Source: Thermosphaera sp.
GTDB lineage: Archaea; Thermoproteota; Thermoprotei_A; Sulfolobales; Desulfurococcaceae
Assembly: GCA_038827615.1 (NCBI GenBank)
Contig: JAWBNK010000001.1
Coordinates: 186,290-250,289, forward strand
Reading direction: 5' to 3'
Length of the DNA: 64,000 nucleotides
Both the position numbers and the translations under genes were made by a program. The first letter of the stretch is position 1. The number at the start of each line of letters is the position of its first letter. A model generated the notes under the pieces. It did no database searches. It worked only from the letters and a program-made list of their open reading frames with translations, and had not been told where the DNA came from. Shown here in pieces: positions 1 to 64,000 of the stretch.

Positions 1-165
1 GGCAATAGTTTTTCCTTTTAGCTCTCCTATGATGATGTTATCGCTTGGAGCTCCATAAGGAGTGTAGACTTTGATCTCCCGAAGGTTTTCAAGCCCAGGT
101 AGATCGTAAATACCGCTTCCACCGATCACTCCTATGGTAGCCCTATGCTTGGGCTCTACGAGCAC
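1..165 (-). CDS. mtnP: S-methyl-5'-thioadenosine phosphorylase, N-terminal part
   Basis: The gene runs off the left edge, leaving 55 codons of the N-terminus. From a GTG start at 165 the reading contains IGVIGGSGIYD, the phosphate-binding opening of the purine nucleoside/MTA phosphorylase family, followed by YTPYG and GELKGK, both typical of archaeal MTAP. The enzyme splits methylthioadenosine, the by-product of polyamine synthesis, into adenine and methylthioribose-1-phosphate. It begins 3 bases after the stop of the upstream phosphoribosyltransferase, so the two are almost certainly one purine-salvage operon. Substrate choice (MTA, inosine or guanosine) cannot be settled from the fragment. 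Confidence 0.85.
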   Translation of the reverse strand, partial: MLVEPKHRATIGVIGGSGIYDLPGLENLREIKVYTPYGAPSDNIIIGELKGKTIA

Positions 166-168
166 GGC

Positions 169-861
169 TCAACCCCTGAATCTGTACATTTGCCTGACAT
201 CGTCATACTCGAGTATTTTCTTCTCCACGAGTATTCTCAGGGCGTCGCGATAGTATTTTTCGCCTACGTCTATTCCATACCACTCTTTGAACCCTTTGAC
301 TATCTCTTCATAACTCCACTCTTGTTTTCCGGTTTCCTTGAATGTTTCGCTCACCATTCTCTTAATGAACTGGTAGGTGTCTTCGAGCCTCGTCCACGGG
401 TACTGGAACCATATCCACTCTCTGACATCTATGTAGTAGTAATCTGGCTTGTATTTGGCAACAGGGCTAATCCACTGTAACGCGGCGGTTTTAACGCTTC
501 TCGGACCCCATTTCTCAGCTATGAACTCTTTGGCAAGCTTTAACGTCTCACCCGTGTCAACTATGTCGTCAACTACTAGCACGTTAAGGTTTGAAGCATC
601 TATTATTGTGGGGAACTTGATAACGGCTTTTTCCTCGGCTTTCGCTGCCTCAGTCCAGTGTTGGCTTTGTATGCTCGCTAGATTGTCTATACCGAGAAAA
701 TCGCACAGAAGTCTCGCGGGGACAAAGCCGCCTCTAGCCACGGCGACGACTAGGTCTGGTTTAAAACCGTCTTCTCGGATTATCCTGGAAAGATTCCAAG
801 TCCAGTCTACGATCTCCTCCCACGAAACTAGTTGTGCTCTAACCCGAGGCATCCTCATCAC
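169..861 (-). CDS. Purine phosphoribosyltransferase with C-terminal extension
   Basis: A 230-residue type I phosphoribosyltransferase that would join a free purine base to PRPP. The PRPP loop VLVVDDIVDTGETL lies at residues 94-107, and VAVARGG near 40-45 is the pyrophosphate-binding loop. The core is followed by about 80 residues (EEIVKGFKEWYG onward) that look like a small helical/winged-helix extension, a layout seen in crenarchaeal hypoxanthine/guanine enzymes. The MTA phosphorylase follows after 3 bases, so the adenine released there could be salvaged here. The start is one of three clustered Met codons (residues 1, 2 and 4). The exact base used is not decidable from sequence. Confidence 0.85.
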   Translation of the reverse strand: MMRMPRVRAQLVSWEEIVDWTWNLSRIIREDGFKPDLVVAVARGGFVPARLLCDFLGIDNLASIQSQHWTEAAKAEEKAVIKFPTIIDASNLNVLVVDDIVDTGETLKLAKEFIAEKWGPRSVKTAALQWISPVAKYKPDYYYIDVREWIWFQYPWTRLEDTYQFIKRMVSETFKETGKQEWSYEEIVKGFKEWYGIDVGEKYYRDALRILVEKKILEYDDVRQMYRFRG

Positions 862-905
862 ATGAGATATTAATGATGTAGTGAGATATAAGAGTTTTAA
901 CTAAA

Positions 906-1463
906 CTACTTGGAAGCCCTTATTAGATTGCCAGTAGTAGTGAAGCTTCTGCCGGCCAAGTGGAGAAGTATCTTCGCTTTAGACAGGTTCCAGCCGTATT
1001 TTTCGTAAACGCTTTCATCCACGTGAATCGCTTTGGATTCACAGATGAACAGCGTTGACTCTCCCACCGGTATTTTCTCCTTTACAACGCATTCGACAAA
1101 GCCTAAGACGCCCTCAAGCCCGGGCGTTGAAATATACTTGGAAGGAGTTGGCTTGAGGTTGAGCAGTTTGAACTTATCCACTTCGGCACCTGACTCAGAG
1201 CCCGCCTTCCACGCCAGTTCAACGTGATTCTCGCCCAGCACGTTTATCGTGAGCTCCCCCGTCTCCATGATGTTTCGATGAGTTAAACTACCTCTCCAAA
1301 TGGATACAGCAATCAGTAACGGGTCGTCGTAGATGGGTGAAACCCAGGATGCAGACATCACGTTTAATCTCCCATCCTTACCCTTGGAGACGATCAAATA
1401 CACCGGCCTGGGATGGAGGACATGGTAATCGTTCGGAGATGCTTCGACATACATTTCGGACAT
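906..1463 (-). CDS. Flavin reductase-like (DIM6/NTAB) FMN-binding protein
   Basis: A 185-residue protein of the flavin reductase-like domain family, which holds FMN in a split beta-barrel. Family features are the opening HPRPVYLIVS, the segment SASWVSPIYDDPLL, the flavin-phosphate region RGSLTHRNI and the stretch FTINVL-like ELTINVLGE. Members reduce flavin or act as small flavoprotein oxidoreductases; the substrate is unknown here. It is transcribed toward the phosphoribosyltransferase with a 44-base gap, possibly with its own promoter. The ATG at 1463 is the only good start near the conserved N-terminus. Confidence 0.8.
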   Translation of the reverse strand: MSEMYVEASPNDYHVLHPRPVYLIVSKGKDGRLNVMSASWVSPIYDDPLLIAVSIWRGSLTHRNIMETGELTINVLGENHVELAWKAGSESGAEVDKFKLLNLKPTPSKYISTPGLEGVLGFVECVVKEKIPVGESTLFICESKAIHVDESVYEKYGWNLSKAKILLHLAGRSFTTTGNLIRASK

Positions 1464-1531
1464 CCTTTTTCAAAATATGTAGTAGCCGGTTAAAGAATAT
1501 AAAAGCCCAGTATGCATTAAACATTTTTGAA

Positions 1532-1616
1532 GCGGGGATGCCCGAGCTTGGCCAAAGGGGCCGGGTTGAGGACCCGGTGGCGTAGGCCTGCGTGGGTTCA
1601 AATCCCACTCCCCGCA
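1532..1616 (+). tRNA. tRNA-Leu (anticodon GAG)
   Basis: An 85-nt type II tRNA. The acceptor stem GCGGGGA pairs with TCCCCGC at 1609-1615, with A1616 as discriminator. The anticodon arm carries GAG, there is a long variable arm, and the T-arm is GGGTTCAAATCCC. CCA is not encoded. No intron is seen. The sucC gene begins 84 bases downstream on the same strand. Confidence 0.95.
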
Positions 1617-1699
1617 CTATTTCATCCTTCTTAGCTGATTCGCATGTCTTGGTTTACTTTTTAATCAGTGCCAACATATACTTAAACCGGTGTTTCTGC

Positions 1700-2833
1700 T
1701 TGAAACTCTACGAGTACGAGTCCAAGGAGATCGCTAGAAACTATGGGGTCCCCGTTCCAAGGGGCAGGGTTGTTTCAACCCCTGAGGAAGTCTTGAAAGT
1801 AGCAGAGGAGCTGGGACCTGTAGTGTTGAAGTCCCAAGTCCTGGTTGGAGGCAGGGGTCTAGCGGGCGGGGTTTTAAAGGCTGAAACTCCCGGCGAGGCT
1901 TACGAGAAGGCAAAGAGCCTCTTGGGGCGAGAGATTAAGGGTGAAAAAGTTGAGAAACTCCTTGTCGAGGAGAAGGTTTGCATCTCCCGCGAGTACTATG
2001 TATCCATAACTGTCGACCGGGCTTCGAGGCAAGCGGTCTACCTGGTCTCTTCAATGGGTGGTGTCGAGATAGAAGAGCTCGCTAGGAAGCATCCTGACAT
2101 GATCAAGAAGATGCCGGTGAGCCCGATGGTTGGCTACACAAGCTACATGTCCAGGGAGGCAACGGTTTTCATGGGTCTGCCCTGGGAGTTAAGTGCATCC
2201 GTCGACAAGATCCTTTCAGCAATGTACAAGATCATGGCGGATTATAGTGCGGAGCTCGTGGAGTTCAACCCTCTCGCCCTCACATGCGACGGTAAACTCG
2301 TAGCCCTTGACGCTAAGATCATCGTCGATGATAACAGCTTGTTCAAGCACCCGGAGCTCCAGCCCTTGTTTGGGAGAGGGTTGTCGAGCTTCGAGAGGAA
2401 GGCGAAGGAGTTGGAGTTCAATTATGTTGAGCTCGACGGCGACATAGGCGTGATAAGTAATGGAGCCGGGCTCACAATGGCCACCATGGACGCCATCCTA
2501 TACTACGGGGGCAGACCAGCGAACTTTCTCGATATCGGTGGTGGAGCTGGTAGAGATAGGGTTAAGGAGGCCGTTAAGCTACTGCTAAGTCATCCGAAGG
2601 TCAAAGTATTGCTAGTGAACATTTTCGGCGGGATAACCAGGTGTGATGAAGTAGCTCGTGGAATAGTAGACGCCTTGGCGGAAACCGGCGTGTCAAAAAC
2701 CATCGTTGTCAGGATGCTTGGAACCAACGAGGAGGAGGGGAGGAAAATACTTGCCGAGAAAGGTATCACTGCGTACTCGGAGATGGATGAAGCGGTCTCC
2801 AAAGCAGTCTCCTACGCTAGAGGTGGTGAGTGA
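1700..2833 (+). CDS. sucC: Succinyl-CoA ligase (ADP/GDP-forming), beta subunit
   Basis: The ATP-grasp subunit (377 residues) of succinyl-CoA synthetase. It opens LKLYEYESKEIARNYGVPVP, the family N-terminus, so the TTG at 1700 is preferred; longer readings would start inside tRNA-Leu. VLVGGRGLAGGV is the nucleotide-binding loop, VEFNPLAL is the metal-binding region, and the C-terminal ligase domain has SNGAGLTMATMD and NIFGGITRCDEVA. SucD overlaps or abuts its stop codon, so the two are translationally coupled. In a peptide fermenter it would make ATP from succinyl-CoA derived from glutamate via 2-oxoglutarate; this role is inferred. Related acyl-CoA substrates are possible. Confidence 0.92.
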   Translation: MKLYEYESKEIARNYGVPVPRGRVVSTPEEVLKVAEELGPVVLKSQVLVGGRGLAGGVLKAETPGEAYEKAKSLLGREIKGEKVEKLLVEEKVCISREYYVSITVDRASRQAVYLVSSMGGVEIEELARKHPDMIKKMPVSPMVGYTSYMSREATVFMGLPWELSASVDKILSAMYKIMADYSAELVEFNPLALTCDGKLVALDAKIIVDDNSLFKHPELQPLFGRGLSSFERKAKELEFNYVELDGDIGVISNGAGLTMATMDAILYYGGRPANFLDIGGGAGRDRVKEAVKLLLSHPKVKVLLVNIFGGITRCDEVARGIVDALAETGVSKTIVVRMLGTNEEEGRKILAEKGITAYSEMDEAVSKAVSYARGGE

Positions 2834-3696
2834 TGGGCATCTTACTATCTAAGGAGACCAGGGCAATAGTTCAAGGGATTACTGGGAGGGAAGGAAGCTT
2901 CCACGCCAAGCTTATGCTGGAGTATGGGACAAGGATAGTTGCTGGCACATCGCCAGGGAAGAAGGGGTTAACAGTCCACAACATTCCAGTTTACAATACC
3001 GTTGGAGAGATAGTTCGCGAGCACGGCGAGGTTGATGCTTCAATAATATTCGTCCCGGCGAGGTTCGCGCCGGACGCAGTGTACGAAGCGGTCGATAATG
3101 GAGTCAAGCTGGTGGTTGTCATCACCGAGGGTATATCCTTGCACGAGGAGCTGAGGTTTGTGAACTACGCTAGGAGCAAGGGAGTAGTTGTCGTTGGTCC
3201 AAACACTCCCGGCATCATGACTCCCGGAGAGGCTAAGCTTGGGATCATGCCCTCTCACGTCTTCAAACCGGGAAGGGTGGGATTGGTTTCGAGGAGTGGA
3301 ACGCTGACATACGAGGTGGCCCGAGAGCTTGGGAAACACGGATACGGAGTATCCACTGTGCTGGGGCTTGGAGGAGACCCCGTCACTGGTCTCGACTTCA
3401 TAGATGCTTATAAGATGTTCCTTCAGGATGATGCAACGACTCACGTGGTATTAATAGGCGAAATAGGGGGAGACGCGGAGGAGAGGTTTGCTAAATACTA
3501 CGCCGAGCTTTCAGTAAAGAAGCCTGTAGTAGCTTATGTAGCAGGTAGGACGGCTCCCCCAGGTAAGAGAATGGGGCATGCCGGCGCCATCATATCGATG
3601 GGCATAGGTGATTACGCGTCGAAGAGGCGGGCTCTCGAGGAAGCCGGCATTCCGGTTGCTGACACGCCTTCGCAAATACCCCTCCTTTTACGCTAA
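2833..3696 (+). CDS. sucD: Succinyl-CoA ligase, alpha subunit
   Basis: The CoA-binding subunit (287 residues). The Rossmann CoA-binding domain starts QGITGREGSFHAK, then GTSPGKKG; the active-site phosphohistidine is H249 in RMGHAGAII. Length and motifs match SucD rather than the longer fused ADP-forming acetyl-CoA synthetases. The ATG at 2833 overlaps the last base of the sucC stop, with a purine-rich GAGGTGGTG just upstream; a GTG at 2830 is an alternative. With SucC it forms the heteromeric ligase. Transcription probably ends in the AT-rich stretch after 3700. Confidence 0.93.
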   Translation: MGILLSKETRAIVQGITGREGSFHAKLMLEYGTRIVAGTSPGKKGLTVHNIPVYNTVGEIVREHGEVDASIIFVPARFAPDAVYEAVDNGVKLVVVITEGISLHEELRFVNYARSKGVVVVGPNTPGIMTPGEAKLGIMPSHVFKPGRVGLVSRSGTLTYEVARELGKHGYGVSTVLGLGGDPVTGLDFIDAYKMFLQDDATTHVVLIGEIGGDAEERFAKYYAELSVKKPVVAYVAGRTAPPGKRMGHAGAIISMGIGDYASKRRALEEAGIPVADTPSQIPLLLR

Positions 3697-3720
3697 TTAG
3701 AGAATGATTTTTCGGAAAAA

Positions 3721-3768
3721 TTTTTATAATGAAAAAATCAATTATTATTAAGTCGTATTAGAGGAGGA
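3721..3768 (+). promoter_or_regulatory. TATA box and ribosome-binding site for the 3774 gene
   Basis: A TTTTTATAAT box at 3721-3730 sits in a very AT-rich gap. A strong Shine-Dalgarno GAGGAGGA at 3761-3768 lies 5 bases before the ATG at 3774. The distance implies a leader of about 25 nt. Confidence 0.6.
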
Positions 3769-3773
3769 TTTGA

Positions 3774-4187
3774 ATGAGTCAGATAATTAAAGAGTACTCT
3801 TCCTTTGCCGAAGTAATAAAATTCATCGACGAATCAATAGCTTCCCTGAGGCAGCAGCTCGCTGAAAATCTCAAGAAGCTGGAAGATGCTCGAGCAAGGG
3901 CTGAACAAGCGAAAAAACTCAGAGAACTGCTCAAGTCCCTGGCTGGCGAGGAGATATCTGGTGCGGGGAAGGTAATTGATTTGAAGGATGCCAAGATACT
4001 CGTCAACCCAGACCCTGTCACCGAGCTCCAGGTCATTGAAGAAGCTATTGAGAGGATAAACAGGACGATACTCTCACTACAGAACTTGAAGAAGGCGTTA
4101 GAGCCCTGGAGTAGCGTGGAAGTCCCCAACAAGATTACTGTCGTAGTCAAGGAGGGCATTCCATCCTCATTCATCCTGAGGCTTTAG
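3774..4187 (+). CDS. Conserved-type coiled-coil protein, function unknown
   Basis: A 137-residue, soluble, charged protein. Residues 15-60 and 90-120 have heptad-like spacing of Leu/Ile/Ala with many Lys, Glu and Arg, so two helices probably pack as a coiled coil; residues 61-85 (GAGKVIDLKDAKILVNPDP) look like a short beta hairpin between them. This helix-hairpin-helix plan recalls prefoldin subunits, but no prefoldin signature was recognised. It has its own TATA box and strong ribosome-binding site and stands between sucD and the pyrophosphatase. I do not recognise the family. Confidence 0.75.
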   Translation: MSQIIKEYSSFAEVIKFIDESIASLRQQLAENLKKLEDARARAEQAKKLRELLKSLAGEEISGAGKVIDLKDAKILVNPDPVTELQVIEEAIERINRTILSLQNLKKALEPWSSVEVPNKITVVVKEGIPSSFILRL

Positions 4188-4249
4188 GCTTTACTGTTTT
4201 TTAAACCAGTACTCATTTAATAATTCTTAGAAGTTTCACGGTGGTAGGC

Positions 4250-4777
4250 ATGAGCGTGTATGATAAAATCGGGCCCGGGTCCAAGGCGCCTGAGGAAGTA
4301 AATGTCGTAATAGAGATACCAGTGAACTCAGGCGTTAAATACGAGGTCGATAAGGAGTCAGGGGTTTTGGTAGTGGATAGGATACTATACACTTCAATGG
4401 TGTACCCTTTCAACTACGGGTTCATCCCTGGAACCTTGGAGGAGGACGGCGACCCTGTTGACGTATTAGTAATATCATACGACCCGTTAATACCGGGTTC
4501 CGTCATAAAAGTCAAGCCCATCGGTGTATTAGAGACAGAGGATGAGAAGGGGCGGGACGCTAAAATCGTGGCTGTTCCATCAGGCAAGATAGATCCGAGG
4601 TTTGAAAACATCAATGATATAACCGATGTGCCCGAAGCCGTTAAACAGCGGATAGAACACTTCTTCGCTCACTACAAGGAGCTTGAGAAAGGGAAGTGGG
4701 TTAGAGTTGTTGGATGGAGGGATGCGGGAGAAGCTAAACACCGGATAGCCAGGGCGATAGAATCCTATAGGAAGTAG
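4250..4777 (+). CDS. ppa: Inorganic pyrophosphatase (family I)
   Basis: A 175-residue family I soluble pyrophosphatase that hydrolyses PPi to drive biosynthesis. Signatures are the catalytic loop [12 protein letters not shown] (metal-binding Asp residues), the substrate region [27 protein letters not shown] with the third metal-binding Asp, and the C-terminal [15 protein letters not shown]. The ATG at 4250 has GGTGG just upstream and matches the family N-terminus; an upstream GTG at 4241 would add three residues. It stands alone, with a TATA-like ATTTAATAAT around 4214. It is full length. Confidence 0.94.
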
Positions 4778-4855
4778 CACATAATTAAACGCGATCTTCG
4801 AGTTTTACTTAATTAAGAATGAGTTATGAATGAGTAAGCGATTTTAACGCGGCAA

Positions 4856-5212
4856 TTACTTTACCTTCCTCAACAATTCAGCCATTTCATCTCTTGCCCT
4901 CTCCGGGTTTTCAATGAATAAATCACTTAACTCCTCCTCTTTCCCATAGGGGTTTTCTCCGAGTACCATGAACACTGGGATTATGATCATTTCTTTGACT
5001 ATGAATTTGACTGATTCAATGCTTCCCTCGTAGTATTCGAGAAGAAGATCCTTGAACAACCTAGGGTTCGTGAAGAACAATTCTATGCAACCGATCCTCG
5101 CCCTCCCCTTACACACAAACTCCTCAAGCGCGAGTCGGAGTGCCAGCCCGATGCGTTTCGAATGATAATCAACCTTTCTAAGCAAAGCAGGCAGCAGTGG
5201 CTCAGGACTCAT
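4856..5212 (-). CDS. Small helical protein, paralogue of the 6747 gene
   Basis: A 118-residue protein of unknown function. Its body aligns with the protein at 6747-7070: both have a Cys then IEL, a first NP motif (FFTNPRLFKDLLLEYY here), a hydrophobic segment ending IIIPVF, and a second NP motif (LFIENPERARDEM) near the C-terminus. The duplicated ENP-plus-helix pattern suggests two helical repeats. It diverges from the KaiC-like ATPase at 5305 with a 92-base gap that would hold both promoters. The association of two such paralogues with two ATPase paralogues suggests a functional link, which is inferred. Confidence 0.75.
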   Translation of the reverse strand: MSPEPLLPALLRKVDYHSKRIGLALRLALEEFVCKGRARIGCIELFFTNPRLFKDLLLEYYEGSIESVKFIVKEMIIIPVFMVLGENPYGKEEELSDLFIENPERARDEMAELLRKVK

Positions 5213-5304
5213 CGTCGCCCCTGATTAAATATTGTAAGCAATCGTATAAAAAGCATGGCTCGCGCTTGAATTAATGTTTTTAATCAAAGCAAGATATATA
5301 TAAA

Positions 5305-6726
5305 ATGAGCGGTTATATGAAGTATTCTACCGGCACAAGCGAGCTAGACTCCCTTATTGGTGAAGCATTGTACCCGGGGACAACAATAGCTGTCGTGGGG
5401 CACCCCGGAGCTGGGAAGACAACTTTTGCATCACAATTCTGCCACGCCAATGCGCTACTGGGGCATAAATGTTTGTACATTAGTTTTCAGGAAGAGAAAG
5501 AGAAGCTCTATAGAAACATGAAAAGACTAGGGATAGATCTAGAAGAGCTGGAGAAGAAGGGTTTATTCAAGCATGTAAGGCTTCCAATGATGGTCGTAGT
5601 TGATGAGGTGATCAGGGAAATATCCAATTTAATCGCTCAAGCAGGCTTTGACGCGGTAGTCGTCGACTCCGTCAACGCGCTTCTCGAGCCTTTGAAGAGC
5701 AGAGAAGATCAGAGGATGGTCTTGCAGAACTACTTTTACGAGCTCTCCCGCACTTTCAAGGGTGTGCTAGTCCTCTTAGCTGAGATCCCCATGGGAGAAG
5801 AAAGGATCAATCTTGGAGCAATAGAGTTTATCGCAGACATAATCATTATTTTGAAGCACAGGGTTACATACGGATTGTTGACGAGGATACTTGAGGTCCG
5901 GAAGGCTAGAGGCGCCCCGCTCAAGGTCGTAGAAATACCGTTCAACATTATCGAGGGTTTTGGTGTACGAGTATATCCTCCTCCCAGGTTTGAGAAAATA
6001 GCTCTCGGGAATGGAAAACCCCTTTCATCGAAGCTCTCCCTCACGAAGACGGTGTTTAAAACCCTATTGAAAGGGGAGAACGTCTTCATTACTTACTCAC
6101 CGATGGCCCGCTCGGGACTTCCCGTCCTATTATTACTGGATTTCCTCGTCTCGAACAATGCCAAGGCATTACTGATTTCCTATACTTACTCAAGGGACGA
6201 GGTAGTGGACGCAGTCGTCGAGAAAGTAGTTAGGTATGGAGGTATCCCCAGGTATGATGCTCAAAGGTTGTTGACCAAGTATCTTAGGGTCGAATCGATA
6301 AATCCCGTTGGAGAAGCGATAATTGCTTTACACACATCGTCAGTTCAAATGGTCGAGCAGTTGAATCCCGATATCGTAATCTATCACGGAGTCGAGGTAT
6401 TCAGTAAGGTTGCAGATCCGCGCGAATACTGGTCCTCACTGATAAATGAGCTCGCATGGTATAAGAACAAGGGCGTGACGGTGTTCCGATTCGGCTCCTG
6501 CACTCCTAAAGATTGGTGTCAAATGAACGCAGCAGTCTCGGACGCGGTGGTTAGAGTGAACTACGAGTATAGGGAGGGTAGGGTTACTCCCGTAATCTAC
6601 TCGTGGAGGAGGGCCCATTCGCCATCTTACATTGAGCTGACAGACCCGGTTAGAAGCAACCTCATGAAGGAGTTCCAGGAGCTCGTGAAACCCGTCTTAG
6701 CAGATTCAACCGAGTCATTGGAGTAG
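5305..6726 (+). CDS. KaiC/RAD55-like RecA-superfamily ATPase, copy A
   Basis: A 473-residue protein. Residues 1-225 form a KaiC-like ATPase: Walker A GHPGAGKTTF near 31-40, FQEEKEK with the catalytic Glu pair, and Walker B VVVDSVNALL. The second half (about 240-460) looks like a degenerate RecA fold: it lacks a Walker A Gly-Lys-Thr but keeps a buried strand IVIYHGVE. The ATG at 5305 follows a TATA-like TTTTTAATC by about 25 bases, so the mRNA is probably leaderless. The closest relative in the window is the protein at 7656, aligned end to end. The downstream small gene is 20 bases away. Such ATPases act in DNA repair or signalling; the role here is unknown. Confidence 0.85.
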   Translation: MSGYMKYSTGTSELDSLIGEALYPGTTIAVVGHPGAGKTTFASQFCHANALLGHKCLYISFQEEKEKLYRNMKRLGIDLEELEKKGLFKHVRLPMMVVVDEVIREISNLIAQAGFDAVVVDSVNALLEPLKSREDQRMVLQNYFYELSRTFKGVLVLLAEIPMGEERINLGAIEFIADIIIILKHRVTYGLLTRILEVRKARGAPLKVVEIPFNIIEGFGVRVYPPPRFEKIALGNGKPLSSKLSLTKTVFKTLLKGENVFITYSPMARSGLPVLLLLDFLVSNNAKALLISYTYSRDEVVDAVVEKVVRYGGIPRYDAQRLLTKYLRVESINPVGEAIIALHTSSVQMVEQLNPDIVIYHGVEVFSKVADPREYWSSLINELAWYKNKGVTVFRFGSCTPKDWCQMNAAVSDAVVRVNYEYREGRVTPVIYSWRRAHSPSYIELTDPVRSNLMKEFQELVKPVLADSTESLE

Positions 6727-6746
6727 CGAGAGAGAAGGGTTAGCTT

Positions 6747-7070
6747 ATGGCGCGGTTGGAGGGTTTAAGGAGGCTGGTTGAAGATTATATGAGGCAAGTC
6801 TCTCCGGGCTTATATTATTCCCTGGAATCAGCGTGTTTGAAGAATAAAGGTAAGACGTGCATTGAGCTCCTCGTCGAGAATCCAGCAGAGCTCAGGGAGA
6901 TACTTGAGAGAAAGTATGGGAGCAATTCATCAATCCGAATAGTCTCCCGCTTAATAATATACCCCATAGTCTCGAAGTTTAAAGGCGATGGAATAGTAGA
7001 TGATTATTTAAACTTGTTCCTTGAAAACCCATCAGAGTTTAAAAAGAGGGTCAAGGAGTTTTTCTCTTAA
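6747..7070 (+). CDS. Small helical protein, paralogue of the 4856 gene
   Basis: A 107-residue protein likely co-transcribed with the KaiC-like gene 20 bases upstream. It shares with the 4856 protein the CIEL-VENPAEL segment, a hydrophobic RLIIYPIVSKF core, and the C-terminal LFLENPSEFKKRVKEFF. No catalytic motif is visible, so an adaptor or partner role for the ATPase is plausible but unproven. The last 20 bases overlap the convergent ferritin-like gene. Confidence 0.75.
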   Translation: MARLEGLRRLVEDYMRQVSPGLYYSLESACLKNKGKTCIELLVENPAELREILERKYGSNSSIRIVSRLIIYPIVSKFKGDGIVDDYLNLFLENPSEFKKRVKEFFS

Positions 7071-7563
7071 CCGATCGTTTTTCAGCGATATCCATAGCCT
7101 TCCTCACGAGCTTCTCATGATGTTTTTCATCCTCTATGATCTTGTTTATTATCAAGGATGTTGCTTCTGCTAGCCCCGCATCTCGTTCCGAGAGAGCATC
7201 CTTCAGCAGGGGGAGGATGATTCGAGTGAACGTTTCCTCGCCTACAAAGTTTTCCACGAGCTCAAGATCTTTCAAATACTCCGGCAGCGAGATTTCTATT
7301 GCAACGTCTAGTCGAGAGGTGAGGGATTCTACTCGCCTCCAAGGCTCTCCGACAATTTCTCGACAGTTACCGGGTGGTTCAAGGAATCCCAGCCTCCTCG
7401 CTAACTCCACAAAGATTTGCGAGTGTGTTCGGCTATCCATCGATATTAATTGGAGAATAAGCGATACCGACTCATCACTTACTCTCTGAGATAGTTTCTC
7501 GTAGAATGATGCAGTAAACATTTCAAACTGCGCAATACAATAAACTATTGAATCAGCATTCAT
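7051..7563 (-). CDS. Ferritin-like / rubrerythrin-type four-helix protein
   Basis: A 170-residue, mostly helical protein. A Glu-rich first helix (YEKLSQ), an acidic-His motif DSRTHSQ near 43-49, and a late EDEKHHEK near 144-151 give the two half-sites expected of a diiron four-helix bundle. No rubredoxin Cys motif is present, so it is closer to the ferritin-like core than to classical rubrerythrin. It overlaps the convergent 6747 gene by 20 bases and diverges from the KaiC-like gene at 7656. Oxidative-stress or iron chemistry is possible; the exact ligands are uncertain. Confidence 0.7.
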   Translation of the reverse strand: MNADSIVYCIAQFEMFTASFYEKLSQRVSDESVSLILQLISMDSRTHSQIFVELARRLGFLEPPGNCREIVGEPWRRVESLTSRLDVAIEISLPEYLKDLELVENFVGEETFTRIILPLLKDALSERDAGLAEATSLIINKIIEDEKHHEKLVRKAMDIAEKRSVKRKTP

Positions 7564-7655
7564 TTCGACTCCCCAAATTCGAACGCATGTCTAAAAATAT
7601 ATATCCCTGAAAAAGAAATTTAACTATTTAGTGTTGAATACGGGTTTCAACAACA

Positions 7656-9020
7656 ATGTTCGAAACCGGGATCCCGGGCATTGAAGAATTATTAAGAGAT
7701 GCTTTTAAACCGGGCACGCTCATGTTGATAACAGGTTATCCTGGAGCAGGTAAAACGACCTTTGCGACTCAAATATGTCATGCTAATGCTTTGAAAGGAT
7801 TGAAAACCATATACTACTCTTTCCAAGAAGAGAAGAGCAAGTACTATGCCATGATGAGTAAATACGGTATGGACTTATTGTCGCTGGAGAAAAAGGGTCT
7901 CTTCAAATATGTGAGCATGCCTTTGATTAAACGTGTCGAGGACTTGATCAAGGAGATATCAGCATCTGTAAGTGAAAACCCGAACATCATCGTGTTAGAC
8001 TCAATAAACCCATTGATCGAGAGCTTTGAAAAGGATATTGATAGAAGGGCATTCATCAGAAACTTTTTCGCAGAGCTGGCTAGAAATATTGATGGAATCG
8101 TCATCCTCATCGGTGAGATTCCCTTTGGAGAGAGAACGCTATATTTCGGGGGGATAGAGTTCACCGCTGATGTAGTCGTAAATTTAAAGTATAGATTCGA
8201 GAGAGGATTGTTGGTGCGGCACTTAGAGCTGAGGAAGCTCAGACACTCCCCATTATTTATCTCGGAGATACCGATAAGCATCAGAGAAATGGTTGGGGTC
8301 GAGGGATGGATACCTCCTGTTTTAAGCACAATCGATCACACGCTAGCAAAGCCTTTCGACCTCCCGAGCAAGTTATTGAGCAGCGTCGTAGAGAATCTTA
8401 GGCCTAGCGAACACTTATTCATCTCACATCCTCCAGAGAACGAAGATCCGTTCGTCTTCGTATTCATTCTTTCAACGCTGTTTCTCAATAAGGCCAGAGC
8501 AGTAATGATCACTTATAAGCGTTCACCACAAAGCCTCAAGATGTGGATGAAACGGACGATCTCCAGGGAGATGCCTGCTCTCCATAAGCTCATAGAGGGA
8601 TTGGATAATTATCTGATCATTCATGGTATAAATCCATACTCATATTCGGCTACGCAACTTATAGCGCTGGAAACCCAGCTGGTTAGAAAAAACAAACCGG
8701 ATGTGGTCATTTACCATGGCGTCGAATTGCCTTATTACGTTATAAATCGCGACGAATACGTATCTCTCATCTATAACGAGATAAATTATCACAGGCTAGA
8801 TGGAAGATTAGTCATCAGGATAGGTGGAATCATCGATGAGGAATTCTATAAAGTAAACAGCACGCTAGCAGACGTTATCATGAAGTTTGACTTCGATAAG
8901 GAGCAAGGCAAGCCTGAGACTAAATTGTTGATTATTAGGAAAGGGCTTTCGCCTAGAGAATTTACTCCCAGCGAACTCGAACAAATAATTAGTGAGATCA
9001 ATAACGCGTTATCTAAATGA
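7656..9020 (+). CDS. KaiC/RAD55-like RecA-superfamily ATPase, copy B
   Basis: A 454-residue paralogue of the 5305 protein. Walker A is GYPGAGKTTF, followed by ICHANALKG, FQEEKSK, Walker B IIVLDSINPLI, and IGEIPFGE matching AEIPMGE in copy A. The C-terminal half again lacks a P-loop but keeps VVIYHGVELP, so the degenerate second domain predates the duplication. Divergence is considerable, so the two copies are old and probably both functional. It is preceded by its own promoter region (TTTAACTATTTAG, 7619-7631) and diverges from the ferritin-like gene. Confidence 0.85.
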   Translation: MFETGIPGIEELLRDAFKPGTLMLITGYPGAGKTTFATQICHANALKGLKTIYYSFQEEKSKYYAMMSKYGMDLLSLEKKGLFKYVSMPLIKRVEDLIKEISASVSENPNIIVLDSINPLIESFEKDIDRRAFIRNFFAELARNIDGIVILIGEIPFGERTLYFGGIEFTADVVVNLKYRFERGLLVRHLELRKLRHSPLFISEIPISIREMVGVEGWIPPVLSTIDHTLAKPFDLPSKLLSSVVENLRPSEHLFISHPPENEDPFVFVFILSTLFLNKARAVMITYKRSPQSLKMWMKRTISREMPALHKLIEGLDNYLIIHGINPYSYSATQLIALETQLVRKNKPDVVIYHGVELPYYVINRDEYVSLIYNEINYHRLDGRLVIRIGGIIDEEFYKVNSTLADVIMKFDFDKEQGKPETKLLIIRKGLSPREFTPSELEQIISEINNALSK

Positions 9021-9354
9021 CTCAATGCAGTATTTTACTCTCTCTTACGACTAGACTTGTCTAAAGATATTCCTCAACACCAAATCTTAGAGTTAAACAT
9101 CGAGAAAAACCTCAAGGAGAACATATTTAGAAATCGTGAAAAATTAGTAGTGTTAAATTCATCCCCCCACTCATCAACCCCCTCTAAAAGCCTGAATGAT
9201 AAAAGGGCTAGTTTTGCTAGCGGTTTCGAAAAGAACTATAAGAGACGCGTTCATCGTATCCAGCCCAGCTCTTAACGATTATTGCATGAAAACTCGGTAC
9301 TTGTGGATTGGAGGGCGAATCATTGGTGTGAGCAATTCCTTTAAATAAGAGCAG
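9021..9354. other. Gap without a convincing gene
   Basis: This 334-base gap lies between the KaiC-like gene and tRNA-Gly. A 72-codon reading at 9057-9275 starts with TTG, has low-complexity Ser/Lys content and no recognisable domain, so it is not called. TTTAAATAAG near 9340 may be a promoter element. Confidence 0.5.
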
Positions 9355-9430
9355 TGCGGCGGCCGGGATTTGAACCCGGGATTTCCGGCGTGGCAGGCCG
9401 GCGTCCTAGTCCAGGCTAGACGACCGCCGC
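9355..9430 (-). tRNA. tRNA-Gly (anticodon GCC)
   Basis: Read on the minus strand, acceptor GCGGCGG pairs with CCGCCGC and A is the discriminator. The anticodon stem CCGGC/GCCGG encloses the loop CTGCCAC (anticodon GCC). The T-arm is CGGGTTCAAATCCCG. No intron. It is head-to-head with tRNA-Glu at 9526. Confidence 0.94.
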
Positions 9431-9525
9431 TTCAATAATAAGTGATTAACACTCGGAGGTTTTAAATATTCACGCGTCAGACCGGTAAAGTATTTAAGAG
9501 CTCTACAGACTATTTTGAAAAATAG

Positions 9526-9600
9526 GCCGCCGTAGTATAGCCCGGTCAAGTATGCGGGCCTTTCGAGCCCGTGACCCGGGTTCAAATCCCGGCGGCGGCA
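9526..9600 (+). tRNA. tRNA-Glu (anticodon TTC)
   Basis: Acceptor GCCGCCG pairs with CGGCGGC at 9593-9599, with discriminator A9600. The anticodon stem CGGGC/GCCCG encloses CTTTCGA (anticodon TTC). The T-arm is CGGGTTCAAATCCCG. A TATA-like TATTTAAGAG lies at 9491-9500, about 26 bases upstream. Confidence 0.94.
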
Positions 9601-9852
9601 TTCCAAGCCTTCTCGGATTAACTTTAGCTCTTGACTACGTAGGGACTGGAGAGGAGTGAAAGAGTGGTATCGGACTTAAAACACCGACCGTATAATCAAA
9701 TCCTTCGAGGTAGGATTAACTGGTGGTATATGGCGTCAAGTCTCAAAGCGAGGCATTATCTCCCGAGCTTCTTTTGGAACAGGTAACCGGGATTAACTGG
9801 CCTGAAAAATTTTTCATCTATAATTGAGCTTATGGGAAAGCCTGTAACGGTA

Positions 9853-11091
9853 TTAAGCTTTTAACGGAATGTTTCGGATTTTCGACTCGGCGTTTTCACC
9901 GGATCCATTTATGCAAGGTCTTGCTAGAATAGTTTCTAACAGCTCAATGTATTTCACTCCATGGTCGGGGACGATCAATATTGCATCGCCCTCCACGCCC
10001 CCCTCATCTATCAGCTTACTTAGGGCTTGCGCTGCTGCACCAGCGCTCAAGCCAAGAAGGATACCATCGCTTCTAGATACTTGGATAACTCCCTCGAGAG
10101 CTTCTTCAAGCGAGACATCTAAAACGCCGTCAAGTTCAGCATACTTAATCCACTTCATCCCAGTCTCAACCCGCCTCAACCCAGGTATGAACGAGCCTTG
10201 TGAGGGCTGAACGCCGTAGACTTTCACCCCTCCATACATGTTCTTAAAATAAAGCGATAGGGCTGATATGTGACCCGAGGTACCCATGCCAGACACGATT
10301 AAACTCGGCTTCAGCCCTTTAATCTTCACCTGGTAGTCGAGTTCCTTCGCTGTCCCGCGGAGGTGTGCTATAAGGTTTAAATCGTTTTCAAACTGGTTAA
10401 GGACAACAGCTCCTTCTCTCCCAGCATCCTCAATTACTTCTCTAATTAACTGCGTTGTCAAAGGGACGCTTCTTCTCGAGACTTCAGCACCCATCGCTGC
10501 GAACAAGTAGTCCACGCACCTCTGAGCAGTTGATGGAAGGTAGATTCTCGTCTTGAGCCCGTAGAAGTTGCCCAGGCCAACGAGCCCGAGCCCAGTGTTC
10601 GTCGATGTAGGTTCGAAGAGCCTCGGATGCTTGAGCAGCCCTTTCTTCAAGGCGTGGGATATCATAGCTGAAGCAACCCGGTCCTTAATGCTGAGGCTGA
10701 ATGGATGATACCATTCGAGCTTGGCCCAAACCCTCGCACCGTTCTTACTGAGTGATTTCAGCCTTACAAGAGGGGTGGGGGCATCTTTCTCTGCAAGCTC
10801 GGCAACGCTCTCAAATACTCTCCCAGGATTCTTCGTGAGGCTGCGGTAATAGTCCAGAGCTTCAAGGGGGATGCGCTCGCCAAGCTCCTCCGCCTGCTCG
10901 GCAACAGGTACAAGCCCTGCTCCGAGAGCCCAGAGTGAAGCGTATACTTCGATCCCCTTCAAAACCCTGCCGCCCCCGTCTATCATAACGGGGTGTGTAG
11001 ACTTGGCTTTTAGGATGTCCTTCAACGTCTCTATGAAATCGGGCAGGGGCGGGATTTCCGATTTAATCGTGTCAACAGCGGCAAGCTTCAC
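9853..11091 (-). CDS. O-phosphoserine sulfhydrylase-like PLP enzyme (cysteine synthase family)
   Basis: A 412-residue fold type II PLP enzyme. PTPLVRLKSLSK opens the catalytic core, the lysine Schiff base is K136 in SLSIKDRVA, the substrate loop is EPTSTNTGLGL, the PLP phosphate loop is GMGTSGHI, and LGLSAGAAA lies near the C-terminus. The 100-residue N-terminal extension before the core resembles the Aeropyrum O-phosphoserine sulfhydrylase rather than bacterial CysK. It would make cysteine from O-phosphoserine (or O-acetylserine) and sulfide. The GTG start at 11091 has GGTGGAGATAG just upstream. A palindrome at 11115-11133 sits in its promoter. Confidence 0.82.
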   Translation of the reverse strand: MKLAAVDTIKSEIPPLPDFIETLKDILKAKSTHPVMIDGGGRVLKGIEVYASLWALGAGLVPVAEQAEELGERIPLEALDYYRSLTKNPGRVFESVAELAEKDAPTPLVRLKSLSKNGARVWAKLEWYHPFSLSIKDRVASAMISHALKKGLLKHPRLFEPTSTNTGLGLVGLGNFYGLKTRIYLPSTAQRCVDYLFAAMGAEVSRRSVPLTTQLIREVIEDAGREGAVVLNQFENDLNLIAHLRGTAKELDYQVKIKGLKPSLIVSGMGTSGHISALSLYFKNMYGGVKVYGVQPSQGSFIPGLRRVETGMKWIKYAELDGVLDVSLEEALEGVIQVSRSDGILLGLSAGAAAQALSKLIDEGGVEGDAILIVPDHGVKYIELLETILARPCINGSGENAESKIRNIPLKA

Positions 11092-11114
11092 CTATCTCCA
11101 CCCTTCTCTAAATC

Positions 11115-11133
11115 GGTATAACAGTGTTATACC
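11115..11133. promoter_or_regulatory. Palindromic operator candidate upstream of the sulfhydrylase gene
   Basis: GGTATAAC and GTTATACC form a perfect 8-base inverted repeat separated by AGT. It ends 24 bases before the GTG start of the sulfhydrylase. On that strand a TATA-like TTTTTAAAG (11135-11143) lies immediately upstream, so a bound regulator would cover the start of transcription. Repression by a dimeric regulator is inferred. Confidence 0.55.
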
Positions 11134-11214
11134 TCTTTAAAAACAATCAACACGCCCTCCAGGTCTGGGGATGTAGTTTCAAAAACCCCGCTGGATTTAA
11201 GAGGACCGCGTGGA

Positions 11215-12339
11215 CTAACCTCTATTAAAGAACCATGAAGTATCGAACGGCTTCTCTCGTCTAACTCCCGCCTCGAGCAGTGCGTGGGAGATTAGAGGGA
11301 GAGCTATTGTAGCGTCAACATAGACTGTTTTCTTCTTGGCCGTTGGGGCCACTTTACCCCAGCTCACAGCTTCGTCGAGTGTTGCCCCGCTGAGACCTCC
11401 CCACTGTGGAGAGTCCGTTGTGAACTGCACCACGTACTCCAAGCTCTTATAGTAATCGTGTACACCCCCCTCGTATTCCGCTATAAGTGTCTGTGCAACC
11501 GTGACAAGGTTCACGTAGTCCTTAGGCACCCCGCCTCCAATATATATTGCAGAGAGCTTCTTCGCCTTTCTCCCTAACTCGACGATGTCGTTGAAATCTT
11601 TCACCATGTCCAGAACAACTCTGTGCCCCCTTCTATAGGCCATTAATGTTCCCATACCGTACGCGCTGTCCACTAGGGCGGGCGAGAAGACTGGAACTCC
11701 AGCCCTATACGCGGCTGAGACTATCGAGTCAACCCCTCTCTCACTAAGCCATTTACCGAATAAATAAAGGTATTCAGCAGTCGAGTATGTTCTATCAGTC
11801 GGCAGGGTCTCGGTGAACTCTTGTATAAGCTTCTCCATCTTCCTGTAGTCTAGTTCGCTCGCCACTGTGTCGTAGAACCTGTCAAACTTATGCTTGAGCA
11901 GCGTCTCATCGTCTACGCTGGGCAGGGTCTTGTAGTATTTGAACCCCATTGCCTCATATATGTCTTCGCTTATAATTGCACCGGTTGAGACTACCACGTC
12001 GACAAACCTGTTCTCCACCAGCCATTTTATAATCCTCCACATCCCTGCGGTGCTCATAGAGCCCGCGAGCCCTAGAAATATAGTGTTATCCGGGTCCCGG
12101 AACATCTCCAGCAGGATTCTGTAAGCCTCTCCCAGGCTCCTTCCCTGGAAACCTGTATCGCTCATCGAAAGCAGAAGGTCGTGAAGGCCTCTCTTCTCAA
12201 CGCTTAAAGATTTGACCTCCCCAAGTATGAAGTACAGGTCTCCTCCCACTTCGAACCCCAGCATGCAGGCACGATTAACCCTATACTCCCTGTCTTTAAA
12301 AGCATTACCACAAGGCTCAGCCCGCTGAAAAATCATCAC
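11215..12339 (-). CDS. dys: Deoxyhypusine synthase family protein
   Basis: Up to 374 residues. The deoxyhypusine synthase fold is marked by DTGFQGRSLGEA, LAGSMSTAGM, VVSTGAIISEDIYEA, the NAD-binding IYIGGGVPKDY, TTDSPQWGGLSGATLDEA and the catalytic Lys in AVSWGKVAP, then YVDATIALPL. The enzyme transfers the aminobutyl group of spermidine (or homospermidine) to a lysine of aIF5A. The first ATG at 12339 overlaps box C' of a C/D sRNA candidate, and the conserved region starts later, so the ATG at 12261 (MLGFEVGG) is a reasonable alternative start. It appears monocistronic. Confidence 0.88.
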   Translation of the reverse strand: MMIFQRAEPCGNAFKDREYRVNRACMLGFEVGGDLYFILGEVKSLSVEKRGLHDLLLSMSDTGFQGRSLGEAYRILLEMFRDPDNTIFLGLAGSMSTAGMWRIIKWLVENRFVDVVVSTGAIISEDIYEAMGFKYYKTLPSVDDETLLKHKFDRFYDTVASELDYRKMEKLIQEFTETLPTDRTYSTAEYLYLFGKWLSERGVDSIVSAAYRAGVPVFSPALVDSAYGMGTLMAYRRGHRVVLDMVKDFNDIVELGRKAKKLSAIYIGGGVPKDYVNLVTVAQTLIAEYEGGVHDYYKSLEYVVQFTTDSPQWGGLSGATLDEAVSWGKVAPTAKKKTVYVDATIALPLISHALLEAGVRREKPFDTSWFFNRG

Positions 12340-12370
12340 AAGTCAGACACTGGCGGCTTCATCAAACCCC
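12312..12370 (-). ncRNA. C/D box sRNA (2'-O-methylation guide) overlapping the 5' end of dys
   Basis: On the minus strand the order is box C TTGATGA (12359-12365), a 12-nt guide, box D' CTGA (12343-12346), a 3-nt spacer, box C' GTGATGA (12333-12339), a second 12-nt guide, and box D CTGA (12317-12320). The 12/3/12 spacing is the classical archaeal dual-guide geometry. The flanks GG and CC could form the short terminal stem. A TATA-like stretch at 12399-12408 lies about 30 bases upstream of the 5' end. Only the first base of box C departs from consensus. Target sites were not determined. Confidence 0.75.
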
Positions 12371-12549
12371 ATCGTTCTATTAATTTTGATACAACAAGTT
12401 ATATATTGGTGTTATCGGCCGATTTCACGAGTTTTTCTTCTCACAAGAACCATTAAATAAACAATGCGCCCGCAGGGCTGCAAGGCTCTAGAAGAACCTG
12501 AATGGCAAGCGACGGGTTGAAACCCTGGTGGTGTAAATGAAGAGAAACG

Positions 12550-12624
12550 CGGGCCCGCGGGGATTCGAACCCCGGGCCTCCGGCTTAGGAGGCCGGCGCC
12601 CTATCCTGGCTAGGCGACGGGCCC
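12550..12624 (-). tRNA. tRNA-Arg (anticodon CCT)
   Basis: On the minus strand, acceptor GGGCCCG pairs with CGGGCCC, with discriminator G. The anticodon stem CCGGC/GCCGG encloses CTCCTAA (anticodon CCT). The T-arm is CGGGGTTCGAATCCCCG. No intron. It lies just downstream of the respiratory-complex operon on the same strand. Confidence 0.94.
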
Positions 12625-12679
12625 TTATGCGCCTCCTTTATTGAGTTATTGTGTCTGCTCTTATAAGTGTTAGCATCCC

Positions 12680-13654
12680 CTATAATGCGGCTAGTATTAT
12701 GCTGACTACTGCGGGCGGGTAAAGGTACTTTAATATGAACTCTACTGCCTGCTCCGGCTTGTACCTGGGGAGGGTGTTGTCTAAGATTGTGATGATAGTG
12801 AAGACTACGGTAGTCTTCAAATACAGTATCACTGCCCCTGGGATCGTGAAGCCAGGCTGAAACGGGTAGGTCGCGCCCAGGAATAGGGCAGAGTAGATGA
12901 GCGGGTAGACCACCCTCTCAGCGAACTTTAGGAAGAAGCCCAGGGCAAGCCTGGGGCCGCCGAGCTCTGTGAATACACCCCAGTATATTTCGGACTCAGC
13001 CTCGGGGGAGTCGAAGGGTTTAGCCATGACGACGGCGAGCATCGCTGTGAAGTTGATTATAGATGCAACCAGCATAGCAGTAGTCTTGGAGGCTGGGAGC
13101 GTCCAGAGGTAGTGGGATGACTCGGCAGCCCTCAGTAAGGAGTATTCACTCCCGAGAAACCTCGAGGATAGCATCAATGGTACTAGGAGGCTTACAGCAT
13201 ACAGGGGTTCGGAGACGGCTAATAGGGCTAAATATCTAGCGGCGCCTATGGTAGCGTACGGGTTGGGGTGAGAGAGGGATAAATAGGCTATCGCTAACGG
13301 GACGATTAGCAGGAAGTATAGCACTACTATGAAGTCGAAGGGCGCACTTATAGGCTTGTACGCGACGGGGAGAGCAAGCTGAGCAACTATTACAAGCCCT
13401 GTGGCAATAGATACGGCGACAACAGGGCTCAGTTTCATTGAATACTTATTCACTAAGTCCTTCTTCGACACGAGCTTCAACAAGTCGGCTAGCGGTTGCA
13501 GGAAACCAGCGGGTCCTGCGTGGATGGGACCCCTTCTGAACTGCAGTCTAGCCGAGAGCTTCCTGTACAGCCACTGGGTGAAAATTATGAATCCTATGGT
13601 GAACATCAATCCCGGGTAAACTAGGGTTTGAATTATTAAGTCTGCGAACTCCAT
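12680..13654 (-). CDS. NuoH/MbhM-like membrane subunit of the Mbx-type complex
   Basis: A 324-residue multi-spanning protein homologous to complex I subunit NuoH and MbhM/MbxM. The loop RRGPIHAGPAGFLQPLADLLKL matches the conserved NuoH quinone-site loop. Later loops include KPFDSPEAESEIYWGVFTELGGPRLA with the conserved acidic residues of the ion path. The ATG at 13654 begins 2 bases after the stop of the preceding gene; a longer reading into that gene is unlikely. It is the last gene of the operon. In Mbh/Mbx it links the hydrophilic arm to the antiporter-like arm. Confidence 0.9.
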   Translation of the reverse strand: MEFADLIIQTLVYPGLMFTIGFIIFTQWLYRKLSARLQFRRGPIHAGPAGFLQPLADLLKLVSKKDLVNKYSMKLSPVVAVSIATGLVIVAQLALPVAYKPISAPFDFIVVLYFLLIVPLAIAYLSLSHPNPYATIGAARYLALLAVSEPLYAVSLLVPLMLSSRFLGSEYSLLRAAESSHYLWTLPASKTTAMLVASIINFTAMLAVVMAKPFDSPEAESEIYWGVFTELGGPRLALGFFLKFAERVVYPLIYSALFLGATYPFQPGFTIPGAVILYLKTTVVFTIITILDNTLPRYKPEQAVEFILKYLYPPAVVSIILAAL

Positions 13655-13656
13655 GC

Positions 13657-13998
13657 TCACCACCCGTATAGAATGGAAGCAATAAGCATAGCAAGAAGTG
13701 CGAGCAATCCTAGAGCGTACCACCTGCTGGCTCCAGTGAACAACCAACTCCAGCCCCTTACTCTACTAGCGCCGAGTGCCCGCTTGAAAATATCCCTCAC
13801 CATTTGCGTAAGGGATTGATTAAGGGGTTCATCGTAGACGAAACCGCCCATAACCATGTATTCCGATATGGTGCTCCTCTCGCTAGGAGTTTTCGACGCG
13901 ACAAGCTTTTGGAACATGTAGTAGAACACGAAATATATGACCATGCCGTTTAGCAATCCGAGGCCGAGATAAGTGATCAAGAAGTCTTGAATGCTCAT
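13657..13998 (-). CDS. Small two-helix membrane subunit of the Mbx-type operon
   Basis: A 113-residue protein with one transmembrane helix at each end (about residues 5-28 and 92-111) and a charged middle (SERSTISEYM, QMVRDIFKRALGASR). Its place next to the NuoH homologue and its topology suggest a small structural subunit comparable to MbhI, but the similarity is not strong enough to name it. It ends 2 bases before the NuoH-like gene and starts 10 bases after the MnhE-like gene. Confidence 0.7.
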   Translation of the reverse strand: MSIQDFLITYLGLGLLNGMVIYFVFYYMFQKLVASKTPSERSTISEYMVMGGFVYDEPLNQSLTQMVRDIFKRALGASRVRGWSWLFTGASRWYALGLLALLAMLIASILYGW

Positions 13999-14008
13999 CG
14001 AGCACCAC

Positions 14009-14509
14009 CTACTCGAAAATCTTGCTTACACGCTTCTCAAAGTCCAAGGAGATCATCCTCCTCGCCTCTTCGTCAATCGTCGAGGAAGCATCTATCCAGT
14101 GAACGTAAAAACTCTTATCCTCCTCATCCAAGTCTACGACAACAGTTCCTGGAGTATTCGTTATAGAGTTGGCGACGGCAAAGACCGAGTAATCGCTTTT
14201 CAATTCATAAGGCACTCTTACGATCGCGGGCTTATATTTTGCAGACGGATTTAGAATCAGTTTGATAACGCTCCAGTGAGCCTTGACTTCAACGATGGTG
14301 AAATACAGGATGAGATACTCCAACGCTCTCGCGAACCTTGCAAGACTTATCTTTGAAGGATCATGGATCAATTCCCTGGCGAACAGGCCAGCTACTGTTA
14401 TCCCGAAAAACACTGCTAGTACTGCTTCCAGCAGGGTGTAAGACCCTGTAAACAACACGTATACTGCGGAGAGCAGTAAACCGTAGATGATTAATGAGGC
14501 CTTACTCAA
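14009..14509 (-). CDS. MnhE/MrpE (MbhA)-like antiporter subunit
   Basis: A 166-residue protein with membrane helices in the first 65 residues, then the family-typical cytoplasmic part: IVRVPYELKSDYSVFAVANSITNTPGTVVVDLDEE and the ending FYVHWIDAS. The ANSITLTPGT-like motif is characteristic of MrpE. It overlaps the preceding MnhC-like gene by an ATGA junction, implying coupled translation. It belongs to the Na+/H+ antiporter module of Mbh/Mbx complexes. Confidence 0.88.
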   Translation of the reverse strand: MSKASLIIYGLLLSAVYVLFTGSYTLLEAVLAVFFGITVAGLFARELIHDPSKISLARFARALEYLILYFTIVEVKAHWSVIKLILNPSAKYKPAIVRVPYELKSDYSVFAVANSITNTPGTVVVDLDEEDKSFYVHWIDASSTIDEEARRMISLDFEKRVSKIFE

Positions 14510-14913
14510 TCCTCGCCACCTCTTTCAATCTTGGAGAGGTTTAGACTTCCCGTCTCACTGGCGATCTTAACTGCGATCACAGCCATTAGTATAAACACCG
14601 CCAGACCTATCACTATGGCGGTAACTATCAATACTTGTGGAACAGGGTCAACGCTTGAGTGTGCGAACAATGCTATTTCACTCCCCTCGGGAAATGAAGG
14701 ATTCTCTAAACTCCCACCGGGGTAGACGGGAGGCATGGTCGCATTCAACCTGAAGCCTAAGTATACGAGGAGCGCGTAGACAGCGTCTCCAAGTATTGTG
14801 AACAGCGCCATCTTCTTAACTATGTGAGGCTTAACCGCGACTCCATATGCTGAAAACGCAAGGGTTAACACTATTGTAAATCCAATATAATACCAAGCGA
14901 GCTCTTCGATCAC
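14506..14913 (-). CDS. MnhC/MrpC/NuoK (MbhG)-like antiporter subunit
   Basis: A 135-residue protein with three predicted helices: about 7-27, 35-55 and 92-116. The NuoK/MrpC pattern is the short loop VKPHIVKKM between helices 1 and 2, and DPVPQVLIVTAIVIG before helix 3, where DP-x-PQALVLTAIVIG is the family signature. The loop between helices 2 and 3 is longer than usual (NATMPPVYPGG to FAHSSV). GTG start at 14913 with a GTGA overlap to the upstream gene. Confidence 0.9.
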   Translation of the reverse strand: MIEELAWYYIGFTIVLTLAFSAYGVAVKPHIVKKMALFTILGDAVYALLVYLGFRLNATMPPVYPGGSLENPSFPEGSEIALFAHSSVDPVPQVLIVTAIVIGLAVFILMAVIAVKIASETGSLNLSKIERGGED

Positions 14914-15704
14914 TTCTCACCACCCTCCTCGAAGAATCTAGTGAGGAGATATAAGGACAGTGTGAACCCTGCCGAGACAGCAATGTACTCGAGGATGTTG
15001 TATACGATCAAACTCCCGGAGAGCAATATTCGCGTGAACCCTAAGTCCAATACTCCCGCGTAGGCGAAGGGCGATCCAGGTTTCGCCAGGTTCTGGAACA
15101 AGTATGCGTTAAAAGACTTCGTGAAACCATAGATCAGTGGGGTGAGCCCCGTCGCCGCGATCATGACTAACGCTAAACCTCTAGCCATCATTAATCGATT
15201 GCTCTTTAACCCCATTCCCTGGATCATACCGCCGGATAGCGCCAGCATGATCATGAGGGGGGCCACTACGAACACGACGCCGCCTTGGAAGCCCCCTCCC
15301 GGTGATATGTGCCCGTGAATCGCGATCGAGATCGAGATTACCGCGGTGAGAGGCGCAAGGACTCTGGCAGCAACTCTAGGTATCAGCGTCATCTCCCGCT
15401 TTTCCACTACCTTATCTTGGAGACCGCCCAGTAAGCCAACCGCGGCCACTACGGCGGCGAAGAGCACAGTGGTCTCAAAGAAAGTATCAAAGCCTCTGTG
15501 ATCCCAGATCACAGAGGTAACTACTTCATAGCTGAGGGAAGTGTATTGATTAAACGGGTTGGGAACGATCTCCAGGTATTTCAAAGCCAGGGTTGTAGCG
15601 CTTCTCGAAATCGAGAGCAATCCCGTAGAGTATAGTAAGACGTAGAGTACGGTTCCAAGAAGTATTGGAATAAGGATTTCAAGCCTCCTCTTCAAACCTC
15701 TCAC
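14910..15704 (-). CDS. Fused MbhE-like plus MnhB/MrpB (MbhF)-like subunit
   Basis: About 264 residues. The N-terminal 95 residues resemble MbhE: one helix, then NPFNQYTSLSYEVVTSVIWDHRGFDTFFETTV. The rest is a MrpB-type domain with the hallmark HGHISPGGGFQGG and further helices. In Pyrococcus mbh these are separate genes E and F, so this looks like a fusion. The start is uncertain: GTG at 15704 or TTG at 15695, both inside the end of the upstream gene. A GTGA overlap joins it to the MnhC-like gene. Confidence 0.82.
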   Translation of the reverse strand: MRGLKRRLEILIPILLGTVLYVLLYSTGLLSISRSATTLALKYLEIVPNPFNQYTSLSYEVVTSVIWDHRGFDTFFETTVLFAAVVAAVGLLGGLQDKVVEKREMTLIPRVAARVLAPLTAVISISIAIHGHISPGGGFQGGVVFVVAPLMIMLALSGGMIQGMGLKSNRLMMARGLALVMIAATGLTPLIYGFTKSFNAYLFQNLAKPGSPFAYAGVLDLGFTRILLSGSLIVYNILEYIAVSAGFTLSLYLLTRFFEEGGEK

Positions 15705-15930
15705 CCTTAGAGAGCACGTAGAATAAGATGACAGTGTTAGCTCCCAGCCCCACCGCAATGTAAGCTATTAGGAGGTCTGGAGCTAGGAAAACTGATAAAA
15801 CTATTGCGTAGAAAACCGATTCTATTCCCGCAACAATAATTGTCTTTGCAACATCCCTACTGTAGACTGCTATTACTGTTGCTATTAGCGCGAGGGTCGA
15901 TGCTATGGACGCAAGTATGAGCATGATCAC
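15679..15930 (-). CDS. MbhD/MrpA C-terminal (DUF4040)-like subunit
   Basis: An 83-residue protein with three helices, matching the small MbhD subunit. It has VYSRDVAKTIIVAGIESVFYA, where family members show the conserved loop and Glu in the second helix, and DLLIAYIAVGLGANTV in the third. GTG start at 15930 through a GTGA overlap with the MnhG-like gene. Its 3' end overlaps the start of the next gene. Confidence 0.85.
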   Translation of the reverse strand: MIMLILASIASTLALIATVIAVYSRDVAKTIIVAGIESVFYAIVLSVFLAPDLLIAYIAVGLGANTVILFYVLSKGERFEEEA

Positions 15931-16295
15931 TTCCCAACCACCTCCTTTCTCTCGAGCTTATCCTCCACTACGACCGGTTTAGCTTCACCAGACTTGTACG
16001 AAGACCTGGCTAGTGCATGGGTGCCGGATGGAACGCCGACTGCAATAATCGCCGCTGATATTAAACTCACGCCTGCGAATGATAACTTGACTTGTAGATC
16101 AACGTCTAATCCCAGCGCAACTAACGCTAAGCCTATGAGAGGGTAGAATCCTCCCCCTATGGCTCCTATGGTCGCCGCGTGCAGTCTAGTGTAGAAGTCT
16201 TTAAACTTGAAGAATCCTATTGCTGCAATTATGTCGAGCACGCCACCGATGATGGTTAGGGTAACTCCTAGGTAAAACAACAGGGCGTCTATCAC
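15927..16295 (-). CDS. MnhG/MrpG (MbhC)-like antiporter subunit
   Basis: A 122-residue protein. Three helices with the family motif GFFKFKDFYTRLHAATIGAIGG between the first two. The start chosen is the GTG at 16295, which overlaps the upstream TGA (GTGA) and has GGTGGTGGGA before it; the longer reading to 16352 lies within the upstream gene. The charged 30-residue tail after the last helix is longer than in many MrpG proteins. Confidence 0.87.
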   Translation of the reverse strand: MIDALLFYLGVTLTIIGGVLDIIAAIGFFKFKDFYTRLHAATIGAIGGGFYPLIGLALVALGLDVDLQVKLSFAGVSLISAAIIAVGVPSGTHALARSSYKSGEAKPVVVEDKLERKEVVGK

Positions 16296-16570
16296 TTCCC
16301 ACCACCCTTCTCCAAGTACCTTGCAACGATCAAGTCTAAGATGAAAATCCATGTGGCCAGAGGTATGACGCCTATGAGAAGGAATGTTGACCTATAGTAA
16401 TATGCTATGAGAACTAAGATCACTAATAGGTCGACTGTTAAAGCGTCAACGGCTAGCGTTGCGTCAGCAATATTTTTCGAGGTGAAGACCCTGATGGAGT
16501 AAATTATCATCGCTATCGTAAACAAGGCTATGAGTCCTGGAATAAGATTCTCGAGCATGATGGGGCTCAC
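16292..16570 (-). CDS. MnhF/MrpF (MbhB)-like antiporter subunit
   Basis: A 92-residue protein with three hydrophobic helices and the MrpF motif NIADATLAVDALTVDLLVILV, where the conserved Asp lies within the membrane. GTG start at 16570 through a GTGA overlap with the ferredoxin-like gene. Its job is to form part of the ion-translocating membrane module. Confidence 0.88.
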   Translation of the reverse strand: MSPIMLENLIPGLIALFTIAMIIYSIRVFTSKNIADATLAVDALTVDLLVILVLIAYYYRSTFLLIGVIPLATWIFILDLIVARYLEKGGGK

Positions 16571-17019
16571 GAGGACTCACCTCCAACGGGATATGGCTTC
16601 ATGAAGTCGTTCTTGCTGACTGTTGGCTCCCCAACGGGTTTGGCGAGGTCGGAGGGTTGCTTCAAGGTCTTAGCCTTATCCAGAGTAAATAACTCGAACC
16701 CGGTTACATTCGTCATCGACAATGCTCCAAAGGGACAATATTCTACACACAGCGCGCAGAAAGTACATTTACTGTGATCTATCCTGGGGAATCTGGATCT
16801 TGGATTCTGAGGCCACTTGCCATCGACGACCACCATGTCGATGCAAGCCGCGGGGCAAACCTGCTGGCACATAGAGCACCCGGTGCACTTGTTCATATCT
16901 AAGACGTGCGCTCCCCGTAGAGATTTAGTCTTAAACGGGCTCTCCCTCTCAGGGACAAGCCGAGTATAGGGCTTACGAGTCAAGTACTTTAGGGATTTAA
17001 TGATTGTTGAGAGAACCAT
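16567..17019 (-). CDS. NuoI/MbhN-like 2[4Fe-4S] ferredoxin subunit
   Basis: A 150-residue iron-sulfur protein. Two cluster motifs are visible: CTGCSMCQQVCPAAC near residues 42-56 and CTFCALCVEYCP near 86-97. It would pass electrons from ferredoxin toward the NuoB-type subunit. It starts 7 bases after the NuoD-like gene. The C-terminal 40 residues have no cluster motif. Confidence 0.92.
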   Translation of the reverse strand: MVLSTIIKSLKYLTRKPYTRLVPERESPFKTKSLRGAHVLDMNKCTGCSMCQQVCPAACIDMVVVDGKWPQNPRSRFPRIDHSKCTFCALCVEYCPFGALSMTNVTGFELFTLDKAKTLKQPSDLAKPVGEPTVSKNDFMKPYPVGGESS

Positions 17020-17025
17020 AAGGCA

Positions 17026-18132
17026 TCACCTGTCTAAATCGGGTGGGCATGGATCCAAGGATGCCAGGATGACCGGGAAGTCAGCAATAGTCACCTCCTC
17101 TTTTTCAAGTATTCTGTTCACAGCAGTAGTCAATAACGGCATCGACATGCTTCTGAGCCTAACCCTGTATGGTTTTCTCCCTCCATTGCTGATCACATGA
17201 ATCATGTACTCCCCTCTCGCGCTTTCCACTCTTGCAACCCCCTCTCCCACTGGGGCTGACAACGGTACTTTAACGCGGAATGGGTTGTCAAGGCGCAATT
17301 CTTCAACAGCTTGTTTAACTATCTTCAAACTCTCTGAGACTTCTCTTAGGCGGACTAGGGACCTGTCGAAGGCGTCGCCGGATTCGCCGGTCGGAATGTT
17401 GAATTTCACCCTATCGTATGCTAGATAGGGCGCGCTCCTCCTTAGGTCGTAGGCGAGCCCAGCGCCCCTCAGGCTTGGACCCGTAACTCCTAACTCTAAG
17501 GCCTCCTTAGAGGTGAGCCTGCCGATATCCTTGGTGCGAGCGCGGAATATTTTATTACCGATTAGTGCTTTCTCAAAATCCCGTGCAACCTCTTCGATGT
17601 AGTCTACAAGTTTAAGGACGTCATCCTTAAAGCCCTCGGGAGGCTTAAACCTTACTCCTCCGGGGACGCTCAAGTTGTGGTAGACCCTATGGCCGGAGAT
17701 CCTTGCAAACCACTTCAGGATTTCTTCCCTAGCTGTGACAGCCCAGTAAGCAGGGGTCCTCAGCCCTACACTACCGCCCATGAAGTGACCCCAGAACAAG
17801 TGCGAGGCTATTCTTCCCAGTTCGCACTGTATCACTCGCATCCACTTAGCATTTTCAGGTATCTCAGCCTTGAATATCCTTTCAACGCTGAGCGCGTAGG
17901 CTACCTCCAAGTGATCGGGGTCTTCTACGCAGAACCTGTAGCTTAAAGTAACGTTCATCTCCCAGGTCCTGTTCTCCATCATTTTCTCGAATCCTCTGTG
18001 CAGGAATCCTGGTACAGCTTCAGCCTTCACCACCCTGTCTCCGTCGAGCAGGAGTTTAAATGCTATATTCCCGGGGACGCCCGGGTGCTGGGGGCCGAAG
18101 TAGACACTAGTGTATTTGCCGCTATCTCCCAT
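17026..18132 (-). CDS. NuoD/MbxL-like catalytic subunit with CxxD sites
   Basis: A 368-residue homologue of the NiFe-hydrogenase large subunit/NuoD. The opening YFGPQHPG and PGFLHRGFEKMMENRTW are family-typical. Where NiFe hydrogenases have two CxxC pairs, this protein has C68-V-E-D71 and, near the C-terminus, DPCPPDLDR, so each pair has one Cys and an Asp. It therefore should not bind a hydrogenase-type NiFe centre, which points to Mbx/Mbs (sulfane sulfur reduction) rather than Mbh. ATG at 18132 is preferred because GGAGG lies 7 bases upstream; ATG at 18147 is the alternative. It overlaps the NuoBC gene. Confidence 0.9.
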   Translation of the reverse strand: MGDSGKYTSVYFGPQHPGVPGNIAFKLLLDGDRVVKAEAVPGFLHRGFEKMMENRTWEMNVTLSYRFCVEDPDHLEVAYALSVERIFKAEIPENAKWMRVIQCELGRIASHLFWGHFMGGSVGLRTPAYWAVTAREEILKWFARISGHRVYHNLSVPGGVRFKPPEGFKDDVLKLVDYIEEVARDFEKALIGNKIFRARTKDIGRLTSKEALELGVTGPSLRGAGLAYDLRRSAPYLAYDRVKFNIPTGESGDAFDRSLVRLREVSESLKIVKQAVEELRLDNPFRVKVPLSAPVGEGVARVESARGEYMIHVISNGGRKPYRVRLRSMSMPLLTTAVNRILEKEEVTIADFPVILASLDPCPPDLDR

Positions 18133-19138
18133 ACCTATATCCTCCATACATTGTTTTCACCACGAAGGAAACGGTGTCTACATCCTTCCTAAGCGGCGGG
18201 GGGCCCTCCCAGTTATCCTTTAGAATCCACTTGGATAGATCGGGGTGTCCGTTGAACCTTACTCCCATCATCTCGTGGACTTCTTTCTCAATGAAGAATG
18301 CTAGAGGGTGAATATCGTGAATACTGTCGATGATGGGGTTGAAGCGGTCTACGAATGTTTTGACCCATTTTTGCCACCCGTTGCCCGGGTTTTCCAGGAT
18401 GTAGTATAGCTCTATCACACCTTTATCCGGATAGTCGACGGCATCTATGTTTACGAGCAGAACGTAGCCATCCTGCTTCAGCCTAGCGATCGAATCTCTG
18501 ATTACTGATGCCTCAGTGCTTGTCTTGCAGATCTTCAATTGCTCGTCAGTCTCAAAGCACTCTGGAAATGTCGGCTTAAACTCGTAGTTACTCAAGGGTT
18601 TCGAGGCTTTAAGGGATTGCTCATATTCATCCTTGAACCTTCTCTCCAGCTCCTCGTAGTACTTGATTTTATCGAAAGCATCCGGCTTAACCCTGGATAA
18701 ATGCTTCTCAAGGGGGGTACTCGACAGCTTAGTCCTCAGGTGTTTCAGCAGGCTGAGGTAGTCGTCAGGCATGGGCATGCAGCCAGGTACCCAACCCTCT
18801 ACCTCGACGAAATCATCCAACCTCTTGTAGGTTGCATAACTATCCCAGTATAAACCCCCGGTTGCAGTGCAGTTGCATCCCGCTGCCACGAGCTTGGGTT
18901 CAGGGACTTGCATATACATGTTGAGAAACAGCTTCACCGTCTTCTTAGTTAAATACCCCATTCCAACGTATAGGTCGCTTTGCCTGGGGGTTGGAGCGGG
19001 CATGTAGCCGTATCTCTCCCAGTCGACGGGCGACATGACGAGCGGCGGGAACTCTACGGCACCACAGGCTGAGCAGTAATGTATCATCCATAAGCTCCTG
19101 CTCCTGGCCCACTGCGAGATTTTATCGAGAGCTACCAT
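18122..19138 (-). CDS. NuoB-NuoC fusion (MbxJ + MbxK-like) subunit
   Basis: A 338-residue protein made of two domains that are separate in Pyrococcus. Residues 1-150 are NuoB-like with the [4Fe-4S] ligands in HYCSACG, AAGCNCTATGG and VPGCMP. Residues about 220-338 are NuoC-like, with HDIHPLAFFIEKEVHEMMGVRFNGHPD, the classical 30 kDa signature. The ATG at 19138 starts 4 bases after the stop of the NuoN-like gene; an upstream reading lies inside that gene. It relays electrons to the NuoD-like subunit. Confidence 0.92.
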   Translation of the reverse strand: MVALDKISQWARSRSLWMIHYCSACGAVEFPPLVMSPVDWERYGYMPAPTPRQSDLYVGMGYLTKKTVKLFLNMYMQVPEPKLVAAGCNCTATGGLYWDSYATYKRLDDFVEVEGWVPGCMPMPDDYLSLLKHLRTKLSSTPLEKHLSRVKPDAFDKIKYYEELERRFKDEYEQSLKASKPLSNYEFKPTFPECFETDEQLKICKTSTEASVIRDSIARLKQDGYVLLVNIDAVDYPDKGVIELYYILENPGNGWQKWVKTFVDRFNPIIDSIHDIHPLAFFIEKEVHEMMGVRFNGHPDLSKWILKDNWEGPPPLRKDVDTVSFVVKTMYGGYRYGR

Positions 19139-19142
19139 GGTT

Positions 19143-20681
19143 TCACCCTTTAAACAAAGCTTGAAGCACGCTTTCAACGTAGGCATCTCTCGCATCGATG
19201 AGCATGCTTGAAGCAGGCTCCACAATCCCGGCTTGAACAAGCGGGTAAGCCAGTCCCAGGATCACGGTCAACCCAGCTAGAACAAGCACGTATGCTTTGA
19301 GAACTCTACCCGGCCCCCTCACCGTTGCTGACCGGGGCGTCAGCATTGTGGTAGCTATCACCTTTAAGAAGGAAGCGAGTGCTAGCCCCGAGCCGGCGAG
19401 AGCGGTAACGAGGGCTAGCGCATCCACCGGGTTATAGACTACAGTGTTCAATAAACCCATATAAAGCTGTAGTTTGGCGGCGAAGAGAATTGTAGGCGGG
19501 ATGCCTATCACAGCGGAGGCGCTGGTTAAAAGTCCTACTTGAAGTATTCTAGACGACCTGAAGACTCCTTGAAGGCTCTCAAGCTTGTCGTCTCCCGCCT
19601 CCTCCCTAGCCCATCCTGCCAGGAGGAATAACAGTGGTTTAACGATCATGTGGGCTGCTATGTAGAAATAGGCAACCGATACTCCAAGGGGTCCGAGGGA
19701 CAGTGCGACTGCTACGTAGCCCGAGTCGAGAATGACACTATAGGAAACTATTTCTCCAAGCCTCTTAGAGTAAACCATTCCCAAGCCTCCAACCAGTATC
19801 GTGAGAATCCCCAGCGTCTTCAAAGCGTTTGAAACTGGTTCTGGGAAGCCGTTTGATACAGTGTAGAATATTCTCATTAAGGCGTAGTACGCGACTCCCT
19901 CGGATGCCCCGGCCAGTAGCGACGACACCACTGGGTGTGCCGACGAGTAAGCTCCTGGAAGCCAGAAGTGGAGGGGGACTAGGGCTTCATCTATCACGAG
20001 GCCCCAGAAGAGGATGATGAAGAAACCCGTGATCGCTAACGAGGGGTTTAGCGAGTAGCCACTGTACCCTGTTTCTACCCCGTTGAAAACCGCAGCCAAG
20101 TGGCCAATGTTGAGAGTCCCTGTAGCAAAATACACTAGGACTACCCCGGCGAAGAAGATCAAACCTCCAGCTCCAGCGACGACAATGTACTTGAACACTG
20201 CAATAAAAGCCCTCCCCGTCCTAGACATCGCTATTAACCCGTATGCTGAAACCAGCATTACCTCCATCATGACGAACATGTTGAAGAGGTCTCCCGTTAA
20301 AACTATCCCGAGGAGCCCTGACTCAAGCCCGAGGTAGAGTGCGAGGAAATACTCATCAACCCCGATCCTGAAGACACGTGTTAGAGGGAAAAACGCGAGA
20401 AAAATCGCTGAAACCAGCACGGCGAGAGTAGAGGAGAAGGCGTCTACAACATAGGATATTCCAATAGGGGGTGGGAACCCGCCTATCGTGTAAATCAACA
20501 CCTTGTTTTTAACAGTTTCAAAGTGAATTAGCAGTGCCGTGAAGAAGGATGAAGACAGGAGCACGAGTGAAACGGCTTGAGCCAGTGGTCTCGGAAGTTT
20601 TAAAGCCTTCATAAAAACGATTATGAAGGCTCCAGTCGCAAGCAAGTACGGGGTTAAAGCTGTTAAAAACTCGTGTCCCAT
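19143..20681 (-). CDS. NuoN/MrpD (MbxH)-like proton-pumping antiporter subunit
   Basis: A 512-residue integral membrane protein with about 14 helices. Conserved features are GLESGLLGIVLTGDLFNMFVMMEVMLVSAYGL-type helix 5 with its buried Glu, the lysine-bearing FKYIVVAGAGG, the broken helix around LVPLHFWLPGAYSSAHP, and LLAGASEGVAYYALMR. It is the first gene of the operon, and the 150-base gap before it has TATA-like TTTAAACCC (20715-20723). Only one such subunit is present, whereas Pyrococcus mbx has two. Confidence 0.92.
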   Translation of the reverse strand: MGHEFLTALTPYLLATGAFIIVFMKALKLPRPLAQAVSLVLLSSSFFTALLIHFETVKNKVLIYTIGGFPPPIGISYVVDAFSSTLAVLVSAIFLAFFPLTRVFRIGVDEYFLALYLGLESGLLGIVLTGDLFNMFVMMEVMLVSAYGLIAMSRTGRAFIAVFKYIVVAGAGGLIFFAGVVLVYFATGTLNIGHLAAVFNGVETGYSGYSLNPSLAITGFFIILFWGLVIDEALVPLHFWLPGAYSSAHPVVSSLLAGASEGVAYYALMRIFYTVSNGFPEPVSNALKTLGILTILVGGLGMVYSKRLGEIVSYSVILDSGYVAVALSLGPLGVSVAYFYIAAHMIVKPLLFLLAGWAREEAGDDKLESLQGVFRSSRILQVGLLTSASAVIGIPPTILFAAKLQLYMGLLNTVVYNPVDALALVTALAGSGLALASFLKVIATTMLTPRSATVRGPGRVLKAYVLVLAGLTVILGLAYPLVQAGIVEPASSMLIDARDAYVESVLQALFKG

Positions 20682-20833
20682 ATGTTAGATTCACCTAACC
20701 TAACAATAATAGGAGTTTAAACCCGGGTATATAAATCATTTCATCATCAATCCTCGGCGGTGCTCGGCCTTCATTAAACGTGGAGGATAAGCTTTAATTT
20801 GGAGCAAACCTTATTCTTCTTACTAGTCGAAAA

Positions 20834-20908
20834 GGGGCCGTAGTCTAGCCTGGCTAGGATGCGGGGCTTGGGCCCCCGTGACCCGGGGTTCAAATCCCCG
20901 CGGCCCCA
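20834..20908 (+). tRNA. tRNA-Pro (anticodon TGG)
   Basis: Acceptor GGGGCCG pairs with CGGCCCC, with A20908 as discriminator. The anticodon stem CGGGG/CCCCG encloses CTTGGGC (anticodon TGG). The T-arm is CGGGGTTCAAATCCCCG. TATA-like TTTAATTTGG lies about 40 bases upstream. No intron. Confidence 0.94.
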
Positions 20909-21246
20909 TAAGACTTGGACACATGCCGTATATGTGTAAACTCTCCTTCACAGCTTGATCAAACCTGGGACGCTGTTTTCAACGCTTTCAAACAAGTCTC
21001 CCCGAAATGTTCATCACGGGAGGAAGCTGGGACTAATAGCGATTTCATTGATTGTGTTTTGATCAAAACCTCTATAGCCTCAGCTACTGGCGGACACTGG
21101 GGTGGCGAGGAGCAGGCACTATTGCTTTTCCGAGGGTTTCGAACACCGGGCTCCTTGAACCCTTCAACAGTATATGTTAACACCTGTAAGGAGCGAACGT
21201 TTTGGGAAGATGATGAAAACCGTGTTTAAAGCTTGGGCGAAGAATG
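20909..21246. other. Gap without a convincing gene
   Basis: This 338-base stretch lies between tRNA-Pro and L40e. Open readings on both strands overlap one another, lack domains and lack ribosome-binding sites. A box-C-like ATGATGA near 21209-21216 has no matching CTGA. Nothing is called. Confidence 0.5.
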
Positions 21247-21423
21247 TTAGGCTGCCTTGGTCGCAGTCCTCACGGCTTTCTTCGGCCTTAAAGTGCCTTT
21301 CGACTTGCATCTCCTGCACTTTGTTGCTCCGGGCGGGTTTAGGGCTCCGCATTTTCTACATACCGTTTTATTCAACACCCGGGCCTGCACTATTCTCAAT
21401 AATTCTGGGTCGTTTATCGGCAT
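21247..21423 (-). CDS. rpl40e: Ribosomal protein eL40 (L40e)
   Basis: A 58-residue zinc-ribbon ribosomal protein of the large subunit. It starts [19 protein letters not shown], has the zinc ligands in [19 protein letters not shown], and a basic C-terminus [14 protein letters not shown]. The size and both CxxC knuckles fit the family exactly. The ATG at 21423 has AAGGTGAGC upstream, and a TATA-like ATTTTTAAG lies at 21460-21468 on that strand. It is monocistronic. Confidence 0.95.
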
Positions 21424-21475
21424 GAGCGCTCACCTTTCTCAACCAATAGTGTTGGGTGCTTAAAAATATTGTAGT

Positions 21476-22033
21476 TTAGATTGTTAGTCCTATGCTCCTG
21501 AGCCTCTCTCTCATCGACTTGTCCTCGTATTCGGGGAATAATCTTAGAGCATCTTCAACGAGCTTCTTGCTGAACCCTTTTCCGCCCAGCTCCTTGAGGT
21601 ATCTTCTAAGCTTATCGAGGTCTACGCCCTGCCTAGCTTTCAACACGAAGTAGTGTTCGGGGCGGAGGGCTCTTACCCTGATGTCTCCAAGGCTTATCTC
21701 GACCGCGGATTCCAACAGTTCTTGGGGGATTTCGACATCCATGAAGTTCTCGTAGAGCTCTATCTCCACGCTCTCTCCGTCAACGTGTGCAATGATCTTA
21801 GGGGTTCCGAGCTCGGTTAGCGCTACCTCCCACGAATGTTTCTCAGCTAGCCCGTTGTAGAAGTCCTGCTCTGTCAAGGGACTGGGGTTCTCGACGAACA
21901 AGTCTACATCTCCCTCCAACACTTCACGACCCAGCTCCAGCTGCACCACCGTGTCACCTATTACTATGAACTCCACGCCTTCTTCGATGAGTTTTTTCAA
22001 AACCTCGGCGAGCTTTTCCGCTCTGAATCTCAT
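21476..22033 (-). CDS. Nucleotidyltransferase-superfamily protein
   Basis: A 185-residue protein of the pol-beta-like nucleotidyltransferase superfamily. VIGDTVVQLELGREVLEGDVDLFVE contains the metal-binding Asp pair D42 and D44 after a G(D) helix turn, and a third acidic position is likely in ESVEIELYE. The C-terminal RALRPEHYFVLKARQGVDLDKLR resembles the helical part of MNT/DUF6036-like enzymes. No HEPN partner is adjacent. The substrate is unknown. It diverges from endonuclease V with a 72-base gap. Confidence 0.75.
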   Translation of the reverse strand: MRFRAEKLAEVLKKLIEEGVEFIVIGDTVVQLELGREVLEGDVDLFVENPSPLTEQDFYNGLAEKHSWEVALTELGTPKIIAHVDGESVEIELYENFMDVEIPQELLESAVEISLGDIRVRALRPEHYFVLKARQGVDLDKLRRYLKELGGKGFSKKLVEDALRLFPEYEDKSMRERLRSIGLTI

Positions 22034-22105
22034 GGTTGAATCACACTTGGATGCATGTTTTAATTAAACCTTGAAGGCTATTAAACAGAGTGGCGGGGCT
22101 GAGGC

Positions 22106-22753
22106 GTGCTGTTCAGCTACGAGAGAGCTGTGAGAGCTCAGCGAATCCTCGGCGAGAGGGTCTTGCGCGAGGTCGACAGTTTTCCGAGAATCGATTTCTC
22201 CACTGTAAGGTACGTAGGCGGCTTCGACTCCTCGTTCAAGAATGGACTGCAGGTCGCCGTTGGAGTCGTATACGATGTCTTGAATGATGAAGTAGTCGAG
22301 GAGAGAGTTGTTGTCAAGAAACCCGTAATCCCATATATCCCGGGGCTTCTCGCGTTCAGAGAGCTCCCGGGCTACTTATCGGTCTACACGGGTCTAAGCT
22401 TGAAGCCGGACGTTCTCATAGCCGATGGTCACGGCTTAACGCATCCCAGGGGCTTCGGCATAGCAACTCATTTAGGCGTAGTCCTGGGGAAGCCGAGCAT
22501 AGGTGTTGCAAAAAAGCCCTTGCACGGAGAGGTGGATGGTGGGAACTATATCATCGCACACGGCAAGCGGGCGGGAAGAGTGATCGTGAGAGGACATCGG
22601 AAGATATACGTGAGCATAGGATACAATATAAGCCTGGAATCAGCCGTGGAGCTAGTTGAAAGACTCTTAAAACCCGGCAAGACCTTGCCTGAACCACTCT
22701 ACTACGCGGACAAAATATCCAAGAGCTATAATTTAAGCCTGCAAAACCAATAA
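22106..22753 (+). CDS. nfi: Endonuclease V
   Basis: A 215-residue deoxyinosine-specific repair nuclease that cuts near deaminated adenine. Metal-binding residues are D41 in GGFDSSF, E86 in LLAFRELP, and D108 in ADGHGLTHPRGFG. YVSIGYNISLESAVELV near the end is also typical. GTG start at 22106, shortly after GAGGC. It is full length. tRNA-Arg follows 11 bases after its stop. Confidence 0.92.
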   Translation: MLFSYERAVRAQRILGERVLREVDSFPRIDFSTVRYVGGFDSSFKNGLQVAVGVVYDVLNDEVVEERVVVKKPVIPYIPGLLAFRELPGYLSVYTGLSLKPDVLIADGHGLTHPRGFGIATHLGVVLGKPSIGVAKKPLHGEVDGGNYIIAHGKRAGRVIVRGHRKIYVSIGYNISLESAVELVERLLKPGKTLPEPLYYADKISKSYNLSLQNQ

Positions 22754-22764
22754 ATAATAAGCCG

Positions 22765-22839
22765 GGGCCCGTAGCCTAGCCAGGATAGGGCGCCGGCCTT
22801 CGGAGCCGGAGGACCCGGGTTCAAATCCCGGCGGGCCCG
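22765..22839 (+). tRNA. tRNA-Arg (anticodon TCG)
   Basis: Acceptor GGGCCCG pairs with CGGGCCC at 22832-22838, with discriminator G22839. The anticodon stem CCGGC/GCCGG encloses CTTCGGA (anticodon TCG). The T-arm is CGGGTTCAAATCCCG. No intron. Confidence 0.94.
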
Positions 22840-23650
22840 TTCATATCCGCTGGGGACTTAAATATCTGTGAATTCCCTCCTTTTTGTTGTGAAAAGAAGT
22901 TCATAAAACATTTTTAATTTATTGAAGATTATTAATGTTAATGGAGAGTTCAGACTTAGATAAGGTCTCGGATGAGGATAGAAAGAGCCTGTTAGAGATG
23001 CCAGGTAATGTTGGGGCTATTTTCTTTTTGATGTTTATTCGAGTTGTTGAATGCTCATTCAAATTCTTGTAAGTCATGGTTTTGATGTACGGTGAGCTTG
23101 ATGAGCTGGGTGAAAGGAAACACCGTGAATCCTGTATTGCTGTAGAGAGTTGGGTGAACTGCTGGCGATGACGAGGTCTGCTCTCGTAAGTTAGGTGAGA
23201 AAAGAATAGATCGTTGAGATGTAGACGGCGGAGGAGTGAGTAGGAATTGGCAAAAAGGCTTATGAACAGCTATATATTGAGAGACGGTCTCTGAGGATAC
23301 CTTAGAGAGGATTGCAAAAGCTTTGTAACACTTTAAGAAGCCTTTAGATAAATGTCAGGGGATAAATGGATTTTATAGTAGTAGAAAAGCCGGTTGAGTG
23401 AATCATGGTAAGGTGATAGCTTGGTCAGGAAGTGTGTTTGGCCAATCTCCTAGGACATTGACTATAAGAATGTTGTGATGCCGTACCGATGATAGGAATG
23501 CTTCGAAGAAGTCCTATGAATAAGATTTATTTTCTACCTTTAATAGTTTTCAATATGGATGGTTAATGTAATTTATTTCATGATGAACTGCTTTTTATAT
23601 CTTGAAAGATTTATAAACCGATAATTGTACAAAACATTTTCGGTGTAATA
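22840..23650. other. AT-rich stretch with decayed coding-like sequence
   Basis: About 810 bases after tRNA-Arg without an intact gene. On the plus strand there are short readings in sequence: a 43-codon one at 22941-23072 (opening MESSDLDKVSDED and ending in a hydrophobic stretch), another of about 30 codons from 23077, and a fragment near 23245-23350 broken by stops. Purine-rich coding-like bias with frequent stops suggests a degraded gene or mobile element, but no family is recognised. A tRNA 3' end next to such sequence is a common integration setting; no direct repeat of the tRNA end was found. Confidence 0.4.
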
Positions 23651-24430
23651 TTGAAAATACCTTTAGTTGCGGTTCTGACCGCGGTTATTATAATATCTAT
23701 TGCTTTAATCTATGGCTTGATGTCAGCACTACTGCCAGGAGGTCCGGTTACTTCCACTACACATACCCCCTATACGACTCCCACCATTCCGTATACAACA
23801 TCAACGACAACCTCACCACCGGTAGAGAAGTATATCGAGACGTTTGAGGAATTTATAAACTTAGTACGTCATATGAAGTGGAGGTTGAGAGATTACGATC
23901 GCGTTGACAATGAATTGAAGATAGAGCTCTTCTATTACTCCAATGAGGGAGTTGAAGTAATAGGAGGTGTGGAATACACGAGGATAGAGTTTATAGTTGA
24001 AGAAGAGAGCGGTAATACAACCGTTGTCGTATGGCTTCCAAAACAGACTGGAATCACGCCTAAGGCGATGGTCAATGGAAATGAAATACCATCATATATG
24101 ATAGAATACGTGGTAGCACAGATAGAAGGTTCGTTTATGAACTTCTTTGTCATTCCCCATCAATTCTTGACTGCAATGATACTATGGCCTAATACACCTC
24201 CAGAAGTAGGTACACTATCTTACGTATCATCAGCCCCACTATCCTATGGAAACGTTACTTTAAGTGTTGATAAGTATGTGTTCTCACCTAACCCCGACAA
24301 TCCAGACTTTGCCAATATTACTAAGGCGGATATATGGGTCTCTCTTTACAGGGACTATATGTTGTGCGTATATTTCATGATGGAGACTAGGACATCCGAA
24401 TTAACGTATGAGCTAATAGAGATAGCATGA
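23651..24430 (+). CDS. Membrane-anchored surface protein with Thr-rich stalk
   Basis: A 259-residue protein. Residues 5-28 form an uncleaved-looking signal anchor (LVAVLTAVIIISIALIYGLM). Residues 33-57 are a Thr/Pro/Ser-rich stalk likely to be glycosylated. Residues 60-259 are a globular domain of unknown family, rich in beta-strand pattern (VEYTRIEFIVEEESGNTTVVVWLP). The TTG at 23651 is the only start that keeps the anchor. It lies between two long non-coding stretches and is more AT-rich than its neighbours, which may mean recent acquisition. Confidence 0.65.
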   Translation: MKIPLVAVLTAVIIISIALIYGLMSALLPGGPVTSTTHTPYTTPTIPYTTSTTTSPPVEKYIETFEEFINLVRHMKWRLRDYDRVDNELKIELFYYSNEGVEVIGGVEYTRIEFIVEEESGNTTVVVWLPKQTGITPKAMVNGNEIPSYMIEYVVAQIEGSFMNFFVIPHQFLTAMILWPNTPPEVGTLSYVSSAPLSYGNVTLSVDKYVFSPNPDNPDFANITKADIWVSLYRDYMLCVYFMMETRTSELTYELIEIA

Positions 24431-25078
24431 ATTATACAATACAGATGTAAGATTATTTAGCAGAAGATCATTCCATTCAGTATACTTCATTCCAAATGTT
24501 GTGAGCTATCCATTCCTCCCGCTATGTTCATTGTATAAATTTATTCTCTAATAGGCCGCATACTAAGACACATTAATTTTTTCACCTATGTTGAAACTAT
24601 CTTCGCTTTCTATTGTTATAACATATTACTACTGCACGCCGCCATGATACATTCAACCACTCCTTAATACTTAATTATTGTGAAATCCATCCTACTTGTA
24701 TTAGGTCTTCGAGAAGTATTGGTATTTTTACGTGCAAAACCGGCTCCCGGGCCGACAAGATGTTTAATATGAGGCTACATTGCTAACAGAGAGGCGAAAA
24801 CAAGCTATTGCATGATGACTCTTCTCTTTCCAAAGTTGGGTAAAGTCCTGAGCACTGTTGAAGCTCTTGGTTCGCTTTCTGCTGTTCTGTATGCATGCGT
24901 CGCCTCCCCGCTCCTGCAAACTCTTCTATTCACTATTGATAAACAACCTGCAGGATCATAACGTGTAGAGACAGTGCGTGCGGATAATATGGCATAGCCG
25001 GTTTCACTGTATGTATACTTCTGTTGATCCTAGGTAAGGTTTAAATGTGGGTGACCTCTATATATACATGGTGAAATC
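24431..25078. other. AT-rich gap upstream of the tungsten oxidoreductase
   Basis: About 650 bases with no recognised gene. A 49-codon hydrophobic reading (24812-24961) lacks a ribosome-binding site and is not called. TATA-like CTATATATAC at 25058-25067 is placed to serve the oxidoreductase gene as a nearly leaderless transcript. Confidence 0.5.
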
Positions 25079-26896
25079 TTGTTCGGGAACTGGGGTAAAA
25101 TAATAAGGGTTGACATGTCTTCTAAAGAGATCAAAATAGAATCATGGGGCGAGGATATCGCTCGAAAGTGGCTAGGGAGCAGGGGCCTAGGGATTTATTT
25201 GATGTTGAAAGAAGTGGATCCGAGAGTCGAACCCCTATCCCCTGAGAACAAGCTAATAATTGCCGCGGGACCGTTAACAGGCACTTCGGCGCCGACAGCG
25301 TCTAGATACAACGTTATCACGAAGAGCCCTCTCACTGGGTACATTACTTACTCTAACTCCGGCGGTTACTGGGCGGCCGAGTTGAAGAAGGCGGGCTATG
25401 ATGCCGTCGTGGTTGAGGGTGCATCAGAGCAACCAATGTACTTGTATATCAATGACGACCATGTGGAGTTGAAGAGCGCCTCTTCAATCTGGGGCTTGAA
25501 GATGTCGGAGACTGAGGCGAGGATTAGGGAAGAACTGAAAACGCCAGACGCGAAAGTCCTGGGCATAGGACCTGCTGGGGAGAAACTCGTGAGGTTCGCC
25601 TCGATAATGAACGATGTCCACAGGGCTGCTGGACGAGCTGGCGTGGGAGCCGTCATGGGCTCTAAGAAGTTGAAAGCGATCGCCGTGAAGGGAACGAAGA
25701 CCATTCCAGTGGCGGACCGTGAAAAGTTCATGCTAGTCGTTAGAGAGAAGGTTGATAAGATACGTAAGGATCCGGTGGGCGGTGGCGGCCTCCCGAGATA
25801 TGGGACGTCAGTGCTGGTTAACATAATTAATGAGAACGGTTTATACCCGTACAAGAACTTCCAATACTTGCAGTACGAGCACGCTTACGAGCAGAGCGGT
25901 GAGGCGTTAGCGAAGAAGTATCTAGTTCGCAATAAACCATGCTACGCCTGCCCAATAGCGTGTGGAAGAGTGGTGAAACTGCCCACCGTAGGGGTCTCGG
26001 AGGGGCCGGAGTATGAGAGCATATGGGCGTTTGGATCAAACCTCGGAATCAACGACCTCGCCACAATAGTTGAGGCAAACCACATGGCGGACGAGTATGG
26101 GTTTGACACGATCTCCCTGGGCGGCACTCTAGCCACTCTCATGGAGCTCTACGAGAAGAAGCTCGTACCCGAGAGCGACCTAGGGGACTTCCCTCCGCCG
26201 AGGTTCGGGAACACCGAGGTATTGCACTACTATATCGAGAAAATAGCTGAGAGAAAAGGGATCGGGGACAAGCTCGCTGAGGGAGGTTACAGGCTTGCTA
26301 AGATGTACAATGGAGAGCAGTATTTCATGGGCGTGAAAAAGCTTGAACTACCGGCATACGATCCGAGAGGAGCTGAGGGGCATGGCCTGGGATACGCTAC
26401 AAACAACAGGGGTGGATGCCACATTAAAAACTACATGATCTCGCCGGAGATACTGGGGTATCCGAAGAAGATGGACCCCCACGACGTCTCCGATGAGAAG
26501 GTGAAAATGCTGATAACATTCCAGCACATCACCGCGTTAATAGACGCCGCCGGAGTGTGCCTGTTCTCGACCTTCGGCTTGTGGGCAGATGACTACAGGG
26601 ACCTCTTGAACGCCGCCATGGGCTGGAACCTATCTACTGAGGAGTATTTGAAGATCGGAGAGAGGATTTGGAACGCTGAGAGGTTATTCAACCTGAAGGC
26701 AGGGCTCAACCCGTTAGAGGAGGACACGTTGCCGAAGAGGTTCCTAGAGGAGCCCGCGCCTAATGGGCCGAATAAAGGCAGGACTGTAAGACTGAGAGAA
26801 ATGCTACCTAGATACTATGCGTTGCGCGGCTGGACTCCTGATGGCAGGATCCCCGAGAGCAAGTTAAGAGAATTAGACCTCATAGACTTTATTTAA
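25079..26896 (+). CDS. aor: Tungsten-containing aldehyde:ferredoxin oxidoreductase
   Basis: A 605-residue enzyme of the AOR family that oxidises aldehydes to acids with ferredoxin as acceptor, using tungstobispterin and one [4Fe-4S] cluster. The cluster ligands are in CYACPIACGR and the late DAAGVCLF. Pterin-binding regions include RAAGRAGVGAVMGSKKLKAI and the DPRGAEGHGLGYATNNRGGC stretch. The N-terminal GNWGKIIRVDMSS is standard, so the TTG at 25079 is chosen. The following MoaD-like and radical SAM genes are typical partners. Which paralogue (AOR, FOR, GOR or WOR) it is cannot be decided here. Confidence 0.92.
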   Translation: MFGNWGKIIRVDMSSKEIKIESWGEDIARKWLGSRGLGIYLMLKEVDPRVEPLSPENKLIIAAGPLTGTSAPTASRYNVITKSPLTGYITYSNSGGYWAAELKKAGYDAVVVEGASEQPMYLYINDDHVELKSASSIWGLKMSETEARIREELKTPDAKVLGIGPAGEKLVRFASIMNDVHRAAGRAGVGAVMGSKKLKAIAVKGTKTIPVADREKFMLVVREKVDKIRKDPVGGGGLPRYGTSVLVNIINENGLYPYKNFQYLQYEHAYEQSGEALAKKYLVRNKPCYACPIACGRVVKLPTVGVSEGPEYESIWAFGSNLGINDLATIVEANHMADEYGFDTISLGGTLATLMELYEKKLVPESDLGDFPPPRFGNTEVLHYYIEKIAERKGIGDKLAEGGYRLAKMYNGEQYFMGVKKLELPAYDPRGAEGHGLGYATNNRGGCHIKNYMISPEILGYPKKMDPHDVSDEKVKMLITFQHITALIDAAGVCLFSTFGLWADDYRDLLNAAMGWNLSTEEYLKIGERIWNAERLFNLKAGLNPLEEDTLPKRFLEEPAPNGPNKGRTVRLREMLPRYYALRGWTPDGRIPESKLRELDLIDFI

Positions 26897-26945
26897 TTTT
26901 TTATAAACATCCATCCTTAATCCATATCGCCCGGGGGCTGGGATT

Positions 26946-27203
26946 TTGGCGATAGAAATCCGGTTGTTCGCGACGCTAATAGACTTCGCTAAAACGAGGA
27001 GGCTTGTTTTAGATCTCGATGAGTCTACAATAGAGGATTTACTAAATATTCTGGACGCCAAGTTTCCAGGGTTTAAAGCGGAGCTCGAGCCAGGATATAT
27101 TATATTGGTCAACGGTTTCAACATAGAGCATCTTAATGGATTGAAGACCAAAGTGAAGAACGGCGACGTGGTCTCGATATTCCCGCCATCGGGCGGAGGT
27201 TAG
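26946..27203 (+). CDS. MoaD/ThiS-like sulfur-carrier protein
   Basis: An 85-residue beta-grasp protein ending in SGGG, the C-terminal glycine tail that is thiocarboxylated in MoaD. EIRLFATLIDFAKT is the typical first strand and helix, and GDVVSIFPPSGGG the typical end. Its position between the tungsten oxidoreductase and the radical SAM gene suggests a role in making the molybdopterin dithiolene. TTG start at 26946. The next gene starts 2 bases after its stop. Confidence 0.88.
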   Translation: MAIEIRLFATLIDFAKTRRLVLDLDESTIEDLLNILDAKFPGFKAELEPGYIILVNGFNIEHLNGLKTKVKNGDVVSIFPPSGGG

Positions 27204-27205
27204 CG

Positions 27206-28333
27206 TTGGGCGGTGACACGCTAGTGGAGTATAAGTTTCCCATGCGGGATGGAGAGGTCGTAATCAAGCCGAAGCCTGATCTGAGAATCCTGTACATCGA
27301 GCTAACCACTAGGTGCAACCTGGCATGCGATATGTGTTTCAAGCAACACTGGATGGACGTCGAAGGAGACATGGATCACAATCTATTCCTGAAAATCCTG
27401 GATGATGCCGGGCACCTTCCAGAGTTGAAGACGATAGTTTTCGGAGGTATAGGGGAGCCTACAGTTCACCCGCGATTCGAGGAGATGGTTTACGAAACAG
27501 TGGGCAGAGGTTACAAGTTGTATTTGACAACCAATGGGCTTTATCTAAGCGAGAAGAAGTTCACAGGGCTTGCCGAGATAGGCATTTCCGGGATATACTT
27601 CTCCATCGACGCCGTTCCCGGGGTTGAGACGAGATTTCAACACATCGGTTCAAGGAGAGTTGTCGAAATCATTAAATCCCTGGTTTCGTGGCGCAGGAGC
27701 AGGGGTAGTTATGAACCGCTTATAGGTGTGGAGGTCGTCGTGACGAGGGCTAACTACTCCATGATCCCTACTCTAGTGAGAAATCTAAGGGAGATTGGGG
27801 TAGATGAGGTGATAATCTCTAACATTCTACCGGTCTCACAAGCTCACAAGGATGACATAGTGTATGATGGTTCAACTGGTCATGAGGACCTGGTTGAGCG
27901 TTTAGAGAGCGAGGCGCACCGGGGAATTAAGATTAGAATCCCCAGCTTCCAAGTGAAGACAGAGAGGAAGTGTCTATTCGATGAGGCCAGGGCCGCAGTG
28001 ATTAGGTGGGACGGGGAGGTTGTTCCATGCTATAGATTCCTCCACACGTATAGGGAGTTCGTTCTCGGTCGGGAGAAGATCGTGAAGGCCCATTCGTTTG
28101 GAAATGTGAAGAACAGGAGCTTGAAGGATATATGGATGAGCAGGGAATACTCCTTCTTCCGATTCATCACGCGTAACTATTACTACCCGAGCTGCACCGA
28201 CTGCAGGCTGAACACTTCGTGCGATTTCGTTAACAGCACTGAGCAAGACTGCTGGGGCAACACCCCCTCGTGCGCCGACTGCCTCTGGGCAAGGGATATT
28301 GTCCAGTGCCCGATACCATCTGAGCCCTTTTGA
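27206..28333 (+). CDS. Radical SAM maturase associated with tungsten oxidoreductase
   Basis: A 375-residue radical SAM protein. CNLACDMC (CxxxCxxC) near residues 36-43 binds the SAM cluster, and FGGIGEPTVHP is the GGE-like SAM motif. The C-terminal half has a SPASM-like set of cysteines: CLFDEARAA, VVPCYRF, SCTDCRLNTSCDF, and CWGNTPSCADC. This matches the tungsten-cofactor oxidoreductase radical SAM maturase family known from AOR loci. The exact modification is not known. TTG start at 27206, with GGCGGAGG ahead of it. Confidence 0.88.
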   Translation: MGGDTLVEYKFPMRDGEVVIKPKPDLRILYIELTTRCNLACDMCFKQHWMDVEGDMDHNLFLKILDDAGHLPELKTIVFGGIGEPTVHPRFEEMVYETVGRGYKLYLTTNGLYLSEKKFTGLAEIGISGIYFSIDAVPGVETRFQHIGSRRVVEIIKSLVSWRRSRGSYEPLIGVEVVVTRANYSMIPTLVRNLREIGVDEVIISNILPVSQAHKDDIVYDGSTGHEDLVERLESEAHRGIKIRIPSFQVKTERKCLFDEARAAVIRWDGEVVPCYRFLHTYREFVLGREKIVKAHSFGNVKNRSLKDIWMSREYSFFRFITRNYYYPSCTDCRLNTSCDFVNSTEQDCWGNTPSCADCLWARDIVQCPIPSEPF

Positions 28334-28502
28334 GCCTGGGCCGCATCGATCACGTGTCTCCAACTCCAGTTTAATTAAGTCCTCTCTGAGCGGTCATCGT
28401 CAACAGTGCGGGGCTGTCTTCCTGTTGCTGAGTGCTCGCTCCGGTTTGAACCTTACACTCCTCCTAGTGGGGTTTTTAAGCACGCTCACCGGTTAATGAT
28501 TA

Positions 28503-29756
28503 TTGGTTAAGGTCATGAACTCTCCGTCTGCACCAGGTAGAAGGCAGGGCTGGATATCGATAGCGGCAGGCACAGCGATCACATCAGTCCTCGGAGCATC
28601 ATACGCGTACAGTGTATACAAGAGCTTCTTGGAAGCCCTGTGGGGGAGCTCGTTCTGGGCGGCACTGCCCTTCTCAGTGTTCATAGCCGTCTTCGCATTA
28701 AGCAGCGTTATTGGAGGAAAACTCTACATGCAGAAAGGAATTAAGAAAACAGCAGGCCTCAGCATCGCATCAGTATCATCGGGGCTTCTACTATCCTCCC
28801 TGGTCGAATACATCAGCCTACCACTATACCTAGTCGCGACCTACGGGGTTCTAGTTGGGCTTGGAAACGGGCTGGGCTACATACCTGTCGTCACGTTGGC
28901 GAGGAGGTGGTTCCCCGATAGGGCTGGACTAGTAACAGGTATCATAATACTCGGCTATGGGGGGAGCGCGGTCGCGTTTGCCCCATTGAAGACAATGATT
29001 CTCCAACTGCACGGCCTCTCTCTAACCTTCGTCGCGGTTGGGATAATCTCGCTAGTAGTGGGCGTTCTAGCCGTGGCCGCTATAAGGGACCCCAGCTCGG
29101 AGGTCACAAGCTACTACTCCAGGTTTTCCAAGAAGAGAGCCGTCGTGCCGAAGCAGGATCTAGAGCCCTCCAGAGTGATTAAGACCCTGGACTTCTGGCT
29201 TCTCTGGTTGAGCTTCACCCTTGTGAGCGGCGCGGGGCTAATGCTAATAGGTCACATGGCGAGCTTTGCGAGGTTCAAGGGACTGGATGTGATGGAGGCT
29301 GCTCTAGCAGTCAGTGTTTTCTCAGTAATGAACGCTCTCGGGAGACCCCCCGCCGGCTGGATCTCAGACTTGCTTGGGAGATATGGAAGGCCCATTACGA
29401 TGACGATGTTCTTCACGATCCAAAGCTTACTGATCATCGCGCTGGCGTACGCGGGGAGCGGTAAGCTGGAGCTGTACTTGATGACGGCGGCCCTGGGCTT
29501 CACGTACGGCTCTGCCCTAGCGTTATACCCGGTTGCAACAGGAGACTTCTTTGGACTGAAACACTTGTCAACGAACTACTCCCTGGTGTTCACGGGCTGG
29601 GGGGTTTCAGGGCTGATCTTCCCATCCATCGGAGGATACATACACGACGTAACCGGTAGCTACGACCTAGCGCTCGTCGTCTTCGGAGTCATCAGCCTGG
29701 CCGGAGCACTAATCTGCGCATACCTGGGAAGGAGGCTCAGAATATACCTAGGGTAG
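28503..29756 (+). CDS. MFS transporter, oxalate/formate antiporter-like
   Basis: A 417-residue major facilitator protein with 12 predicted helices. The N-terminal half has ASYAYSVYKSFLEALWG and LARRWFPDRAGLVTG, typical of the oxalate:formate antiporter/monocarboxylate branch; a charged central loop (residues 200-225) separates the halves; the second half has RPPAGWISDLLGR. A substrate such as a small carboxylate is inferred, which would suit export of acids made by the neighbouring aldehyde oxidoreductase. The start is TTG at 28503 or ATG at 28515. Confidence 0.85.
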   Translation: MVKVMNSPSAPGRRQGWISIAAGTAITSVLGASYAYSVYKSFLEALWGSSFWAALPFSVFIAVFALSSVIGGKLYMQKGIKKTAGLSIASVSSGLLLSSLVEYISLPLYLVATYGVLVGLGNGLGYIPVVTLARRWFPDRAGLVTGIIILGYGGSAVAFAPLKTMILQLHGLSLTFVAVGIISLVVGVLAVAAIRDPSSEVTSYYSRFSKKRAVVPKQDLEPSRVIKTLDFWLLWLSFTLVSGAGLMLIGHMASFARFKGLDVMEAALAVSVFSVMNALGRPPAGWISDLLGRYGRPITMTMFFTIQSLLIIALAYAGSGKLELYLMTAALGFTYGSALALYPVATGDFFGLKHLSTNYSLVFTGWGVSGLIFPSIGGYIHDVTGSYDLALVVFGVISLAGALICAYLGRRLRIYLG

Positions 29757-29864
29757 GATGCCGCAACCAGGCCCCTGCCAGGGGTCAAATCCCACTTCAT
29801 TTTTACACCACAATTTGCCGGGGTAGCCGTGGTTGAAAAAGGGAGAGGGTTCGAGCATAAAAAA

Positions 29865-30896
29865 CTAGTTGTTAGAGCGCCTCCTCCTCCGGAGCTCGTA
29901 GCCGATGAAGCCCGTAACAGGTATGAGGGATCCAGCGGCCACCAGCAACCCGGGCTCCGGGACAGGATAGTACGGCGGGGTCGTCGTGAAATATACATCG
30001 GCAAAATAATCCACAACTCCATCCCCTACTTCATCCCACGTGTTCGGTCCAGCAGTAGTCATGGCGTCCAAGGCGTCGCTGGTGTTATCCCCACCGATGT
30101 CCCATGCCTCGCCCCCGTTACCATTATAGTCGCTCCAGCCCCTCGCAGTTATCAAGGATAGCCTCAGGAAAAATACGCCGCCGCTGGGAACGTCGCCTAT
30201 CAACCCCCAGGGTATCCTGACCTCTACCGAGTTTCTTGACAAGTCGACTCCCATCAAGGCTCCCTCACCTGTGATGAAATTCCAGCTTTTGTCGACCAAG
30301 TAGAATATACCGCCCCAGTTGGATTGAAGGCCATCGGTCAACGCCGTCTTCCATTGACCACTATACCTGCTGTCGGCCAGGTTGACCACGACCTGGTAGT
30401 CCCATGCGGCATCGCTCGCTACTTTTGTTTCAGAGTAGCCGGCGAAAAATTCCGTGCCGCCAGTGCTCCCGTTTCGATTGATCGCTAACGCTATGAATGT
30501 GGCCCCGTTATCTCCGATGCTGAATCCGCTCGTGTCGTTGAGGATGAAGAGGAGGTAGAGAAACTCGCCGTCCCCGGTCACCCTGAACTGTAATAGGTCG
30601 GCGCGCTTGTCTGGAGAGGAGAAGTCTGTCCTCTCGTCGCCTCCGGCATCGCACCATATCCACTGGGGGACCCCGCCCACAGTGGAGTAATAGTATAAGC
30701 CGTACGCATTATCGACGGGTAATTCTGGACACGCGAAATCCCCCCAATCGCTTGGATCGCCGTCAATACTGATGTTCTGCGATATTCCCGCCGCGAGCGG
30801 CAGTGCCTCGATCGCTGGTGATGCCTGCGGGCTGGAAGCCAGCGTGAGGAATAGATGGAGGGCGATGGCTAGAACTAAGAATCTCCTACTCAGCAT
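29865..30896 (-). CDS. Secreted protein with CBM9/DOMON-like domain and PEP-CTERM-like tail
   Basis: A 343-residue exported protein. Residues 1-27 are a signal peptide (RRFLVLAIALHLFLTLASS, cleavage after an ASPA-like site). The mature part begins ISIDGDPSDWGDF, the usual start of extracellular CBM9/DOMON-like beta-sandwich domains. The C-terminus is a tripartite sorting-signal lookalike: VPEPG, a hydrophobic helix, then ELRRRRR. ATG at 30896 is preferred over longer readings because it opens the signal peptide and has AGGAGAGGT before it. It diverges from the aminotransferase gene at 31007. Confidence 0.78.
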   Translation of the reverse strand: MLSRRFLVLAIALHLFLTLASSPQASPAIEALPLAAGISQNISIDGDPSDWGDFACPELPVDNAYGLYYYSTVGGVPQWIWCDAGGDERTDFSSPDKRADLLQFRVTGDGEFLYLLFILNDTSGFSIGDNGATFIALAINRNGSTGGTEFFAGYSETKVASDAAWDYQVVVNLADSRYSGQWKTALTDGLQSNWGGIFYLVDKSWNFITGEGALMGVDLSRNSVEVRIPWGLIGDVPSGGVFFLRLSLITARGWSDYNGNGGEAWDIGGDNTSDALDAMTTAGPNTWDEVGDGVVDYFADVYFTTTPPYYPVPEPGLLVAAGSLIPVTGFIGYELRRRRRSNN

Positions 30897-31006
30897 ACCG
30901 GACCTCTCCTGATACAAAATTATCCTCTCTCGTATATAAACTTTGACCGTGTGAAAAGCGGGAAGTTTTATATTAAGAGATCGTTCATAATATAAGTGGT
31001 GTCGGA

Positions 31007-32143
31007 ATGCCAAGAGCCTTGTTGATGATTCCTGGTCCCTCGATAATAGATCCCCTAACTCTCCTCGACATGGCTCAGCCTACCATGAGTCACGTGGCGG
31101 CTGAATTCGATGAGATGCACAGGGAGTCTCAAGAACTGCTTAAGAAGGTCTTTGGGACACAGGGAAAAGTAGTCGTCATACCGGGCAGTGGCACGGCTGG
31201 ACTCGAGCTCGCCGTAAGGTCTTCCGTGAGGCGTGGAGAAAAAGTACTCGTCTTAAAGACAGGGTACTTCGGAGACTACTTGGTGGAGGGAGCTAGGAGG
31301 ATTGGAGCTGAGGTTGACGTGGTTCAATCCCCGCTGGGCAGAGGGTTCGATGGAGGCAGGGTTGAGGCGATTCTAGATGAGAAGGAATACGATGTTGTAA
31401 TGCTCCAGCATGTTGAAACCTCAGTATCGGTGGCTAACCATGTTGGAGAAGTGGCGAGGGTTGCAAAGAAGCGTGGTATCAGAGTAGTAGTGGATGGAAT
31501 AGCCTCCGTAGGGGGAATGGAGATGAGAATGGATGAGTGGGGAGTTGATGTATGCATAACTGGCTCGCAGAAGGGGCTGGCCGTGCCCCCGGGGCTCGCG
31601 TTGGTTGCTTACTCTAAAGACTTCGCCCCAATAACCGATAATGAAACACTGTACTTCAACATTACCAAGCTCTTGAAGGAGATGGAGTCCACGAGAAACT
31701 ACTATATTACCCCTGCAGTGAACATGATCTACGCGCTCTACTCTTCGCTCAAGAGGATTGAACGCGAGGGCGTTGAAAACAGGTTCAGAAGGCACAGAAT
31801 CCTTGCGCAGGCTGTTCAGAGAGGAGTCGAGTCCCTTGGATTGAAACTCGTTGCAGAGGAGCCTTACAGGGCCCACACGGTGACAGCTGTTTACTTGCCT
31901 GAAGGCGTCGAATGGGCAAGATTTTACAGCGAGATGCGTTCAAGGAATGTTGAGATTGCAGGAGGGTTGGGTGAGCTGAGAGGCAGGGTCTTCAGGATTG
32001 GGCATATGGGAGAGGTGAACGCGAACGACGTGATAGCGACTCTAGCAGCAGTGGAGAGGAGCCTGGTTAAAACTGGGTACAGGGTTGAGCTTGGAGCATC
32101 TGTTAGAGCGGCTCAGGAGATACTGGCCTTACATGATTACTAG
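31007..32143 (+). CDS. Class V aminotransferase (alanine/serine-glyoxylate type)
   Basis: A 378-residue PLP enzyme of class V. MIPGPSIIDP opens it as in serine-pyruvate/alanine-glyoxylate aminotransferases; PGSGTAGLELAV binds the cofactor phosphate, QHVETSV and D163 in VVVDGIASVGG stack and hold the ring, and the Schiff-base lysine is K189 in GSQKGLAVPPG. The ATG at 31007 follows a TATA-like TTTTATATTAA by about 40 bases. It is convergent with a SerA-like dehydrogenase, so it may act as phosphoserine or serine aminotransferase; this is inferred from context. Confidence 0.88.
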   Translation: MPRALLMIPGPSIIDPLTLLDMAQPTMSHVAAEFDEMHRESQELLKKVFGTQGKVVVIPGSGTAGLELAVRSSVRRGEKVLVLKTGYFGDYLVEGARRIGAEVDVVQSPLGRGFDGGRVEAILDEKEYDVVMLQHVETSVSVANHVGEVARVAKKRGIRVVVDGIASVGGMEMRMDEWGVDVCITGSQKGLAVPPGLALVAYSKDFAPITDNETLYFNITKLLKEMESTRNYYITPAVNMIYALYSSLKRIEREGVENRFRRHRILAQAVQRGVESLGLKLVAEEPYRAHTVTAVYLPEGVEWARFYSEMRSRNVEIAGGLGELRGRVFRIGHMGEVNANDVIATLAAVERSLVKTGYRVELGASVRAAQEILALHDY

Positions 32144-32171
32144 ATTGAAAAACGCGTTGCAAGAGCCAACT

Positions 32172-33131
32172 CTATTTTTTATTTACAACAGTATCCGGTA
32201 GACGCCCCTCCTTGACATATTTCACAACAGATTCTGCGACAAACCTCGAAGTCTCCGCTAGAGCCTCCCACGAGAACCCGCCTAAGTGAGGGGTAAGTAT
32301 TACGTTGTCAAGACCTATCAGCGGGCTGTCGAGAGGAAGGGGTTCTTTCTCAAAGACGTCGAGGGCAGCATATATTTCACCGGTTTTCAGCCTCTCAATC
32401 AAGGCTTCTTCATCCACTATCGGCCCTCTTGAAGTGTTGACTATTAACGCTCCCTTCTTAACCTTAAATACTCTCTCCCTGTTGATCAGACCGCGGGTTT
32501 CCGGCGTGAGTGCAATAGTTAGCGCAATTACATCGCACGATTCAATCAATTGATCAAGCTCCATGCGAGAGATCTCCAACCCGTGCTCTACCTCGGGCTT
32601 AACTTTTCTATCCCAGTAGTATACTTCTGCGCCGAAAGGCTTCAGCCTTCTAGCCAACCCAGCGCCGATTCTGCCCATTCCAACTATTCCGATTCGTTTT
32701 CCGCGGAGAACGTTTCCAATCAAGCCTGGGGGAGTACCGCCTACCCATTTCTTCTCCCTGATGTACTTATCTCCTTTGACGATGTTCCTGTAGTGGGCGA
32801 GTATTAGAGCCATTATATGGTCTGCGACAGCTTCGGCGATGTAGTCGGGAGCATTTGCAACATATATGCCTCTCCTAGAGGCTTCCGCTAAATCTACTTT
32901 ATCGAGTCCGGAGCCTTGAACCATGATGAGCTTAAGCTGTTTTCCCAGGTCTATTATTGACTTGTCGACAACGTTCCATGGTGCTGCCACTAATACGGTT
33001 GCATCCAATAATTCTTTCTCAAGCCAATCCCTTGGGGCCTCCCTCCCCGGGTATATTGTGAAGTTTACACCGTGGCTTCTAAGTACTTCGACGCCTGCTC
33101 TGTGAGGCTCGAACATGTATACGATTTTCAT
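32172..33131 (-). CDS. serA: D-3-phosphoglycerate dehydrogenase-like 2-hydroxyacid dehydrogenase
   Basis: A 319-residue NAD-dependent D-isomer dehydrogenase. The nucleotide loop is GIVGMGRIGAGLARR, the catalytic Arg is in NTSRGPIVDEEAL, a Glu lies in FEKEPLP, and His in LTPHLGGFSWEA. It lacks the C-terminal ACT domain of long SerA, as many archaeal short forms do. It is convergent with the class V aminotransferase, 28 bases apart. Oxidation of 3-phosphoglycerate is the best guess; hydroxypyruvate or glyoxylate reduction is an alternative. Confidence 0.85.
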   Translation of the reverse strand: MKIVYMFEPHRAGVEVLRSHGVNFTIYPGREAPRDWLEKELLDATVLVAAPWNVVDKSIIDLGKQLKLIMVQGSGLDKVDLAEASRRGIYVANAPDYIAEAVADHIMALILAHYRNIVKGDKYIREKKWVGGTPPGLIGNVLRGKRIGIVGMGRIGAGLARRLKPFGAEVYYWDRKVKPEVEHGLEISRMELDQLIESCDVIALTIALTPETRGLINRERVFKVKKGALIVNTSRGPIVDEEALIERLKTGEIYAALDVFEKEPLPLDSPLIGLDNVILTPHLGGFSWEALAETSRFVAESVVKYVKEGRLPDTVVNKK

Positions 33132-33200
33132 GCGGATTACCTCTATTTAAATAACTAATGGAGACTTGAATAAAAAGCATGTATATTTATTCAGAGCTGA

Positions 33201-33875
33201 CTACTTCTTTGGAGTTTTCTTGACCGTTAATTCTTTAACAACAATACCGTGGAATTTTAGAAACTCTTCCAGATTTCCCAGTGAGAGGTCGTAAGCGACT
33301 GATACGAGGTTTTCTTTCGGGGACGCCATTATCAACGTTACCGGGAGGCTGGTCCTACCGGCGAGTTCGATCACCTTGTCGTATAGTTTTTCATCGCTAT
33401 AGTAGATTAAGTAATCGTAGTAACCTTTAAAGTTCTTCACAAACAACTGGTTCAACCTATCGCCAGCGGAGTGTTTTAAAACGGCTTTATCAATCACGCT
33501 GTTCTTCTTAACCAGGTAGACCTCGCCTGGCACAGTGCTGTCAGCCGGCTTAACAGCTATCTCGAGCCTGTCCTTTCTCCCAGCTATTTTGGCTATCGGA
33601 TAGTAGATCAGAGAGTGCCTAGGAACAGTTGTCACCAGCACGTATACTTGATGCTTGCCCGGAAGGACGTATCTAGCCTTATATCCCACTAGGTATCCTA
33701 GCCACTGATACTCCTTGGATGATGGGTTGAAGTGTTTCTCTAGTAGAATGGTTGTATCTCTAAGAAAAACGATCAGTTTTCGTCGAAATCGGAAGAACCA
33801 TATCGCGGACGCCGCTCCGAGAACGGCTAATACGATTATGATTCCATATATTATGAGGAACTCATCGAGGCTCAT
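33201..33875 (-). CDS. Membrane-anchored protein of the ArsA-like operon, unknown function
   Basis: A 224-residue protein with one N-terminal helix (residues 6-27) followed by RFRRK, giving a cytoplasmic C-terminal domain. That domain alternates strands and helices (HQVYVLVTTVPRHSLIYYPIAKIAG; DYLIYYSDEKLYDKV) without a known motif. Its ATG overlaps the stop of the ArsA-like gene (ATGA), so translation is coupled. A role with the ATPase at the membrane is plausible but unproven. Confidence 0.72.
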   Translation of the reverse strand: MSLDEFLIIYGIIIVLAVLGAASAIWFFRFRRKLIVFLRDTTILLEKHFNPSSKEYQWLGYLVGYKARYVLPGKHQVYVLVTTVPRHSLIYYPIAKIAGRKDRLEIAVKPADSTVPGEVYLVKKNSVIDKAVLKHSAGDRLNQLFVKNFKGYYDYLIYYSDEKLYDKVIELAGRTSLPVTLIMASPKENLVSVAYDLSLGNLEEFLKFHGIVVKELTVKKTPKK

Positions 33876-34822
33876 GAAACCACCTTCACTAAATTCTCTA
33901 GTTCAGCGATATCTTCAAGGCTTTCAGTCGGCTTCCCCAAGTAGCTTATCGACAGCAACGGAATGTTGTAAGAGGAGAGCTCCGACATTATTGCTTCCTG
34001 TTGCTCCCTAAGCCCCATTCTATCTGCGACCTCTGCCGGCAGTATCTTGTTTAATACGAGTATCTTAGGACTAGTATTCAACTTTAGTCTAAGGAAGTTG
34101 ATGGTCTCCTTGAGCTCGTAGACGGGGAGGGGTTCTGGCGTTGCTACGATCGTGTATGATGTTTTAGATGAATCTTTGAGAACATTGACTAGGGTTGAAT
34201 ACTTCTCCCTCATCTCTGTTAGGAGCGTGAGCGCCTTATCTTTGACCTCGGGTTCGCGTCCAAGAGTCTTTGCGATCGCATACTTGAGCGATAATATCTT
34301 ACCCCTGACTTCGATGAGTTTTTCTATCCATATCTCGTAGAGCTTGGGCAAGTATAGAGTTCTCAGCGTTACTCCGGTGGGGGGAGTATCGATCACGATG
34401 AACTCGTATTTGACGTGCTCGTACGTTTCTTGAAGAATCCTCAAAAAGACCTCCTCTTCAACCCCCGGCATGTATTTCACAACGTCTACCACATTCTCTA
34501 TGTTTAAAACTTTCAAAGATGGAAGCATATCCTTAATCATGCTTGCATGCCGGTTCAATTCTCGAGCTACTTCCATATCCACATCGAGTTGTTTTAGGAC
34601 CAGACCCTCTCTAATCCGAGCCTCTCTACCCAAGATCTCCTCGCCAACGTACCTTACTAGGTGTTTAGCCGGATCTAGACTCAGCACCAAAGTGTTTCCA
34701 ATCCTCGACAAGATGAGCCCGAATAGTAGTGAAACTGTTGTTTTACCCACGCCTCCCTTGCCTATGACGAATACCAAGTGGGGGCAACACTCGTATGGTG
34801 ATAGAAGGTTTAGCAGACTCAT
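33872..34822 (-). CDS. ArsA/Get3-like ATPase
   Basis: A 316-residue P-loop ATPase of the ArsA/Get3 group. The deviant Walker A is GKGGVGKTT, switch I includes SLDPAKHLVRYVG, and switch II is VIDTPPTGVTLRTLYLP. No tandem second ATPase domain and no arsenic-binding Cys set is visible, so it is closer to single-domain Get3-type proteins that handle tail-anchored proteins. The ATG at 34822 overlaps the upstream stop (TGATG); GTG codons at 34828 and 34825 are alternatives. Confidence 0.85.
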   Translation of the reverse strand: MSLLNLLSPYECCPHLVFVIGKGGVGKTTVSLLFGLILSRIGNTLVLSLDPAKHLVRYVGEEILGREARIREGLVLKQLDVDMEVARELNRHASMIKDMLPSLKVLNIENVVDVVKYMPGVEEEVFLRILQETYEHVKYEFIVIDTPPTGVTLRTLYLPKLYEIWIEKLIEVRGKILSLKYAIAKTLGREPEVKDKALTLLTEMREKYSTLVNVLKDSSKTSYTIVATPEPLPVYELKETINFLRLKLNTSPKILVLNKILPAEVADRMGLREQQEAIMSELSSYNIPLLSISYLGKPTESLEDIAELENLVKVVS

Positions 34823-35118
34823 CACCACTCGCCTCCCAACGCAGCCATTAGATCTCCTAAAACGTCCTCTCCCTTCACTCCTCTCGTCTCAAGGATGCTT
34901 ATCTCATCCTTAACAGTGCCCAGGATTTCTAAGCTGAGCAGTGCTGGGGTTGTCTTTACTCCTATTAGCGGTCCAAAAAGAATCGTTAAAAACGCGTTCT
35001 CCAGTTCAACGTACTCGATCTCCAGGGCTTCGACGCTCTGCTCTAGTATGGCTTGGTTTAAACCCTTGATGAATAGGAAAAAATTCATGATAATTAGCTT
35101 CAACCTATCCAGGATCAT
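34822..35118 (-). CDS. Small protein leading the ArsA-like operon, unknown function
   Basis: A 98-residue, mildly hydrophobic protein (NAFLTILFGPLIGVKTTPALLSLEIL) ending in a charged helical tail. No family recognised. The ATG at 35118 has GGTGTG upstream; GTG at 35127 is possible. Its stop overlaps the start of the ArsA-like gene, making it the first cistron of a three-gene operon. Confidence 0.65.
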   Translation of the reverse strand: MILDRLKLIIMNFFLFIKGLNQAILEQSVEALEIEYVELENAFLTILFGPLIGVKTTPALLSLEILGTVKDEISILETRGVKGEDVLGDLMAALGGEW

Positions 35119-35170
35119 TAAGCACACCAATGAGTGACGTGTTTAGAAAAAAGATTACACCATTTTAAAC

Positions 35171-36997
35171 CTAAGCCCTAGGGGCCTGTCTTAACGCTCT
35201 AACGAACAGCGTTATCAAGAGTATGTCGAGCCCTAACGAGACTGCAACGATTAATCCCGTGGTTCCAATATATAGGGTTGGCAGATACGGCACAATATAG
35301 ATCAGCCACACAAACAGGGCAGCTGTCACAGTGAACCAGAGGAACGCCGCGGGAATCATTATTAAGTAGCTCACTCTCCCGCGCACTTTGAGCACGGCGT
35401 ACACCCAGAGCGCCTCAGTCAATAGGGCTATTGCCGCAAGGAGCTGATTGGTCCCAGCGAATGCTGGCCAAATTACCTGGTACGCGTAGATGTTTCTACC
35501 CGGATTTACCGGGTCTGGTATTTGCGGGTAAGCCATCACAGCGCCAATTAGAATAGGTATCAGTGATGCTACCCACCTGTTTGTCAGCAATTTATGGAAG
35601 CTTACATTTCTATTCTTCACCCAGTCGAACATCTCCATCCAAGCGAATCTGGCGAGTCTGTTCGCAGTGTCAAGAGTGGTGAGGACGAACGCCGACAGAG
35701 TCCACGCCGCGAAGGTTGAGAAGCCCTTGTAGAGCGTGGGGAAGTTTTCAACGCCCATGATCCTTGACCACACTAAAGCTTGTACTAGCCCGTAGGACGT
35801 GGTGAATCTGGGTACTCCTCCAAGTTTTAATATATTCGGTGTTGCCGTGATATTGATTCCGGCATTGGTCAGCGCGTTTACAGTCAACCCTGCGTTCGCT
35901 GCGAACGCCGAAAAGTCCCAGACAATAGCCGCTGGAAGTATTACTGCTAGGGATGACACGGCACCCTCAGTTAACATTCCTCCATACCCAACGAGGAGGG
36001 CATCGAGCTCGTTGGCTAATTGCTTCGAGGTCGTGCCGGAGCCTACCAGAGAGTGGAAACCTGATAGCGCTCCACAAGCGATAGTTAAGGGGACAGTCGG
36101 CCAGAACCAAGCGATGTCCCATCCAGCCGGCGGAGTACCTGATATGGCTCCTATCGTAGTGCCCTTAGCGGTGAAGCTCGTGATAAGGGGCCCCGTTAGC
36201 CCTATCACGGGGATTGCGAGAGGCACAACAATCGCTAGGGCGACAAATCCCCATAATAAGTAGGCGTTCAAGTAGTCTCTGGGCTGTAGCAGGTACCAGA
36301 CAGGCAGTGAAGCGGCTATAAAACCATATAGCGTTAAGATTAAGACCCAGGTCTCGTATGGAAGAACAAGCTTGGTGTTGTAGCTTAAGAATATGAGCGC
36401 TACCTCGAGAATTAAAGCGATCACTGTAGCAGTCTTAATGTTGACTCCCGCCCTGTATACTAGGACTCCGAAAAACAATGCCAGCGGCATGTAGAATACT
36501 GCAACCGTGGCTGCTGAGGGAGTGCTAACGAACGTTGATGACGCCACGCTGAGGAATGCGGCGAGAACCAATACTAGGGCGAACCATGAGTAAGCTAGAA
36601 ATATGTACCTTGCCCTCCTGCCCATGGTGGATTCTGAAACACTCATTACTGATATTCCACCGTGCCTAACGCTGGACATTATTGCTAAGTAGTCGTGAAC
36701 TGCTCCGATGAACACGTTGCCGAATAAAACCCATATAAGTGGTAGTCCCCACCCCCAGTTCAAAGCTAATGCTGGGCCCGTGATCGGCCCGGCTCCAGCA
36801 ATGGAGGCGAAGTGGTGTCCATAGAGAACGTACTTGTTCGCTGGGACGTAGTCTACTCCATCGAACTTAGAGACGGCTGGGGTGGGTTTTGATGCATCGG
36901 CCTTGACGACGCGTCTCTCCAGAACCTTTTTACCGTAGAATATGTAGGCTAATGCGTAGACGATTAAGACCACAATGAGAATGAGTATTGGATACAT
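35171..36997 (-). CDS. cstA: Carbon starvation protein A (CstA) family transporter
   Basis: A 608-residue membrane protein with about 16 helices. The CstA signature is PANKYVLYGHHFASIAGAGPITGPALA near residues 50-77, then WGWGLPLIWVLFGNVFIGAVHDY, GALSGFHSLVGSGTTSKQL, and VVFLTSLDTANRL-like LTTLDTANRLARF. Bacterial members take up peptides or pyruvate, so peptide uptake would suit a peptide fermenter; the substrate is inferred. A small membrane protein precedes it by 4 bases, in place of the bacterial YbdD partner. Confidence 0.9.
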   Translation of the reverse strand: MYPILILIVVLIVYALAYIFYGKKVLERRVVKADASKPTPAVSKFDGVDYVPANKYVLYGHHFASIAGAGPITGPALALNWGWGLPLIWVLFGNVFIGAVHDYLAIMSSVRHGGISVMSVSESTMGRRARYIFLAYSWFALVLVLAAFLSVASSTFVSTPSAATVAVFYMPLALFFGVLVYRAGVNIKTATVIALILEVALIFLSYNTKLVLPYETWVLILTLYGFIAASLPVWYLLQPRDYLNAYLLWGFVALAIVVPLAIPVIGLTGPLITSFTAKGTTIGAISGTPPAGWDIAWFWPTVPLTIACGALSGFHSLVGSGTTSKQLANELDALLVGYGGMLTEGAVSSLAVILPAAIVWDFSAFAANAGLTVNALTNAGINITATPNILKLGGVPRFTTSYGLVQALVWSRIMGVENFPTLYKGFSTFAAWTLSAFVLTTLDTANRLARFAWMEMFDWVKNRNVSFHKLLTNRWVASLIPILIGAVMAYPQIPDPVNPGRNIYAYQVIWPAFAGTNQLLAAIALLTEALWVYAVLKVRGRVSYLIMIPAAFLWFTVTAALFVWLIYIVPYLPTLYIGTTGLIVAVSLGLDILLITLFVRALRQAPRA

Positions 36998-37001
36998 GGT
37001 C

Positions 37002-37232
37002 TCACCTGCTCTCTGTTTTAGTGCCTGTTTTAGCCTCTATGAACTTCTTGATGGCTACGGGTACTTCGCCGAGCCATAGCCATGGTCCGAGCAATATTAA
37101 TATGAACCCTGCGGTCGCCGCCAGTGTTGCGTTGTCGCCCGTTACTACACCCCCTGTGGATATGAACGTGTAGAAGAGAATGATTATCGCTATGATGGTT
37201 ATTATTAGCCCCACCATCTCCTTGGGTTTCAT
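37002..37232 (-). CDS. Small membrane protein upstream of cstA
   Basis: A 76-residue protein with two hydrophobic helices (about 9-27 and 38-56) and a charged C-terminus. ATG at 37232 has GGTGG 7 bases upstream. Only 4 bases separate it from cstA, so it is probably co-transcribed and may assist the transporter. No family recognised. Confidence 0.7.
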   Translation of the reverse strand: MKPKEMVGLIITIIAIIILFYTFISTGGVVTGDNATLAATAGFILILLGPWLWLGEVPVAIKKFIEAKTGTKTESR

Positions 37233-37412
37233 ACTTACCACCAGGATGTATTTGTACTAGCAAATATAAAAACTATGCTTTCATCCAAGACTTCATTCTC
37301 AAACAACTCAGTTATCATAGGATTTAGGAATAGTGTATCTTATACAACCATCTTCAAGATTAAATATGATGAGGCTTAAAATCCGGGGTCGCTCATATTT
37401 TAATATATACAG

Positions 37413-38360
37413 GTGGTTTTTATCCACCAAGACCTAAGAAATGTCACTGTGATTATTCCCACCTTGAATGAGAGAGACTCAATCCCTCTAGTCATAAGCG
37501 AGCTATCAGAGGCGGGGGTGCCCAAGGAGAATATAATAGTGGTTGATGGCCACAGCACGGATGGTACGGACAAGATTGCGATGGACCTCGGGGTTAAAGT
37601 TATTCATCAAAACGGAAAAGGTAAGGCGGATGCTGTTAGAGAGGGCTTGAGGAGGGCGCCTACAAGGTACGCTGTAATAATGGATGGAGACTACACATAT
37701 CCAGCTGGGGTTATTCCAAGGTTGCTTTGGAGGGTAGAAGAGGGTTGTTCGGAAGTCCTCGGAGCACGGGTCAGAGGGAGAGAGAACATTCCACCTCTCA
37801 ATAGAGTTGGAAATAGAATTATCACATGGCTTTTCAACTTGTTCTTTGGGACGAGGCTGAGGGATGTTCTAACGGGAATGTACCTCGTCGATCTGAAAGA
37901 GTTAACCGACGCGCTACATGAGACGGAAGGTTTCAGTATAGAAGTAGAGCTGGCTTCACATTTCGCCGGTAATGGATTGGAGGTTTGTGAGGAGGAGATC
38001 GAATACAGGGGGAGAATCGGAGTTAAGAAGCTAAAAGCCTTAGACGGCTTCAAGATAACGTGGGATCTAGTGAAAACAGCCTGGAGGTATAATCCCGTTG
38101 CGCTCCTCCTTCTATCCGCGAGCCTGCTTCTGATCCCAGGACTCATTCTCGGAGCGTATGTTGGCTACCACTACATTTTCACTGGAATAACCTACCACGT
38201 TAAAGGATTGATAGCAATAGGATTAACAATGACGGGGTTTAATTCTTTGCTATTAGGGTTTTTATCATTGTATTTGAAGAGATTTGAGCTTCGAGTGAGG
38301 AAGAATTTGAAAAATATTGAACTTAGATTAGAGAGACTCTACGATCATGATGGGAAATAG
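37413..38360 (+). CDS. GT2 glycosyltransferase with C-terminal membrane helices
   Basis: A 315-residue family 2 glycosyltransferase. VTVIIPTLNERDSIPLV and VVDGHSTDGT bind the nucleotide-sugar, MDGDYTYPAG carries the DxD metal site, and DVLTGMY is the acceptor-side motif of the dolichyl-phosphate glucose/mannose transferase group. Two transmembrane helices near 225-250 and 265-290 anchor it. It would charge a polyprenyl phosphate with a sugar for glycan assembly. GTG start at 37413. Confidence 0.87.
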   Translation: MVFIHQDLRNVTVIIPTLNERDSIPLVISELSEAGVPKENIIVVDGHSTDGTDKIAMDLGVKVIHQNGKGKADAVREGLRRAPTRYAVIMDGDYTYPAGVIPRLLWRVEEGCSEVLGARVRGRENIPPLNRVGNRIITWLFNLFFGTRLRDVLTGMYLVDLKELTDALHETEGFSIEVELASHFAGNGLEVCEEEIEYRGRIGVKKLKALDGFKITWDLVKTAWRYNPVALLLLSASLLLIPGLILGAYVGYHYIFTGITYHVKGLIAIGLTMTGFNSLLLGFLSLYLKRFELRVRKNLKNIELRLERLYDHDGK

Positions 38361-38377
38361 TTGTGAAAAACAGAGAA

Positions 38378-38590
38378 CTATTTCTTCTTTAATGCTCTTC
38401 CCCTCAATAATTCGTCAACAAGGACGAGGACTCCATTGATTATTAGATATATTGCTATCAAGATCGCAACTAGATCCGGCCAAATCCATATTATTATGCC
38501 GAACAATAGCATTATGATACCGATCAACAGTCTCGGGGCGCTAATACCTAAGTACTTTCTTAGCATCTCGTCAACGGCCCTCTCAGCCAA
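38378..38590 (-). CDS. Small two-helix membrane protein
   Basis: A 70-residue protein with hydrophobic helices at about residues 22-38 and 41-58 and a basic tail (RGRALKKK). The TTG at 38590 has GAGGGG 8 bases upstream, which decides this start over longer readings. It is the last of four small membrane-protein genes on this strand. Function unknown. Confidence 0.6.
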   Translation of the reverse strand: MAERAVDEMLRKYLGISAPRLLIGIIMLLFGIIIWIWPDLVAILIAIYLIINGVLVLVDELLRGRALKKK

Positions 38591-38644
38591 TACACATCCC
38601 CTCGTTTTCAACTACTCCAGTATTTTAATTAATGTTTTGCATGG

Positions 38645-39073
38645 TTATATATATCTGTCAACGGCCCTTAGCATGTCGTCAATGGAGGAGAGGAGTGAGT
38701 GAACCACGGTAAACGTAGCTAAGGCGTACACCAGTATCGAGAAATTGATTCGGACTACCAAGCCATCAAAAAGGTGTTCAATTAACCCGTGGTTCAGAGC
38801 TGTTAAAAAGACGTATACGATAATAACGCTCCTGAGTAGTTTGAAACCAATTGAGATGGGATGATGTTTCAACCAGCCAGTGATTACGGAGAGAATTATA
38901 ACTATTGTGAAGTACAAGGATATCCAGGCAGCATCCAGCCCTAAGTCAAGCCCCAGACTCCTTAAAACCGCGGGGATCAATATTAAGTATACAGTGTATT
39001 GAACTGCTCCAACAAAAACCTCCTTGAATGCGTTGACCGCGATCTGCTTAGTTTGCTTCATTGACTTTTTCAA
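38645..39073 (-). CDS. Polytopic membrane protein, unknown function
   Basis: A 142-residue protein with four predicted helices after a Lys-rich start. Its ATG overlaps the stop of the upstream gene (ATGA at 39070-39073). No family recognised. Confidence 0.65.
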   Translation of the reverse strand: MKKSMKQTKQIAVNAFKEVFVGAVQYTVYLILIPAVLRSLGLDLGLDAAWISLYFTIVIILSVITGWLKHHPISIGFKLLRSVIIVYVFLTALNHGLIEHLFDGLVVRINFSILVYALATFTVVHSLLSSIDDMLRAVDRYI

Positions 39074-39408
39074 ACACTCTCACCGCTTCTTTTGAACTCT
39101 AATTCAACAGGATATAGTCCCCCTATCGTGAACGACAATTTATTCGGCTCCTCCATATAACTACAGTCCACGGTTACGTTTTTCACGGAGCCCTTTTCCA
39201 AGTCTCCGATCAGGATGCTATGATTCCCCATCCATAATGTGAAATTCTTCAACAATACAGTACCCTCGTAGTGCACATTTATTTGGCAATGGTCTGCACC
39301 TCTAACGGGTTCTATTTTGAAGATCTCACTGCTTGCGCTTGAAACATCCTGTACAAACGCTACTAGGGGATAGGTTAATCCGACGATCGTAAAAGACAGC
39401 AGTATCAT
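39070..39408 (-). CDS. Exported/membrane-anchored small protein, unknown function
   Basis: A 112-residue protein with an N-terminal hydrophobic stretch (ILLSFTIVGLTYPLVAFV) that could be a signal anchor, followed by a beta-rich extracytoplasmic domain with two Cys residues. It overlaps both neighbours by 1-4 bases, indicating an operon. Function unknown. Confidence 0.65.
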   Translation of the reverse strand: MILLSFTIVGLTYPLVAFVQDVSSASSEIFKIEPVRGADHCQINVHYEGTVLLKNFTLWMGNHSILIGDLEKGSVKNVTVDCSYMEEPNKLSFTIGGLYPVELEFKRSGESV

Positions 39409-39710
39409 TAGCCCTGCTTTGAAGACTCCATACGTATTGAAACACCTTTTTCAATCCTGCGGAGCTCGAGAAGCGTGTGGACCCCGTTTTTCAGGGTTAA
39501 ACCCCCAGCGTATATGATTAGTCCTATGAAGCCAAGCCTTGCCACTAGGCTAAGTAGCTCGGTTAGAATGCTCGTCATCGCTTCATCAATATTGGATTGA
39601 GAGATTATGGGTGTATAAGTATAAAATTGTATTATGGCCAGGGATACGCCGAGTCCGACTAGAATTATCCCAATCGCGATCAATAGAATGCTTAAATTCT
39701 CGGGTTTCAA
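39408..39710 (-). CDS. Two-helix membrane protein heading a four-gene operon
   Basis: A 100-residue protein with helices at about residues 7-27 and 47-70 and a basic C-terminus. ATG at 39710. It shares one base with the next gene. No family recognised; the four-gene set probably makes one membrane assembly, which is inferred from overlaps. Confidence 0.65.
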   Translation of the reverse strand: MKPENLSILLIAIGIILVGLGVSLAIIQFYTYTPIISQSNIDEAMTSILTELLSLVARLGFIGLIIYAGGLTLKNGVHTLLELRRIEKGVSIRMESSKQG

Positions 39711-39810
39711 GATTTCACTCTCGAGTCTCTTATATATGGAGTCGAGTATTTAAACGGGGTTGAAAGATTTTAACCCCTGGGAAGCATCATTAAATCTTGA
39801 CTCGGATAGA

Positions 39811-39899
39811 GGGCCCGTCGTCTAGCCTGGTAAGGACGCCGCCCTTACAAGCCCTGCTGGGAGAGGCGGAGGCCCGGGGTTCAAGTCCCCGCGGGCCCA
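39811..39899 (+). tRNA. tRNA-Val (anticodon TAC) with 14-nt intron
   Basis: Acceptor GGGCCCG pairs with CGGGCCC, with discriminator A39899. The anticodon stem CCGCC (39839-39843) pairs with GGCGG (39865-39869). After CTTACA a 14-base insertion (39850-39863) precedes A at position 38, so the intron sits at the canonical 37/38 position. Mature length is 75 nt. T-arm CGGGGTTCAAGTCCCCG. Splicing by the archaeal tRNA endonuclease is expected; the intron CCC/GGG pairing is consistent with a bulge-helix-bulge. Confidence 0.92.
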
Positions 39900-39915
39900 T
39901 TCAAGGTGTTCGGCC

Positions 39916-40101
39916 TTGCTCGGGCAAAAAGATCCTGAGGGATATTATATCGTGAAAATCAGAATAGACGACTTCAACAGGATAATCAAGCACTTAGATG
40001 ACAAATGTCTAATCCAAGAACACGGAGGCTTCGTCTTGGTGAGGACAAAATCCAGGAGAACAGCTTTTAAGATTTTGAAAGCGACCTCAGAAAAGCCCTA
40101 A
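39916..40101 (+). CDS. Small basic protein between two tRNA genes
   Basis: A 61-residue protein with 15 basic residues, reading like a compact alpha-beta domain (YYIVKIRIDDFNRIIKHLDDK, GGFVLVRTKSRRTAFKIL). TTG start at 39916, preceded by GGTGTTCGG. No family recognised. Amino-acid composition is natural, and the gene fills the space between tRNA-Val and tRNA-Tyr, so it is probably real. Confidence 0.5.
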   Translation: MLGQKDPEGYYIVKIRIDDFNRIIKHLDDKCLIQEHGGFVLVRTKSRRTAFKILKATSEKP

Positions 40102-40142
40102 AACTATTCACCAAACCACGCCGAAGAATGCGATTTAAAGGA

Positions 40143-40228
40143 TCCCGCGGGGGGGAATTGAACCCCCGGCCACCCGGTGCCTGCGGCTCCCACTACAGCC
40201 GGGCGCTCTGCCGCTGAGCTACCGCGGG
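40143..40228 (-). tRNA. tRNA-Tyr (anticodon GTA) with 14-nt intron
   Basis: On the minus strand, acceptor CCCGCGG pairs with CCGCGGG, with discriminator A. The anticodon stem CCCGG/CCGGG encloses CTGTAG, then a 14-base intron (40179-40192) and A at position 38. Mature length is 72 nt with a short D-loop. T-arm GGGGGTTCAATTCCCCC. The intron again sits at 37/38. Confidence 0.92.
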
Positions 40229-40286
40229 ATCCATTTTAAATGTAGATTTAGGGTTTCTTATAAGTTTTACCAAGATATAATCTACA

Positions 40287-40922
40287 ATGGTGCGGGTCTT
40301 GGGTCTCGAGTTGCAAGTACTACAGGTTTTAAGAGTTGACATGGAGTTTGTAGCAAAAACACTCGATGAGAAGGACAGGGTTAGAGAGGAGGCTATTAGA
40401 TTGTCGAGGGAGATCGTGAGGAGGGCAGGGGACTTGATTTCAATGGTGCACAACAGGAGATTCAATGAAGCCGATGAGACCTTACAAATCCTGAATTTAA
40501 GGAAGGAGGAGCTGATGAGGCTCCTCTTAAACCACACTGACCTCCTCTATTCCGGGTTAGCGTATAATGCTTTCAGCGAGTATGCTGAGGCATTGGTCGT
40601 TTATAGTTTGATTTTAAAGAAGAAAATGCCTTCTATTACCGAGATAGGGGTTCCTGTCCCAGCATATCTTCAAGGGCTTGGTGACGTCGTGGGAGAGCTG
40701 AGGAGACATGTTGTAGACTTGTTGGACGAAGCAAAGGTGGAGGAGGCCTCTAATTTTCTGAAGGTGATGGAGCTGATATATGAGAATCTAAAACGCCTCG
40801 ACTATCCCGATGCAATAACACCTGGTTTGAGACACAAGGTCGATGTTGCGGCGAGGCTTATTGAGGATACAAGAGTATTGATACTTTCGACGAAGAACTC
40901 GCTCCGATGTCAGAAAGATTAG
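40287..40922 (+). CDS. Translin family protein
   Basis: A 211-residue all-helical protein of the translin/TRAX family. Family features are REEAIRLSREIVRRAGDLI, an AFSEYAEALVVYSLI helix, PVPAYLQGLGDVVGELRRHVVDLL, and MELIYENLKRLDYPDAITPGLRHKVDVAARLIEDTR. Translins bind and sometimes cut RNA or single-stranded DNA as octamers; Glu/Asp pairs needed for TRAX-type nuclease activity are partly present. ATG at 40287 is close to TATA-like TTATAAGTTT, fitting a leaderless mRNA. Confidence 0.88.
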   Translation: MVRVLGLELQVLQVLRVDMEFVAKTLDEKDRVREEAIRLSREIVRRAGDLISMVHNRRFNEADETLQILNLRKEELMRLLLNHTDLLYSGLAYNAFSEYAEALVVYSLILKKKMPSITEIGVPVPAYLQGLGDVVGELRRHVVDLLDEAKVEEASNFLKVMELIYENLKRLDYPDAITPGLRHKVDVAARLIEDTRVLILSTKNSLRCQKD

Positions 40923-41418
40923 AGAGCGGTATAAGACCCAAGACTTTCTTACTTGGCAGGATTTAATCCAAAATTACTCTCTAGTATAATACGGGATTCA
41001 TTGAAAATTGATTAGAGCCTAAGGCGTTTCCTCCTACTCTGAACGCGAGCTCGTCGCATATGTATCGGGATATTATTCAATACACGTGCGCCGTCCTCTC
41101 TGTCTTCGTTCATAATGAAGGAACGCTATCTCATAGCCCGCGTAACAGTCGAGTTGTTTACGAGATTTTTACTCCATGAGTGAAGATCCGTGATTTGCCT
41201 CCTCTTCAGCCAACTCTGATGTTTAACCTCAAGATTAGGCTCAGCTTCGTTTTATCAGCTTCCGCAATTACGATGAGGCTGTTTCGATACAGGTGTCCTG
41301 AAAGGGTCCGTATGCTACTCTTTTAATGTCGGCGTCTTACGAGATCTCAAGTTACAGCTGAAGCAGTCTACGGTCCGAACGGCTCTTCTTCATCACGGTT
41401 CAGGTCCGCAATTTATCT
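40923..41418. other. Gap without a recognised gene
   Basis: About 500 bases between translin and a convergent glycosyltransferase gene. No long reading, tRNA or complete C/D box set was found on either strand. Nothing is called. Confidence 0.5.
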
Positions 41419-42540
41419 TCATTCCTTCAAAACGTATCTCCGCAGGGCCTGATATACTTTGAAATGGAAGGATTCCCTGTCGAAGAAGAAAGCCCTAGTT
41501 CTAGCATTAGCGCTTAATTTCTCCCATTCCCTTTGATCTCTACTCAAGCTGATTAGTATCTGGACGACCTCTTTGAGAGTATCATAGGGTTTCACTATAT
41601 TGCTATTATACTCTCCAATATCAGTCCAACCACCACTGTCTGAGGGAGCGATAACGGGGGTTGCGGCGGCCATTGCTTCAACAATCGATATACCGAAGTG
41701 CTCCTTAGGTGTTAGATGTACGTATGCGAAGGACTCTCGATAAAGCCTAAGGAGGTCTTGTCTAGAAATATTCGGTATAATCTCGATATGATCCTCAAGC
41801 CCGCCGGTTTCTATGGATCTCTCCAGATCCTTGTACAAGTCATCGTTGTGTTTTGATAATGAACCAGCTAGGATTACTTTGAAATTGACTCCACTGTTTT
41901 TAAGCAGAGTGGCCAACTTAATGGCTCTCTCAGGCATTTTCTCGGGGCTGATCCTCGATACTGTTATAACTTGAGGTTTTCTCTCGTTAAACCCTATGGG
42001 TTTCGCTAAGAGTAGTTGCTTTAGATTCGCCGGCGGGTGAATTATGATGGGGCTGATCCCATAGTACTTCTTCAAAAATTCAGCTGTGAACGTTGAATTC
42101 GCAATATGACCTTTAGCTCTTCTAAAAACGTATGGGAAGGCTACAGCGTTAAGCAACGAGTATGTTTTACCTATCAAGCGGCCGATCCCTTTGAGTCCCG
42201 GATAATACGTGTCGTGGGGTAGTAGGCTCGGGTAATGGAAATATATTATATCTCCCACACCGGACAAAGCATCTCCGCTAGTGTTGATCGTTAATACTGG
42301 TTTTTCGCTCGGTTCTCCAAGACCTATATCATAGTTTTCCAGCTCATCGGGCTCTATTCCAAAAAATTTTGAAATATTCAGCAAGTCGTGGGGGTTTCGA
42401 AGAGTCCACGAATCAATGTAAACTTGAAAACCCTTCTTAGCGAAAGCAATTGCGGTTTCAAGAGTAACGTACTCGCTTCCCCCAGGTCCCATGATCATCG
42501 TGTTGATCATGTGGTGTTTCACAACTATTGTACGACTCAT
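41419..42540 (-). CDS. GT4 family glycosyltransferase
   Basis: A 373-residue GT-B glycosyltransferase. MGPGGSEYVTLETAIAFAKKG is the N-terminal acceptor loop. The donor domain has VITVSRISPEKMPERAI and the EX7E-type segment EHFGISIVEAMAAATPVIAPSDSGGW. It probably adds a sugar from a nucleotide donor to a glycolipid or protein glycan. The ATG at 42540 overlaps the stop of the MBL-fold gene (ATGA). Confidence 0.88.
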   Translation of the reverse strand: MSRTIVVKHHMINTMIMGPGGSEYVTLETAIAFAKKGFQVYIDSWTLRNPHDLLNISKFFGIEPDELENYDIGLGEPSEKPVLTINTSGDALSGVGDIIYFHYPSLLPHDTYYPGLKGIGRLIGKTYSLLNAVAFPYVFRRAKGHIANSTFTAEFLKKYYGISPIIIHPPANLKQLLLAKPIGFNERKPQVITVSRISPEKMPERAIKLATLLKNSGVNFKVILAGSLSKHNDDLYKDLERSIETGGLEDHIEIIPNISRQDLLRLYRESFAYVHLTPKEHFGISIVEAMAAATPVIAPSDSGGWTDIGEYNSNIVKPYDTLKEVVQILISLSRDQREWEKLSANARTRAFFFDRESFHFKVYQALRRYVLKE

Positions 42541-43559
42541 GTACACAGCTCCTCCACTTGTGTCTCGCCGTTGCCTGGGAGAATTATCGTGCAATATCCT
42601 CTTTCCCTCAAGGATTTGGCAAGGGAGTAAGGATCTCCATCCCTCGATGCGTCAACAGCGACTAGGTTGGGTTTAGCTAGCTCAACGTATTTTACCAAGT
42701 CGTCGAAATCACTGTGATCACTTAAGGCAACCAAGTAGCTGTGATCATCTATTCGTTTGAAAGGTTCACGAAACTCCCAGCCACTGAGAACAACGTGAAG
42801 TGCAGAGCCGTCTAGTCTTCTTTTAGAAGCAGCCATCATATGTTTAAAAACAATGTACCTTTCGCGTTCCCTATAACTTCCCTCTTTAAACACGTTTTCT
42901 ATCTTTATTCCATACTTCTCAAGGGCTTTAGTGATCTCGAATACTTTCTCGGTCAACACGAATGGCTCATTAATTCCCTTAGCCCTGAGGATCCTCATCG
43001 CCTCCTGTAGCTTGCCGTGGTAACCGTAAATCACGACTCTTCCGTAATACGATAATCCGTAGTCGACGAGCTCATACAGTATGTCAGGAACGTGGTCTTT
43101 GAATGGTCTTCTATGATTGGGATTCCCATAAGTAGCTTCGATGACGAGGAGATCGAGGTTCTTCATTATGGGAGTATCGCTGGTTAGCTTGAAGTCTCCC
43201 GTGTATCCTAACTTGAACCCATTATATTCCACTAATACTTGTGCAGAGCCCACAATGTGTTCAGCGGGCAAGAGAGTGATTTTTTCAACATCAGTGGAGT
43301 AAACCGTGTAGTAGTTTAATGCTTTAGCCTTGGATTTGAATAATGGGATGTATGATCTGCTCACGTATCCCAATAATTGGATCATTTCGAGCGTTATAGG
43401 GGTGGCTAAAATGACTTCCGACTCCCTCACGCTTTCAACAAGCTGATTTAAATGGTCTGAGTGTGCGTGAGTCACTACCCTTATACGCTTGCCGCCATGA
43501 CCATCAACAGATATATTCTTGCCTAGAAGGATAGCTCCGTTATCAAGTATATCTACCAT
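42537..43559 (-). CDS. Metallo-beta-lactamase fold hydrolase
   Basis: A 340-residue MBL-fold protein. THAHSDHL is the metal-binding HxHxDH motif, AEHIVGSAQVLVE and LGYTGDFKLTSD carry the next ligands, and YLVALSDHSDFDDLVKYV near the end fits the beta-CASP-type RNA/DNA exonuclease relatives. The ATG at 43559 (MVDILDNGA) is chosen; the reading open to 43655 overlaps the upstream gene. Likely a nuclease acting on RNA or DNA ends; the substrate is inferred. Confidence 0.82.
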   Translation of the reverse strand: MVDILDNGAILLGKNISVDGHGGKRIRVVTHAHSDHLNQLVESVRESEVILATPITLEMIQLLGYVSRSYIPLFKSKAKALNYYTVYSTDVEKITLLPAEHIVGSAQVLVEYNGFKLGYTGDFKLTSDTPIMKNLDLLVIEATYGNPNHRRPFKDHVPDILYELVDYGLSYYGRVVIYGYHGKLQEAMRILRAKGINEPFVLTEKVFEITKALEKYGIKIENVFKEGSYRERERYIVFKHMMAASKRRLDGSALHVVLSGWEFREPFKRIDDHSYLVALSDHSDFDDLVKYVELAKPNLVAVDASRDGDPYSLAKSLRERGYCTIILPGNGETQVEELCT

Positions 43560-43605
43560 TTTCAATAGTTCACGATAATAGTATTTTTTCAACAATGATT
43601 TTCCC

Positions 43606-44301
43606 CTATGCAGGGTCCTTGAATAATTGTCTCCAAGCCTTGGTCTTGGGGTCAAAGATTATGAGGTTGTCATCGTAAAGCGCTCTCCACAACGCGTAGC
43701 CTTTCTCACCAAGAACTTGCTTGATCTCTTCATCCTTATTGCTCGTCAAGGCCTGGAATAACCTTCCTTTGAACTCGTTCCAGAATTCCCTGTCGACTGC
43801 TATTCTCTCTCGGCTGAGCTTTAACACTACAGCTCCCTCCCTTTCGAGATATGAGAAGAAAGCATCTCGCTGAATCCTCGGGGGCAGGGTGCTCTCGAAT
43901 AAGATTTTATCCTCGCGCAGTCTTTCTATCCCTGTCTTATAAGCCTTACCCCGCTGAACCATCCCAGACGGTTTAGCTTCAAGTTGCTTAGCGGAGAGGT
44001 CTTTCACGAGTGATTCAACATGGTCAAGCCTCTCGTAGAGCTCGGAGACTTGCCTTCTAAGGGAATCTATGACTGATAAGGACTTGTTTAGCTCGTCTTG
44101 AATCCTTCGTTCAATCCTTGGCCACATCTTCTCTAAATCGTATTCTTTCGGAGATTCAACGCCGGTAGCGTGACGCCTCAGGAGGTCCTCGATGTATGTT
44201 GAAACATCCTTGTATCCTTTTCTCTCGGCTAGAGATGCCAGCTTATCGAATACGTCTTTCGAAATCCTTATTCTGATCTCTAAAGCATCGCTCGACTCCA
44301 T
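43606..44301 (-). CDS. Ribbon-helix-helix plus coiled-coil protein
   Basis: A 231-residue protein. Residues 6-46 (LEIRIRISKDVFDKLASLAERKGYKDVSTYIEDLL) look like a ribbon-helix-helix DNA-binding domain, residues 60-110 a coiled coil, and residues 130-231 a separate domain of unknown type rich in Trp, Phe and charged residues. It is upstream of the MBL-fold gene with 46 bases between. It may be a DNA-binding protein that oligomerises; no family name is offered. Confidence 0.7.
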   Translation of the reverse strand: MESSDALEIRIRISKDVFDKLASLAERKGYKDVSTYIEDLLRRHATGVESPKEYDLEKMWPRIERRIQDELNKSLSVIDSLRRQVSELYERLDHVESLVKDLSAKQLEAKPSGMVQRGKAYKTGIERLREDKILFESTLPPRIQRDAFFSYLEREGAVVLKLSRERIAVDREFWNEFKGRLFQALTSNKDEEIKQVLGEKGYALWRALYDDNLIIFDPKTKAWRQLFKDPA

Positions 44302-44363
44302 GATAGCATCCTAACCTATATTATGTCTTCAAACCCTCATTTAAACAGGGAGGTCTTAGGGCC

Positions 44364-45221
44364 TTGATCTTCGCAGATGCTCACTTGCACTCAAATCCTG
44401 TCTACGGTCTCGGCGCTGAAAAGATCGCTAAGAAGTTTAGGAAGGAGGGAGGCTGGTTCATAACTCTCGTGGCGCTTCCGCCACACTACTATGGTTTCAG
44501 CGATGCTTCACAGGAATCTTATAGAAAGGTTTTAGACTTAGTGGTTAGGGAGGCTGAAGCAGCCAGGCACGAGGGTTTAGTGGTGCGTGTCCTAGCCGGG
44601 TTTCACCCAAGCGAGATAGACGAGTATTTGAGAAGAGGGTTAAGCAAAAAAGAGGTTTATGAATTATCGGTTGAAGTGCTTAAGATTATAGAAGATTACT
44701 TGAAGAGGGGTTTGATAAACGGCATAGGCGAAGTAGGGAGGCAACACTATGGGACCAGCCCGGATAGAACCGTCCTCTCGGAATTAATCATGACGGAAGC
44801 TCTCGAGCTATCCTGTGACTACGGGTGTGTGGTTCACTTACACTTGGAACAGGGCGGCTGGGTTACCGTTTTCAGTGTTAAGAAAATCTTGGAGAGACTA
44901 TCATGTAAGAATAATAAAGTGGTCCTCCATCACGTGAACTATGAGACAGGAGTGTGGAGCAGTAAGCTTGGACTGCCTGCTTCTATCCCAGTTAAAACGG
45001 GCTTGGAGAAGATACTGGCGACTCCCCAGTTGAGCTTTGAAAACTTTCTCGTGGAATCCGACTTCATTGACGATCCGAAGAGGCCCGGTGTCTCGGCCTA
45101 CCCATGGGATATTCCCCGGTTTTTCAATGAAAAACTAGAAAGAAACGAGATATCCGAAGAGCTTGCCTTCAGGATTAACGTGGATAACGTCTCAAAGGTA
45201 TACGAGGCGACCCCGCCGTGA
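44364..45221 (+). CDS. TatD-like metal-dependent hydrolase
   Basis: A 285-residue TIM-barrel hydrolase. DAHLHS at residues 5-10 is the HxH metal site, GIGEVGRQHYG carries the bridging Glu and His-like residues, VHLHLEQGG and LHHVNYE give later His ligands, and LVESDFIDDP the final Asp. The TTG at 44364 opens directly at the barrel strand. TatD proteins are DNA exonucleases or amidohydrolases. A zinc-finger gene overlaps its stop (GTGA). Confidence 0.8.
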   Translation: MIFADAHLHSNPVYGLGAEKIAKKFRKEGGWFITLVALPPHYYGFSDASQESYRKVLDLVVREAEAARHEGLVVRVLAGFHPSEIDEYLRRGLSKKEVYELSVEVLKIIEDYLKRGLINGIGEVGRQHYGTSPDRTVLSELIMTEALELSCDYGCVVHLHLEQGGWVTVFSVKKILERLSCKNNKVVLHHVNYETGVWSSKLGLPASIPVKTGLEKILATPQLSFENFLVESDFIDDPKRPGVSAYPWDIPRFFNEKLERNEISEELAFRINVDNVSKVYEATPP

Positions 45222-45538
45222 TTAGAGAGACAAGCGGTTACTGCGAGATCTGTGATGTTGAAAGGGCCGAGCTCGTCTGCAGGGTTTGTGGGAGAAAAGT
45301 ATGCAAAAGCCACTTTGACACGGAAAGAGGCGTCTGCGCTATATGTGCTACAACATTATGCGAGTTCTGTAGAGCTCAGCTCTCAGTTGGGTATTGTATT
45401 TCATGTGGAAGAATGGGGTGTGAAGACTGTATGATACAATTATCTAATGTAGCATACATATGTAAGAAGTGTTTTTCTACGAACCCTAATTATAAAACAC
45501 TATATAGGCTTAAACGACTGAACGAGGCTGCGCGATAA
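45218..45538 (+). CDS. B-box-like zinc-binding protein
   Basis: A 106-residue protein crowded with Cys pairs: CEICDVERAELVCRVCGRKVCKSHFD, CAICATTLCEFCRA, CISCGRMGCEDC and CKKCF. The pattern suggests several zinc knuckles, the first like a B-box. Protein-protein or RNA contact is likely. GTG start overlaps the TatD stop. The next gene starts 10 bases later, so it is in the same operon. Confidence 0.75.
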   Translation: MIRETSGYCEICDVERAELVCRVCGRKVCKSHFDTERGVCAICATTLCEFCRAQLSVGYCISCGRMGCEDCMIQLSNVAYICKKCFSTNPNYKTLYRLKRLNEAAR

Positions 45539-45547
45539 GGTGATTTC

Positions 45548-46549
45548 ATGACGGGGAAAACCGGAAAGCTCGATTGGAGGACAATGTCGATCCTGCTGAA
45601 CAGTCTTCCCATCAGAGACCCTGATCTAGTCATGGGGCCTTCCCAGGGCGAGGACGCCGGTGTGGTCAGAGTTGGAGAGGGCTTCATGGTGGTCCACTCT
45701 GATCCAATAACGACCGGGGTTAAACACGCTGGTTACTTATCTATTCACGTGGCGGCTAATGACCTCGCCGTGAGGGGCGTTCGCCCTCGGTGGTTTCTCC
45801 CAACAGTTCTGGTTTCTCCCAAAGCAAGTAGGGAGGAGCTTGAGTTAATCTTCAAGGACATGGGCAGAGCCCTGGAAGAATTAGAGGGGGTCGCAGTTGG
45901 AGGACATACAGAGGTAACCCCCGGACTCGATAGGACGATAATCATAGTAACGGCTATAGGTTACACTAATGGAAGAGTCATCATGACAAGGGATGCTACG
46001 CCGGGCGACGTAATAGTATCCATTGGTAGGATCGGCGGAGAAGGAGCAGGAGTTCTTGCATGGGATTGGGAGAATGAGTTGGTGAGGAGGAATGTTTCGC
46101 TCGAAGTCATCGCTAAGGCGAGGGAGTTTGTATACGACGTCAGCGTGGTTAAGGTCGCTCTGGAGCTTAGGAGCATTGTAAATTCGATGCACGATGTTAC
46201 TGAGGGAGGCTTGATCCAAGCCTTGAGAGAACTTGCAATAGCTAGTGGAAGCAAGGTCGTGATCAATACTTCAATGATCAAACTTGACCCTGTCGTTGAA
46301 AAAGTTGTGAAGACCATGGGGCTTGATCCTTTGAGAATATTGAGCAGTGGATGCTTAATCGCTACTCTCCCAGAGAACAAGGTTGACCAAGCTAGGCAGA
46401 TAGCCGAGAAGCATGGGAAAGATTTCAGCGTCCTTGGGAGAGTGGAATCCTCTGGAGAACCGATCCTTTTGCTTGTAGATGGTGGGAAGATTTCTACGAT
46501 AGATAGCGATGTTGTTGATGAGATTTATAAGGTGTGGGAATTATTCTAA
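45548..46549 (+). CDS. HypE/PurM-like AIR-synthase family protein
   Basis: A 333-residue ATP-binding protein of the AIR synthase/HypE/SelD superfamily. GEDAGVVRVGEGFMVVHSDPIT is the N-terminal signature, AVGGHTEVTPGLDRTIIIVTAIGY follows, then GDVIVSIGRIGGEGAGVLA and HDVTEGGLIQALRELA. No hydrogenase maturation genes accompany it, and the HypE C-terminal cysteine motif is absent, so it is a HypE-like paralogue of unknown substrate. ATG at 45548 follows AAGGTGA. Confidence 0.83.
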   Translation: MTGKTGKLDWRTMSILLNSLPIRDPDLVMGPSQGEDAGVVRVGEGFMVVHSDPITTGVKHAGYLSIHVAANDLAVRGVRPRWFLPTVLVSPKASREELELIFKDMGRALEELEGVAVGGHTEVTPGLDRTIIIVTAIGYTNGRVIMTRDATPGDVIVSIGRIGGEGAGVLAWDWENELVRRNVSLEVIAKAREFVYDVSVVKVALELRSIVNSMHDVTEGGLIQALRELAIASGSKVVINTSMIKLDPVVEKVVKTMGLDPLRILSSGCLIATLPENKVDQARQIAEKHGKDFSVLGRVESSGEPILLLVDGGKISTIDSDVVDEIYKVWELF

Positions 46550-46563
46550 AACCATTGGTGTGT

Positions 46564-47103
46564 ATGATGGGGAAAATATCAAGCGAGTTGTTGAAGGCGT
46601 CTAATACCCTGTTAGACATCGCCGATAAAATATCCAGCGAAGCGTTAAAGGATACTGGTCGAATGAACCCGAAGATGGTTAGTCTTATCTCAAGAGTTAG
46701 AAGCGACATCGAGAGATTAGGGACTATCGTTAAGGCTATCGGAGAAAGAGCTCAATCAATCTCAGAGATAGAAGAGGGGTTAAAGCTGGCACAATACCTA
46801 TATGCTTTCTCGATTAAGGATAAACTGGTCGTAGCCAAGGTGACTCCTAGAAAATTCGTGATAACTTATGACCCAGCTAATCGTCAAGTGGAAGTCTCAT
46901 CGAGCAGGTTCAAAGCGATATTCGCTCCAGGATCGGTGAAGATGGTTCACAGAGGATTTTCAATCGAGTTCAACCCTTATGAGAAAGAAGAGTATGTCAA
47001 ACATTATAACGAGATAAAAATTCTTGTCAATGAGCTAGAGAATGTTTTAAACCAAAAACTTGTTCAAAGTTTGAATGTGAAGCTTGGAAAAATCGTAGCG
47101 TAG
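46564..47103 (+). CDS. Helical protein convergent with cdvB, unknown function
   Basis: About 179 residues. The first 80 are helical with regular hydrophobic spacing; residues 85-145 are beta-rich (VVAKVTPRKFVITYDPANRQVEVSS). ATG at 46564 is used because the longer reading overlaps the previous gene. It converges on the CdvB gene with 5 bases between. No family recognised. Confidence 0.65.
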   Translation: MMGKISSELLKASNTLLDIADKISSEALKDTGRMNPKMVSLISRVRSDIERLGTIVKAIGERAQSISEIEEGLKLAQYLYAFSIKDKLVVAKVTPRKFVITYDPANRQVEVSSSRFKAIFAPGSVKMVHRGFSIEFNPYEKEEYVKHYNEIKILVNELENVLNQKLVQSLNVKLGKIVA

Positions 47104-47108
47104 GTGTT

Positions 47109-47753
47109 TTAAGGAGCGGCAGTGGTTTTAGAGGCCTCTCCTTCTCCAAGCCCGACGGTCCTAGGTAGCTCTGCGAAGCGCTCTTTAATCTTCTGCTCAG
47201 CTACGACCTTTGCCTCTTCGAGCACCTTCTTAGCTTCGCTGTCGAGACCCGTTCCGACTTCTAGGGTTAAGTCGACCATTCCAGCACCCATGGCGCTTTC
47301 AAGCTCTCTTACCGCGTACTGTAGATCAATCCATATGTCGGGTGCAACTCCCTTGAGTATGCCTAAAGCCTCCTTCATTACGCCGAGTACGGGTGCAACT
47401 TCATTTACGGCTCCACCATATATCACGAAAGTCTCGAGCTTTAGTGAAGCATGTTCAAGCGCGTATTGAACAGTGAGCAATTGCTTCGAGATCTTTCTTA
47501 TCTCGGCGACTTCGCGAGCATACATTCTAGCTCTAGTCTCATCCCTCCTGGAGAGCGAGTCAACTATCATTTCGAAGAGTTCTCTATCCCTCTCAGCTAA
47601 CTTTTCAATGTAACCGTTGATTCTCCCTATCGCTGTCTTAACCCTGTACTGAGCCACTATGGCCTTCTTCTCAACGGGCTCTCTGTCGTTAGTGAACAGT
47701 TTTCTCAGCTTGTCTCCAATGGTTTCCTCACGCCTGATTCCAGCCCAACTCAT
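47109..47753 (-). CDS. cdvB: ESCRT-III/Snf7-like cell division protein (CdvB family)
   Basis: A 214-residue helical protein of the archaeal CdvB/ESCRT-III family. It has a basic first helix (IRREETIGDKLRKLF, KAIVAQYRVKTAIGRINGYIEKL), the long Snf7 hairpin (RRDETRARMYAREVAEIRKISKQLLTVQYALEHASLKLETF) and an acidic end. The winged-helix CdvA-binding tail of CdvB itself is not evident, so it fits the shorter CdvB1/B2 paralogues that constrict the division neck. ATG at 47753 follows GGTGG. CdvA and CdvC are not in the window. Confidence 0.87.
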   Translation of the reverse strand: MSWAGIRREETIGDKLRKLFTNDREPVEKKAIVAQYRVKTAIGRINGYIEKLAERDRELFEMIVDSLSRRDETRARMYAREVAEIRKISKQLLTVQYALEHASLKLETFVIYGGAVNEVAPVLGVMKEALGILKGVAPDIWIDLQYAVRELESAMGAGMVDLTLEVGTGLDSEAKKVLEEAKVVAEQKIKERFAELPRTVGLGEGEASKTTAAP

Positions 47754-47879
47754 ATGTTCCACCAAGATTGAAGTCCAGAACTCTTATCGCAATTGAAATG
47801 TTTTTAAAGAATAGGGCTTATCGCAGATGAATATTAATAATTGATGCAACCGATAAATGGTTGAGGAGGTAAGTTGAGA

Positions 47880-48188
47880 ATGAGCTCTAAGAATCAGCTT
47901 GATGCTTATATAGTCTGCGAGAGAGAGTGCTCCCTTCGATACATTGAAGCCTTAGCCATGATTGGATTGCTGGAAAAAGCGGGTATCCTCGAATGTGAAA
48001 AGCCAAGGTTTAAGAGGATAAGTGGAGTAACGATCACGGGAAAAAGAGTTGAATCCAAATGCTTCTTTGACGAGGAGGTTGAACAATCTTTGAGAATCAT
48101 AAACATTTATATAGGATTTGCACGTAGACACGAGGCTTCGAAACAATTAACAATTGCCGAGACCACGAAAGAGTTGGGCGAAGCATAA
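47880..48188 (+). CDS. Small Cys-containing protein, unknown function
   Basis: A 102-residue protein with Cys residues at CERECSL, ECEKP and KCFFD. ATG at 47880 follows GGAGG by 9 bases; a TTG at 47874 is the alternative. It lies between cdvB and the CutA gene. No family recognised; a helical, possibly regulatory protein is all that can be said. Confidence 0.6.
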   Translation: MSSKNQLDAYIVCERECSLRYIEALAMIGLLEKAGILECEKPRFKRISGVTITGKRVESKCFFDEEVEQSLRIINIYIGFARRHEASKQLTIAETTKELGEA

Positions 48189-48217
48189 TAAGGTAGAAGG
48201 AGTAGAGGATTAATAAG

Positions 48218-48276
48218 GGAATGATGAATGGTATTACCGGGGAGCCTAAGCGATGAACGGGGCCCAGAACTGACTT
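48218..48276 (+). ncRNA. C/D box sRNA candidate upstream of cutA
   Basis: Box C ATGATGA at 48221-48227, box C'-like GCGATGA at 48250-48256, a 13-nt interval, and box D CTGA at 48270-48273. Box D' is weak (CTAA at 48246-48249). Total box-to-box length of 53 nt is in the archaeal range. It fills the space between two genes and supports a cutA start at 48291. Confidence 0.45.
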
Positions 48277-48290
48277 CTGGGTGGGGGTCC

Positions 48291-48611
48291 ATGGAAGGGG
48301 GTTGGATTCTAGTTTTAATCACTACGAGTAATTATGAGGAAGCATCGAAGATAGCGAGGACTCTTGTCGAGTCGAAGCTTGCGGCATGCGTGAATATCGT
48401 TAGAGAAGTTTCAAGCATCTATTGGTGGGAGGGGAAGATAGAACAAAGCGGTGAATCCCTCTTATTAGTTAAAACTACTATTGAGAGATTAGAAAACCTT
48501 GTAAGAAAGGTTAAAGAAGAACATTCCTATTCTGTCCCTGAGATAATTGCTGTTCCAATAATCGGCGGGAACAAAGACTATCTCAGCTGGATCCGCGCCT
48601 CAACGAGTTGA
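48291..48611 (+). CDS. cutA: Divalent cation tolerance protein CutA1
   Basis: A 106-residue CutA1 trimer-forming protein. ILVLITTSNYEEASKIARTLVESKLAACVNIVREVSSIYWWEGKIE is the family core, then LLLVKTT and HSYSVPEIIAVPI. Role in metal tolerance or signalling is loosely defined. ATG at 48291 follows GGGTGGGGG and matches the family N-terminus. Confidence 0.92.
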   Translation: MEGGWILVLITTSNYEEASKIARTLVESKLAACVNIVREVSSIYWWEGKIEQSGESLLLVKTTIERLENLVRKVKEEHSYSVPEIIAVPIIGGNKDYLSWIRASTS

Positions 48612-48796
48612 AGTCTTTGGAAGAGACTCTAACCAGGGTTACTCAGCCTCTTGGGGCGCAGGGAGCAGGTGAGAACTTCTTAAGGCTGGATGATTTCGTG
48701 GTAGTGGCCTTATTAATCATCATAGCGGTTTTTCTGGCTTTGTATATTTCAGAGCTTAAGACGAAAGAATTCTCCACCCCTTCAAGAAGCAATTAA
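48608..48796 (+). CDS. Small single-span membrane protein
   Basis: A 62-residue reading with one helix (about 30-48, VVVALLIIIAVFLALYI) and polar ends. TTG start overlaps the cutA stop (TTGA), suggesting coupling. It overlaps the convergent gene by 15 bases. Plausible but unproven. Confidence 0.45.
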   Translation: MKSLEETLTRVTQPLGAQGAGENFLRLDDFVVVALLIIIAVFLALYISELKTKEFSTPSRSN

Positions 48797-49447
48797 CCCT
48801 CTAAGGCTCAGCGACCTCTCAGCGTTTATCAACGCTTTAACAGGAGTATCGCCTTCTCCCACCCCGATTTTGACTTCGAAATCATATCCTTTCAAGTCCT
48901 GGATTCTCAAAGGGTCCAGTAGGATTATCGAGCGCGAGTAGCCGCATTCGAGGAAAATACCACCTAACTTATAGGATAGCTTAGATATTTCTCCGCAGTA
49001 CTTTTTACTGATGAAAACGCTGGAAGCGATATCACTTTGAGATAGCTCGTGACTGTAGTCGAGTATTCCAATAACGTATTTATCGAGAGGCCCATCTATG
49101 TATGTAAAGCCGGGTTTCCTTGTTAACATTCGTGAAGCAATTAGTAGAGTAGTAAATGGTCTCTCGTGTGATACTGAGACAAAACTAACACCATGGGGGG
49201 CTATCTGGTTAATAACCAAGTATATTTCTTTTTCAATGCTGGAAGTCGTCTTACCCGAGAGTATAGTCAGGATCCCTGGAACAGTTTGAAAAACTAAGCC
49301 TTCATAATCGCGATAGTATTCACTGAGGACTTGGCGAATCTTGTTTGATAATTCATTCAACTTTTCAAACCCTAGATAACCGTTGAACAGGAGTATTCTT
49401 TCGGCTTCAAGTATTTTTACATAAGATACCCTGGGCAAGTTGACCAT
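48782..49447 (-). CDS. Conserved-type protein divergent from glmS, unknown function
   Basis: A 221-residue protein. Strand-helix pattern with LVINQIAPHGVSFVSVSHE, a region of SADISD-like residues and GGIFLECGYSRSIILLDPL. The ATG at 49447 has GGGAG upstream, and shorter or longer readings fit worse; longer ones would run into glmS. It diverges from glmS with 70 bases between. No family recognised. Confidence 0.65.
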   Translation of the reverse strand: MVNLPRVSYVKILEAERILLFNGYLGFEKLNELSNKIRQVLSEYYRDYEGLVFQTVPGILTILSGKTTSSIEKEIYLVINQIAPHGVSFVSVSHERPFTTLLIASRMLTRKPGFTYIDGPLDKYVIGILDYSHELSQSDIASSVFISKKYCGEISKLSYKLGGIFLECGYSRSIILLDPLRIQDLKGYDFEVKIGVGEGDTPVKALINAERSLSLRGLIAS

Positions 49448-49517
49448 TCTCCCTTTGTCGCGTAGTACTTTAGACAATAATAATATATGCTCTTCTGATA
49501 TATATCTTGGGGATTTT

Positions 49518-51332
49518 ATGGGCGGCATATTCGCCGTAGTTTGTAGGGAGAAAATCAAGGACAATTCCCTATACACGGGGTTGAAGAGGCTATTGTATAG
49601 AGGGTATGATGGAGCTGGTGTCGCGTTTTTCAGGGGAGAAAAGCTCGTAGTTTTAAAAGCCCCTGGTCATCTCGAGAAGGTTGCCCCTCAATTGAACTAC
49701 TTAAACGTGGATTCCGAGATCGCTGTTGCTCATACAAGATATGCTAGTAGAGGCTGGCCTGTTTTTGAAAACACTCACCCTCTTCAAGACTGTACTGGGA
49801 GAATAGCGGTCGTGGGCGATGGTATAATAGAGAACTATGAAGAGGTGAAGAAAAAACTAGAGGAGAGGGGACACGTTTTCAAGGGAAGGACCGATACAGA
49901 GGTCGCAGCGCATTTTCTCGAAGAAGAACTTTCCAAGGGCTCTAATGTTGCCGGCGCACTTCAAGAATTAGGCAGGAATTTGAGAGGGCTTTACTCCTTA
50001 GTAATTTTGGTAGAATCATATAAGAAAGTATTTTTCGTGGCAAATGGACAGCCTCTTGTTCTTGGATTGGGTGAGGCATGTTCGTACATATCTAGCGATA
50101 TCTCATCTCTCCACGGGTTCGCCGAGACAGCATACCTGATAGAGGATGGCACGGTAGGCTGGGTTGATCAAAACGGCTTTTCAAGCATAAGAATGAGCGA
50201 CGGCAGCACTATCACGCTTGCAGAACTCCTAGCTAAGAGGGTTAAGTTCGTTGCGGAGGCAGGTGACAAAGGGGGATTTCCCCATTTCATGCTGAAAGAA
50301 ATATATGAATCCCCCGAGGCTCTTAACAGGGTTCTTTTAACAGTGATGGAAAAGTACTTAAGACTCGCATCGATGATAGTTTACGGTGCGAAGAACACGT
50401 ATATATTGGCTAATGGGACCAGCCTTCATGCTGGAATGATAGGCTCCTATTATTTCAGTGATCTTGCTGGGGTAACAGTTGACACGGTTTCAGCGGCAGA
50501 ATTTCCATATTACTTATTGGACACTGTTGAAACTGGAACTGTCATAATAGCGATAAGCCAGAGTGGGGAAACCTCGGACGTGATATCCAGTATAAAGCAG
50601 GCTAAGCAAAGAGGCGCAGTGATCGTGGGGATCACTAATAACGTTGGCTCTAAGCTTGCATTGGAGTCTAATGTTTACCTGCCAATCGGGGCTGGACCTG
50701 AGATAGCCGTTCCAGCGACTAAGTCCTTCACGACCACGCTGGCGACTCTCTTGTTGCTTGCCGCATACACTGGGATGTTCACTGGTAGAATAAACACAGG
50801 TGAATACAAGGGAATCGTTGAGGAGATTAAAAGCGCTTCTGCCTTAATGAAGGAAAGAATCATTGAGTTTGACAAGAAGGCGTCCGAGATCGTGCAGATG
50901 AGTTATAATTGGGACAGTGTGTATGTTGCTAGTAGCGGGATCAATTATCCATTAGCATTGGAGTCAGCATTGAAGCTAAAGGAGGCAGCAATCATTCATG
51001 CGGAAGGTTTCCAACTCGGCGAGATGAGGCATGGACCAATGGTCCTGTTGACTAAAGATTTCCCAGTTGTGTTAATAGAACCGGCTGAGGAACAGGCTAA
51101 ACCTCTTTACGTGAAGGTCTTGGAGGAGGCTAGGAACAAAGGTGCTAAGCCGATAGTTATCGGACCTGGAAGATTCGGCGATACAGTGATGATCCAAACC
51201 CCAGAGGTCTCCCGATACCTCTCTCCTATAGTGCTTAGCCTTCCTATACAGCTATTGGCTTACAGGCTTGGAGTGGCGTTCAAGAGACCCATTGACACTC
51301 CTCCGGGACTGGCTAAAGCGATCATTGCGTAA
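49518..51332 (+). CDS. glmS: GlmS-type fructose-6-phosphate aminotransferase with altered glutaminase site
   Basis: A 604-residue protein with the full GlmS plan: N-terminal Ntn-type glutaminase domain (1-230), then two SIS domains (290-600) with NGTSLHAGM, ISQSGETSDVI, VPATKSFTTTLA and the C-terminal EGFQLGEMRHGPM. The N-terminus is MGGIFAVVC where normal enzymes have MCGI, so the Cys nucleophile at residue 2 is Gly. The oxyanion motif HNG is GDG. The ATG at 49518 follows TATA-like GATATATATC. Use of free ammonia is a reasonable inference. Confidence 0.88.
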   Translation: MGGIFAVVCREKIKDNSLYTGLKRLLYRGYDGAGVAFFRGEKLVVLKAPGHLEKVAPQLNYLNVDSEIAVAHTRYASRGWPVFENTHPLQDCTGRIAVVGDGIIENYEEVKKKLEERGHVFKGRTDTEVAAHFLEEELSKGSNVAGALQELGRNLRGLYSLVILVESYKKVFFVANGQPLVLGLGEACSYISSDISSLHGFAETAYLIEDGTVGWVDQNGFSSIRMSDGSTITLAELLAKRVKFVAEAGDKGGFPHFMLKEIYESPEALNRVLLTVMEKYLRLASMIVYGAKNTYILANGTSLHAGMIGSYYFSDLAGVTVDTVSAAEFPYYLLDTVETGTVIIAISQSGETSDVISSIKQAKQRGAVIVGITNNVGSKLALESNVYLPIGAGPEIAVPATKSFTTTLATLLLLAAYTGMFTGRINTGEYKGIVEEIKSASALMKERIIEFDKKASEIVQMSYNWDSVYVASSGINYPLALESALKLKEAAIIHAEGFQLGEMRHGPMVLLTKDFPVVLIEPAEEQAKPLYVKVLEEARNKGAKPIVIGPGRFGDTVMIQTPEVSRYLSPIVLSLPIQLLAYRLGVAFKRPIDTPPGLAKAIIA

Positions 51333-51353
51333 GGCTTATACTTGCTACTCAAC

Positions 51354-51363
51354 ATTTTAAATA
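51354..51363 (+). promoter_or_regulatory. TATA box for the sRNA between glmS and trpS
   Basis: ATTTTAAATA lies about 18-22 bases upstream of the first sRNA box. It is the only TATA-like element in the gap on this side of the sRNA. Confidence 0.4.
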
Positions 51364-51373
51364 GCGATGAAGG

Positions 51374-51430
51374 CAATGAAGTCTCCTAGTCCAGGATGAG
51401 TGGTGATGAGGAATCTCCGGGGCTGAGCCC
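51374..51430 (+). ncRNA. C/D box sRNA candidate between glmS and trpS
   Basis: Box C-like ATGAAGT (51376-51382), 13 nt, D'-like ATGA (51396-51399), a 3-nt spacer, box C' GTGATGA (51403-51409), 13 nt, and box D CTGA (51423-51426). Both intervals are the same length. Boxes C and D' are weak; C' and D are perfect. A TATA-like element precedes it and a pyrimidine-rich stretch follows. Confidence 0.45.
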
Positions 51431-51522
51431 GACTGCTTTCTTTATTCAGTATCAACGTTAGTTATAACTCTTTTTAGGAATATAATAATCTAGAGACAAT
51501 GTTTTAGAAAAGGAGAGCTTCA

Positions 51523-52629
51523 ATGGGCACGCGGCTCGACCCGTGGGGTCATTTCGCAATCGAGAATTATGAGAAATTACTAAGCGAGTTCGGGATTCGC
51601 CCCATAAGTGAAGTATTTGTCTTAATGAGTAAGATGCATCCGTATTTTACTCGAAAAGTGGTTTTCGGGCACAGGGATTTCGACAAGTGGCTTGAAGCGT
51701 TAAAATCCAACGGTAGAACAGCTGTCCTCACAGGCTTCATGCCAAGCGGTAGGCCACACTTGGGCACAGCCATGGTTTACGAGGAGTTAAGGTTCTTTCA
51801 AGAGATTGGCGCTCACGTCAAGGTTGCTATCGCGGATGCTGAGGCTTATGTCGTGAGGAGAGAAGATAGGAGAACTACTATATTGAATGGAGTTGACTTC
51901 ATCGCCCACGCCATCGCATGGGGGCTCGACCCGGAGAAGACGGAGTTCTATTTTCAAACTTCCATGAGTGACGACTACTATAGACTTATGCAAATGTTTT
52001 CGAGAAAAATCACCATGGCTGAAATGGAGGCTATATACGGGGAGCTGTCTCCGGGGAAAATAATCGCGTCACTGACTCAGGCGGCAGACATCCTCCACTT
52101 GCAACTCGACTCTTATGGTTCGTTTAAACACGTGCTTGTCCCCGTTGGTGCCGATCAAGATCCCCACTTGAGGTTGACGAGGGACTTAGCCGACAGGTTC
52201 GAGGGAGAGCTCGGATTAACCCGACCCGCCTCCATCTACCATAAACTACTAAGAGGGTTGGATGGCAATAAGATGAGCAAGAGCAGGCCAGACTTCGCGA
52301 TTCATTTAGATGACAGCGAAGAAGTGGTGAGGAAAAAATTTATTAATGCTCTAACAGGTGGACGCGCTACAGCAGAGGAACAGAAGAGGCTTGGGGGAGA
52401 GCCTTGGAAGTGCGTGGTCTACGAAACCTACTTGTATCACCTAGCTCCTGAGGATAAGATGTTGAAGGAGGTTTACGAGGACTGTGTGAGCGGTAGAGTA
52501 CTGTGTGGAGAGTGTAAGAGAAGGGCTCTCGAAATTCTCACGAATCGCTTGAAAGAGCACAGGAAAAGGTACTTGGAGGTCAAGGAATCGGGAATTGTTG
52601 AAAAAGTTGTCAAAACCCCTTCATTCTAG
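51523..52629 (+). CDS. trpS: Tryptophanyl-tRNA synthetase
   Basis: A 368-residue class Ic synthetase. The HIGH-type motif is PSGRPHLGT and the KMSKS motif is GNKMSKSRPDF. VPVGADQDPHLRLTRDLADRF and ITMAEMEAIYGE are typical of archaeal/eukaryal TrpRS. ATG at 51523 after GGAGAGCTTC. The last 9 bases overlap the convergent hexulose-phosphate synthase gene. Confidence 0.94.
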   Translation: MGTRLDPWGHFAIENYEKLLSEFGIRPISEVFVLMSKMHPYFTRKVVFGHRDFDKWLEALKSNGRTAVLTGFMPSGRPHLGTAMVYEELRFFQEIGAHVKVAIADAEAYVVRREDRRTTILNGVDFIAHAIAWGLDPEKTEFYFQTSMSDDYYRLMQMFSRKITMAEMEAIYGELSPGKIIASLTQAADILHLQLDSYGSFKHVLVPVGADQDPHLRLTRDLADRFEGELGLTRPASIYHKLLRGLDGNKMSKSRPDFAIHLDDSEEVVRKKFINALTGGRATAEEQKRLGGEPWKCVVYETYLYHLAPEDKMLKEVYEDCVSGRVLCGECKRRALEILTNRLKEHRKRYLEVKESGIVEKVVKTPSF

Positions 52630-53283
52630 CTTATAACCTATCTCCATGAGGAGCTGTTTAACAACGTTCTCGGGCTCAGGACTCTTTGTCACAGCTCCTC
52701 CCACAACGACCACGTCAACGCCCAGCTCTACTAGCTCCCTTACGTCTCCTGGTTTCAAACCACCGGCCACAGCTATTTTGACTGGGACCAGTTTTCTCAG
52801 TTCAGCTATCTCGTTCTTCAAGTCTTTTGCCGAAATGCCCCTCGCTTTTTGGACGCTGATACCCACATGGTATAATAAGACATCTGCGCCGTACTCGGCG
52901 AGTTTGACAGCTCTATTCAATGGATTCGGATGATTGATTAAATCAATAATCACTGTTTTGTCTTTTTCACGAGCATATCTTACTCCATCTTTAACAACCT
53001 CGTCGTCGGCAACCGCGAGTATTGTGTAGGCATCGGCTCCTGCTCCGAAGACCGTGGCCCCCTCAATCTCGGGGACATCCATGATCTTTGTATCGGCGAC
53101 GAGGAAGCAGTCAGTAATATTTTTCAAAGCCTTAATCGCGATTTTCCCCCAGGACTTCAATAAGGGAGTGCCAACTTCTATCCAAATATTGTCACACTTC
53201 ACTGCTGAAACCACTCTAGTAGCTATTTCAACTGCCTTCGTAAGCTCCAAGAGGTCAAGAGCTATTTGAAGCTTAGCCGTCAT
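52621..53283 (-). CDS. 3-hexulose-6-phosphate synthase-like protein
   Basis: A 220-residue TIM-barrel of the OMP decarboxylase/HPS superfamily. LQIALDLLELTKAVEIA, WIEVGTPLLKSWG, VADTKIMDVPEIEGATVFGAGADAYTILAVADD, and VAGGLKPGDVRELV are the HPS signature. In archaea this enzyme runs in reverse to make ribulose-5-phosphate from hexulose phosphate. The ATG at 53283 (MTAKLQ) matches the family N-terminus; an ATG at 53301 is an alternative. No hexuloisomerase domain is fused. Confidence 0.85.
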   Translation of the reverse strand: MTAKLQIALDLLELTKAVEIATRVVSAVKCDNIWIEVGTPLLKSWGKIAIKALKNITDCFLVADTKIMDVPEIEGATVFGAGADAYTILAVADDEVVKDGVRYAREKDKTVIIDLINHPNPLNRAVKLAEYGADVLLYHVGISVQKARGISAKDLKNEIAELRKLVPVKIAVAGGLKPGDVRELVELGVDVVVVGGAVTKSPEPENVVKQLLMEIGYKLE

Positions 53284-53356
53284 CCAGACCACAACAACCA
53301 TTATCCGCATTTTCGTAATTAAATAAATGGGGTCGTTATTGAGCGTTGGTTGTAAT

Positions 53357-53404
53357 ATGGAGGTTAAGAAGCTTAAGCAACAAATACGTGAGAGAATATG
53401 GAGG
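53357..53404 (+). pseudogene. 5' remnant of a 5-formyl-THF cyclo-ligase-like gene
   Basis: An ATG at 53357 starts a reading MEVKKLKQQIRERIWR, matching the N-terminal helix of archaeal 5-formyltetrahydrofolate cyclo-ligase family proteins. It meets the left end of the IS607-type element after 16 codons and is cut off. The 3' remnant lies beyond the element at 55344-55469. Confidence 0.6.
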
Positions 53405-53406
53405 GG

Positions 53407-53429
53407 TTCGGGTTTTATGTTGGTTGATA
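53407..53429. repeat. Left terminal inverted repeat of the IS607-type element
   Basis: Starts TTCGGGTTTTATG and pairs, in inverted orientation, with 55319-55341 (19 of 23 matches). It overlaps the 3' end of tnpB, where the guide RNA (omega RNA) of TnpB systems is usually encoded. Confidence 0.65.
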
Positions 53430-54701
53430 TTGTTTGATCTCAACCCTTGGCTTCACAGACCTTGGGGCACCTTTCATCGGTGCCCATGTCATTGGTCTCC
53501 ACCCGTTCAGGGTAACCCCAATCCACAGCTCACCCTTATCCAGCTCGGGTTCATTGCTGTGGGGGAACCCCCACATCTTGGTGTACTTGAAGTAGATGTT
53601 TACGGATGCGAGCTTCTGCCTATCCAGTTCGAGACCACACCTCGGGCATTTGAATACCCTGCCCGCTCGGATCTTTACCACGTACCCGCATCGTGGGCAG
53701 GTTCGAGAGGTGTTGTGTGGAGAAACCTTAACCACTAGTGCTTTCTCTGAGAGCTTTCTGTGTATTGTTTCCCATGGTGTTCTAGCGTTTCTCTTCCTTC
53801 TCTCTTTACGGGTTCTTCCTCTAGCAACCATGTCCTTTTTCTCGAGGTTTTCGACGACATGAACAGCGTTGGGGAACATGGTGGTTATCTGCTTAACGAG
53901 CTTGTTTATGTAGTCCCTCTCCCCGTTTCTCTCTCGCTTAGCGTACTTCTCGAACAGCTCTTTCTTACCAATTGATTGAGCAGTAGCTTTCTTCTTCTCG
54001 TAAACAATCTTCAAGCTCTGCAGGTACCTCAGGTCAACCTTGATGAACCCGATTTCTGGGGAGTAGCCGTCGAGAGATAGCTCGTTCGAATCCCATGCAA
54101 CAACTCTCTCAACACTGTAGACCTCGGTCTTCTTGAACGGAATAAGCACTCTGTCATCCTTGAGGATCACTTCTCCAATTCTCCAGCCCTCAACCCTTTT
54201 ACTAAACCACTTCCCACTCCACGAAACCTCAAGGTACTCACCTGGCTTCAGAGTTATCCTCACCGCTTTCCTCCCGTAGTCGACCTTCATGAGCGTTATC
54301 TTGCATCTAGCGAACCTCCTCTTAATCCTCGGTTTAACCTTCCTGTATTCTCCCTTCAGGTACCTCTTCCTCCATGACTCGATAACAGAGTACGCTGTTC
54401 TGATAACAGCATCAACCCAGTGCTTAGCATATGGGCACTCTGCGAGCAAAGAGTCTCTAAGCATCTTCTTGAACTTCCTATCAGCAGGTACTCTTGGAGC
54501 CTTGACCCTGTACCCTAGTTCAACGCTAACTCTCCTTCCTCTCCTGGATAGCTCTGGGAACCTGTACTCCCATATAATGTTCTCCCATATCGTGTCAACT
54601 GCTCTCTGGAGCGTTTTAGTGTACCACGTTATCAGCTCTCTAACTCTCAAGTCTCTTACTGGAATACTGTACATTCTGACTACTTCACGGGTCTTCAACA
54701 A
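53415..54701 (-). CDS. tnpB: TnpB, RNA-guided nuclease of the IS607-type element
   Basis: A 428-residue TnpB. The RuvC-like residues are D in VVAWDSNELSLDGY, E in VHVVENLEKKDM, and the last Asp region LDRQKLASVN. Between the last two is a zinc finger, CPRCG and CPRCG. The usual DRDxNAA box reads DRQKLAS, so the third catalytic position or its neighbour is altered. The gene overlaps tnpA by 17 bases. TnpB proteins cut DNA using a guide RNA from the element's end; activity of this copy is uncertain. Confidence 0.88.
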   Translation of the reverse strand: MLKTREVVRMYSIPVRDLRVRELITWYTKTLQRAVDTIWENIIWEYRFPELSRRGRRVSVELGYRVKAPRVPADRKFKKMLRDSLLAECPYAKHWVDAVIRTAYSVIESWRKRYLKGEYRKVKPRIKRRFARCKITLMKVDYGRKAVRITLKPGEYLEVSWSGKWFSKRVEGWRIGEVILKDDRVLIPFKKTEVYSVERVVAWDSNELSLDGYSPEIGFIKVDLRYLQSLKIVYEKKKATAQSIGKKELFEKYAKRERNGERDYINKLVKQITTMFPNAVHVVENLEKKDMVARGRTRKERRKRNARTPWETIHRKLSEKALVVKVSPHNTSRTCPRCGYVVKIRAGRVFKCPRCGLELDRQKLASVNIYFKYTKMWGFPHSNEPELDKGELWIGVTLNGWRPMTWAPMKGAPRSVKPRVEIKQYQPT

Positions 54702-55285
54702 GTTTTCTCACACCTTCAACCACTTTCTCGTACTTATGACTCCTCATACCATAGAGTTTTCCAGCGAAGTGAGATATGGTGGTGATCAAATCCTCCACGA
54801 GCTCTTCTTTTGGGTCTTTGTCCTCGTGGTTTATCACAACCACCTCTACTCCAAATGCTCTAAGGAGTTCTGCCAGCGTTTTGAACCCGAATCTGGTGAG
54901 TCTATCTGGGTACGCTACTACGATCTTGGATATCTTCCTCTCGGTTGCAAGTCTCAGTATTCTCTTGTATCCTTTTCTATCCTCGTTGAGACCGCTACCA
55001 ATGTCCGTGACGACCTCGTACTTCTCTACGTTGTTCTGTTTAGCCCACTCCTCGAGGACCTTCACTTGTCTCTCGAGATCGTCCTTCTGCGTATGAGAGG
55101 AGGTACGAGCGTAGAGGATAACGGTCTTCGGTTTAACGATACCCATCAGCTTCTCAACGTCTTCCTCTCTGAACCTCCACTTACCGCTCTCGAGAACAAC
55201 TGGTTTAATCCAACCTCTTAACGTACTCTCTCAGAGTAGTGTAGCTGATACCGAGCCTCTCGCAAACCTCCCTTGGTCGAAGCAC
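54685..55285 (-). pseudogene. tnpA: IS607-type serine recombinase TnpA, frameshifted near the N-terminus
   Basis: The intact part (from 55146) has the serine recombinase signature YARTSSHTQKDDLERQ, with the nucleophile Ser, and YPDRLTRFGF with its Arg residues. Upstream, a GTG at 55285 begins LRPREVCERLGISYTTLREYV, a MerR-like helix-turn-helix. The following segment GWIKPVVLESGKWRFREEDVEKL continues in another frame, with a frameshift near 55208-55222. Whole IS607 TnpA proteins join these two parts. So the HTH is disconnected and the gene is probably inactive unless translation shifts frame. Confidence 0.78.
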
Positions 55286-55318
55286 CTACATCTCAACGAA
55301 TAAAATGATACCAGCCCT

Positions 55319-55341
55319 TATAAACCTATATGAAACCCGAA
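55319..55341. repeat. Right terminal inverted repeat of the IS607-type element
   Basis: The complement starts TTCGGGTTTCATA and pairs with 53407-53429. It lies upstream of tnpA. Confidence 0.65.
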
Positions 55342-55343
55342 AC

Positions 55344-55469
55344 AGTTGCACGAGGCTGGTGAAATTTGAAGGTGAAAAAATTAGACCCAGGGGGGTATAC
55401 TGGGGTCTTCTCGGCGAGAAAGAGAATCTTGAGGTGATTAAAGAGCTTCGAAGGATTCTGAGGAGGTAA
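55344..55469 (+). pseudogene. 3' remnant of the 5-formyl-THF cyclo-ligase-like gene
   Basis: Forty-one codons ending in a stop at 55467. The reading TRLVKFEGEKIRPRGVYWGL followed by a Leu/Ile-rich helix matches the C-terminus of archaeal cyclo-ligase family proteins, where a RP-x-GI-x-W motif precedes a final helix. The middle of the gene (roughly 150-200 residues) is missing, so it was deleted in addition to the insertion. Confidence 0.6.
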
Positions 55470-55513
55470 TTTAATATTAACGTGATATCATTTTATAATA
55501 GACGGTGCGTTAA

Positions 55514-56614
55514 ATGGAAGAAGATTTCTCTCAACTACTCGAGTACAGTGTCAAGCTGGTGGAGTCTAGACTGAGGGAGTTTTTTAATGAACTAGAGGAA
55601 GAATCCCAACAGGTTTCACCGTATTTGAAGAGCATTCCATTCGTCTCCAGGGATTATACGTTAAGAGGGGGTAAGAGGATTAGGGCATTCTTAGCTCTGA
55701 TAGGTTATTGGAGCAAGGTGTGGAGTGCGGGAGACGTCAACACGATTTCGAGACTGATGGCCTCCCTTGAATTACTCCAGAGCTATCTTCTCATTCACGA
55801 TGACATTATGGATATGGATGAGCTTAGAAGAGGTGGTCCCACGGTTCATGTGTGGTTCAGGGATGCTTGTGCTAACGATGGATTTTCAGCAGATTGCGTC
55901 CACTATGGCGTGTCGCAAGCGATAACGGTTGGAGACTACTTGGAAGCATCAGCAGTCGAGAACTTGGCGTTACTTGAGCTACCGGGAGAGGATTTAAAGA
56001 GGCTAATTGCAACCTACTCTAGGGGTTTGAGGAGAGTTGCTTACGGTCAATATTTAGACGTATTATTCTCCTCCCTACCTTTAGAGAAAATCGGCGAGAA
56101 TGAAATTCTTCTTGTTCACAAATTGAAGACTGCTTCCTACACTATAGAACTACCTCTACATCTCGGCGCAATCGCTTCGTTGAGATACAGCCAAAAGCTT
56201 CTTGAAGAGCTCTCGGCTTTTGCTATCCCGGCTGGGATTGCATTCCAGCTGAGGGATGATATAATTGGGCTATACGGGGATCCAAGGGTCACTGGAAAAC
56301 CAAGCGGAAGCGATGTTAGAGGAAAAAAGAAAACTCTATTAATTATTAAAGCCCATCAGCTCTCATCTAGGCAGGAGAGAGAATTCCTTGAATTGGTTTA
56401 CGACAAGCTACCGAGTAATGATATCACAGAGGATCACGTAGAGAGGGTCAGAGAGATCGTTAAATCTACCGGCAGTTTGGATTACAATTTGAGACTTATT
56501 GAATCATTTGTCTCACAGGCGCTCTCGGGACTCGAGGCTTCTCTGGAAATAAGTGATGAAGCGAAGAAAGTACTTAAGTGGTTGCTTTACAAGCTGGCGT
56601 ATAGGGAAAAGTAA
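55514..56614 (+). CDS. Geranylgeranyl diphosphate synthase (polyprenyl synthetase)
   Basis: A 366-residue trans-prenyltransferase that builds the C20 precursor of archaeal lipids. First Asp-rich motif DDIMD at 96-100 after LLIH, GGKRIRAFL for the diphosphate site, and the second motif LRDDIIG. The region before the first motif (SLELLQSYLL) sets product length; C20 or C25 cannot be told apart. ATG at 55514. It is full length. Confidence 0.9.
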   Translation: MEEDFSQLLEYSVKLVESRLREFFNELEEESQQVSPYLKSIPFVSRDYTLRGGKRIRAFLALIGYWSKVWSAGDVNTISRLMASLELLQSYLLIHDDIMDMDELRRGGPTVHVWFRDACANDGFSADCVHYGVSQAITVGDYLEASAVENLALLELPGEDLKRLIATYSRGLRRVAYGQYLDVLFSSLPLEKIGENEILLVHKLKTASYTIELPLHLGAIASLRYSQKLLEELSAFAIPAGIAFQLRDDIIGLYGDPRVTGKPSGSDVRGKKKTLLIIKAHQLSSRQEREFLELVYDKLPSNDITEDHVERVREIVKSTGSLDYNLRLIESFVSQALSGLEASLEISDEAKKVLKWLLYKLAYREK

Positions 56615-56635
56615 AGATTAGAAAGGGCATTCTCC

Positions 56636-56908
56636 TTAATAGTCTTTCTCAACACTTTGATACTTAGTCTTCGTTAGTTTCTCTCTTACCTCATCAGGGG
56701 TAATACTAGGCGTTTTGAAGAAACCATAGCCTATTAGAAATATAGTAGCGGATAAAATAAGTACGAGCGCATATATCGTTGCTTTTAACGTAATCTCTTG
56801 TAGTCTTTTTTCCGAGAAGAACAACAAGTAGGTGTAAACTCCTGTGAAAACCGTAGTTGAAAACATGAGTAGTGCTCCCAGATTTCTTTTTCTCAAACCC
56901 TTCACCAT
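56636..56908 (-). CDS. Small two-helix membrane protein
   Basis: A 90-residue protein with helices at about residues 11-31 and 40-63 and a charged cytoplasmic tail. ATG at 56908. It is convergent with the GGPP synthase gene and diverges from the DUF504 gene. No family recognised. Confidence 0.62.
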   Translation of the reverse strand: MVKGLRKRNLGALLMFSTTVFTGVYTYLLFFSEKRLQEITLKATIYALVLILSATIFLIGYGFFKTPSITPDEVREKLTKTKYQSVEKDY

Positions 56909-56950
56909 CGTTGGGCATGCTTGAATAATATAATCTTGTCTTTGTTTTTA

Positions 56951-57223
56951 ATGTATTCGAGGATGTTGTCCGTGAGAAAGAAGGGCGAGATCGAAGAGTG
57001 GTTGAAGAAAATATTTTTCGGGGGCAGAAGGAGCGAGTACATAGTATTCATTAAGTTTAGGGAAGGGGATGAGAGTGTTTTGAAGCCCATCCCTGGGGAA
57101 CTCATAACGGATGTGAGAAAGGGTTACATATTCGTTGGAGAGGATCAAATTCCTTTTCACAGAGTTGTTGAAATAAGGCTAAAAAACGGAGTATTGGTTT
57201 ACAAGAGGGGTGAAAAAGCTTAG
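56951..57223 (+). CDS. DUF504/UPF0248 family protein
   Basis: About 90 residues. The C-terminal half has the family hallmark YIFVGEDQIPFHRVVEIRLKNG. Function is unknown across archaea, with RNA-binding often suggested. The start is uncertain: ATG at 56951 or 56963, or GTG at 56972 with GAGG upstream. Its stop overlaps the 3' end of the glutamate dehydrogenase gene by 4 bases. Confidence 0.75.
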   Translation: MYSRMLSVRKKGEIEEWLKKIFFGGRRSEYIVFIKFREGDESVLKPIPGELITDVRKGYIFVGEDQIPFHRVVEIRLKNGVLVYKRGEKA

Positions 57224-58500
57224 AGCCATCCTCTATACTTCATTGCTCTTACTACTCTGTCGACGGCAATAGCATACGCCGCTATTCTCATTGGGTATTG
57301 AGAGAACCTCTTCTGCCAGTCGTCGAAGACTCTGTGGAAGTTGAGAGTCATCATTTTATCCAACCTGCCTAAAGCCTCCTCATCTGTCAGCCAACACCCC
57401 ATTCTATTGTGGGCCCACTCTATCCAGCTCATCGTAACTCCTCCCGCATTGGCCAGAATATCGGGGACTACAACTACTCCCCTCTTGTGGAGTATTTCAT
57501 CCGCCTCGGGTGTTGTAGGTCCGTTTGCTCCTTCTGAGATGACCTTGGCTTTAATTCTATCAACGTTTTCTTTAGTTATCACGTTTTCTGTAGCTGCAGG
57601 TATCAGTACGTCGACTGGTAGTTCTAGTACTTCTAAGTGGTTGGTGGAGACTTTTACATCCCCCTTCTTATAGTTAATGACTTTGCCTGTTTCGTTTTTG
57701 ACTCTTATGGCTTCATCCACATCAATTCCCTTCGGATCGTAGACGTATCCGCTCGTATCGCTAACCGCTACAACTATTGCTCCCCATTCCTGGGCGTACT
57801 TCGCAGCGTACATGCCCACGTTGCCGAAACCGTGTATTGCCACGGTCCTTCCTTCGAAGCCTCCAAGCCACTTCTTTGCGGCTTCTCTAGCAGTTAAAGC
57901 TGTCCCGTATCCGGTCGACACTGTCCTAGCGTTTAATCCTCCCACGTCCACGGGCTTCGCCGTGACTACGCCCCATGCATTATAGCCTACGATCTTGCTG
58001 TACTCGTCAAAATACCATGCCATGGTCTGCGGATTCGTGTAGACGTCGGGCGCTGGGATGTCTACGTCGGGACCAACGTCCTTGGCTATTCCGGCGAAGA
58101 ATTTCCTGCTCAACTCTTCAAGTTCTCGGGCGCTCAACGCCTTGGGGTTGACTCTAACTCCTCCCTTACCTCCACCATAGGGAATGCCGGCGAGCGAGGT
58201 CTTCCAAGTCATCCATATGGATAGAGCTACTACCTCTCCTGGAGTCACGTTCTCCCCGTATCTCACTCCGCCCTTATAGGGTCCTAAAGCACTATTGTGC
58301 TGGCTCCTCCAACCCAGGAATGTTTCTAGTTTCCCGTTGTCCCTTCTAATAGTTATTTTAACCTGTACGAGCTTTTCCGGGTGTCTGAGTATCTCCACGT
58401 ATTCTTCAGGGTAGCCCAGGATTCTAATTGATTCTTTCAATTGTTTAACAGCCATTTGGTACACAGGATCGTTTTCATATAGTGATGCGAATGAATTCAT
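57220..58500 (-). CDS. gdhA: Glutamate dehydrogenase, NAD(P)-dependent
   Basis: A 426-residue hexameric dehydrogenase converting glutamate to 2-oxoglutarate and ammonia. GPYKGGVRYGENVTPGEV, GGGKGGVRVNP with the catalytic Lys, DIPAPDVYTNPQTMAWY and GFGNVGMYAA for the nucleotide domain are all present. ATG at 58500 is preferred to longer readings, which run into the promoter. In this organism it feeds amino-acid fermentation and gives 2-oxoglutarate for the SucCD route. Confidence 0.94.
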   Translation of the reverse strand: MNSFASLYENDPVYQMAVKQLKESIRILGYPEEYVEILRHPEKLVQVKITIRRDNGKLETFLGWRSQHNSALGPYKGGVRYGENVTPGEVVALSIWMTWKTSLAGIPYGGGKGGVRVNPKALSARELEELSRKFFAGIAKDVGPDVDIPAPDVYTNPQTMAWYFDEYSKIVGYNAWGVVTAKPVDVGGLNARTVSTGYGTALTAREAAKKWLGGFEGRTVAIHGFGNVGMYAAKYAQEWGAIVVAVSDTSGYVYDPKGIDVDEAIRVKNETGKVINYKKGDVKVSTNHLEVLELPVDVLIPAATENVITKENVDRIKAKVISEGANGPTTPEADEILHKRGVVVVPDILANAGGVTMSWIEWAHNRMGCWLTDEEALGRLDKMMTLNFHRVFDDWQKRFSQYPMRIAAYAIAVDRVVRAMKYRGWL

Positions 58501-58599
58501 AACACGCACCAATCGAATATATCCAATGGAGGATTTAAAAACATTAATAATCGGTACATACACTATATACTGATATATAGTTCCTATGGAGCAACAATC

Positions 58600-58660
58600 A
58601 TTTCAGCCCTCACACGGTTCTTCATCGCTGATGCTCTTGACCGAAGTCGTTCATCATTCA
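58600..58660 (-). ncRNA. C/D box sRNA candidate in the gdhA upstream gap
   Basis: Minus strand: box C ATGATGA (58651-58657), box C'-like GCGATGA (58622-58628), a 15-nt interval, and box D CTGA (58603-58606). Box D' is not clear. TATA-like ATAATTAT lies at 58684-58691 on that strand. Box-to-box length is 55 nt. Confidence 0.42.
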
Positions 58661-58696
58661 TAGAGATAATAAGTTTCTCAACCTAATAATTATAGG

Positions 58697-59254
58697 GTGC
58701 AACCCTTGAAGCCTGCGATACTCGTCATAGACATGATTGAAGAGTTTGTGCGAGGCAGGTTGCGGAGTGCACGTGCGGAGCAAATCGTCCCCGTGATAGC
58801 CAATATAGTTAGTGTTGCCCGGCGACGCGGAATACCAGTGATATATCTCATAGACCAGCATTTTCCTTTTGACAGGGAGTTCTCCATCTGGGGTCCTCAC
58901 GCCTTACGGGAGCATCACGAGTCTAAGATCATAGATGAACTAGCTCCAGAGGCTGGAGACATCGTGCTCTACAAGCGATCCTACAGTGGATTCAGGGATA
59001 CTGGGCTGGCCGGCGTGCTCAGAGATCTTGGCGTTGACACTGTAATTTTAACGGGCATTCACACGCATATTTGCGTTATGCATACAGCTATAGACGCCTT
59101 CTACGAGCGTTTCAACATCATTCTTGTATCTGATGCTATATCAGCATTCTCGGAGGGAGACCATGAGTATGCCGTCGAATACATGAAGAAGGTTCTAGGT
59201 GCGAGATTGATGTCGAGCACCGAGCTCGTGGAGAAGCTCCTGGGAGATTATTGA
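58697..59254 (+). CDS. Isochorismatase/nicotinamidase-like cysteine hydrolase
   Basis: A 185-residue hydrolase. The catalytic triad is D11 (VIDMIEEF), a Lys in VLYKRSYSGFRDT and Cys in GIHTHICVMHTAIDA. The metal-like Asp-x-His is DQHFPFD. Nicotinamide to nicotinate is a likely reaction, but isochorismatase-type activity is possible. GTG start at 58697 right after GGGTGCAA. The next gene overlaps its stop. Confidence 0.85.
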   Translation: MQPLKPAILVIDMIEEFVRGRLRSARAEQIVPVIANIVSVARRRGIPVIYLIDQHFPFDREFSIWGPHALREHHESKIIDELAPEAGDIVLYKRSYSGFRDTGLAGVLRDLGVDTVILTGIHTHICVMHTAIDAFYERFNIILVSDAISAFSEGDHEYAVEYMKKVLGARLMSSTELVEKLLGDY

Positions 59255-59871
59255 TGAGCATTAGCTGTGAGGAATTATCGAGCTTACCGGTCTTGTTCGA
59301 GAAAACCTTAGGAGTCGACGCTTTAGTTGGGCTTCAAGTCGTTTTAGCTTATGGTTGGAAGAAACTGGGGAGAGTAGGGGCATCCAAGATTTTGAAGATG
59401 AGTGAGAGGAGAGTTAGGAGAATAATAGACTCTTTGAGAAAGTACGGGTTTGTAAAGAATGCGGGGTCTCCAGGACTCTTAGAGATCGTGCTCAGTGCCT
59501 TCCAGACCGATTTAATTTTTAAAGGAGAAGGATTATATCTGGTGGCTTACAAACCTTTTTCAAAGGCTGTGCTAGATCTCGTCAAGTCAAGGATAGTGGA
59601 GTTCAGAGACTACTTGGTTATCGGTTGTCGATCCCCGGCCGACTTGTTAATGATTGGCATATCCAGCGATAACGATGGAGGTGTCGAGTTTCCCCGGGTT
59701 CCCTCAAAGTATTCTCAACCTCTAATGAAAACGATCGCGTCGGGCGAGGTCAAAAACTCTCTGATAATAGCGTGGAGAACATATGAACCGATAAGATCAG
59801 ACGCCCTCGTATTATATGCTTTATCGAGGCTGTGTAGCAGTGGTTGGCAAGAAAAGCAACTCTATTCATAA
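59254..59871 (+). CDS. Winged-helix regulator-like protein
   Basis: A 205-residue protein. Residues 30-70 form a winged helix (GASKILKMSERRVRRIIDSLRKYGFV), and the C-terminal 120 residues contain strands and helices without a known motif (similar in plan to DUF4443 proteins). The ATG at 59254 overlaps the isochorismatase stop. It is likely a transcription regulator sensing a small ligand, which is inferred. Confidence 0.65.
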   Translation: MSISCEELSSLPVLFEKTLGVDALVGLQVVLAYGWKKLGRVGASKILKMSERRVRRIIDSLRKYGFVKNAGSPGLLEIVLSAFQTDLIFKGEGLYLVAYKPFSKAVLDLVKSRIVEFRDYLVIGCRSPADLLMIGISSDNDGGVEFPRVPSKYSQPLMKTIASGEVKNSLIIAWRTYEPIRSDALVLYALSRLCSSGWQEKQLYS

Positions 59872-60629
59872 ACGGGAATTATTAATTTCTCGCCCCCCTT
59901 ACCGAGTAGGGTTTCAAACCTCACCCCGTAGACTCTGCTTAATATTTGAAGGTTCTCTATAAGATCCTTTTTTTCACCGGATAAAACCAACTCTCCTTTA
60001 TTGAGAATTATAAAGTAGTCGCAACATTTAAAAGCAAACAATGGATCGTGCGTGGCTATGAGCACGGTTGAACTTTGGCTCAGCTTCCTGATCATCTTGA
60101 TTAACTCGGGTTTAAAGCCGATGTCCAAGTGAGAGTCCGGCTCGTCGAGTAGATAGTATTGGGGGCTCCTGGCGATTATCAGGGCTAGAAATACTTTCTG
60201 AAGTTCTCCAGAGCTTAGCTCGTTGAGGCGCCTATCTAGCAAGTGCTCGATGCCCGCGTCACGAGATATTTCTTCAACGTATTTGTAATGCTCAGGGCTA
60301 TCGAAGAACGAATTTGAAAAAGGATAAAAAGCAGTCATTAACACTTCTCGAACCTTTATGGAGAAAAAGTCCCTCGACGATACTGCCCCGGTATACCCCA
60401 CTAACCTTGCTAATTCTCTTTTACTGTATTTTCTCAGCTCCCTAAAGTTGAGGTAAACCGATCCGCTGTAGGATGTTAAACCTGCTAGAGTTTTCAATAA
60501 GGTCGTCTTACCCGAAGCGTTTGGCCCCATTACGCAAGTTACCTTTCTAACAGGTATCTCGAAGTTTAGACTTCTCAAAGCTTGGATCGCCTTTCCATGT
60601 GTAACTGTCAGCTGTGAAACCCGTATCAC
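59862..60629 (-). CDS. ABC transporter ATP-binding protein (BtuD/FecE type)
   Basis: A 255-residue ATPase. Walker A GPNASGKTTLL, the signature LSSGELQKV, Walker B YYLLDEPDS and H-loop THDP are intact. It overlaps the permease gene by 4 bases and the regulator gene by 10 bases at its end. With the permease and binding protein it makes a metal-chelate/cobalamin-type importer. Confidence 0.92.
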   Translation of the reverse strand: MIRVSQLTVTHGKAIQALRSLNFEIPVRKVTCVMGPNASGKTTLLKTLAGLTSYSGSVYLNFRELRKYSKRELARLVGYTGAVSSRDFFSIKVREVLMTAFYPFSNSFFDSPEHYKYVEEISRDAGIEHLLDRRLNELSSGELQKVFLALIIARSPQYYLLDEPDSHLDIGFKPELIKMIRKLSQSSTVLIATHDPLFAFKCCDYFIILNKGELVLSGEKKDLIENLQILSRVYGVRFETLLGKGGEKLIIPVYE

Positions 60630-61573
60630 ATGGAAAACCTCTTGATGTTTTTGATCATAACTATGAGGAAAAATGGTGCCCCGATCAAGGATGCGATAGC
60701 ACCCGATGGGACCTCACCAATGGGAGCAACCAGTACCTTTCTCGACAGGAAATCTGTTGCATAAAGTATCAACACCGAAGAGCTCATGGAGAGTGGTACT
60801 ACAAGCCTGTTGTCGGATGTTCTTAAGATCATCCTAGCTAAATGAGGTGAAGCGAGGCCAACGAATCCGATAATGCCGAAGTTGGAAACTACTATGCTAG
60901 TCGAAATCCCTGCTACTAGGATTAGGAAAAGACGGATTTTTCTCGGGTTATACCCTAGTTGCTTAGAGTATTCATCGCTTATCAATATTGTATTTAGAGG
61001 TTTGGATAAAGCGATGAAGACAGTAGACGAGATTATCGCCGCAGGAAGCATAGCGTATATCTTCTCCGGTGTCGCTATTACAAAGCTTCCGGTCAAAAGT
61101 AGGACTGAATAAGGGTTTTTTGAAACAAGGAAGTATGATAGCAACATTGCTGATCCAGAAAATAATGAGGAGACACCAATACCTGAGAGAATGTAGGCAG
61201 TAACAGTTCCTCCAAACTTCTCGGCAATAGTGACCGTCATTGCAAGCGCTGCGAGCCCACCGAGAACTCCCGATAACATCAGCAGATAATATGAGGGTCT
61301 TCCCAATAGGCTTGCGACGTATACTGCAAACAATGCTCCCCCGCCGATCCCGAGGATGTGATGATCCAGTAAGGGGTTTCGAAGAGATGATTGCAGAACA
61401 GCCCCAGATCCTCCTATGATCAACCCGGAGAGGGTTACGTAGAGCACTCGGAAAATCCTATAGGTGTTGATGAGAGTTGAGTAATCACTTCTCTCGAGAT
61501 CCCATAGAAGAGTTAGCCCTAACGGTAGAATCGCTAGGACTAACGCTGTGACAAACAATATTTTCTGATGCAT
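60626..61573 (-). CDS. ABC transporter permease (BtuC/FecCD type)
   Basis: A 315-residue permease with about 9-10 helices. RIFRVLYVTLSGLIIGGSGAVLQSSLRNPLLDHHILGIGGGA carries the family LAG-x-GA-x-Q-x3-RNPLA-type signature, and GFVGLASPHLARMIL is the second. ATG at 61573. It lies 22 bases after the binding-protein gene and overlaps the ATPase gene. Confidence 0.92.
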   Translation of the reverse strand: MHQKILFVTALVLAILPLGLTLLWDLERSDYSTLINTYRIFRVLYVTLSGLIIGGSGAVLQSSLRNPLLDHHILGIGGGALFAVYVASLLGRPSYYLLMLSGVLGGLAALAMTVTIAEKFGGTVTAYILSGIGVSSLFSGSAMLLSYFLVSKNPYSVLLLTGSFVIATPEKIYAMLPAAIISSTVFIALSKPLNTILISDEYSKQLGYNPRKIRLFLILVAGISTSIVVSNFGIIGFVGLASPHLARMILRTSDNRLVVPLSMSSSVLILYATDFLSRKVLVAPIGEVPSGAIASLIGAPFFLIVMIKNIKRFSM

Positions 61574-61595
61574 ATGCTGATACCTTTTTTCGCAT

Positions 61596-62672
61596 TCATA
61601 GTAAAAGTAGAGTGGAAGTTGCTGAATACGAGTTGCCCATATCCTCATGCGGAATGAGCTTGTTGGGAAATTCAATCAACTCTCCCGACACGGATAAACT
61701 CAAGGGCGAGTCAGAACTATTTTGCGCCTCGTTGGGATGTTCCAATAGGGAGATCAACATTTGGGGAAGGTGTTTTAAGGACGAGCTAGGTCTATTGATC
61801 ATGTTCAGCATCAATTTGTCCTCTATCACGAGGATTGATGAGTTAAGTTTTTCCAAACCCGATGCAGCAATGATATCCGGGGTAATGTTATCTGAGGCAA
61901 TAATGATCACCGTTGGATTCCACTGGGCAATCATTTCAAGACTCGCTCCAACCCATGTGCCACTTCTGCAAGCGTTATTCACGCCTAACTTGCTAAGGAC
62001 ATCTCCTATGAACGTTTCAGGGCCAGCAACCCATATGGCTTGGTCAATGCCTACTACCACTAATACTGTTATATTCTCGAACCGGGATCCCGCATTCTCA
62101 TACATTTGAAACTTCTGTTTTATTTGAGAAACAACTTCTTCCGCCTCAACCTGTTTGTTAAATATTCTTCCAATAAGCAGGATGTCCAGGTAAACCTCTT
62201 CAAGACTCCTTGCGCCTCCTCCGTTGAAGTAAACCGCCGTTATATTGTAGCTTTCGAAGAATTCTCTTAATGGCGCGTGTGCTCCCTTATCGACTAGGAC
62301 GATATCGGGAGATAGACTAAGGATCTTTTCAAGATTGACGTCGGACCACCAGTAACCTCCGACATCGGTAATATTCCTTTCTATTAGCTTGCTTGATGCG
62401 TTTAAGTATGGTGTTTCCCTTAGTGATTGCCCGTCAACGGCGATCAGCAGATGGTCGAGTCCCAATTCAAACATTATTTCAGTTAGCGACGGGCTTAGGG
62501 ATACCACTCTTGTAATATTACTTCTAACCGTTATTCTTCTACCCAGGGCATCGCGAATCTCATATGTCTGGGTTGTTTCCTCTTTACTGACCATGTTAGT
62601 AACGAGGATAATGCTCGAGGCCACTAGCATTAATGCAAATATTACTACGGTAATCTGAATTAGCTTGGACAT
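61596..62672 (-). CDS. Periplasmic-type binding protein (BtuF-like), membrane-anchored
   Basis: A 358-residue binding protein with an N-terminal anchor helix (LIQITVVIFALMLVASSIILV). VSLSPSLTEIMFELG and DVGGYWWSDVNLEKILSLSPDIVL mark the cobalamin/heme/siderophore binding class. The ATG at 62672 is preferred to TTG at 62681. A Ser-rich C-terminal tail may be a linker or part of the surface. Substrate is not known; cobalamin is the best guess. Confidence 0.85.
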   Translation of the reverse strand: MSKLIQITVVIFALMLVASSIILVTNMVSKEETTQTYEIRDALGRRITVRSNITRVVSLSPSLTEIMFELGLDHLLIAVDGQSLRETPYLNASSKLIERNITDVGGYWWSDVNLEKILSLSPDIVLVDKGAHAPLREFFESYNITAVYFNGGGARSLEEVYLDILLIGRIFNKQVEAEEVVSQIKQKFQMYENAGSRFENITVLVVVGIDQAIWVAGPETFIGDVLSKLGVNNACRSGTWVGASLEMIAQWNPTVIIIASDNITPDIIAASGLEKLNSSILVIEDKLMLNMINRPSSSLKHLPQMLISLLEHPNEAQNSSDSPLSLSVSGELIEFPNKLIPHEDMGNSYSATSTLLLL

Positions 62673-62717
62673 TTTGTCCAACCTAAAAACTATGAAATCG
62701 TGGAAGCCTTTAAAACT

Positions 62718-63482
62718 TTATTCTTCCCGATATCCCCACATACTTATCAAACTCTCGAGTTCTACGGGTTGCGGATCTGAAACGACAACAATGGTGTGTG
62801 GAGGCGGAGGATAAGTATATGAAGCCAATCTTGCAAGGACATCCGCTTTCACAAACTCGTCTCTCCATGAGAGGCGGGCGACTCCCAGGGCTATGGTTTT
62901 TTCCAACCTGCCTTCTAGTTCCCTATCGAGATCTAAGAGTATTTTGACAGCCTCAGGTATGGTCATCATCCTCCCAGACTCCACCCTCAAGTCGAGGAGA
63001 ACTATTGTATGTAGCCTTCTTTTCAGGTTTTCATAAATGGTCTCAATGGTTGAATAAGGTTTGAAATAATCTGGAAACACTAGAGTTACCGTTTTTCCAA
63101 ATCTGTAAGTCTGTAATCCGAGCCTGCTGTGAATCAAGGTTATGATTGAGACAGAGTTGACGACCCTAACATCCAATCCTTTCTTAACCGCCTCAAGCCT
63201 TAGAGAGTCATGAGTCGTAGCTATAAACGGGTCCCCGGGTATCGCGATTACTATGTTCTTGCGGAATGCCTCGCTTATTATTTTATCCATGCTTTCTCCT
63301 TCTAGATCGTTTCTGGAAGCAAACACTATCTCTGCACTCGTGTATTCTCTCAAACCTTTAAGGTCGTCCTCGTAGAGTGAAGTATAGGTGTCCACGATTA
63401 CCTTGTCCGCCTTTTTCAAGTAGTCAAGAGCCTCCATTGTTAAGTGTTTAAAGGAATACCCTATGCCGATGAAAACTAGCAT
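62718..63482 (-). CDS. dphB: Diphthine synthase
   Basis: A 254-residue SAM methyltransferase that methylates the histidine derivative on elongation factor 2. LVFIGIGYSFKHLTMEALDYLKKADKVIVDTYTSL, AIPGDPFIATTHDSLRLEAVKKG and TIVVVSDPQPVELESL are diagnostic. ATG at 63482 (MLVFIGIG) matches the family; a GTG at 63494 is also possible. It is full length. The membrane-protein gene upstream ends 5 bases before the ATG. Confidence 0.93.
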   Translation of the reverse strand: MLVFIGIGYSFKHLTMEALDYLKKADKVIVDTYTSLYEDDLKGLREYTSAEIVFASRNDLEGESMDKIISEAFRKNIVIAIPGDPFIATTHDSLRLEAVKKGLDVRVVNSVSIITLIHSRLGLQTYRFGKTVTLVFPDYFKPYSTIETIYENLKRRLHTIVLLDLRVESGRMMTIPEAVKILLDLDRELEGRLEKTIALGVARLSWRDEFVKADVLARLASYTYPPPPHTIVVVSDPQPVELESLISMWGYREE

Positions 63483-63486
63483 TTTT

Positions 63487-64000
63487 TCACACACTTCTGC
63501 TCAATTTTTTCACTTTGATCCATACATAAGTAAGATATGCATTGTAGATTAATGTGAAAAATATTTGTGAAACAGGCTTGCTCCGGTTCATCATAGAGAA
63601 AAGTATGCTTAGCAATGGATTGGCCCTGCAGGCTTGCACAAGTGAATAAATCAATGAGGATGATCCAGAGCTTCTCAAGATTATTTCTTCGGCTGAAACC
63701 CAATTTAAATCTTCAACTATAAAAACTTCGTCGCTTGCCACCGCAGCTGCGAAGAGCGTTGAAGTGTTATATACGAAGTGTACTATTAACGGAATAGAGA
63801 TGAAAAGGGTTTGAAAGACCCGCATCCCAGGATCTGTTGAACGCCTGGATATGAAAATTATTATGAAAGGTGCTAACCACGTGAAATAGTTGAAACCCCC
63901 TATTTTATTGAAGACTAGTAGTCCCGTTAGAAGGTAGATGAAATACTTCAAGAAGACTTCCTCTCCATATTCCCTCTCCTTTGCGAAGTAGAAGATTGCA
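63487..64000 (-). CDS. Polytopic membrane protein, N-terminus cut by the window edge
   Basis: At least 171 codons. The reading continues past a possible TTG start at 63951 toward the right edge (FAKEREYGEEVF), so the start is probably outside the window. Several helices are visible (IYLLTGLLVFNKIGGF, LAPFIIIFI, LFISIPLIVHFVY, FFTLIYNAYLTYVWI). No family recognised. The diphthine synthase gene begins 5 bases after its stop, so the two may be co-transcribed. Confidence 0.65.
   Translation of the reverse strand, partial: AIFYFAKEREYGEEVFLKYFIYLLTGLLVFNKIGGFNYFTWLAPFIIIFISRRSTDPGMRVFQTLFISIPLIVHFVYNTSTLFAAAVASDEVFIVEDLNWVSAEEIILRSSGSSSLIYSLVQACRANPLLSILFSMMNRSKPVSQIFFTLIYNAYLTYVWIKVKKLSRSV

Follow-up and report, generated by a model that had tools for sequence, protein, structure and literature searches.

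A PEP-CTERM-like tail on a Thermosphaera surface protein and a probable archaeosortase-type sorting system in the Crenarchaeota

The window analysed here is a 64,000 nt stretch of a Thermosphaera sp. genome (positions 186,290 to 250,289 of contig JAWBNK010000001.1), and the gene of interest lies on its reverse strand at 29865..30896. It encodes a 343 aa surface protein with a PEP-CTERM-like tail and runs from an ATG at 30896-30894 to a TAA at 29865-29867, exact in frame, strand and coordinates; orthologues are present in two genomes of the same genus (G001 and G002, 56% and 51% identity) and in one of another genus (G035). The start context is good, with a Shine-Dalgarno-like GGAGAGG (30903..30909, reverse strand) 6 nt before the ATG and an archaeal TATA-box-like TTTATATA (30933..30940, reverse strand) 36 nt upstream, both identified from the sequence, and the TTG start at 31013 given in the ORF list is unnecessary. 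A class V aminotransferase gene is divergent from the surface-protein gene and is followed by a D-2-hydroxyacid dehydrogenase gene convergent with it (31007-33131); beyond these the gene of an ArsA/Get3-type ATPase overlaps another whose 224-aa membrane product matches no Pfam family (33201-34828, reverse strand), and on the other side consecutive forward-strand genes encode an aldehyde ferredoxin oxidoreductase, a ThiS/MoaD-like protein and a SPASM radical-SAM protein (25079-28333).

The N-terminus reads MLSRRFLVLAIALHLFLTLASSPQASPA, a signal peptide of approximately residues 1-28 (30813..30896, reverse strand), with a hydropathy peak over residues 1-19 (KD 1.72) and a modelled helix at residues 2-20, and ISIDGDPSDW opens the folded domain. 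AlphaFold (pLDDT 85.2) predicts a beta-sandwich, which spans approximately residues 42-305 (29982..30773, reverse strand) and for which Foldseek suggests a CBM9/glucodextranase-C (DOMON-like) fold, the nearest solved folds being the CBM9 of a Thermotoga xylanase (1i82, E 6.3e-4), glucodextranase (1ug9) and the starch-binding Sas6/CBM74 (7uwv), matches with E-values of 6e-4 to 1e-2 and low TM scores. PF09985 is weakly detected in three homologues (best E 0.0035), and homologues further afield frequently form one domain of a far larger protein, in some cases with a PENQ or PENG variant at the end. It is reasonable, on the modelled fold, to regard the domain as probably glycan-binding; the Thermosphaera sp. 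strain 3507 grows on polysaccharides (PMC7729421).

The C-terminus carries a tripartite tail, PVPEPG-LLVAAGSLIPVTGFIGYEL-RRRRR-SNN in full (C-terminal part YYPVPEPGLLVAAGSLIPVTGFIGYELRRRRRSNN), which comprises the sorting motif VPEPG (residues 312-316, 29949..29963), 19 hydrophobic residues (residues 317-335, 29892..29948; KD19 1.57, with a modelled helix at 315-342) and the basic cluster RRRRR (residues 336-340, 29877..29891), all on the reverse strand. The genome has 22 CCNGARCCNGG sites, and in one alone, that of this tail, does the coded PEPG lead into a hydrophobic stretch with a basic C-terminus; the tail scores E 3.7e-10 against a profile in which it is itself one of 15 seeds. PEP is invariant and the helix variable in these 15 aligned tails; they were picked for having PEP, and the evidential weight therefore lies on the orthologues. 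There, in two congeners and another genus, [VI]PEP[GY], the transmembrane segment and the basic cluster are kept while the transmembrane sequence has diverged (G001, IPEPG...LLRRRK; G002, VPEPG...LLKRRR; G035, IPEPY...FFTRRFRRF). The hydrophobic segment is marginal in the window copy, whose KD19 of 1.57 against 2.35-2.59 in these orthologues makes it the weakest tail helix of the four compared. At the TIGR02595 cut-off of 16 bits the window protein has no match, whereas the orthologues in G002 (21.5 bits) and G035 (16 bits with neighbours) pass. The features of a PEP-CTERM substrate are all present, namely a PEP motif, a transmembrane helix (marginal in this copy), a basic cluster and a signal peptide, and the tail, signal peptide and IDGDPSDW beta-sandwich start described in the initial annotation are confirmed at the level of sequence, with the motif kept in orthologues.

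A second clear substrate was not found in this genome by way of the 22 PEPG-coding sites, TIGR02595 or profile A2; the weaker matches that were examined lack PEP, and two ordinary C-terminal anchors consist of Thr/Gly-rich stalks without it. Three TIGR02595 matches were rejected as substrates, two (L072 and L077) because they do not close a coding frame, one (L074) because it lies on the opposite strand of a surface-protein gene. The product of that gene (L074 2-2470, contig C2 at ~120.2-122.7 kb) is a repeat-rich surface protein of at least 822 aa with a coiled coil and a C-terminal transmembrane anchor without PEP.

Every genome of the genus has one tailed protein; in the three congeners, as in G035, the single strong tail match is this same surface protein. 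Seven related genomes have several tailed proteins each (G003, G024, G039, G049, G059, G116 and G227), with many in G003, G010, G016 and G024. G010 and G016 encode many large surface proteins that end in PAPEPPILPIILLAAILLFIIIKKRK or something close to it, the longest frames reaching ~2,200 aa. Near-identical PAPEPPILP...KKRK-type tails occur on giant proteins (frames of 800-2,200 aa), four in G016 and three in G010. TIGR02595 was above cut-off in five of eight sortase-bearing genomes, in one of the five (G001) via a non-coding frame. The earlier expectation of other tailed proteins was thus borne out by TIGR02595 and A2 in related genera, where there are many, and not in the genome itself, where none is convincing. 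The system looks dedicated to one target there, because the tail occurs on a single protein; dedicated, single-target variants of the PEP-CTERM type are known.

A PF09721 search of the genome returned one gene (E 4.8e-12; 43.7-44.8 bits against a cut-off of 25.7), encoding a 556 aa archaeosortase outside the window on contig C1 at ~384.9-386.6 kb (L001 649-2319, reverse strand), ~170 kb from the surface-protein gene. Near-invariant over 22 homologues are C199, G201, N248, R251 and H272, and likewise the motif H419-x-W421-x-x-C424-L-x-x-Q428 of the C-terminal soluble domain; in the AlphaFold model (pLDDT 83, pTM 0.85) the Cys (xCxG), the Arg (GNxxR) and the His lie within membrane helices or close to them. 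The initial annotation had pointed to an enzyme with these three residues, and had named the joint absence of a sortase and of other tailed proteins as what would speak against it; the sortase was found, once, with its residues conserved, which supports a sorting system of the exosortase/archaeosortase type in this crenarchaeon. At TIGR04178 it scores 22.7 bits, just under the cut-off of 23, which most tested relatives exceed. Among the 11 sortases tested, none reached the cut-off of a named NCBIfam subfamily, all being far below (XrtA, B, D, P, S, T, V, W, X and ArtC), and the enzyme therefore appears to be a new form within the exosortase/archaeosortase superfamily. Sortase profile A4 found full-length matches in a phylum sample from the same order only, other members of the phylum matching mostly over the first ~300 positions.

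An EpsI (DUF3485) identity for the C-terminal domain was rejected: the resemblance is limited to HxWxxC, and PF11984 was not detected in this genome or 10 relatives, save one E 0.2 match elsewhere in G005. A PDB fold search with this domain gave weak START/DcrB-like matches only (best E 3.4e-3), and neither a sequence search for solved relatives nor a plasmid search for homologues found any. In G043 the PF09721 match is to a protein that is short and of another kind.

The sortase gene sits in a conserved operon (contig C1, 378138-386742; L143 139-8743), which has counterparts in relatives and here runs in the gene order sortase, MoxR, ~225 aa, ~236 aa, ~90 aa, ~603 aa, DUF4350 and DUF58. Domain matches were obtained for the MoxR AAA+ protein (PF07726, E 2e-42) and DUF4350 (PF14258, E 1.5e-8), and weakly for DUF58 (E 0.004), and the ~603-aa DUF4129-like membrane protein matches DUF4129 weakly in 4 of 12 members. 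The sortase comes first at ten loci, those of the three congeners, G035, G009, G033, G014, G019, G027 and G054, and follows DUF58 at five, in G005, G048, G003 (copy b), G030 and G039; four loci, in G003 (copy a), G016, G049 and G059, have other or partial orders, and one sortase of G003, two of G010 and a degenerate one in G020 lie outside the operon. That the pairing is kept with the sortase on either side suggests that the two are linked in function. Of the relatives with a sortase, 20/20 have the 603-aa protein (G010 and G043 by weak matches), vs 9/41 of the others (p 1.6e-9). Versions of the operon without a sortase exist in G011, G029 and G032, and the module can therefore act without one. 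MoxR-DUF58-DUF4350-DUF4129 operons are a general pattern, with which the crenarchaeal operon shares a single gene run of an AAA_3 ATPase, DUF4350 and, by weak matches, DUF58 and DUF4129; it differs in having an archaeosortase as a core gene, a pairing for which we found no precedent in the literature searched.

Tail and sortase co-occur between genomes. Among 61 relatives, 20 had PF09721 above cut-off, 13 had a tail at E <= 0.01 and 12 had both, such that a sortase was present in 12/13 tail-bearing genomes vs 8/48 others (p 8e-7, ignoring shared ancestry). Across 229 genomes of the class, with a tail cut-off of E <= 1e-4, the figures were 35 with a sortase, 17 with a tail and 14 with both, i.e. 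a sortase in 14/17 tail-bearing vs 21/212 tail-less genomes (Fisher 1.4e-10, uncorrected for relatedness); with the profile-seed genomes excluded, 7/10 tail-bearing genomes had a sortase (p 2.3e-5, again ignoring shared ancestry). Like the tail and its conservation, this genome-level association, the operon and the conserved triad of the sortase are established by sequence comparison. Tails without a detected sortase occur in G012, G171 and G227, which are incomplete genomes (83, 93 and 63%), and intact sortases without an A2-type tail in G009, G019, G027 and G033. Three homologues have lost the catalytic Cys, which is Tyr in G014 (L058/L165), Arg in G020 (L061/L166, with His to Ser, the copy outside the operon) and Ser in G054 (L200, with His to Met), and none of these three genomes has a tail match at E <= 0.01. 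The Cys-less sortases resemble natural knock-outs paired with tail absence, although three cases are few and suggestive only.

The combination of a tripartite tail with an exosortase-type enzyme is of a kind already known, and many such genes may already be labelled ‘exosortase/archaeosortase family protein’ by automatic annotation. The same tail and the same Cys/Arg/His motifs define the PEP-CTERM/exosortase system of Gram-negative bacteria (EpsH, XrtA; PF09721, TIGR02602, TIGR02595), from which the crenarchaeal enzyme differs in its length of ~550-600 aa, its conserved C-terminal extracytoplasmic domain (HxWxxCLxxQ) and in reaching no named Xrt cut-off, and the Thermosphaera system in its adjacent MoxR-DUF58-DUF4350 operon and its one substrate in the genome. 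XrtD (VPLPA-CTERM) shares the two-part layout of core and C-terminal domain, and for the G003 sortase L045 the alignment covers most of the XrtD model, but the score is 36 bits against a cut-off of 400 and the EpsI domain was not detected. What is known of archaeosortases comes chiefly from haloarchaea and methanogens; in Methanosarcina PssA/PssD adjoin artA, where the crenarchaeal sortase has MoxR. The ArtA/PGF-CTERM system of Haloferax is likewise archaeal, with a tripartite tail and a Cys-type membrane peptidase, yet its motif is PGF rather than PEP, and the scans of the crenarchaeal sortases gave no match to an ArtA model up to E 1. ArtA processes PGF-tailed proteins, and the C-terminus so formed receives its lipid only when ArtA is present (PMC7157517). 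PEP-like archaeal motifs are found in ArtC/PEF-CTERM and in thaumarchaeal PEFG-CTERM; the ArtC model (TIGR03762) matches relative G005 at 32 bits, far under its cut-off of 100. The initial annotation had placed this tail type mostly in bacteria and euryarchaea, which leaves out the PEFG-CTERM proteins of Nitrosopumilus (PMC6593220). In the literature searched, to which the survey of Haft et al. 2012 did not belong, we found no description of a crenarchaeal subtype that combines an enzyme architecture of its own with a PEP tail and a MoxR operon.

By analogy with ArtA (PMC7157517), we infer that the surface protein would be exported via Sec through its signal peptide, after which the hydrophobic segment and arginines at its C-terminus would hold it transiently in the membrane. 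The membrane archaeosortase would recognise the (V/I)PEP(G) motif and, through Cys199, Arg251 and His272, cut at or near it, removing the helix and arginines; the new C-terminus would then be attached to a molecule of the envelope, which, going by ArtA of Haloferax, is probably a lipid, and the CBM9-like domain, which probably binds glycans, would stay anchored on the outside of the cell. We consider it likely that the archaeosortase of this genome recognises and processes the PEP tail in this way, and the Crenarchaeota probably have PEP-type sorting too, which has been described mainly in bacteria and other archaea. The MoxR/DUF58/DUF4350/DUF4129-like operon may assemble or supply the acceptor. 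A more tentative proposal, which we would not yet favour over its negation, is a crenarchaeal sorting machine in which the archaeosortase works with this module, the ATPase complex preparing or placing the acceptor or substrate, to give a covalently anchored glycan-binding coat protein in an archaeon without a visible S-layer.

The tail might instead be an ordinary C-terminal transmembrane anchor, a stop-transfer helix with positive-inside arginines that is never cut, with PEP as a proline-rich spacer and the sortase acting elsewhere or non-functional. Sulfolobus AmyA has an unprocessed hydrophobic domain and charged tail only, with no sorting motif and no sortase found (PMC5023256), and the Thermosphaera genome contains two or more unrelated anchors of the type and a single PEP protein. 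The two other anchors examined lack PEP, however, whilst in the aligned tails PEP is invariant and the helix is what varies, and full-length motif matches occur in 13 genomes with a sortase and one without (p 1.4e-7); we therefore regard an uncut anchor as unlikely. Chance, or a composition effect of a Pro-rich C-terminus, could be invoked for a motif that is short and found once per genome in Thermosphaera, but its conservation in orthologues of ~50-55% identity and in another genus, along with the cohorts of near-identical tails in relatives, makes this scarcely credible.

The sortase and MoxR operon could also serve other substrates, with a different tail or an extracytoplasmic polymer, the PEP tail being a relic of a wider PEP system. 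The four genomes with intact sortases and no recognisable PEP tail, the three in which the operon persists without a sortase, and the weak helix of the window copy would all fit. Against this, the recurrence of the same protein as the single strong tail match in the three congeners and G035 points to selection on the pair, and we judge a relic tail improbable, more so than an uncut anchor.

Processing of the PEP tail by the archaeosortase thus remains our preferred reading. Electron microscopy of T. aggregans revealed an amorphous coat and no regular S-layer (PMC3035292), and a sortase-tail pair in the cultivable Thermosphaera would help explain how surface proteins are anchored where no S-layer is visible. 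The sortase-MoxR operon offers a testable clue to the role of MoxR/DUF58/DUF4350 modules. The relatives with Cys-less sortases can serve as natural knock-outs. Outside the genus, G003 and G010 each encode three paralogous archaeosortases (L045, L065 and L067; L046, L064 and L066), and the sortase-bearing contigs C52 and C118 of G003 also encode a tail protein or a homologue of the surface protein.
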